A stretch of 29,700 bases of DNA, from contig JABURN010000036.1 of the NCBI GenBank assembly GCA_014762585.1, positions 1-29,700 of the forward strand, written 5' to 3'. The notes under the pieces were generated by a model. It ran no database searches, was not told the DNA's origin, and saw only the letters and a program-made list of their open reading frames with translations. Within the stretch, counting starts at the first letter, position 1, and every line of letters starts with the position of its first letter. A program made the position numbers and the translations under genes. The stretch comes from Methylophaga sp. Lineage in GTDB: Bacteria; Pseudomonadota; Gammaproteobacteria; Nitrosococcales; Methylophagaceae. Below are positions 1 through 29,700 of the stretch, in pieces.

Positions 1-786
1 CTGAACCGGTAGCAGGGTTGCCGGAACAATCGAATATAAAGTGATAAACAGATAACGAAGCAGGCTGAAGTCGATGCCAAGCGGTAACAGGTTGAGCAGA
101 AAGACCGTCAAGTCCGACACAGCCACCACCAGCATGGCAAAGCTCAGGGCGGCAGCCAGAGACAAACCGCCAACCTGGTTTTCACCCTGTTCCAGACTTT
201 GTTCCTGGTCTGAAAAATAATCCCGCTGAACGTAACGCTGCATGATGAAGCGTGAGGCAGGCATCAGGATAATCACGACCAGAAACAGAATACCGAGCAG
301 ATTATCGACGGCCGTGGCAGCGGCAATGATGCTGCTGTTATCAAAACCGGTGGATTGCATCACGGCAGCAAAATTAGCCGAGCCGCCGGTATAGGTGGCG
401 GTGAACATACCTGCCAGTATCGATTCAAACTCGCCCAGATCGAGCAGGCTTGCACCGGCCAGGACCCCCATCACCGTGCCAAAACAGGCGAGAATAAACC
501 CGATACCGACCCGGCCACTCTCAGCCAGAATTCGACGCACATCGGCATGAATCAGAAACAATGGCAGCAGCATCGGCACAAAATAACTGAACACCACATC
601 ATAGGCGGCCGATGATTGGGGCATGATGCGAAGATTAGACAGCAGGATAGAGAGCAGAATGGCCCAGATGGCGCCGGTCAGGGTTCTCCCCCAGGGTTTA
701 CTCTCGGCCCAGAAGCCAAACCAGGCGATGGCAAACAGGGCGGCGAAGACCGCCAGTGTCTGGTCGGCTGGGATAAGCGAATTCAT
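1..786 (-). CDS. DUF819 family inner-membrane permease, C-terminus cut by window edge
   Basis: The frame opens at an ATG at 786 (RBS-like AGGATACAGG just upstream) and runs without a stop to base 1, giving 262 residues. DUF819 (YjcL-like) proteins are usually near 380-400 residues, so roughly a third lies outside the window. The protein is strongly hydrophobic with about seven visible membrane segments. The stretch TATYTGGSANFAAV at about residues 130-143, followed by an AAATAVDN segment, resembles the conserved core of the family. A hydrophilic Glu/Gln-rich loop (QEQSLEQGEN) lies near residue 195. The family is uncharacterised but widely assumed to transport a solute; no substrate can be inferred here. 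It is divergent from the next gene, with an 82 bp gap. Family assignment is from recognition of sequence pattern; transport is inference. Confidence 0.8.
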   Translation of the reverse strand, partial: MNSLIPADQTLAVFAALFAIAWFGFWAESKPWGRTLTGAIWAILLSILLSNLRIMPQSSAAYDVVFSYFVPMLLPLFLIHADVRRILAESGRVGIGFILACFGTVMGVLAGASLLDLGEFESILAGMFTATYTGGSANFAAVMQSTGFDNSSIIAAATAVDNLLGILFLVVIILMPASRFIMQRYVQRDYFSDQEQSLEQGENQVGGLSLAAALSFAMLVVAVSDLTVFLLNLLPLGIDFSLLRYLFITLYSIVPATLLPVQ

Positions 787-868
787 ACCTGTATCCTGTT
801 TCAATCTGTCAGCGTCACTCAAAGGCAGCATACCCCGATTATGATGGCAATCAAAAACGAGGCTAGAT

Positions 869-1864
869 ATGTACAGCGACGACGATCTGGAACAAGCGGT
901 AGACAAAGAGATTTTCAGCCGTGCAGCGGTGACCCGTTTCCGTGAATTTATTGCCGAGCGGGATAATACCCGGGCCGTTGATGAAGAAGATTTTCGCCTG
1001 ATTACCAGCTTTAACGATATCTTCGTGGTGATTGCCTGCCTGTTGTTATTGCTCTCAGCGGGCTGGGTGATTCAGGGCACAAGTGCGGCATTATCAGCCG
1101 CCGTTGTTGCTGCATTATCCTGGGGGCTGGCTGAGTTTTTTGTTCTCAAACGCAAAATGGCTTTGCCGGCAATTGTGCTACTGGTGACTTATGTCGGCAA
1201 TGTCTTTTCTGCCATCGTGCTTATCTTCGGCTTTCCGGATGAAAAAGCCTTTATGCTGGCCGGTCTCGTCGCTACTGTCGCTGCCTGGCTGCACTGGACC
1301 CGATTTCATGTGCCCATCACGGTGGCTGCCGGTGCCGCCACCGCGGTCGCGTTTGTACTGGCCGCGCTGGTTTATATGATGCCGTCCCTGCGTGAGTATC
1401 TGAACAGTCTGATGTTTGTTGGCGGTATAGCCATATTCCTGCTCGCCATGCGTTGGGATACGAAAGATTTGAAACGCATCACCGGCCGCTCGGATGTCGC
1501 TTTCTGGTTGCATCTGACGGCAGCGCCCTTGATTGTGCATCCGGTATTCAGCAATCTCGGGATTTTCGAGGGTACCCAGACCACACTGGATCTGACCATC
1601 GTCTTGCTGTTGTATCTGGTGCTGACGGTGATTTCATTGGTTATCGACCGGCGCGCCTTCATGGTCTCGTCATTGATTTATGTGCTGGCGGCACTCACCG
1701 AACTGCTTGATACCTATGGCCTTGCCGGTGACAGCTTTGCTTATGTCGGTGTGGTGATTGGTTTCTCTTTACTGCTGCTTTCGGGGTTCTGGCACAAGGC
1801 GCGTCGCCTGTTGGTTCAGAGCCTGCCCGTTGCCTGGCAGGGGCGGCTGCCGGAAGTTGCTTAG
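869..1864 (+). CDS. Multi-pass inner-membrane protein of unknown function
   Basis: 331 residues from an ATG preceded by GAGG six bases upstream. The first 50 residues are charged and soluble (start MYSDDDLEQAVDKE, a short acidic cap seen in related hypothetical proteins). After that comes a series of about nine or ten hydrophobic segments, ending with a short basic tail (HKARRLLVQ). I see no catalytic motif, no nucleotide-binding loop and no known transporter signature. The layout of a soluble N-terminal cap and then many helices recalls DUF2157-like membrane proteins, but I do not assert membership. It stands alone: divergent from the DUF819 gene and separated by 54 bases from the next gene on the same strand, which has its own strong RBS. 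Coding is clear; function is unknown. Confidence 0.75.
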   Translation: MYSDDDLEQAVDKEIFSRAAVTRFREFIAERDNTRAVDEEDFRLITSFNDIFVVIACLLLLLSAGWVIQGTSAALSAAVVAALSWGLAEFFVLKRKMALPAIVLLVTYVGNVFSAIVLIFGFPDEKAFMLAGLVATVAAWLHWTRFHVPITVAAGAATAVAFVLAALVYMMPSLREYLNSLMFVGGIAIFLLAMRWDTKDLKRITGRSDVAFWLHLTAAPLIVHPVFSNLGIFEGTQTTLDLTIVLLLYLVLTVISLVIDRRAFMVSSLIYVLAALTELLDTYGLAGDSFAYVGVVIGFSLLLLSGFWHKARRLLVQSLPVAWQGRLPEVA

Positions 1865-1918
1865 CACGGTTCAAAATCAGCTAAACTGAGATCATGCTCC
1901 AATTTTGGGAGGGGTTTG

Positions 1919-2551
1919 ATGAGACAAATCCTGTCCGATCTCTGGGAAACCGCTGTTGAGAGCCCGTTCCCCGGCCTCAACACGCATGCCTATCTTTGGA
2001 CGCGGGATAATGGCAATGTGCTGTTTTATAACACCAGTCAGCAGGCGGATATCCAGCAGATGGCCGATTTGGGCGGGGTCGCATATCAGCTTCCCAGTCA
2101 TCGTGACGAGGTGGGCCTATCCATCATTCAAATCCGTGACGCTTACTCAGCCCTGCTCGGCGGACATCAGGCAGAATTGGAAGCCTTTTCCGAGGTGGTT
2201 CAGCCGGATATCATTTTTGAACAGCGGCAATGGCTGTTTGATGATCTGGAAGTGATTCCCACTCCCGGACATACGCCGGGCAGTTGTTGTTTTCTGGCAA
2301 AAACAGATGAAGGCCGCACCGTGCTTTTCACCGGTGACACTTTGTACTGGAGTGATACCGGGCTGAGGCCGGGGTTACTGCCTTTCAGTGATAGGGAGCA
2401 ATTGATTCAGAGTCTGAATTTGCTGGAGACGGTGTCTCCGGACGTGGTTTGTTCAAGTGCTTTTTCGGGTCAATCCGGTTACAGGGAAATCAAAGGCGAC
2501 TGGATAGAACAGCTTTCAGTCGCGAAATGGTTGCTTGAACAGCAAAGTTAG
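1919..2551 (+). CDS. Metallo-beta-lactamase-fold protein with degenerate metal site
   Basis: 210 residues. I chose ATG 1919 rather than the in-frame TTG at 1916 because the GGAGGGG at about 1908-1914 is well placed for it. Recognisable MBL-fold marks are PGHTPGSCCF (H118) and LFTGDTLY (D140), the usual third metal histidine and the bridging aspartate. The normal HxHxDH motif is replaced by PSHRDE at residues 59-64, keeping only one His and the Asp, and the usual C-terminal His is not evident (CSSAFSG near the end). HRDD/HRDE-type MBL proteins are known as a divergent branch of the superfamily, so this is unlikely to be a decayed gene. It may be a hydrolase with an altered metal site; the substrate is unknown. 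It is convergent with the His-rich gene on the other strand. Confidence 0.8.
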   Translation: MRQILSDLWETAVESPFPGLNTHAYLWTRDNGNVLFYNTSQQADIQQMADLGGVAYQLPSHRDEVGLSIIQIRDAYSALLGGHQAELEAFSEVVQPDIIFEQRQWLFDDLEVIPTPGHTPGSCCFLAKTDEGRTVLFTGDTLYWSDTGLRPGLLPFSDREQLIQSLNLLETVSPDVVCSSAFSGQSGYREIKGDWIEQLSVAKWLLEQQS

Positions 2552-2573
2552 GATGACATCCCTGTCACCCTGC

Positions 2574-2939
2574 CTACCGGTAATAACGATGATGTCGGTA
2601 GTCTCTGTCATAGCGGTCATGATGCCGGTATGAGTGGCGATCATGATGGCGGTAGTGATGTTTGGCATGGCCGCGATAATGTCTGTCGTGATGTTTCCAG
2701 TGTTTCTTATGATGCTTCCAATGCTTGTGGCCATTGTAGTGATGGCGGTGACGGTCATAGTCACGGTAGTGAATCACATAGCTATCAGGGTAATAGCTGT
2801 TGTAATAACCCGGATAGCCCAGGTTAAAGCCTATACCAATGCTGAGATCACCGGCTTTGGCCGGGTTGGCAGCAAAGGCTAGCATCAGACCTGATATCAG
2901 GCTGACGGCCAGGATTTTTGATTTGTTGAGATGTCGCAT
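2574..2939 (-). CDS. Small exported histidine-rich protein
   Basis: 121 residues, with GAGG upstream of the ATG at 2939. Residues 1-29 form a classical signal peptide (basic start, hydrophobic core, AKA cleavage site before GD). After a short Gly/Tyr-rich segment (about 30-56), the last 65 residues contain 22 histidines mixed with Arg, Tyr, Asp and Lys, in loose repeats such as HHDRH and KHWKHH. No enzyme domain is visible. Periplasmic His-rich proteins often bind nickel, zinc, copper or cobalt, so metal binding or buffering is a reasonable inference. The composition alone does not prove this, and a role as a basic, surface-associated or stress protein is also possible. The overlapping frames on the other strand are low-complexity shadows. 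Confidence 0.72.
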   Translation of the reverse strand: MRHLNKSKILAVSLISGLMLAFAANPAKAGDLSIGIGFNLGYPGYYNSYYPDSYVIHYRDYDRHRHHYNGHKHWKHHKKHWKHHDRHYRGHAKHHYRHHDRHSYRHHDRYDRDYRHHRYYR

Positions 2940-3133
2940 CGCGTTTACCTCGCTCTACACAAAAGCTCACGATTAATACAATAATCGCCTGTTCAGAAAG
3001 TTTGTGTTAAGCAATGTAAAAGTTTGTAAAACCTGAAAAAAGTGTCGATCAGCGCACAGGAAATAGGGCAATTCAAATGGCGATGAACATGCTAGAGTGA
3101 GCCTTGCAATTGTGGATTTGAGTGGAAACAGAG

Positions 3134-3706
3134 ATGGAGACTTTGATTCAATTCGAACTGCCCAGATGGTTGCAGCGTTATCAGCAGTCTTATCAGGCAA
3201 GCGCAGACCTTGAGGCGCAGATGGACTTTTTAATTGATGTGTCCCGCCTCAACATTCAATATGACAGTGGAGGCCCTTTTGCCGCCGCCGTATTCGAAAT
3301 CGATACCGGCAAGCTGGTGGCTTTGGGTGTGAACCTGGTGACCTCAAAAAATCTGTCTATGCTGCATGCTGAAATGGTGGCGTTGTCGATGGCCCAGCAG
3401 ACCCGGGGCAGTTATGATCTGGGCGCTGAAAAACCCGATTTATCACTGGTAACGACCTGTGAGCCCTGTGCCATGTGCTTCGGCGCCATACCGTGGTCCG
3501 GTGTACGCCAAGTCGTTTCAGGTGCCACCGATGCCGATGCCAGAGCTATCGGTTTTGATGAGGGCCCCAAGCCCGATGACTGGCAGAAAGCGCTGGAAGA
3601 CAGACAGATAAAAGTTATCAGTGGTGTTCACCGTGATAAAGCCGCGGCCGTGCTGCGGGCTTATATGAATCAGGGCGGCATGCTCTATAACTCAAGACAG
3701 GGATAG
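3134..3706 (+). CDS. Nucleoside/guanine deaminase-like zinc enzyme (CMP/dCMP deaminase superfamily)
   Basis: 190 residues from ATG 3134. An in-frame GTG at 3122 would add four residues, but GGAAACAG before the ATG makes 3134 preferable. The cytidine-deaminase fold is marked by HAE at 78-80 (zinc ligand plus catalytic glutamate) and CEPCAMC at 109-115, whose two cysteines (112, 115) complete the zinc site. The later IGFDEGPK segment resembles guanine-deaminase-like members more than TadA. It also has a longer N-terminal helix-rich part than TadA. The likely reaction is hydrolytic deamination of a purine base or nucleoside in the cytosol; the exact substrate is not settled. Its stop lies five bases before the start of the VOC gene, so the two probably form an operon. 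Confidence 0.85.
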   Translation: METLIQFELPRWLQRYQQSYQASADLEAQMDFLIDVSRLNIQYDSGGPFAAAVFEIDTGKLVALGVNLVTSKNLSMLHAEMVALSMAQQTRGSYDLGAEKPDLSLVTTCEPCAMCFGAIPWSGVRQVVSGATDADARAIGFDEGPKPDDWQKALEDRQIKVISGVHRDKAAAVLRAYMNQGGMLYNSRQG

Positions 3707-3711
3707 CTCAG

Positions 3712-4116
3712 ATGAAAGCGAAAATCAGCATGATTACGCTCGGGGTTGATGATCTGAGCGCCGCTACCGCTTTTTATCGTGACGGACTGGAGCTGCCTCA
3801 GTTTAATTTTGCCAGCGAAGGGGTGAGTTTTTTTGAACTGGCGGGCACCTGGCTGGGCTTGTATCCGAAAAATGCATTGGCTGAGGATATCGGTATTCAT
3901 CCCGAGGTAATGACAGGTCCAGGCAGCTTCACACTGGCGCATAATGTCAGCAGTCCGGAGGCGGTTGATGCCCTGTTGGAGCAGGCAGTGAATGCCGGTG
4001 CCAGGTTAATCAAACCCGGACAGCCCGTTTTCTGGGGTGGTTATTCCGGTTACTTTCAGGACCCAGAAGGTTATTACTGGGAAGTCGCATTCAATCCTTT
4101 TATGGATCTCACCTGA
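3712..4116 (+). CDS. VOC (glyoxalase/bleomycin-resistance) family protein
   Basis: 134 residues, starting five bases after the deaminase stop with AGGGATAG as a likely RBS, so it is probably co-transcribed and coupled. The sequence shows the paired beta-alpha-beta-beta-beta layout of the vicinal oxygen chelate fold. It opens with an ITLGVDDLSAATAFYRDGL type segment (about residues 8-26) and closes with GYFQDPEGYYWEVAFNP (about 113-129), the usual terminal DPEGxxxE signature carrying a metal-ligand glutamate. The family includes lyases, dioxygenases and drug-binding proteins; the substrate cannot be read from sequence. A hairpin without a T-run follows at 4129-4163. Confidence 0.85.
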   Translation: MKAKISMITLGVDDLSAATAFYRDGLELPQFNFASEGVSFFELAGTWLGLYPKNALAEDIGIHPEVMTGPGSFTLAHNVSSPEAVDALLEQAVNAGARLIKPGQPVFWGGYSGYFQDPEGYYWEVAFNPFMDLT

Positions 4117-4128
4117 GCTGATACAACA

Positions 4129-4163
4129 ATGCCACTGTCCGCAGCTTGAGCGGACAGGGGCAT
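4129..4163. terminator. Strong hairpin between converging genes, possible bidirectional terminator
   Basis: ATGCC-A-CTGTCCGC (4129-4142) pairs with GCGGACAG-G-GGCAT (4150-4163) around a 7-base loop: 13 pairs with one A/G mismatch. It lies in the 56 bp gap between the VOC gene (+) and the DUF2189 gene (-). There is no clear T-run on either side, so Rho-independent termination is uncertain. Confidence 0.5.
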
Positions 4164-4172
4164 ACTGAATGA

Positions 4173-4955
4173 TCAGCCGCTATTACTGACCAAATCCCGG
4201 TAAGCGTGCCAGGTGGCGTGACCCAGTAGCGGGAAAATAACGATCATGCCAATCATGAAAGTGGCGATACCAATACCGGTAAATAATGCCAGTAAGCCGG
4301 CCCACAGCACCATGGTCAGGATATTGTTCACCACCACGCGAACACTGATAAAAGCAGCATCAAGTGCTTTGATACGACTATCGATAATCGCCGGAACGGC
4401 GACGACGGACAGGGTAAATACAATCGCGGCAAGCAGTCCGCCAACGATCATATAAAGCGCAGTTTGCAGTGGTGATGCAAAGGCAAAGAAATCTCCCCAC
4501 ATCGTTCTGTCCAGTGGCGGAGCCACCTCACCGACGGCAACCATCAGGACAAGACCGGAAATCACAAACCAGAGCAGACTGAAGCCCACCAGAAAACCGG
4601 CAAACCGGAATAATGCGGACTGATTCCGGCTAAGACCCGTTAGAGACTGATCAAAACTGACAGGCTGATTATCCTCCAGCCGGCGCGATATTTCACACAG
4701 TCCTGCAGCCATGATGGGACCAACCAGCATAAAACCGGAGACGACGGCCGCAAGCGCATAAACATGCATGCTGGTGACCAGCAGTGCAAGCCAGAACACC
4801 GAAGCGATGATCAGACCATGCGCCAGGCTGACTTTGGGGTATTTAGCGAGATCACATCCGCCTTTGATGAGCCAGCTGAATGGGCGCATAAAGGCCGTGT
4901 GCTTGATCGAAAATTGAGCAGGAATTGTATAGTGAGTATGACTTTGTACACTCAT
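4173..4955 (-). CDS. DUF2189 family inner-membrane protein
   Basis: 260 residues with GGAGGAGA as a strong RBS before the ATG at 4955. After a soluble 40-residue start there are about six hydrophobic segments. The C-terminal HATWHAYRDLV near residue 245 and the LVGPIMAAGLCEISRRLE segment near residue 77-94 are typical of DUF2189 proteins. These are common in proteobacteria and sometimes labelled as cytochrome c oxidase subunit-like without good support. I see no haem-ligand pattern that would justify an oxidase role. It is convergent with the VOC gene and divergent from the Fur-linked TonB receptor, with 251 bp between them. Function is unknown. Confidence 0.85.
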   Translation of the reverse strand: MSVQSHTHYTIPAQFSIKHTAFMRPFSWLIKGGCDLAKYPKVSLAHGLIIASVFWLALLVTSMHVYALAAVVSGFMLVGPIMAAGLCEISRRLEDNQPVSFDQSLTGLSRNQSALFRFAGFLVGFSLLWFVISGLVLMVAVGEVAPPLDRTMWGDFFAFASPLQTALYMIVGGLLAAIVFTLSVVAVPAIIDSRIKALDAAFISVRVVVNNILTMVLWAGLLALFTGIGIATFMIGMIVIFPLLGHATWHAYRDLVSNSG

Positions 4956-5130
4956 TTTCTCCTCCCTTTATCAGTGCGGAAGTGAAAGCCAGTGTTGTTA
5001 TGTTTGATTCCAGTCTAACAGCCCGCGGCTCTCAGTCCTTCAACTTATATGACAACAGCATTTGGCTAATGTTTACCGCCTGAAGACCTCAATTAATCCT
5101 TAGTTACATATCCTGCTGTAGCAACTTATC

Positions 5131-5159
5131 TTGACAATTGTTACATACATTCATAAGAT
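5131..5159 (+). promoter_or_regulatory. Sigma70-like promoter of the first TonB receptor
   Basis: TTGACA at 5131-5136, a 17-base spacer, and TAAGAT at 5154-5159. The -35 is perfect and the -10 matches four of six bases. The predicted start point, about 5166, falls at the edge of the Fur-like site, the classical layout for iron repression. Confidence 0.75.
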
Positions 5160-5166
5160 CACGAAC

Positions 5167-5185
5167 GCAAATCATTATCATTTAG
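5167..5185. promoter_or_regulatory. Fur box before the 5207 TonB receptor
   Basis: The 19-mer GCAAATCATTATCATTTAG matches the consensus GATAATGATAATCATTATC at 12 of 19 positions by hand count. It includes ATCATTATCATT, two overlapping Fur hexamers. It sits just downstream of the -10, where binding would block transcription when iron is sufficient. Confidence 0.72.
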
Positions 5186-5206
5186 TTATATAGTAAAGGT
5201 AAAGCA

Positions 5207-7330
5207 ATGACATCATCTTTCCAGCCTGGTGCTCGACTTGCACCGGCTTTTCGTCTCGCGGTGCTTCCGCTGATGCTGTTCGGTAGTCTCAATGCGCAGG
5301 CCGAAACAGACGCTGAGCAGAAATCGGTTGAACTGCCCAAAGTGGAAGTCACTTCGGGTGAAATCGACAAGAATGGTTATATCGAACTGGAAAAGCAGCC
5401 TGAGGTCGGCAAGCTCAATGTGCCGGTTCAGGACACCCCGTATTCGATTGAGATTGTTGATAAAGACTTTATAAAAGACACGGGCGCCAAAACTATTCAG
5501 GATGCGTTGCTTTACAGTTCTGGGGTTTATGCAGGTGCATTCGGGCTTGATACCCGGGGGGACTCAGCCAAAATCCGCGGTATTGATCCTTCCCAGTATG
5601 TAGACGGTCTACGTCAACTATATGGCTTCTACAACACAGTCCGTCCCAACGTTTATGCACTGGAAAGTATTGAAGTGCTGAAAGGGCCTTCATCGGTACT
5701 GTATGGCCAGGGTGAACTGGGCGGTATTGTAAATTCGGTGTCCAAATTGCCAAAAGCGGAGCAGCAGGGGGAAATCTGGGCACAGTATGGTTCTTTCCAC
5801 CGCAAGCAGCTGGCGTTTGATGTGACCGGCCCTGCGACGGAAGATGGTAAATTGCTCTACCGGGTTGTCGGCCTTGAGCGAGACAGCCAGACCCAGGTTG
5901 ATTATGTCGATGATGACGGCTTTTTTATCGCGCCCTCTTTAACCTGGAAACCGACTGACGATACCAGCTTTACGGTGCTGTTTAACCGGCAGATGAATAA
6001 AGGCCAGGTGTCTGCTCAGTTCCTGCCGCAGTCCGGTACGCTCGACCGTGGCCCGCTGGGCTATGTCGGATCAGAAACCTTTGTCGGTGAGCCGGGCTGG
6101 GATAAATATGACCGTGAAAAGACCGAAGTTACATTGATGTTTGATCACAGCTTCACTGATAACTGGTCTTTCTCCACTACAGCCCGCTACACCGAATCCA
6201 GCACTTACACCAGAGAGCATTACACTACAGCCTATGCTCAGGTGGACCCACAACCTAATGGTGATATGAACCGCGTTATCACCACAGCCGATCGTCATAC
6301 CCGGATTTTCAATCTGGATGCGCGTCTGCAGGGTGAGTTTGATCTGGGTGTGACCAATCATACTGTGGCGATTGGTGTTGATCGTCAGGATGCTGTCTGG
6401 GAGACAGAGAATTCAGGTTTTGCCGCCAGTACGCCACTGAACCTGTACAACCCGGTCTATGGCAACTTTGACCCGAGTGTGTTGAATCCGACTAATCCCA
6501 ATGACAATCAGATTAGACAGGTTGGTTTCTATGTTGCCGATCATATGGAAATCGGTCCGGTCGTCATCTCTGCGGCACTACGTCGTGACTGGGCCAAAAA
6601 CACTTTGCTGGCTGAAGTGGGTGACAATGTGACCAGTGATGAGAACGAAACAACCGGTCGTATCGGTGTCATGTACCGCTTTAAAAATGGATTCTCACCT
6701 TACGCCAGCTACGCTGAAGCGTTCACAATGAACCTGGGTACCAGTGAAGACAGCACTCTGAAGCCAACTACGGGTAAGCAGCGTGAATATGGTTTTAAGT
6801 ATCTGTCTGATGATAAGACGCTGGCTATTACCGCGGCCTATTTCGATATCCTCCAGACCAACCGTGTTCAGGCCGGTGATATACCTGATGGTGTCGAACA
6901 GACCGGGGCCACCATTGATGGCTGGGAACTGCAGGTCAACAAACGCTGGAACCAGTTTGAAACTCAGTTCAGCTATACCGATCTCAATGCCGATAATGGC
7001 GAAACCGGTGAGCGTTTACCTTATGTTTCCGAGAAAGTCGCATCCTGGTGGAATAAATACTACCTGAATAGTAACTGGCGTATCGGTGCCGGTATCCGTT
7101 ACATCGGCGACAATGTGGGTTCAGATTATGGCAATGGCGCAGGTCCAGAGGTGCCATCGGAAACTTTATACGATGCGATGATTGGTTACAGTTATAAAAA
7201 CTGGGACTTTACTGTCGATGCCAAAAACCTGACTGATGAGGAATATGTTTCGTGGTGTCGCGGGGCAGGACGCGATTGTGGCTTTGGTGAAAGACGCAAC
7301 GTCACCGCCAATGCTTACTACCACTTCTAA
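5207..7330 (+). CDS. TonB-dependent siderophore receptor, ferrichrome/hydroxamate-type (FhuA/FoxA-like)
   Basis: 707 residues, the normal length. A signal peptide ends near NAQA at residue 32. A TonB-box-like LPKVEVTSG follows at about residue 44. The plug domain spans about 70-190, with VQDTPYSIEIV, the AKIRGIDPSQYVDGL stretch and EVLKGPSSVLYGQGELGG as landmarks. The rest is a 22-strand barrel ending in aromatic YYHF, the outer-membrane sorting signal. The last loop carries two cysteines before GERRNVTA (SWCRGAGRDCGFGERR), a pattern I associate with FhuA/FoxA-like ferric-hydroxamate receptors. There is no N-terminal signalling domain, so direct iron control through the Fur box at 5167 is more likely than a FecI-type system. 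The exact siderophore is unknown. Confidence 0.9.
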   Translation: MTSSFQPGARLAPAFRLAVLPLMLFGSLNAQAETDAEQKSVELPKVEVTSGEIDKNGYIELEKQPEVGKLNVPVQDTPYSIEIVDKDFIKDTGAKTIQDALLYSSGVYAGAFGLDTRGDSAKIRGIDPSQYVDGLRQLYGFYNTVRPNVYALESIEVLKGPSSVLYGQGELGGIVNSVSKLPKAEQQGEIWAQYGSFHRKQLAFDVTGPATEDGKLLYRVVGLERDSQTQVDYVDDDGFFIAPSLTWKPTDDTSFTVLFNRQMNKGQVSAQFLPQSGTLDRGPLGYVGSETFVGEPGWDKYDREKTEVTLMFDHSFTDNWSFSTTARYTESSTYTREHYTTAYAQVDPQPNGDMNRVITTADRHTRIFNLDARLQGEFDLGVTNHTVAIGVDRQDAVWETENSGFAASTPLNLYNPVYGNFDPSVLNPTNPNDNQIRQVGFYVADHMEIGPVVISAALRRDWAKNTLLAEVGDNVTSDENETTGRIGVMYRFKNGFSPYASYAEAFTMNLGTSEDSTLKPTTGKQREYGFKYLSDDKTLAITAAYFDILQTNRVQAGDIPDGVEQTGATIDGWELQVNKRWNQFETQFSYTDLNADNGETGERLPYVSEKVASWWNKYYLNSNWRIGAGIRYIGDNVGSDYGNGAGPEVPSETLYDAMIGYSYKNWDFTVDAKNLTDEEYVSWCRGAGRDCGFGERRNVTANAYYHF

Positions 7331-7336
7331 TCTTTC

Positions 7337-7367
7337 AAAGGCCCCGTTTCCGGGGCCTTTTCTTTTC
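7337..7367 (+). terminator. Rho-independent terminator of the TonB receptor
   Basis: A perfect 10 bp stem AAAGGCCCCG (7337-7346) and CGGGGCCTTT (7351-7360) with loop TTTC, followed by TCTTTTCT. It lies seven bases after the receptor stop codon. Confidence 0.9.
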
Positions 7368-7446
7368 TGCCAATTTCATTTCGACATAGACAGGCGTTGC
7401 CTGAGCCCATAGGCTGACCAGAGTAAATTTTCATAAGGACATAACC

Positions 7447-8379
7447 ATGGCAAGTGCGGGCCTGCTGGCTTTACTCGATGATATTGCCACGCTATTGGAT
7501 GATGTGTCGCTGATGACAAAAGTGGCGGCAAAGAAAACGGCCGGCGTGCTCGGCGATGATCTGGCGCTGAATGCGCAGCAGGTCAGTGGCGTTAAACCTA
7601 ACCGCGAGTTGACAGTAGTGTGGGCGGTGGCAAAAGGATCGCTGATTAACAAATTGATCCTGGTGCCGCTGGCTTTGTTAATCAGTGCCACCATGCCGAT
7701 ACTGGTGACCGTGTTATTGATGCTGGGCGGTTTATATCTCTGCTATGAAGGTACGGAGAAACTGGCGCATAAATGGCTCCACAATAAAGCTGAGGATCAG
7801 GCCCGTCATCAGGAACTGGTAGAAGCGGTCAAAGATCCTGCCGTTGATATCAGGGCCTTTGAAAAACAAAAAATCAAAGGTGCCATCCGCACTGACTTCA
7901 TTTTGTCTGCCGAGATTATTGTGATTGCTTTAGGCGTGGCGCAGGCGGCTGATTTCAAAACCCAGGTGCTGGTGGTGTCATTGATTGCACTGGCGATGAC
8001 AGTGGGTGTTTATGGTTTAGTGGCGGGCATTGTGAAATTTGACGATGCCGGTTTGGCCCTGCTCAATAATGCCGGCAGTAATGCCTTTGAACGTTTCAAG
8101 CAGTCGCTTGGCCGGACGATCCTGTTTATTGCACCTCGTTTTATGTCACTGCTTTCTGTGTTGGGTATGCTGGCGATGTTTCTGGTCGGTGGCGGAATTC
8201 TGGTTCATGGCCTGCCGTTTCTGCATCACCTGCTGGAAACACTCTCACCAGAATCAGAACAATTATTGCGTTCGGTATTCTCATTAATATTTAATGGCAT
8301 GCTAGGCTTAGTCGCTGGCAGCTTAGTATTGGCCTTGGTCTTTTTCTTCAAACGCTTCAAAAAAGCTGTCACTGACTAA
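7447..8379 (+). CDS. yedI: DUF808 (YedI family) inner-membrane protein
   Basis: 310 residues with AAGGA upstream of the ATG. The start MASAGLLALLDDIATLLDDV and the following MTKVAAKKTAGVLGDDLALNA match the characteristic DUF808/YedI opening, a conserved cytosolic segment. About seven hydrophobic segments follow, including GGLYLCYEGTEK near residue 95-106. Length agrees with E. coli YedI (about 305). The function of the family is unknown; the conserved N-terminal block suggests a soluble partner or regulatory surface, which is speculation. The next gene begins 38 bases later on the same strand, so read-through is possible, but there is no functional link that I can see. Confidence 0.88.
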   Translation: MASAGLLALLDDIATLLDDVSLMTKVAAKKTAGVLGDDLALNAQQVSGVKPNRELTVVWAVAKGSLINKLILVPLALLISATMPILVTVLLMLGGLYLCYEGTEKLAHKWLHNKAEDQARHQELVEAVKDPAVDIRAFEKQKIKGAIRTDFILSAEIIVIALGVAQAADFKTQVLVVSLIALAMTVGVYGLVAGIVKFDDAGLALLNNAGSNAFERFKQSLGRTILFIAPRFMSLLSVLGMLAMFLVGGGILVHGLPFLHHLLETLSPESEQLLRSVFSLIFNGMLGLVAGSLVLALVFFFKRFKKAVTD

Positions 8380-8417
8380 TTCAACAAGGTAGTTGAAGCA
8401 GAGATGATGGAGCTGAC

Positions 8418-9377
8418 ATGGCTAATGAGCAGGAGTATCAATTCGCAATCAACCTGATGGAGCATTTGGTGACGGCGACCTTTGTGCTCGACAGGGACGG
8501 TAAAGTTATCATCTGGAACAGGGCTTGTGAGCGGCTGACAGGCATTGCAGCAAAAGAGGTGCTGGGCACAGGAAACCACTGGCAGGCTTTTTACCGTGAA
8601 GCCAGACCCTGCCTTGCAGACCTGATTGTGCAGCACCGAACCGAAGAGTTGGATGAACTGTACGAATTTCATACCAAACCATCGATGTTCGGTAATGGCT
8701 ACCAGGCAGAAAACTGGTGTTTCCTCCCTGGTGTGAATCAACGGGTATATATGGCCTTTGATGCTGGGCCGATCTTCAATGAACAAGGTCAACTCATTGC
8801 CGTTGTCGAAACAATGCGCGACATGACCTCCTACAAAAGCCTGCAGTCAGGGCTGGAACGTCTGGTAGAGATTGATGAGCTGACCGGACTTTCTAACCGT
8901 CGATATTTGAATGAGCACCTAGAGCTTGAATGGGCTCAGGCAGTGCGTAAGCAAGATTATTTTTCGCTTGTATTGATTGATATTGATTACTTCAAACAAT
9001 ACAACGACAGCTACGGACATCAGGCAGGCGATGAGTGCCTGAAAACTGTGGCTAAATGCATGCAGGACAGCCTGGCCCGTGGCACTGATATGGTCGTCAG
9101 ATACGGCGGCGAAGAATTCTGCATTATGCTCCCTGGTGTTAAGCCTGATCATGCTGTGCGAATTGCAGAGCGCATACGACAAAACATCAGCAAGCTGCAG
9201 CTGGAACATAAGGCCAGTCAGGTTGCCGGCCATGTCACTCTGAGCTGTGGGGTCGCCAGTCTCATTCCAAGCGGTGAGATGCCGGCAGAAGAAATTATCC
9301 GATTTGCCGATGACGCGCTCTATCAGGCCAAAGCCGAAGGCCGCAACCGAACAGTGAAGATAGGCTCACCGCATTAA
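8418..9377 (+). CDS. PAS-GGDEF diguanylate cyclase
   Basis: 319 residues. An N-terminal PAS-like domain (about 8-138; FVLDRDGKVIIWNRACERLTG near 22-42) is joined through a short helical linker to a GGDEF domain (about 150-315; VEIDELTGLSNRRYL start). The active-site loop is GGEEF at 230-234, which is catalytically competent. RGTD at 221-224, five residues before it, is a proper RxxD inhibitory site for product feedback. The predicted reaction is 2 GTP to cyclic di-GMP in the cytosol. No transmembrane helix is seen, so the signal is presumably intracellular. Cys65, Cys101 and several His in the PAS region could contact a ligand, but no specific cofactor motif is obvious. It is convergent with gdhA, with only 18 bases between the stop codons. 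Confidence 0.92.
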   Translation: MANEQEYQFAINLMEHLVTATFVLDRDGKVIIWNRACERLTGIAAKEVLGTGNHWQAFYREARPCLADLIVQHRTEELDELYEFHTKPSMFGNGYQAENWCFLPGVNQRVYMAFDAGPIFNEQGQLIAVVETMRDMTSYKSLQSGLERLVEIDELTGLSNRRYLNEHLELEWAQAVRKQDYFSLVLIDIDYFKQYNDSYGHQAGDECLKTVAKCMQDSLARGTDMVVRYGGEEFCIMLPGVKPDHAVRIAERIRQNISKLQLEHKASQVAGHVTLSCGVASLIPSGEMPAEEIIRFADDALYQAKAEGRNRTVKIGSPH

Positions 9378-9395
9378 ACCGGGTTAGCCCACGGC

Positions 9396-10802
<1,407 letters not shown>

Positions 10803-10906
10803 TCAGCTTCAACTCCAGCTTATAAGCTCCATCAGTCACCCGCAACAGCCTGCCGATAAATCGGGCTTTTCGTTGTCCTAAGGTTATTGGCTCAGAGGAG
10901 GTCAGT

Positions 10907-11497
10907 ATGTTCCCGATTCGTTTTGCCGGCTTGCTGACAGCGCTGGTTTTATCCCCTGCTGTGCAGGCTTATTACTGTTTTGAGCCTTCTCCGACTTATC
11001 TGCAAATGGGTGAAGCCTATTTCACTGACACCGCCAGGCGGATTGTCGTTGAGGGGAATGAGCCGGCTCTCGATATTCTTGAAAACCTTCAGGGTGAGTG
11101 GGAGGGCTACTTATCCGAGATTATCTGTGAAGGTGATAAAGAAGCACCGGAGCCGATTTACCGGGAAGCGGAAGTCGAAGCGGATGTAAAAGATTCCAAC
11201 ACAGCGCTATTTCTGATCTCGATGAGTAAAACCTACCGCGACAGCTTTGTGGAAAGTGAGTCTGTGTTCTTGATGAACAGAGGAAGTATGTACTCACTCA
11301 GAATTAACGACAGTTTTGTCAGCGCCAGTGAAAGAGAAAGACGCAGCCTGCAGGGCAGGCAGATCGGCACCCGCTATGTTGAAGTGATTTCAGAAATAGA
11401 GATTGAAAACGATGATCAAATCACCGTTGACTGGCAGTTGTTTTCAAACGGTGTGTTTGTTTACAGTCAGCGATTGACTCTGGACAGGGACTTGTAA
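10907..11497 (+). CDS. Exported protein of unknown function
   Basis: 196 residues with a very strong RBS (GAGGAGGT) before the ATG. Residues 1-21 form a signal peptide ending AVQA. The mature part starts YYCFEPSP and contains only two cysteines that I can find, C24 and C74 (IICEGD), which could form one disulfide. The rest is acidic and looks beta-rich, with a LQGEWEGYLSE segment at about 61-71 reminiscent of lipocalin-like or START-like small-molecule-binding barrels; that resemblance is weak. No lipobox, catalytic triad or repeat is visible. It is divergent from gdhA and convergent with the Deg protease gene. Coding is well supported by the RBS, the signal peptide and the terminator just behind it; the function is unknown. 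Confidence 0.75.
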   Translation: MFPIRFAGLLTALVLSPAVQAYYCFEPSPTYLQMGEAYFTDTARRIVVEGNEPALDILENLQGEWEGYLSEIICEGDKEAPEPIYREAEVEADVKDSNTALFLISMSKTYRDSFVESESVFLMNRGSMYSLRINDSFVSASERERRSLQGRQIGTRYVEVISEIEIENDDQITVDWQLFSNGVFVYSQRLTLDRDL

Positions 11498-11534
11498 AAA
11501 AACACCACACTGCCAGATTGCACAGTGTGGTGTT
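11496..11534 (-). terminator. Rho-independent terminator for the cbpA/Deg-protease unit
   Basis: A perfect 12 bp stem AACACCACACTG (11501-11512) with CAGTGTGGTGTT (11523-11534) and a 10-base loop. On the minus strand it is followed by a run of seven T, so it best serves the protease transcript. It may also slow the opposing transcript from 10907. Confidence 0.88.
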
Positions 11535-11542
11535 TAAGCCAG

Positions 11543-12919
11543 CTACTTCAACAACAAGAACATGGCCTGGCGACCACGCACAATATTCAGCAGTAACTGA
11601 TCGGCATTCTGCACCATCGGCTTGAAAGCCTCGAGGCTCTTCACCGGCTGACGGTTTACCGAGGTGATCAGGTCTTCGGCACGCAGACCGGCATTCCAGG
11701 CCGGGCTGCCACGTTTAACGGAGTAAATCACTACGCCCTCAACACGGCCGTAGTATGGCGATCCCTCTTCAATATCACCGAAGGTGGCACCCGACAATTT
11801 TGGGTGCACCGTGCCATTGGCTTCAGTTTGCCGGGTTTGCTTGACCTCGGCAGTCAGCTTTTTCTTGTCCCCGTCACGAATGATTGATAGCTCCACTTCC
11901 TGCCCGACTACCATCAGACCAATGGTGTTACGCAGACTGTCGGCATTGGCCAGACGGGCACCGTCAACGGCGGTGATGATATCGCCGACCCGCAATCCAG
12001 CTTCATCAGCGGCCGAGTTAGGCACGACATGGGTCACAACAGCGCCTTCCTGTTGGTCAATATCAAAAGCGTTAGCCAGTTCCGGTGTGATGTCCTGCAT
12101 CTGTACGCCAAGGTAGGCCCGGCGAACTTCACCAAATTCCAGTAATTGATCACTGATTTGTTTCACCAGATTACTGGGGATGGCAAAGCCGATACCGACA
12201 TTGCCCGGATTTTGCCCGGGCGAGAAAATCGCGGTGTTGATACCGACCAGTTCACCTCGCAAATTGACCAGGGCACCACCGGAATTACCGGGGTTAATCG
12301 ACGCATCGGTCTGAATAAAGTTTTCATAGCCTTCAATGCCGAGGCCACTGCGGCCCAGAGCACTGACAATCCCGGATGTGACTGTCTGACCCAGACCAAA
12401 GGGATTACCAATCGCCACCACAAAGTCGCCCACGCGCAGTGACTCCGAGTCGGCCAGAGGCAGGGCTGAAAGATTTTCTGACGGGATCTTGATTAAAGCC
12501 ACATCGGTCGCTGGGTCGGTACCGACAATCTCAGCCTGGAAGTTACGGCCATCATTCAACGAGACTGTTATTTCATCCGCACCGCGAATCACGTGATTGT
12601 TGGTAATCACCAGACCTTCCCGGGCATCGATAATCACGCCGGAGCCGAGACTCTGGCGGGGTCTGACCCGGGGTTGTTCCGGCAGATTGAAAAAATGACG
12701 AAAGAACGGATCGTTGAGCAGTGGGTTGTCCTGCACCCTGACCTGACTGCGGGTCGCAATATTGACCACGGCTGGCTTGGAGCGATCCAGCATCGGTGCC
12801 AGTGTCGGCATTTTTCCTTCGCTGGCAAACCAGTCAAGGGGCAGGGCGGCGCTGGCGACCTGGGCAATCAGGGTCAGGCCAGCCAACCACACCAAAAGGG
12901 ATTTGAGATTTTTGCTCAT
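11543..12919 (-). CDS. Deg/HtrA (Do family) periplasmic serine protease with two PDZ domains
   Basis: 458 residues. A signal peptide ends near VASA (residue 24). The trypsin-like domain carries the triad H109 (TNNHVI), D139 (TDVALI) and S213 (NPGNSGGAL). Two PDZ domains follow, one from about 265 (YLGVQMQDI) and one at the C-terminus (about 375-455). The Q-linker/LA loop is short (DNPLLNDPFFRHFF), more like DegQ or MucD than E. coli DegP. The enzyme would degrade or hold misfolded envelope proteins. AGGAGG lies within the 13-base gap after cbpA, so both genes are probably one transcript, a chaperone and protease pair. I do not assign degP, degQ or mucD from sequence alone. Confidence 0.93.
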   Translation of the reverse strand: MSKNLKSLLVWLAGLTLIAQVASAALPLDWFASEGKMPTLAPMLDRSKPAVVNIATRSQVRVQDNPLLNDPFFRHFFNLPEQPRVRPRQSLGSGVIIDAREGLVITNNHVIRGADEITVSLNDGRNFQAEIVGTDPATDVALIKIPSENLSALPLADSESLRVGDFVVAIGNPFGLGQTVTSGIVSALGRSGLGIEGYENFIQTDASINPGNSGGALVNLRGELVGINTAIFSPGQNPGNVGIGFAIPSNLVKQISDQLLEFGEVRRAYLGVQMQDITPELANAFDIDQQEGAVVTHVVPNSAADEAGLRVGDIITAVDGARLANADSLRNTIGLMVVGQEVELSIIRDGDKKKLTAEVKQTRQTEANGTVHPKLSGATFGDIEEGSPYYGRVEGVVIYSVKRGSPAWNAGLRAEDLITSVNRQPVKSLEAFKPMVQNADQLLLNIVRGRQAMFLLLK

Positions 12920-12932
12920 CTAAACCTCCTTA

Positions 12933-13838
<906 letters not shown>

Positions 13839-13860
13839 AAACGGACTTATACACCTGAAA

Positions 13861-13874
13861 TTGATTTAGATCAG
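13861..13874. promoter_or_regulatory. FNR/Anr-like site between cbpA and the second TonB receptor
   Basis: TTGATTTAGATCAG matches the consensus TTGAT-N4-ATCAA at nine of ten defined bases. It is 22 bases upstream of cbpA on one side and 115 upstream of the TonB receptor on the other, so it could act as a repressor site for cbpA or an activator site for the receptor. One such match by chance in this much DNA is possible. Confidence 0.4.
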
Positions 13875-13989
13875 TAAGTGGGGTTTTCAGTGCCGGATTT
13901 CAACAGATTCGGGAATTTTACTGATGCCCAGCTCAAGTGGGTGTGAGAAAATGCACCACACAAAAAATCGATAACAAGAGAGATGAGCA

Positions 13990-16026
13990 ATGTTTAAAAG
14001 ACGCAATATGTCATTGATGGTGGCCCTTGCTCTGGGCACTGGTGCCCAGGCTGTGGTGGCTGAAGACAATCTGGCGCTGGATGAACTGGTCGTCACCGGT
14101 ACCCGTTCTGAAACGCCGCTATTGGAACAGGCCGGTAATACCGGCAAGATTTCTGAAGAGGAAATCGATCTGGTGCGCCCGGACCACATTACCGAGATTG
14201 CCAACCGGGTCAGTGGCGTTAATATTCAGCACGGTAATGGTCAGGAGCATCTGACTTCGATTCGTTCCCCGGTCCTGACCGGCGGCGCCGGCGCCGGTTC
14301 ATTCCTGTTCCTGGAAGATGGTATTCCGCTTCGTGCAGCCGGTTTTGCCAATGTAAATGGCCTGTTTGAAGTCAACTATGAGCAGGCAGGTGGCATTGAA
14401 ATCGTTCGTGGCCCCGGCAGTGCCTTCTACGGCTCCAACGCCGTACATGGTCTGGTTAATGTGTTGTCGCGGGCACCTTCACTGGAACTGGAGCGCGAAA
14501 TTGATTTGTCGATTGGACCGCATGATCTTTACACCGCCAAAGCCACTGTGAGTGATACTGTCGGCAATCATGGTTATCGCGTCAATGTGCTGGGTACATC
14601 GGATGGCGGTTATGTCAGCGAGTCCGGTTATGACCAGCAGAAAGTGACTTTGCGCCATGACTACTTCGGCGATGTCGACAGTTTCAAGACCTTATTCAGC
14701 TATACCAACTTGAATCAGGAGACGGCCGGTTACATTGTAGGCTTCAAGGCTTATGAAGATGAGAGCCTGTCGCGCACCAACCCCAACCCAGAAGCCTATC
14801 GTGATGCCAAATCCTATCGCCTGTCGACAGAGTGGATTCACGAGCTGAGTGACACTTCTCGTTTTACCCTGACTCCATACATGCGTCATACCGAAATGGA
14901 GTTCCTGATGCATTTCCTGCCGGGCCAGCCGGTAGAGAAAAACAAGCACAGCAGCGTCGGTCTGCTGTCGTCTTACACGAAGGAGCTGGATGGCGGTCAT
15001 AAAGTGATCGTGGGTACCGATTTTGAATACACCGAAGGTGAGCTGTCCGAGGTACAGTTCAATCCCGATACTTTCGGTCGTTTCCTTCAAGGCGTGCATT
15101 ATGATTATGAAGTCGATGCGACAGTGATTGCACCCTACATACATAGTGAGTGGCAAGTACTTGAAAAAACCCGTGTGACAGCGGGTCTGAGATACGAGTA
15201 CACCCGCTATGATTACACCAATAACACTGACTCACTCACTTTCGGTCCACGTTATCTGCGACCTGATAGTGACGTTGATACCTTCAGTAATTTCAGTCCC
15301 AAGCTGGGGCTGGTACAAGAGCTGACCGACGACACTGCAGCTTTTGTGAATTACTCGCGAGGGAACCGGGCTCCACAAACTACCGATTTGTATCGTGCTC
15401 AGGTGGTACCGTCACAAACCGGTACTGCGGATTCGGAAACCATCGACAGTATCGAAGTCGGTCTGCGTAAAGTCGGCGAAGGGCTGCAGTATGAGATTGC
15501 CGCCTATCACATGAAAAAGCGGGATTATTTCTTCACCGACAGCAGTGATCAGAATGTACCTGACGGTAAAACCGAGCATACTGGTCTTGAGATCGGGGTG
15601 TTCTACCCATTCAACGCCAAATTCGATATTGCGGCGAATGTCGCTTTTGCCAAGCATGAGTATGATTTCGACAAACCCAATGCCAATATCGAAAAAGGCG
15701 ACTACCTGGTTACGGCACCGCGCCGGATTGGCAATATACGCCTGGGCTGGAATGTGACACCACAAACCCGCACAGAACTGGAGTGGGTGCATATCAGCGA
15801 TTACTACCTGAATGACGCCAATACCTTCAAATACGAAGGGCATGACGTCTTTAACCTGCGTGCCTCACATGATGTGACTGCAAACTTCACGGTGTATGGC
15901 CGCATCAAAAACCTGTTCAACACAGAGTATGCCGAGCGGGCTGATTACAACGCTAATATCCCTGACTACCGTTACTTCGTCGGTGAAAAGCGTTACCTGC
16001 ATGTAGGTGCAAGTTACCGTTTCTAA
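13990..16026 (+). CDS. TonB-dependent outer-membrane receptor, substrate unknown
   Basis: 678 residues with a signal peptide ending near VVAE (about residue 24) and a clear TonB box DELVVTGTR at about 31-39. The plug (about 40-165) contains FLFLEDGIPLRAAG and IEIVRGPGSAFYGSNAVHG. The barrel runs to a terminal YRF, the usual C-terminal phenylalanine. It is of the BtuB/CirA-like shape rather than the siderophore type of the other two receptors, and I see no Fur-like box upstream. The substrate may be a vitamin, metal complex, peptide or carbohydrate. The gene is monocistronic, with a terminator 10 bases after its stop. The convergent neighbour on the other strand is the ATP-grasp gene, which may be chance. 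Confidence 0.88.
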   Translation: MFKRRNMSLMVALALGTGAQAVVAEDNLALDELVVTGTRSETPLLEQAGNTGKISEEEIDLVRPDHITEIANRVSGVNIQHGNGQEHLTSIRSPVLTGGAGAGSFLFLEDGIPLRAAGFANVNGLFEVNYEQAGGIEIVRGPGSAFYGSNAVHGLVNVLSRAPSLELEREIDLSIGPHDLYTAKATVSDTVGNHGYRVNVLGTSDGGYVSESGYDQQKVTLRHDYFGDVDSFKTLFSYTNLNQETAGYIVGFKAYEDESLSRTNPNPEAYRDAKSYRLSTEWIHELSDTSRFTLTPYMRHTEMEFLMHFLPGQPVEKNKHSSVGLLSSYTKELDGGHKVIVGTDFEYTEGELSEVQFNPDTFGRFLQGVHYDYEVDATVIAPYIHSEWQVLEKTRVTAGLRYEYTRYDYTNNTDSLTFGPRYLRPDSDVDTFSNFSPKLGLVQELTDDTAAFVNYSRGNRAPQTTDLYRAQVVPSQTGTADSETIDSIEVGLRKVGEGLQYEIAAYHMKKRDYFFTDSSDQNVPDGKTEHTGLEIGVFYPFNAKFDIAANVAFAKHEYDFDKPNANIEKGDYLVTAPRRIGNIRLGWNVTPQTRTELEWVHISDYYLNDANTFKYEGHDVFNLRASHDVTANFTVYGRIKNLFNTEYAERADYNANIPDYRYFVGEKRYLHVGASYRF

Positions 16027-16036
16027 ATAAAATGAT

Positions 16037-16063
16037 AAAAAAGGGGCCCTCGGCCCCTTTTTT
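16037..16063. terminator. Bidirectional Rho-independent terminator
   Basis: AAAAAAGGGGCC (16037-16048) and GGCCCCTTTTTT (16052-16063) with loop CTC. The A-run and T-run make it effective for both converging genes, the TonB receptor (+) and the ATP-grasp ligase (-). Confidence 0.92.
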
Positions 16064-16080
16064 ATTAGAGATAAACTCCC

Positions 16081-17559
16081 TCAGCGACTGGCTGACTTTC
16101 TCTCTTCCAGCCGTCGCAAAAACTCACGCATGATATCGTCATACAGCGCCATACCCAGGTATTCATCTTCGACACCGCTGTCGATGCTGGGGTTGTCATT
16201 GATTTCGATCACCACAATGCGGTTGCCACTCTGCTTAATATCAATGCCATAGAGCCCATTGCCAATCAGCTTGGCAGCCTTGGTGGCGATGCGAATCACT
16301 TTTTCCGGTACTTCACTGACCGGTATCGCCGCAGACTTACCGCTGTCAGTGCCTTTTTTGGTGTTGTGGTTGTAGATCTGCCAGTGGCCTTTACTCATAA
16401 AATACTGGCAGGCATAAATCGGTTTGTTGTTGAAGACACCAATCCGCCAGTCATAATCGGTGTACATATATTCCTGCAGCAGAATAATCGCTGACTGCTG
16501 GAAGAAGGCCGGGGCTTCACGGCGCAGATCGTCGGCATTGTTGACCTTAATCACACCGCGGGAAAAGGCCCCGTCTGGGATTTTCATCACCAGCGGGAAG
16601 GTGGCGGTTTCACACAATGCATCCAGACCCGCATGATCATTGCGATACAAAAGGTGCGATTCCGGCATCGGCAGATCATTCGCGGCCAGCAGTTCCTTCA
16701 AATAGATCTTGTTGGTGCAACGGATGATTGAGGTGGGGTCATCAATAACGACCAGACCTTCACTCTCAGCGCGGCGGGCAAACTTGTAGGTGTGGTTATG
16801 CGTCGCCGTGGTTTCACGGATAAACAGAGCGTCATATTCAGCCAGGCGAATGTATTCGCGCGGCGTAATCAGCTCGACATCAATGCCGATGCGTCGACCA
16901 CTGCTGATGAACTTCTTCAGCGCCGCCATATTGCTGGGCGGCATTTCTTCCTTGGGATTATGCAAAATCGCCATATCGTATCGGTACTGGCGACGTTTGG
17001 ATGGCTTGCGCCACAGGCGATGACTGAAGTTATCCAGCGCTTCGGCAAAGAAATCCTGTTCCTGCTCGCTCAGTTTGTTGATGGCACTGGCCTTGATGCG
17101 GGTAATGGTCCAGTGGCCGTTAAAGCTGAACTCAACATCCAGAATCGGGCAGGGGAATTGTTCGAAAATCTGCCGCGCCAGTTTCTGCAGTGAAGTCACC
17201 GGCGTCTGGCCGAAGTAAATTTTCAGGACAAAGCGTTCAGTCTGGTCAGTGGTGGCCAGTTGTTTGTCCAGTTGTGCCGACAGATCGGACAGGTCATAAG
17301 CGTAAAGACTTTTGCGCGATAAATCGTTGATGGTGCGCAGTCCGGGCAGGACCCGATGGCCGCGGGCTTCGGCCACCATAGAGCAATAATAGCCGCGACT
17401 CAGGTAGTCGAGGCTGCGGCAAAGGTTGAGAATCTGCGCACGACTGTCGCTGCGCGGCGGGGGAGATTGCAGGTAATCATCGACCGCAATGACCTGCTCA
17501 CTGGGGAAATAGGGACTCCAGTCATCAATATTTTCGACTATTATCAGATGCTTAGTCAT
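16081..17559 (-). CDS. RimK-like ATP-grasp ligase with N-terminal RLAN domain
   Basis: 492 residues. About 1-160 resembles the RLAN domain that precedes a subset of RimK-like ATP-grasp proteins; a linker leads to the ATP-grasp core at about 280-485. Visible core marks are VMKIPDGAFSRG (325-334, nucleotide-binding lysine K326), LLQEYMYTDYDWRIGVF (360-376) and YGIDI (D440) with IEINDNPSID (451-460), the acidic/Asn Mg-ATP ligands. ATP-grasp enzymes of this group join a carboxylate to an amine via an acyl phosphate, as RimK does when adding glutamates to ribosomal protein S6. True RimK is shorter (about 300 residues) and lacks RLAN, so the target here is probably different. It is divergent from the DUF2817 and GNAT-C39 genes, a neighbourhood I recall as recurrent for this family. 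Confidence 0.9.
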   Translation of the reverse strand: MTKHLIIVENIDDWSPYFPSEQVIAVDDYLQSPPPRSDSRAQILNLCRSLDYLSRGYYCSMVAEARGHRVLPGLRTINDLSRKSLYAYDLSDLSAQLDKQLATTDQTERFVLKIYFGQTPVTSLQKLARQIFEQFPCPILDVEFSFNGHWTITRIKASAINKLSEQEQDFFAEALDNFSHRLWRKPSKRRQYRYDMAILHNPKEEMPPSNMAALKKFISSGRRIGIDVELITPREYIRLAEYDALFIRETTATHNHTYKFARRAESEGLVVIDDPTSIIRCTNKIYLKELLAANDLPMPESHLLYRNDHAGLDALCETATFPLVMKIPDGAFSRGVIKVNNADDLRREAPAFFQQSAIILLQEYMYTDYDWRIGVFNNKPIYACQYFMSKGHWQIYNHNTKKGTDSGKSAAIPVSEVPEKVIRIATKAAKLIGNGLYGIDIKQSGNRIVVIEINDNPSIDSGVEDEYLGMALYDDIMREFLRRLEERKSASR

Positions 17560-17635
17560 AGTGTGCTGTTGCTTCCTCCTGCGCCAGCGTGGTGTTTAAA
17601 AACGAATGATAAAGTCAATTTAATCTGCATGTGTT

Positions 17636-17709
17636 AAAAATTTTTGCGAAGGATTTTATTTGCTGGTCAAAATGAGCAAACTCACATATTCTTCGCGAAA
17701 AATTTTTGC
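17636..17709. repeat. Repeated A5T5 element with flanking inverted repeat in a divergent promoter region
   Basis: AAAAATTTTTGC occurs at 17636-17647 and again at 17698-17709, 62 bases start to start. The first copy is followed by GCGAAG and the second is preceded by CTTCGCG, so TTTTTGCGAAG and CTTCGCGAAAAA also form an imperfect inverted repeat. Inside lies a six-base hairpin TTTGCT/AGCAAA (17659-17664, 17675-17680). The element lies entirely between the ATP-grasp and DUF2817 genes and ends three bases before the AGGAGG RBS. Confidence 0.65.
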
Positions 17710-17726
17710 ACAGGAGGCCCGTTGCC

Positions 17727-18803
17727 ATGTATGCAGATGCCGTTTTGAGTGTTTTTTCCCAACGTTACGCGGGGGCTCGCGACAAGTTTATCAGCCATGT
17801 CGAAACCAGTTCGATCGTGGAAAAGCTGACCAATCTGCCGCACCCGCTGAAGGGGCCCAAAAACGAAAAACTGTTCTGTGACATCGCCTGGGCCGGGAAT
17901 CTCAAAGCCGACAAAGTCCTGGTGCTGGTATCAGGCATCCACGGTGTTGAGGGTGGCGTGGGCTCGGCGATTCAGTCCGACTTCGTGTCCCGTCACCGTC
18001 GTCTGCCTTCCGATGTCTGTGTGGTGCTGGTGCATGCGCTGAATCCCTGGGGATTTGCCTGGGCGAGTCGAAATGACGAGCAGGGCATTGATGTCAATCG
18101 CAACTTTGTTGACTTCAATAGTAAGCTGCCAGTTTCCAAAGCCACCGAAATCTGGGCTGAATTACAGCAGGGCAAAACTGACATAGCGACGATTGCGCAA
18201 AACCGCCAGCAATTCGACTTGCTGTCAGAGGGGCAGTACGAAAAACCGGACATGCCCTATTACGGCGGAAAAGAGCCCAGTTGGTCACGTCAGGTTGTGG
18301 AGCAGCTGGTAGCGCAAATCAAGCCGGCTAACCGTAAACAAGTCATGGTGATTGATATTCACAGTGGCCTCGGTCCCTATGGTTACGGTGAGCTGATTTG
18401 TGATCATCCAGTGGACAGCAAAGCCCATGATTATGCTGTGGAACTGTTCGGTGCCACGGTCACGGAGCCGTCGCTGGGCAACTCCAGTTCCGGTACCAAG
18501 CTGGGGCTGCATGACTATTTCTGGCACAGTCAGGGTGAACATGTCTGCTATCTGACACTGGAATTCGGTAGTTTCGGCAATCAGCAGATGCTCAAGGTCC
18601 TGTCCGACGATCAGAAGCTGCAGCAGTCCGGCAAAATGGACTGGTCGGATGACAAAACTCTGGATGTTAAACATGCGATGCAGGACTTTTTCTGCCCGGA
18701 TGAAGCACAATGGCAGGAACTGGTGCTGTTCCGTGGCCGTCAGGTGATAGAGATGGCACTGGACGGATTAACTGAGAATGCAAACCACAACAACGGACGC
18801 TGA
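17727..18803 (+). CDS. DUF2817 M14-like zinc carboxypeptidase/deacylase
   Basis: 358 residues. The frame can be extended to a TTG at 17706, but that would place the perfect AGGAGG (17712-17717) inside the gene, so ATG 17727 with a 9-base spacer is the start. Zinc-peptidase residues are visible: HGVE (H72, E75), the M14-type NRNF (124-127), a third ligand H212 in DIHSGLG, and the probable catalytic glutamate E279 in TLEFG. No signal peptide is seen, so it is cytosolic. The family is related to carboxypeptidase A and succinylglutamate desuccinylase/aspartoacylase-like enzymes and would cleave an amide or peptide bond. The last 26 bases overlap the next gene, indicating translational coupling with it. 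Confidence 0.87.
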   Translation: MYADAVLSVFSQRYAGARDKFISHVETSSIVEKLTNLPHPLKGPKNEKLFCDIAWAGNLKADKVLVLVSGIHGVEGGVGSAIQSDFVSRHRRLPSDVCVVLVHALNPWGFAWASRNDEQGIDVNRNFVDFNSKLPVSKATEIWAELQQGKTDIATIAQNRQQFDLLSEGQYEKPDMPYYGGKEPSWSRQVVEQLVAQIKPANRKQVMVIDIHSGLGPYGYGELICDHPVDSKAHDYAVELFGATVTEPSLGNSSSGTKLGLHDYFWHSQGEHVCYLTLEFGSFGNQQMLKVLSDDQKLQQSGKMDWSDDKTLDVKHAMQDFFCPDEAQWQELVLFRGRQVIEMALDGLTENANHNNGR

Positions 18804-19908
18804 GATCGATATTCGCGAAGCGACACTGGATGATGTCGATGCGCTGAATAAGCTGGAAAATGCCTGTTTCGACACAGACAGGATTTCCCGCCGCAGCTTT
18901 CGCTGGATGATCGAAAAAGGCCACAGTCTGTTGCTGGTGGCGCTTGTTGACCAGCAACTGGTCGGCTATGTATTGCTGCTTTATTCAAAGGGCACCTCCC
19001 TGGGCCGGGTCTATTCGCTGGCGGTGGATGCCCGTTATCGCAAGGCCGGTATCGCCGCCAGGCTGATGCAGGAAGCCGAAACCCAGGCACTGGATGATGG
19101 CCGTAGCTTCCTGAGGCTGGAAGTCCGTCCTGACAACCATGGCGCTATCCGTCTCTATGAAAAGCTGGATTATCAGCCTTTCGATATCGTCACCGATTTC
19201 TATGAGGATCATGCTGACGCCCTCAGAATGATGAAGGTGCTGCACCACCAGCCTGAAATTACCCACCCTGAGGTCGCGCATTACTCCCAGACCACCGACT
19301 TCACCTGTGGTCCGGCCTGCCTGATGATGGCGATGAAAACCTATGATGCGCCTCTTGTACTGGACCGGCGTCTGGAATTCCAGCTCTGGCGAGAAGCCAC
19401 CACCATCTTTATGACTTCCGGTCATGGTGGCTGCAGTCCGCAGGGCCTGGCGTTAGCCGCCTACCGTCGCGGGCTCAATACCACCCTGGTCACGAATTCT
19501 GACTTGATTCCCTTTGTGGGTGGCGTGCGAAGTGAAGACAAAAAGGCGGTGATTGAATGCGTGCATCAGGACTTCATCGAGCAAATCAGCAGTTCTGAAA
19601 TCCAGCAGCAACAAAGTACCGTCGATACTGCACTGCTCAAACATTATCTGGATCAGGGTGCCCTGGCGCTGGTTTTGATCAGCTCCTACCGGCTTAACGA
19701 GAGTAAATCCCCGCATTGGGTGCTGGTGGTGTCGGTATCAGATACTTTTGTTTATTTTCACGACCCGGATGTAGATTTGGACGATAACAAAAGCCTCACT
19801 GACAGCGGCTATATCCCGGTTACACATAAGGAATTCAACCGCATGCTGGGCTACGGTAAACCGCGCTATCAGGCGGCCGTTATTGTGTCAGACGCAGGCA
19901 TGAATTGA
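18778..19908 (+). CDS. GNAT acetyltransferase fused to a C39-like cysteine peptidase
   Basis: 376 residues. The N-terminal half (about 10-155) is a GNAT domain; RYRKAGIAARLM at 87-98 is the acetyl-CoA pyrophosphate loop, and AIRLYEKLDY at 123-132 is the usual late GNAT segment. The C-terminal half (about 165-375) is a papain-fold, C39-like domain with C177 in FTCGPA, H313 in SPHWVLV and D329 in FHDPD as the likely triad. C39 domains normally cut leader peptides at double-Gly sites in ABC exporters, but here there is no transporter, so a cytosolic peptide or isopeptide is more likely. Start ATG 18778 lies inside the DUF2817 gene. This fusion commonly sits next to RLAN ATP-grasp genes, to my recollection. 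Confidence 0.88.
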   Translation: MQTTTTDAEIDIREATLDDVDALNKLENACFDTDRISRRSFRWMIEKGHSLLLVALVDQQLVGYVLLLYSKGTSLGRVYSLAVDARYRKAGIAARLMQEAETQALDDGRSFLRLEVRPDNHGAIRLYEKLDYQPFDIVTDFYEDHADALRMMKVLHHQPEITHPEVAHYSQTTDFTCGPACLMMAMKTYDAPLVLDRRLEFQLWREATTIFMTSGHGGCSPQGLALAAYRRGLNTTLVTNSDLIPFVGGVRSEDKKAVIECVHQDFIEQISSSEIQQQQSTVDTALLKHYLDQGALALVLISSYRLNESKSPHWVLVVSVSDTFVYFHDPDVDLDDNKSLTDSGYIPVTHKEFNRMLGYGKPRYQAAVIVSDAGMN

Positions 19909-19923
19909 AGTGATTATATTGTA

Positions 19924-19942
19924 AATAATAATCTATATCATT
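19924..19942. promoter_or_regulatory. Probable Fur box before the 20001 TonB receptor
   Basis: AATAATAATCTATATCATT matches the 19-base Fur consensus at 11 of 19 positions by hand count, with a good left half (AATAAT-AAT). It overlaps the upstream end of the proposed promoter. This is the weakest of the four Fur-like sites, but its place before a siderophore receptor supports it. Confidence 0.55.
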
Positions 19943-19969
19943 TGCATTAATAGTTAATTTTGATAGTAT
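19942..19969 (+). promoter_or_regulatory. Candidate promoter of the 20001 TonB receptor
   Basis: TTGCAT at 19942-19947, a 16-base spacer, and TAGTAT at 19964-19969, in a strongly AT-rich stretch. Each hexamer matches four of six consensus bases. The start codon follows about 31 bases after the -10, with TGGAG as RBS at 19987-19991. Confidence 0.45.
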
Positions 19970-20000
19970 CCATCTCCATTCACGCAGATGGAGCTAATCA

Positions 20001-22154
20001 ATGTCTTTCACTAAAACAGTTATTGCCACCTCTCTAGGGCTTTTCTCCCTTCAGCCCGCGCTGGCTGACACTGCAACACCAGAAGAAACCAAAGCAGCAG
20101 TATCTCTCCCCAAAATCGGCGTTTCCGGAGAGTGGTATGGAGCCTCAGAGCACACTGGGGAATATCGGGTAAACCAGATGAAAACGGCAACACGTTTAGG
20201 CTTGTCGGCAAGAGAAACGCCACAGTCGGTGTCGGTGATTACCCGGCAGATCATCGACGACTTTGAGCTGGAAACGATTACCGATGTGGTGAAACTCGCG
20301 CCGGGGATTACAGCCAAGGAAAATGACAGTTCCCGTTTTAACTACTCTGCCCGGGGCTTCGATATTAACAATTTACAGATTGATGGTGTGCCGACTACCT
20401 GGGAAAGTGGTTATTCTGCGGGCGAAACCATGACCGATACAGTCCTGTATGACCGCGTTGAAATCGTGCGCGGCGCTACCGGGCTGATTACAGGGGCAGG
20501 CGATCCTTCCGCTGCTATTAACCTGGTCAGAAAGCGTGCAGACAGCCATGAGTTTGTTGGACATGCAACAGTATCGGCTGGATCGTGGGATGCCTATCAG
20601 GGCACCGTGGATGTTTCCACCCCATTAAATGACGCTGGCACCGTTCGTGGCAGATTAGTTGGCAGCTACCGCGAAGCAGATTCCTATGTGGACTTGCTGG
20701 GTGATGAGCGTCGTGTTTTTCTTGGCACACTGGCAGCGGATCTAACTGACCGCACCCTGTTGAATGTAGGGGTTAGTCATCAGGATCATAACCCGACATC
20801 ATCTACCTGGGGCGGCTTGCCGGCCTGGTTCAGCGATGGCTCAAGAACCGACTGGAACCGTTCCAAAACCACAGCAGCCGATTGGACCCGATGGGGCTCT
20901 GAAGTGACCAATTACTATGCCAATATTGAGCATCAATTTGATTCCGGTGCGATGATTTATGCGGCTTACAGTAAGAGCGTCAATGAGGGTGATTTACGCC
21001 TGCTTTATCTCAGTGGCTCACCTGATCCGAATACCGGGTTGGGAATGAATTCAAGCCCGTCCTGGTATGACAATGAGCGGGAACAGGACAACATCGATAT
21101 TTACGGTAATATCCCGTTCTCGCTATTCGGCCAACAGCATGAAGTCACACTGGGGCTGATGCACAGCGAGCAGGATTTTATTGCTAAACGTCGCGATGCA
21201 TTGAATAACGCTGCGGTAGGCAATTTTTTTGAATGGGATGGCAGCTATCCTGAGCCAAACTGGGGACCAAAACGTACCTACGTGACCCGTGATACCAAGC
21301 AGACAGGTCTCTATGCCGTCACACGCTTGACGCTCGCCGAACCGCTCAAATTGATTCTGGGCAGTCGCGTGACAGACTGGGAGGTTGAAGGCATGAACTG
21401 GGATGGCAGTCTGTATAAGTTTGAACATGACGACGAAGTCACGCCCTATGCCGGTCTGATATACGACTTGAACGATACCTACTCTGCCTATGCGAGTTAT
21501 ACCGAGATATTCCAACCCCAGAATCTGCAGGATAAGAATGGTGATTTTCTGGAGCCGATTGATGGAAAAAATTACGAAACAGGGATCAAAGCGGCTTATC
21601 TGGATGGTCGTCTGAACACCAGCTTGTCGGTATTTCGCATCGAGCAGGATAATCTCGGACAAGTAGATCCAAACAACCTGGTACCCGGTTCAACTAACCA
21701 GGCCTACGAGCCTGCTGAAGGGGCGACGAGTAAAGGTTTTGAATTTGAAGTTAACGGGGCGCTGACGGATAACTGGAATGTGCTGTTAGGATGGTCTCAG
21801 TTCCGGGCTGAAGATGCCAATGGCGAGGCTGTAAATACTGAGCATCCTCGTCGTACAGCCACGCTTTATACTACTTACCGCATGGATGATTTGACCTTGG
21901 GGGGCGGCCTGAACTGGGAAAGCAGCAACTATACGATTGCCAATAATCCCCAGGGCAATCCTGAAAAGCTGAAACAGGACAGTTTTGCCATAGTGAACCT
22001 GATGGCCAGATACCGGCTTTCTTCTGAACTACAGGCCCAGCTCAATATCAATAATGTCTTTGATGAGGAATATTACAGTCAGATTGGTTTCTACAGCCAG
22101 CTGGCCTATGGTGCACCGCGTAATGTGACTGCCAGCCTGCGTTACGACTTCTGA
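20001..22154 (+). CDS. TonB-dependent siderophore receptor, FhuE/FpvA-like
   Basis: 717 residues. A signal peptide ends near ALA (residue 22). The mature start lacks the extra domain for FecR-type signalling seen in FpvA, so it is like FhuE, the coprogen/hydroxamate receptor. The plug includes ETPQSVSVITRQ (about 72-83), ARGFDINNLQIDGVPT (about 115-130) and VEIVRGATGLITGAGDPSAAINLVRK. The barrel ends SLRYDF, preceded by FYSQLAYGAPRNVTA, which is typical of FhuE/FpvA relatives. The substrate is probably a ferric hydroxamate or mixed-type siderophore, but its identity is not shown. The Fur-like site at 19924 fits iron repression. It starts 92 bases after the GNAT-C39 gene on the same strand, but with its own promoter. 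Confidence 0.9.
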   Translation: MSFTKTVIATSLGLFSLQPALADTATPEETKAAVSLPKIGVSGEWYGASEHTGEYRVNQMKTATRLGLSARETPQSVSVITRQIIDDFELETITDVVKLAPGITAKENDSSRFNYSARGFDINNLQIDGVPTTWESGYSAGETMTDTVLYDRVEIVRGATGLITGAGDPSAAINLVRKRADSHEFVGHATVSAGSWDAYQGTVDVSTPLNDAGTVRGRLVGSYREADSYVDLLGDERRVFLGTLAADLTDRTLLNVGVSHQDHNPTSSTWGGLPAWFSDGSRTDWNRSKTTAADWTRWGSEVTNYYANIEHQFDSGAMIYAAYSKSVNEGDLRLLYLSGSPDPNTGLGMNSSPSWYDNEREQDNIDIYGNIPFSLFGQQHEVTLGLMHSEQDFIAKRRDALNNAAVGNFFEWDGSYPEPNWGPKRTYVTRDTKQTGLYAVTRLTLAEPLKLILGSRVTDWEVEGMNWDGSLYKFEHDDEVTPYAGLIYDLNDTYSAYASYTEIFQPQNLQDKNGDFLEPIDGKNYETGIKAAYLDGRLNTSLSVFRIEQDNLGQVDPNNLVPGSTNQAYEPAEGATSKGFEFEVNGALTDNWNVLLGWSQFRAEDANGEAVNTEHPRRTATLYTTYRMDDLTLGGGLNWESSNYTIANNPQGNPEKLKQDSFAIVNLMARYRLSSELQAQLNINNVFDEEYYSQIGFYSQLAYGAPRNVTASLRYDF

Positions 22155-22213
22155 TAAGCGACCCGTTGTACTAATAGCGCACGGCTTGAACATCTTTGAT
22201 ATCTGTAGACCAC

Positions 22214-22247
22214 AGTTGGCCCGGATTGCTTGTCCTCCGGGCCAACT
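22214..22247 (+). terminator. Perfect hairpin after the TonB receptor, possible terminator
   Basis: AGTTGGCCCGG (22214-22224) and CCGGGCCAACT (22237-22247) form an 11 bp perfect stem with a 12-base loop, 59 bases after the stop codon. The T-run behind it is poor (AGTATCTT), so termination is likely but not certain. Confidence 0.6.
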
Positions 22248-22334
22248 AGTATCTTAAGCTGCTGGAACGTGGCTGCTGAGGTATGACCAGAACTTTAGTG
22301 AGTTTCAGATGGTCGCTGATGAGTAGGAGTGATT

Positions 22335-22790
22335 ATGATTGAAAAATTAAAACAGATGCTGGGCAATACCTTTGGTGATGACAGTGAGGCACTGATGTCT
22401 GATCAGGGTCACACCAAGCTGTTGGCGGCCGTGGCGCTGATGATCGAAATTATTGCGGTGGATGATGAGCGGCATGATGCTGAAATCGCGATGCTCAGAC
22501 AGCTTGTCAGTGAGCGTTTTAATTTATCTGTTGACAAGGCGGAAGCACTGATTGAACAGGCTGAAGCGGCTTTGCAGCAGTCCACCGATTTTTATCGGTT
22601 CACTTCCGCTATCAACCGCGAGTTTGATCACGATGAGAAAATTGAACTGGTCGAGTCATTGTGGCAACTCGCTAATGCCGATGAGGATATCGACGCGATT
22701 GAGCAGCATGTCATCCGCAAGCTGGCCAGTTTGCTGCATGTCTCACACAAGGACTTCATTGCCACCAAGCTAAAGGTGGTCGGTGAATGA
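22335..22790 (+). CDS. TerB-like (tellurite-resistance/COG3793-type) helical protein
   Basis: 151 residues from ATG 22335, with AGGAG five bases upstream; a GTG six bases earlier overlaps that RBS and is unlikely. It is entirely helical and acidic. The segment KLLAAVALMIEIIAVDD (about 27-43), the DEKIELVESLWQLANADEDIDAIE part (about 98-121) and a C-terminal HVIRKLASLLHV match the TerB fold, whose acidic loops may bind metal. No other ter gene is nearby, so tellurite resistance should not be assumed. Stand-alone TerB proteins are common and of unknown function. It is convergent with the PPOX-fold gene; the stop codons are one base apart. Confidence 0.82.
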   Translation: MIEKLKQMLGNTFGDDSEALMSDQGHTKLLAAVALMIEIIAVDDERHDAEIAMLRQLVSERFNLSVDKAEALIEQAEAALQQSTDFYRFTSAINREFDHDEKIELVESLWQLANADEDIDAIEQHVIRKLASLLHVSHKDFIATKLKVVGE

Positions 22791-22791
22791 G

Positions 22792-23457
22792 TCAGGCCTT
22801 TTCATCGCCTGACTGCACATAGCTCATCCATTCCTCAATGGGCATGGTGCCACCGGATTCTTCAACCCGCTTACGGTCCTTGTCACTCAATACATCATTT
22901 ACTTCATCCACCCGCTTCCAGGCAGCAACCGGTGTTTCACAGTCTGCTTTGGGCACGTAGTGTGAGTCCTTCACTTTCTGATAGCGATGGATATATCGCG
23001 GACAGTTCTGCCACAGTTCGCTCACGGTGACACGGACCACCAGTTCGGCTTCTTTCCAATAGGAGAGCAATGGGTCATCGGCTGATACGCGGGCTTTGCC
23101 CTGAACCCGGATGCGATGCGGTTTTTCGAAATCAATAAACAGCATACCCACTTCGGCATGGCCATCAATATTGCCCATCGAATAGTACATGCCATTACCG
23201 TCAAAGCTCGGAAATGCCAGCGTATGCTCATCAACCACACGAACGAAAGCGCCGGCTTCACCGCCTTTGTATGAGACCGTCGGACGACCCTGATGATCGA
23301 CGGTAGACAAAAAGAACATATCGCGCTGCTCAATGAAGGCCGCGGCATCCTCGGATATTTCGGTCACCACGGCGAGTTCTTCGACCCGATCGGCCATCTT
23401 TCTGCTGTCGAACTGGTCCTGCCTTGCGCGATGCTGTTCGCCGTAAAGTCTGCTCAT
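22792..23457 (-). CDS. Pyridoxamine 5'-phosphate oxidase-fold protein
   Basis: 221 residues from ATG 23457, which has AAGGCAGAG upstream. A GTG at 23496 would extend the frame by 13 residues but has no good RBS and adds no conserved sequence. The split-barrel flavin-binding fold is suggested by DMFFLSTVDHQGRPTVSYKGG near residues 45-65, FPSFDGNGMYYSMGNI near 82-97 and HRIRVQGKARV near 113-123. This is a general FMN/F420/haem-binding fold and the protein is not the vitamin B6 enzyme PdxH. Possible roles include flavin-dependent oxidoreduction of a small molecule. A C-terminal Trp/Lys-rich region extends beyond the minimal domain. It is divergent from the DUF3649 operon, 354 bp away. Confidence 0.83.
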   Translation of the reverse strand: MSRLYGEQHRARQDQFDSRKMADRVEELAVVTEISEDAAAFIEQRDMFFLSTVDHQGRPTVSYKGGEAGAFVRVVDEHTLAFPSFDGNGMYYSMGNIDGHAEVGMLFIDFEKPHRIRVQGKARVSADDPLLSYWKEAELVVRVTVSELWQNCPRYIHRYQKVKDSHYVPKADCETPVAAWKRVDEVNDVLSDKDRKRVEESGGTMPIEEWMSYVQSGDEKA

Positions 23458-23595
23458 ATCTCTGCCTTTTGATTGATTTGCTGCAAAACCTAACACGCAA
23501 CCTCAAGGCTGTATAGCCACCTGCGATTGATCAGGAAATTTGCCCGAAGTGCCCCCTGTGACGGAGAGTATTTGGCATTTTCCGCTAAGCGGATA

Positions 23596-23624
23596 TTGCC
23601 AAAACGAAGCGTAAACGATAATGT
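23596..23624 (+). promoter_or_regulatory. Candidate promoter of the DUF3649-PepSY-DUF3325 operon
   Basis: TTGCCA at 23596-23601, a 17-base spacer, and TAATGT at 23619-23624. The -10 is a modest match and GATAAT at 23617 with a 15-base spacer is an alternative. Both overlap the Fur box, the expected layout for repression. Confidence 0.5.
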
Positions 23625-23635
23625 ATCGCATTATT
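23617..23635. promoter_or_regulatory. Fur box of the DUF3649-PepSY-DUF3325 operon
   Basis: GATAATG-TATCG-CATTATT has perfect seven-base inverted half-sites except the last base, and matches the 19-mer Fur consensus at 13 of 19 positions, with the centre different. It overlaps the proposed -10, about 177 bases upstream of the first start codon. Confidence 0.78.
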
Positions 23636-23639
23636 AATG

Positions 23640-23811
23640 AGGTATTCTGTTAACAATTTAATGCAATCCCTCAGCGAACGCCGTGACCTGTGTCTGGCAT
23701 GGCGTACTTGGGAGGAAAGCTTTTCCGGTAGCTGATTTATAAGCAGGTATAAACAGCGCTAATCCGTGCTGGACACAGACCCCCCGACCAGACCTTGACC
23801 ATGGTGACTGA
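23640..23811 (+). other. Long leader region with hairpins before the DUF3649 gene; no gene seen
   Basis: The gap between the PPOX gene and the DUF3649 gene (23458-23811) is the longest gene-free stretch in the window. Behind the promoter about 170 bases remain. ACGCCGTG (23678-23685) pairs with CATGGCGT (23698-23705) in an eight-pair hairpin with one G-T pair. Its interior contains CTGTGTC (23688-23694), complementary to GACACAG at 23772-23778, and GTCTGG, complementary to CCAGAC at 23788-23793, so alternative folds exist. GGAAAGCTTTTCC at 23714-23726 is a further small hairpin. I recognise no known riboswitch class. A 24-codon frame at 23661-23735 has no RBS. Confidence 0.4.
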
Positions 23812-24105
23812 ATGAATTCGCAAGCTGCTTTGCAGACGACTAACCGCATTATCGCGGCCATACTGGGCGGTTATGCCTTTACCTGGGGCTTTAGTGTGCT
23901 GGGCATCACCAGCCTGGTTGCTCTGGGCATCGATTTCCATGAAGCCGAAACCGGGCTGTCATTGATTGCTTTTCTGGTTTTTCTGGGGCTGTTTCTGTGG
24001 GCATTTGCCGCCAAAAGCATGATTCGTGTCTGGCTGGTGCTCGCTGGTGGCGCCGCAATCATGATGTTGATTGGTACTGTCTTGCAAAACAGCCTGTTGA
24101 GTTAG
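23812..24105 (+). CDS. DUF3649 small membrane protein of a siderophore-iron operon
   Basis: 97 residues with three hydrophobic segments (about 12-38, 45-66 and 70-93). The size and layout fit DUF3649 iron-uptake proteins, which sit before a PepSY-TM gene. The RBS before this ATG is weak (GGTGACTGA), in contrast to its neighbours, so translation may depend on the leader. The gene stops 10 bases before the PepSY gene. Its job is unknown; in Pseudomonas, small membrane proteins in the FpvG cluster help iron release from pyoverdine, which is the nearest known analogy and not proof. Confidence 0.8.
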   Translation: MNSQAALQTTNRIIAAILGGYAFTWGFSVLGITSLVALGIDFHEAETGLSLIAFLVFLGLFLWAFAAKSMIRVWLVLAGGAAIMMLIGTVLQNSLLS

Positions 24106-24115
24106 GAGCGCGCTG

Positions 24116-25813
24116 ATGTTTAATTCTTTACGCATGTCGATGGGCTGGGTCCACACCTGGATGGGACTGGTGCTGGGCTTCGTGCTGATGATTTGCTTTT
24201 TCTTCGGCGCGCTGTCGGTATTTGACCGCGAAATCGATCGCTGGGCGATTCCGGACACCCGCTTTGAACCGCAACCCATGCCGTCCTTTGATGAGGTGCT
24301 CAAACCGGTTTACGAGCAGCTTCGACCTGATCCGGTGGATATGGCCGCCACCGAGCGACGCGTGGTCGGTTCATTACCGGACCCGGAAACCCTGGAACTG
24401 GAGTCGCTGTTTGCCTACACCACGCATCGTGATCCGGTGCTGTTGATCGGGGGCGAGTTTGCCATCCCCAATGAGCCCATCGACCCGACTGATGATCATC
24501 AGCATGTGCATGGCCGTGCCACCGTTAATCCTGCTACAGGTGAGCTGCTCAACGATGATGCACTCAAGATCGGCAGCGACTGGTTTTACCCGATGCACTT
24601 TAGTCTGAATTTCAACTGGATGATGCTGGGCTACTGGATTGTGGGTCTGGCAGCACTGGTAATGCTGGCAGGGCTGGTCAGTGGCGTCATCATTCACCGC
24701 AAAATTTTCCGGGAGTTCTTTACCTTTCGTCCCTGGAAGAACCTGTTCCGCAGCAGCCTCGATTTACACAATATGACCGGGGTGGTGGCGCTGCCATTTC
24801 ACTTTTTCTTTGCTTTTACTGCGCTGGTGATTTTTGCCAGCAACATCTATCTGCCAGTGACACATACCACACTGAAGCCATTGCATGAGCATCATGAGAA
24901 ACTGGAAGCAGCCCGTACCGGCCTGCCTCATGAGCCAGCCGGTGTGCCGGCGCCACTGGCTTCTGTGGATGCGATGGTTGCTGAAGCCAAACGTCGTTGG
25001 GCCCAGCGTGATATGGCCGGAGAAGTCGGCTTTTTGAGCATGAACCATCTGGGTGACGAAAACGGATATGTGAGTATTTATCGCGCCGGTAGTGACCGCG
25101 TGGCCCTGGTCGGTGAAGGTATTCACTTCAAAGCCAGTACCGGTGAAGTCATTCGTGAAGAACCACCACGCAGTGCCGTGTCATCCATCGACGAGTTTCT
25201 GACCGGTCTGCATCTGCAGCATTTTGAGCACTGGATGCTGCGCTGGCTTTATGTCTTCGGTGGTTTGCTGGGGGCGGTCTGTATCGCCACCGGCTTTGTG
25301 CTGTTTGTTGAAAAACGTAAAGCGAGGCATGCCAAAACGGGCAGTCAGGGCAGCCGTATCGTCGATGCTTTAGCCGTCACTACGGTCACCGGCATGGTGC
25401 TGGCAGCGGTAGGCATGCTGGTGGCAAACCGGCTGTTACCTGCTGATCTGCCCGGTAAAGGGCAGTGGGAACAGATCGCTTTCTGGTCAGTCTGGGCTTT
25501 GGCATTTTTGCACGCCGCCTGGCGCAGTTCACCGGTCGCCAAGGCACGGCATAATCCAGCATGGCGTGAACAGTCTTTGCTCTTGGGCTTATTGAGCCTC
25601 AGTGCTGTAGGGCTTAACTGGATAACTACCGGAGATCATCTGATCAAAACCGTGTTTACTGATACTTACTGGGCCGTAGCCGGTGTCGATCTGAGTCTGA
25701 TCGCGACCGCATTGATCGCCTTTTTTGCTGCAGCCAGACTGCGGGCACCGGTCAGTGAACAAAAAGCAGACAATGCGCTGAGCCGCAATAAACAGGTGAA
25801 TGCCTATGACTGA
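24116..25813 (+). CDS. PepSY-associated TM protein, probable ferrisiderophore reductase component (FpvG/PiuB-like)
   Basis: 565 residues with GGAG upstream. A first helix (about 13-37) begins HTWMGLVLG, carrying one of the conserved histidines. A periplasmic domain follows (about 40-165) with a His cluster DDHQHVHGRATVNPATGELL near 122-141, the PepSY-like part. Then MHFSLNFNWMMLGYW and two helices, RSSLDLHNMTGVVALPFHFFF near 218-238, a second periplasmic part (about 250-365), LHLQHFEHWMLRWLYVFGG and further C-terminal helices. The histidines on helices are consistent with haem binding, as in FpvG-like inner-membrane reductases that release Fe(II) from siderophores. The final 8 bases overlap the DUF3325 gene. 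It would reduce iron from siderophores imported by the nearby receptors; this is inference. Confidence 0.88.
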   Translation: MFNSLRMSMGWVHTWMGLVLGFVLMICFFFGALSVFDREIDRWAIPDTRFEPQPMPSFDEVLKPVYEQLRPDPVDMAATERRVVGSLPDPETLELESLFAYTTHRDPVLLIGGEFAIPNEPIDPTDDHQHVHGRATVNPATGELLNDDALKIGSDWFYPMHFSLNFNWMMLGYWIVGLAALVMLAGLVSGVIIHRKIFREFFTFRPWKNLFRSSLDLHNMTGVVALPFHFFFAFTALVIFASNIYLPVTHTTLKPLHEHHEKLEAARTGLPHEPAGVPAPLASVDAMVAEAKRRWAQRDMAGEVGFLSMNHLGDENGYVSIYRAGSDRVALVGEGIHFKASTGEVIREEPPRSAVSSIDEFLTGLHLQHFEHWMLRWLYVFGGLLGAVCIATGFVLFVEKRKARHAKTGSQGSRIVDALAVTTVTGMVLAAVGMLVANRLLPADLPGKGQWEQIAFWSVWALAFLHAAWRSSPVAKARHNPAWREQSLLLGLLSLSAVGLNWITTGDHLIKTVFTDTYWAVAGVDLSLIATALIAFFAAARLRAPVSEQKADNALSRNKQVNAYD

Positions 25814-26129
25814 GACAATCTGGTTGATCGCGGCTGTGACGGCAGCGTTATTGAGCATGAGCTGGCTGGCGCTGGCTTATGAAAGCCACTGGCAACAGGT
25901 GTTTCCGGAATCAGGGACGCTACCGAACCGTCGTCGCCTGAAGTTGAGCGCTTGGGTTTTCTTATTGTTGTCGGCCGTGTTCTGTCTCAACGCCGATCAT
26001 CCCTCAATGGCGGTATTGGTCTGGGTGATGTTGCTGGCTGTTGCGGCTTTTAGTGTAGCGATGATGTTGAGCCACCGCCCGGCGCTACTGAAAATTATCT
26101 GTCTGCCGCTATTTGCAGCGAAAGCCTGA
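25806..26129 (+). CDS. DUF3325 small membrane protein
   Basis: 107 residues from ATG 25806. ATG 25800 is in the same frame but only three bases from AGG, while 25806 is nine bases away, so I prefer the latter. Four hydrophobic segments (about 5-22, 47-62, 68-86 and 93-104). DUF3325 proteins are found at the end of DUF3649/PepSY operons. The start overlaps the end of the PepSY gene by eight bases, indicating coupling. The strong terminator at 26145 ends the operon. Its biochemical role is unknown; a structural or assembly partner of the reductase is the simplest idea. Confidence 0.78.
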   Translation: MTETIWLIAAVTAALLSMSWLALAYESHWQQVFPESGTLPNRRRLKLSAWVFLLLSAVFCLNADHPSMAVLVWVMLLAVAAFSVAMMLSHRPALLKIICLPLFAAKA

Positions 26130-26144
26130 GTTTCAGCAAACGAT

Positions 26145-26184
26145 AAAAAAGGGGCTGATGAAATTTTCCATCAGCCCCTTTTTT
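26145..26184. terminator. Bidirectional Rho-independent terminator
   Basis: A perfect 16 bp stem, AAAAAAGGGGCTGATG (26145-26160) with CATCAGCCCCTTTTTT (26169-26184), loop of eight. A- and T-runs on either side serve both the siderophore operon (+) and the flavodoxin gene (-). Confidence 0.95.
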
Positions 26185-26196
26185 GTTCTGACAGTA

Positions 26197-26709
26197 TCAG
26201 GCCGTTGTCAGGAAACCGGCTTTGATGATGTCGCACCAGTCATTCAGCCGCTGTTCGGTCATCCCGGGCTGGCAGTCTTCATCCAAAGCCAGGCCGACAA
26301 AGTGCTGTTTATCGTCAGTCAGAGCCTTGGACTCGTCGAACTCGTAACCGGCTACCGGCCAGTGGCCGATAATAGTGGCACCACGTGCTTTTACCTTGTC
26401 GTGGAGCATGCCCATCGCATCCTGAAACCATTCGGCATAAGCAAACTGATCGCCCATTCCCAGGAAAGCCACGGTCTTGTCGCTGAAATCGATCTCGTCG
26501 ATATCATCCCAGACATCCTGCCAGTCGGACTGCACTTCACCGTAATCCCAGGTGGGAATGGCAAAGATAATATTGTCGAAATAGTCCAGCGCATCGAGAC
26601 CGACATCTTTCACATCGAACAACTCGACTTCCTCACCCAGAATGTCCTGAATTTTAACGGCAGCATCTGAAGTGTTGCCGGTGGTGGAGCCGTAAATCAC
26701 CGCAATCAT
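26197..26709 (-). CDS. fldB: Long-chain flavodoxin, FldB-like
   Basis: 170 residues from ATG 26709, which is preceded by AGGGTGA; a frame extension to 26769 runs through the Fur box and is not coding. YGSTTGNT at 6-13 is the FMN-phosphate loop. IPTWDYGEVQSDW (about 51-63) and GMGDQFAYAEWF (about 84-95) contain the flavin-stacking Trp and Tyr, with the inserted long-chain loop after them. The sequence is closer to E. coli FldB than FldA by the DWQDVWDDID and FVGLALDE segments. It carries single electrons in the cytosol and can replace ferredoxin. The near-perfect Fur box upstream predicts induction in iron starvation, the usual logic for flavodoxin. Confidence 0.93.
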   Translation of the reverse strand: MIAVIYGSTTGNTSDAAVKIQDILGEEVELFDVKDVGLDALDYFDNIIFAIPTWDYGEVQSDWQDVWDDIDEIDFSDKTVAFLGMGDQFAYAEWFQDAMGMLHDKVKARGATIIGHWPVAGYEFDESKALTDDKQHFVGLALDEDCQPGMTEQRLNDWCDIIKAGFLTTA

Positions 26710-26736
26710 GCATTCACCCTGATTATTCTCTAAAAT

Positions 26737-26755
26737 AGTAATAATAATCATTATC
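26737..26755. promoter_or_regulatory. Near-consensus Fur box before the flavodoxin gene
   Basis: AGTAATAATAATCATTATC matches the 19-base Fur consensus at 16 of 19 positions, the best such site in the window. It lies 28 bases upstream of the flavodoxin start on the minus strand. Confidence 0.88.
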
Positions 26756-26894
26756 AAATGAGATTTCAATCGATTAAGGCGACTATGTCTTCCATGGTCA
26801 GAGAAAAATCATCCAGTGAGGAGAGAGTGGCGAGTGCTGTCTTTTCGCATTCCGGCGCGGCCAGCAACAGACCGGGCCAGCATAAGCAATTGAG

Positions 26895-27323
26895 TCAGTC
26901 TGCGCTGACCCCCGCTTCTGCTTCAGCGCCGGCTTCAATCTCTGTTTCCTGTCCTTGTTTCAGCGTTTCGCCCACAGTTTCTTCGCCATCCTTTATCGCC
27001 TGACGGGCTTTGTCCTGGTATTGCTTCTGCACTTCCTGGCTTTGTTTCATGCGCTCTTCGGCTTCTTCCCTGACTTCAGCCTGTTCCTTATTGCCTGTTG
27101 AATAAGCATTGTCGTTTTCAGGCTGTGTGCTCTGTTCGGCCTCGCTGTTGTCATCAACACCCAGCGTTTCTTTAATGTTATTCCATGTTTTCCCGATAAA
27201 GCCGCTTTCAGTTTCGGCCTCGACTTCAGCATTGGCGGCTGCCCGTGTCGAGGTATCGTCAGCAAACGCCGGGCTGGACAGCGACAGAGCCAGCAGAACC
27301 GGAATCGAAGAATATGATTTCAT
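26895..27323 (-). CDS. Exported acidic, disordered or helical protein of unknown function
   Basis: 142 residues with a strong AAGGAGG before the ATG at 27323. Residues 1-21 form a signal peptide (ending AFA before DD). The mature protein is rich in Glu, Ala, Gln and Lys, with one semi-hydrophobic region FIGKTWNNIKETLGVDD (about 42-58) and a long charged stretch with heptad-like spacing. It has no cysteine in the mature part and no enzyme motif. The composition recalls LEA-like or coiled-coil stress proteins; that is comparison by composition only. It is monocistronic, between the divergent flavodoxin promoter region and argH. The function is unknown. Confidence 0.72.
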   Translation of the reverse strand: MKSYSSIPVLLALSLSSPAFADDTSTRAAANAEVEAETESGFIGKTWNNIKETLGVDDNSEAEQSTQPENDNAYSTGNKEQAEVREEAEERMKQSQEVQKQYQDKARQAIKDGEETVGETLKQGQETEIEAGAEAEAGVSAD

Positions 27324-27456
27324 AGCTTACCTCCTTAAGGATCGGGGAGGGCAGAGTATGACAAGCTTGGCCTGTGTGAAATGTGATCGATGTCCCCGAA
27401 TCGGAGTCACAGAAAATCTCCGGTTGCCGCCGAGGTAAATTTATTCAGTAAGATGC

Positions 27457-27489
27457 AAAAAAGCCGGATAGGGCAAGACCTGTCCGGCT
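27457..27489 (-). terminator. Rho-independent terminator of argH
   Basis: On the minus strand, AGCCGGA (27489-27483) and TCCGGCT (27468-27462) with a 14-base interior that itself holds AGG/CCT, followed by six T. It begins 27 bases after the argH stop codon. Confidence 0.88.
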
Positions 27490-27515
27490 GGGATTGGGGT
27501 ACTGTTATCAGTAGA

Positions 27516-28901
27516 TTAAGACCGGCTGGAGCGGGCTCTTTTTATTGCCGCCCGAACCTGTGCTGGTGCGGTACCACCCAGATGATTGCGGGCTGCCACC
27601 GAACCTTCCAGAGTCAGCACATCAAACACATCGGCTTCAATGCGGTCGGAGAACTGCTGTAATTCTTCCAGGCTCATCGCCGACAAATCTTTTTTATGCT
27701 TGAGGCCATAAGCCACTGACAGACCTACCACTTCATGAGCATCACGGAACGGGGTGCCCTTGCGTACCAGGTAGTCGGCGAGATCGGTGGCGGTGGCATA
27801 ACCACGCAGAGCAGATTCACGCATATTGTCAGCCTTGACGCTGATCGCTCCCATCATATCGGCATAGACCCGCAACGAGCCCAGCAGTGTATCGATGGTA
27901 TCGAACAGCGGCTCCTTGTCTTCCTGATTATCCTTGTTATAGGCCAGTGGCTGGTTTTTCATCAGGGTCAGCAGATTGAACATATTGCCGTAAACACGGC
28001 TGGTCTTACCGCGAATCAGTTCAGGCACATCCGGGTTCTTCTTCTGCGGCATAATAGAGGAACCGGTACAGAAAGCATCGCCCAGATCAACATAATCAAA
28101 CTGGGCCGATGACCAGATAATCAGCTCTTCCGAGAAACGTGACAGGTGCATCATCAGAATCGAGGCAAAGCTGTTGAATTCGATGGCAAAGTCCCTGTCG
28201 CTGACCGCATCCAGCGAATTCTGGCAGATACGGTCAAAACCCAGCAGGCTGGCGGTCATCTCACGATCAATCGGGAAAGTGGTACCGGCCAGCGCCGCTG
28301 CACCCAGTGGCATGCTGTTGACGCGTTTTTCGCAGTCATCCAGACGCTCGGCGTCACGCACCAGCATTTCATACCAGGCCAGCATATGGTGGCCGAAAGT
28401 CACGGGCTGTGCGGTCTGCAGATGGGTAAAGCCGGGCATGATGGTTTCGGCCTCACGCTCGGCAACATCCAGCAAGGCTTCCTGCAGACGGTTGAGCTCA
28501 CTGCGAATCGGTTCAATCATATCGCGCAGATAGAGGCGAACATCGGTGGCGACCTGATCATTGCGTGAACGGCCGGTATGCAGTTTCTTGCCGACTTCGC
28601 CAATCAGGGCAATCAGGCGCGCTTCGATGTTCATGTGCACGTCTTCCTGCGCGATCGACCATTCGAACTTGCCGTCTTCGATTTCCTGTTCAATCTGCTG
28701 CAGGCCATCAATAATCTGATCCCGTTCTTCTGCGGTCAGCACGCCTACTTCAGTGAGCATGGTGGCATGAGCGATGGAGCCACGGATGTCCTGACGGAAC
28801 ATGCGCTGGTCAAAACTGACCGAGGCAGTGAATTCCTCGACAAATTTGTCGGTAGGCTGGGTCAGTCGTGCAGAGGAAAGTTTCTTGTTGGCTGTGCTCA
28901 T
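27516..28901 (-). CDS. argH: Argininosuccinate lyase
   Basis: 461 residues, the usual length. Fumarase/aspartase superfamily marks are the [13 protein letters not shown] region (108-120), [10 protein letters not shown] (157-166, catalytic His160) and the signature [12 protein letters not shown] (280-291), whose flexible loop carries the catalytic serine. The enzyme splits argininosuccinate into arginine and fumarate, the last step of arginine synthesis. The start at 28901 has a weak RBS (CAAGAT). A TATAAT -10 sequence lies 36 bases upstream. It is divergent from hemC; argH and hemC are neighbours in many gammaproteobacteria, in pseudomonads with algZ-algR between them, which are absent here. 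Confidence 0.98.
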
Positions 28902-28936
28902 GATAAATCTTGATCGCGTTTGGGAAACAGGGCGAC

Positions 28937-28971
28937 ATTATAACGTGCTTATTCGGGCGGGATGGTGTCAA
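28937..28971 (-). promoter_or_regulatory. Candidate argH promoter
   Basis: A perfect TATAAT at 28942-28937 on the minus strand. A perfect TTGACA is at 28971-28966, but the spacer between them is 23 bases, longer than the usual 16-18, so the two may not act together or an activator may be needed. Confidence 0.4.
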
Positions 28972-29023
28972 AGTGCTAGAATCAGCGGTGATTTTATATA
29001 TAAAAGCTTGAAAGACGAGATAG

Positions 29024-29700
29024 ATGACTAAAAGAACAGTAAGAATTGCAACCCGCAACAGTCCGCTCGCCATGTGGCAGGCAGAACACGTTAAAAGCCG
29101 TCTGCTGGCATTGCATGATCATATCGAGGTGGAGTTGGTGGCGATGAAAACCCGTGGCGACGTGCTGCTTGATACACCACTCGCCAAGGTGGGCGGCAAG
29201 GGGCTTTTCGTCAAGGAGCTGGAACAGGGGATGCTCGAGGGGCGCGCTGATATCGCCGTGCATTCGATGAAGGACGTCCCGGTCGAGTTTCCCGATGGTT
29301 TGCATCTGCCGGTGATCTGCCAGCGCGAGGAGCCGCACGACGCTTTTGTTTCCAACCACTACGACAGCATTGATGAACTGCCGCAAGGTGCCAGACTGGG
29401 CACCTCCAGCCTGCGCCGCGAATGTCAGGCACGGACCCGTCGTCCTGATCTCGACGTTCTGCCGCTGCGCGGTAACGTCAATACCCGCCTGCGTAAACTC
29501 GATGAAGGCCAGTTTGATGCGATTATTCTGGCGATGGCCGGCCTGCAGCGCCTCGGTTTCCATGACCGCATCCGCAATGCGATGACGCCGGAACAGAGTC
29601 TCCCCGCGATTGGCCAGGGCGCACTGGGTATCGAGACCCGGATTGATGTTGAAGAAATGAACGCGCTCATCGCGCCGCTGCAGGATAGCCTGACTGCAAT
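29024..29700 (+). CDS. hemC: Hydroxymethylbilane synthase (porphobilinogen deaminase), C-terminus cut by window edge
   Basis: 225 codons are visible of a protein normally about 310 residues. Diagnostic segments are [17 protein letters not shown] (7-23), MKTRGD (around residue 44), [11 protein letters not shown] (about 59-69), HSMKDVP (about 83-89), [10 protein letters not shown] (about 125-134) and [15 protein letters not shown] (about 147-161). Domains 1 and 2 are complete or nearly so. The domain 3 cysteine that holds the dipyrromethane cofactor lies outside the window. The enzyme polymerises four porphobilinogen units to hydroxymethylbilane, the linear precursor of haem, sirohaem and cobalamin. 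It is transcribed away from argH, with a 122 bp gap; hemD would be expected downstream. The start ATG has a GACGAGATAG stretch upstream as a weak RBS. Confidence 0.97.

Follow-up and report, generated by a model that had tools for sequence, protein, structure and literature searches.

The RLAN-RimK ATP-grasp ligase, the DUF2817 hydrolase and the GNAT-DUF3335 (C39-like) fusion encoded side by side in this Methylophaga contig are part of a common enzyme set that probably builds, caps and later degrades a small amino-acid or peptide compound. The association between RLAN and GNAT-C39 is real. Directly shown are the domains of the three proteins and their intact active sites, the linkage of their genes, a GNAT-RLAN fusion in one lineage, and a DUF2817 clade tied to the unit. 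The window, meaning the whole stretch of 29,700 nucleotides that was analysed, is an entire contig (C163 of 260 in the genome).

Gene layout and active sites

The observation of the earlier note is confirmed: all three genes are intact, judged by the open reading frames, which are as described there, by Pfam matches and by the conservation of the residues it named (Table 1). The 26-base overlap that it reported for the DUF2817 and GNAT-C39 genes is found in the ORF coordinates at 18778-18803. Since the ligase and GNAT genes of the window are divergent, they share no common transcript. In an alignment of the window with nine relatives, a stretch of the intergenic region at about 17660-17720 is well conserved and may serve as promoter/operator for the DUF2817 and GNAT-C39 genes. 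Assignments to a structured RNA, a defence system or phage cargo were discarded: no match exceeded an Rfam gathering score, the three proteins had no PADLOC match, and PHROG gave generic matches only.

Table 1. Features of the unit in the window, with strand and supporting evidence
Feature	Position	Strand	Evidence
RLAN-RimK ATP-grasp amide ligase, 492 aa	16081..17559	-	Pfam; RLAN domain residues 27-174, ATP-grasp about 194-486
DUF2817 M14/AstE-like zinc amidohydrolase, 358 aa from ATG	17727..18803	+	Pfam, RBS and start conservation, residues, linked clade
GNAT-DUF3335 (C39-like) fusion gene	18778..19908	+	Pfam
GNAT domain of fusion, residues about 1-166	18778..19275	+	Pfam, PDB comparison, E115 conservation
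DUF3335 C39-like cysteine hydrolase domain of fusion (C177, H313, D329)	19276..19908	+	Pfam; profile placed 19276-19887
Divergent intergenic region, ligase/DUF2817	17560..17726	.	alignment
Terminator-like hairpin directly 3' of ligase gene	16035..16065	-	

In the ligase, an RLAN domain (Pfam 2.8e-54; PF14401 at 183.3 bits, cut-off 25) is followed by a RimK domain (7.3e-11; PF08443 at 42.5 bits, cut-off 21). The protein scores below the cut-off of the RimK family model TIGR00768 (92 vs 143.4 bits) and far below that of LysX_arch (80.4 vs 275.6 bits), which sets it apart from the LysX/ArgX amino-group carrier ligases. The Mg-ATP residues D440, E452 and N454, read as intact in the earlier note, are identical in 103/103 aligned loci, as is K326; these residue alignments comprise the 104 loci defined below without L053. 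The nearest relatives of the ligase, with 78-98 % identity, all belong to Methylophaga, followed by a gammaproteobacterial MAG at 74 %.

The fusion protein combines Acetyltransf_1 (9.2e-18) with DUF3335 (8.1e-83). Its GNAT domain is closest to the N-terminal acetyltransferases Ard1/RimI in a PDB comparison, with a score below the cut-off of the RimI model TIGR01575 (76.2 vs 86.4 bits). E115, which we take to correspond to the catalytic Glu of RimI, is identical in 86/86 aligned domains, and N120 varies in one of the 86. In the CoA loop, 80/86 domains have R or Q as residue 88 and G91 is kept in just 73/86, while Y127 is kept in 74/86 and replaced by Phe in 11 and by Ile in one. The DUF3335 domain reaches 277.4 bits with the PF11814 profile and contains the Cys-His-Asp set. 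Of the triad suggested beforehand, C177 and H313 are present in 68/68 C39 domains, and D329 is an Asp in 61 and a Glu in 7. DUF3335 members are described as frequently fused to GNAT domains, and it is these GNAT domains that might serve as peptide ligases or in acetylation (PMC10318531). The short 240-aa partner in type B loci is C39-like alone by sequence and Pfam, and PA3270, considered as a GNAT-C39 protein, was dropped because it is listed as a GNAT toxin.

The DUF2817 protein matches PF10994 (2.9e-75, 254.3 bits) with HxxE, H and E present and is thus a full-length family member. Its start is likely ATG 17727, which is preceded by AGGAGG in the window and kept in 10/10 aligned loci (the window and nine relatives); the start in the ORF list, TTG 17706, lies seven codons upstream. 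The ATG start explains the residue numbers of the earlier note, and the proposed zinc peptidase residues H72, E75, H212 and E279, counted from it, are identical in 20/20 linked proteins. In an earlier, mixed protein set, E279 was kept in 20/21. Comparison with the M14/AstE-AspA deacylases gave 19.7 bits for AstE_AspA_cat (cut-off 25), a profile E-value of 0.0047 for MpaA and an E-value of 0.0011 for Rep34.

Partner genes across genomes

Co-occurrence across genomes, together with conservation of the catalytic residues, had been set beforehand as the refutation test, and the proposal of the earlier note withstood it. Of the 398 Pseudomonadota genomes sampled, 72 have RLAN, 58 have DUF3335 and 51 have a full-length DUF2817; RLAN was found in 57/58 of the DUF3335 genomes and, as a weaker association, in 26/51 of the DUF2817 genomes. 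Fisher tests gave 1e-53 for RLAN/DUF3335 and 6e-9 for RLAN/DUF2817, treating genomes as independent despite shared ancestry. Within 5 kb of RLAN lie 55/61 DUF3335 places and 15/63 DUF2817 places in these genomes. Since 13 of the 15 RLAN-near DUF2817 places fall in one family code (f194), genome counts overstate independence. In the gammaproteobacterial sample of 185 genomes, 44 carry RLAN, 29 full-length DUF3335 and 8 full-length DUF2817, the latter two counts excluding weak partial matches. Here, RLAN occurs in 28/29 DUF3335 genomes, and the two adjoin in 27 across 26 family codes. Four of the eight DUF2817 genomes contain RLAN, in all four cases as a neighbour, and the other four are without it; seen from the ligase, DUF2817 occurs in 4/44 RLAN genomes.

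The surroundings of the ligase were compared across 104 distinct loci with a full ligase, genes up to 3.5 kb away being counted as partners. These loci consist of the window, 21 loci similar to its ligase, 41 of the 43 other class-sample RLAN genomes, 40 of the 75 phylum-sample RLAN places, which were chosen for diversity and are non-random, and one plasmid record. L082 (contig end), L096 (ligase in pieces) and L148 (repeat of L133) were dropped. The window has both the GNAT and the papain-like partner of the RLAN/GNAT-papain neighbourhood beside its ligase.

GNAT, C39-like or both were found in 97/104 loci. The most frequent class is GNAT with C39 and no further partner (35 loci); in separate classes, this pair is joined by DUF2817 (21 loci), by ArgE (M20) (9) or by an M14 peptidase (3). 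GNAT alone, without C39, occurs in 18 loci, a short C39 with GCS2 and FGase in 9, a short C39 alone in 1, C39 with DUF2817 at a contig end in 1, and neither GNAT nor C39 in 7. The C39-like domain is present in 79/104 loci, being of the DUF3335 type in 69 and short in 10. Ten loci have C39 without a nearby GNAT, namely the nine with GCS2 and FGase plus L088. Among the loci with neither partner, L043 consists of a contig of 3 kb, and L094 and L129 come from genomes in which DUF3335 lies on another contig. The ArgE profile was built from ArgE proteins of 380-430 aa, and Pfam searches on class representatives confirmed Peptidase_C39_2, GCS2, FGase, M14 and M20. One locus also holds a pyruvoyl arginine decarboxylase according to these searches.

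The proposal of the earlier note that the unit makes, trims and perhaps caps a conjugate fits these data, with its weights shifted: GNAT, as the capping enzyme, accompanies the ligase most consistently (86/104 loci), C39 is missing from some loci, and the M14-like DUF2817 protein is an optional accessory of some lineages (22/104). The hydrolases vary by lineage. On the ligase tree, which has 97 rows, the loci of the GCS2/FGase type group with L088 in one clade (support 100). By a quick method, the DUF2817-linked loci require at least five changes on the ligase tree.

Although an accessory, DUF2817 is tied to the unit. A tree of 44 rows places the 20 linked proteins in a single clade (support 96/82; recovered in 96 % of the bootstrap trees), apart from the 24 unlinked proteins, with a long-branch warning for L098, L101, L167 and L168. 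The near copies L035, L038 and L053 were left out of this tree, as was L164 (232.5 bits, under the 250-bit line). In gammaproteobacterial loci, DUF2817 is divergent from the ligase and overlaps or abuts GNAT-C39, and in other loci it is convergent after the ligase or lies downstream on the same strand; in L143, it adjoins GNAT-C39 without a ligase. That one DUF2817 lineage keeps company with the unit across several arrangements argues for a real role. The unlinked L160, L166 and L168 adjoin the linked clade weakly (96/50), and their genomes carry RLAN elsewhere. L155, L156 and L159, also unlinked and from RLAN genomes, are placed elsewhere in the tree, so the presence of RLAN in a genome is by itself no marker of the clade.

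Proposed synthesis unit and alternative readings

Our preferred reading, which is held tentatively, is that ligase and GNAT are the core of an Ngg-like amide-bond synthesis unit making an N-acetylated conjugate, and that the hydrolases trim or recycle the product. The GNAT domain would acetylate an amino acid or short peptide at its alpha-amine. The ATP-grasp ligase would convert the carboxylate of the capped compound to an acyl phosphate and then join it to an amine, either that of a second amino acid or another one. The acetyl cap would block self-polymerisation during ligation, and the C39-like and DUF2817 zinc hydrolases could cleave the amide bond or take off the cap, thereby trimming or recycling the product. 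We infer this order of steps, as well as the in vivo donor of the acetyl group, the substrates, the small cytosolic nature of the product and the hydrolase targets. Self-polymerisation, which yields poly-glutamate, is known from RimK, and acyl blocking of a competing amine ahead of ligation has been proposed for other peptide systems (PMC2922099).

The comparison with Ngg is based on domain content and order. Ngg acetylates a glutamine and couples it to another; one protein performs both N-acetylation and peptide bond formation, and the ngg operon includes an aminopeptidase gene (PMC8070244). The unit resembles this system in its GNAT and ATP-grasp domains and in a metallopeptidase-type gene beside them. 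In L112, a single frame of 667 codons encodes GNAT (13-178) and the RLAN ligase (186-667), as confirmed by Pfam, which is the same GNAT-then-ligase order as in the NAGGN synthetase model TIGR03103. This fusion was directly seen in one locus, and two more genomes with the genus code of L112 contain ligase frames that are about as long. The window GNAT aligns to TIGR03103 at 154-217, and RimK-type proteins of its own genome align at 284-528; that genome has no match over the cut-off (best 35.6 vs 569 bits). A comparison of the RLAN protein with NCBIfam at an E-value of 0.001 did not bring up TIGR03103, so the ligase is no close relative of that of Ngg. It also differs by its extra RLAN domain, and no AsnO-like amidotransferase was found among the 19 window proteins scanned. 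The divergent ligase and GNAT genes of the window, the loci with no GNAT near the ligase and the incomplete conservation of G91 and Y127 likewise speak against the Ngg-like reading, and none of the neighbouring genes points to a particular substrate.

Alternatively, the unit could tag proteins, with the ligase extending a protein C-terminus as RimK does, the GNAT acetylating an N-terminus in the manner of RimI and the hydrolases removing the tag like RimB. We regard this reading as unlikely. The unit has the RimK-like ligase fold, a RimI/Ard1-like GNAT and nearby peptidases in common with the RimK-RimB (and RimI) system of ribosomal protein modification. It differs from that system in that the genome has a separate RimK and a separate RimI (at C68) over their cut-offs, the peptidases of the unit belong to other families, and the ligase carries the additional RLAN domain. 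Glutathionylspermidine synthetase/amidase combines bond-forming and bond-hydrolysing activities in one architecture, and the unit may be a similar make-and-break set, in which an amide bond made by the ligase would be broken again by the papain-like domain, so that the amount of the conjugate is controlled. In favour of this are the pairing of ATP-grasp with a C39-like hydrolase in 79/104 loci and the conserved Cys and His of C39. In one clade, GCS2 and FGase occur together with ligase and C39, a combination that would fit glutamyl amides. This alternative appears quite improbable, as C39 is missing from the 18 GNAT-only loci; these are scattered over the ligase tree of 97 rows, where they force at least eight changes by the quick method, so C39 is not obligatory.

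Two further readings depend on the surroundings of the unit. ATP-grasp, C39-like peptidases and GNAT each occur in RiPP clusters, and the maturation of a graspetide-like or other ribosomal peptide was therefore considered. It is very unlikely, since the two gaps contain solely ORFs that are short or overlap named genes and no exporter-family match was found among the 19 window proteins scanned, although a precursor could be missed because ORF clustering was limited to at least 70 aa. A siderophore- or metallophore-linked unit was considered because two TonB-dependent receptors flank the genes at 13990-16026 and 20001-22154 (754.6 bits for the FauA model, cut-off 900; 663 bits for FhuE, cut-off 666). 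However, only 12/104 loci have a relative of the window receptors at a distance of up to 6 kb from the ligase, all from Methylophaga or the genus code of the window, and the second of the two receptors is confined to the window and L053, plus L039, where it stands at a greater distance. Outside the genus, no relative of the window receptors lies by the unit among the 104 loci, which largely refutes this link; we consider it extremely improbable.

Relation to earlier predictions and significance

The core link is not new, since Iyer et al. 2009 reportedly predicted the RLAN/GNAT-papain neighbourhood, some cases with GCS2 and M20-type peptidases. The window agrees with this description in having an RLAN-RimK ligase beside a fusion of GNAT and papain-like domains, and some of the other loci contain GCS2 or an M20-type peptidase. 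The Pfam entry PF14401 (RLAN) presumably names the same neighbourhood with these peptidases. Iyer et al. 2009 is not known to include the GNAT-only class, a fusion of GNAT with RLAN or a DUF2817 clade tied to the unit. As far as known, the present analysis adds to that work the emphasis on ligase and GNAT, together with this fusion and this clade. Among the listings of one open-licence paper library, no experimental study of RLAN was recognised.

With the ligase-GNAT core, a fusion resembling Ngg and a DUF2817 clade tied to the unit, what had been a vague guess of peptide modification becomes an ordered, assayable hypothesis. It is possible, albeit doubtful, that about a fifth of the sampled Pseudomonadota make an unrecognised N-acetylated amide metabolite via the RLAN ligase and GNAT, and that unrelated hydrolases (C39, DUF2817, possibly M14, M20/ArgE and FGase) were recruited for its breakdown. 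Such a metabolite would be a compatible solute, a storage compound or a regulated conjugate.

Arginine genes and receptors around the ligase

Arginine genes were recurrent neighbours of the unit formed by the RLAN-RimK ATP-grasp ligase, the DUF2817 gene and the GNAT-C39 fusion. Among the 103 loci with a full ligase that are obtained when L053 is left out (L-numbers denote loci from other genomes), nine have argE no more than 2 kb from the ligase (L054, L060, L062, L064, L071, L080, L081, L086 and L103), and three of these nine also have argA within 3.4 kb. For argH, the distance to the ligase is at most 3 kb in L033 and L042; in L032, L041 and the window it is 7-10 kb. In L048, from a Neomarinimicrobiota MAG, the ligase gene lies between a lone GNAT gene, which precedes it, and a gene for a pyruvoyl-dependent arginine decarboxylase, which follows it.

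In the window, the unit is flanked by two TonB-dependent receptors. Across all 104 loci, relatives of the first were found beside the ligase in the Methylophaga loci, and relatives of the second only in L053 and, at a greater distance from the ligase, in L039.

Coordinates of the features discussed
Feature	Locus	Position	Strand
First TonB-dependent receptor	window	13990-16026	
Conserved intergenic stretch	window	17660-17720	
Second TonB-dependent receptor	window	20001-22154	
argH	window	27516-28901	
GNAT, ligase, arginine decarboxylase	L048	9522-12357	
GCS2/N-formylglutamate amidohydrolase-type locus	L070	7880-12031	
Split ligase	L096	5626-6765	
DUF2817 gene	L099	9564-10697	
RLAN ligase, plasmid	L102	8911-10500	
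GNAT-RLAN ligase fusion, one frame	L112	6556-8556	-
GNAT-C39, DUF2817, DUF155	L143	6508-9809	

Variation in the composition of the unit

The GNAT-RLAN fusion of L112 adjoins a separate GNAT-C39 gene, and ligase frames of comparable length occur in two more genomes with the same genus code. The ligase of L096, split into pieces over several frames, looks degenerate.

In L143, GNAT-C39, DUF2817 and DUF155 (RMND1/Sif2) genes are consecutive, and the ligase of this genome is located elsewhere. DUF155-like matches near the ligase were also found in L077, L106, L118 and L136 of the 103 loci. The DUF2817 gene of L099, which has no RLAN link, contains a single in-frame TAG and was analysed as the open piece only.

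In a distinct clade, exemplified by L070 and eight similar loci, the ligase is accompanied by a C39-like protein on its own, a member of the GCS2 family and a protein resembling N-formylglutamate amidohydrolase; no GNAT lies nearby. On the Pseudomonas aeruginosa plasmid record NZ_CP133752.1 (L102), the RLAN ligase lies close to glutamate/aspartate transporter, ggt and asparaginase genes, and neither GNAT nor C39 adjoins it in this neighbourhood.

The divergent intergenic region

A stretch between the divergent genes (17660-17720 in the window) was well conserved in the alignment of the window and nine relatives, reading CTGGTCAAAATG, followed in most rows by AAACTCACATAT and CTTCGCG. Conservation was weaker in L039, L041 and L042. 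This stretch may be the promoter or operator of the DUF2817-GNAT-C39 pair.
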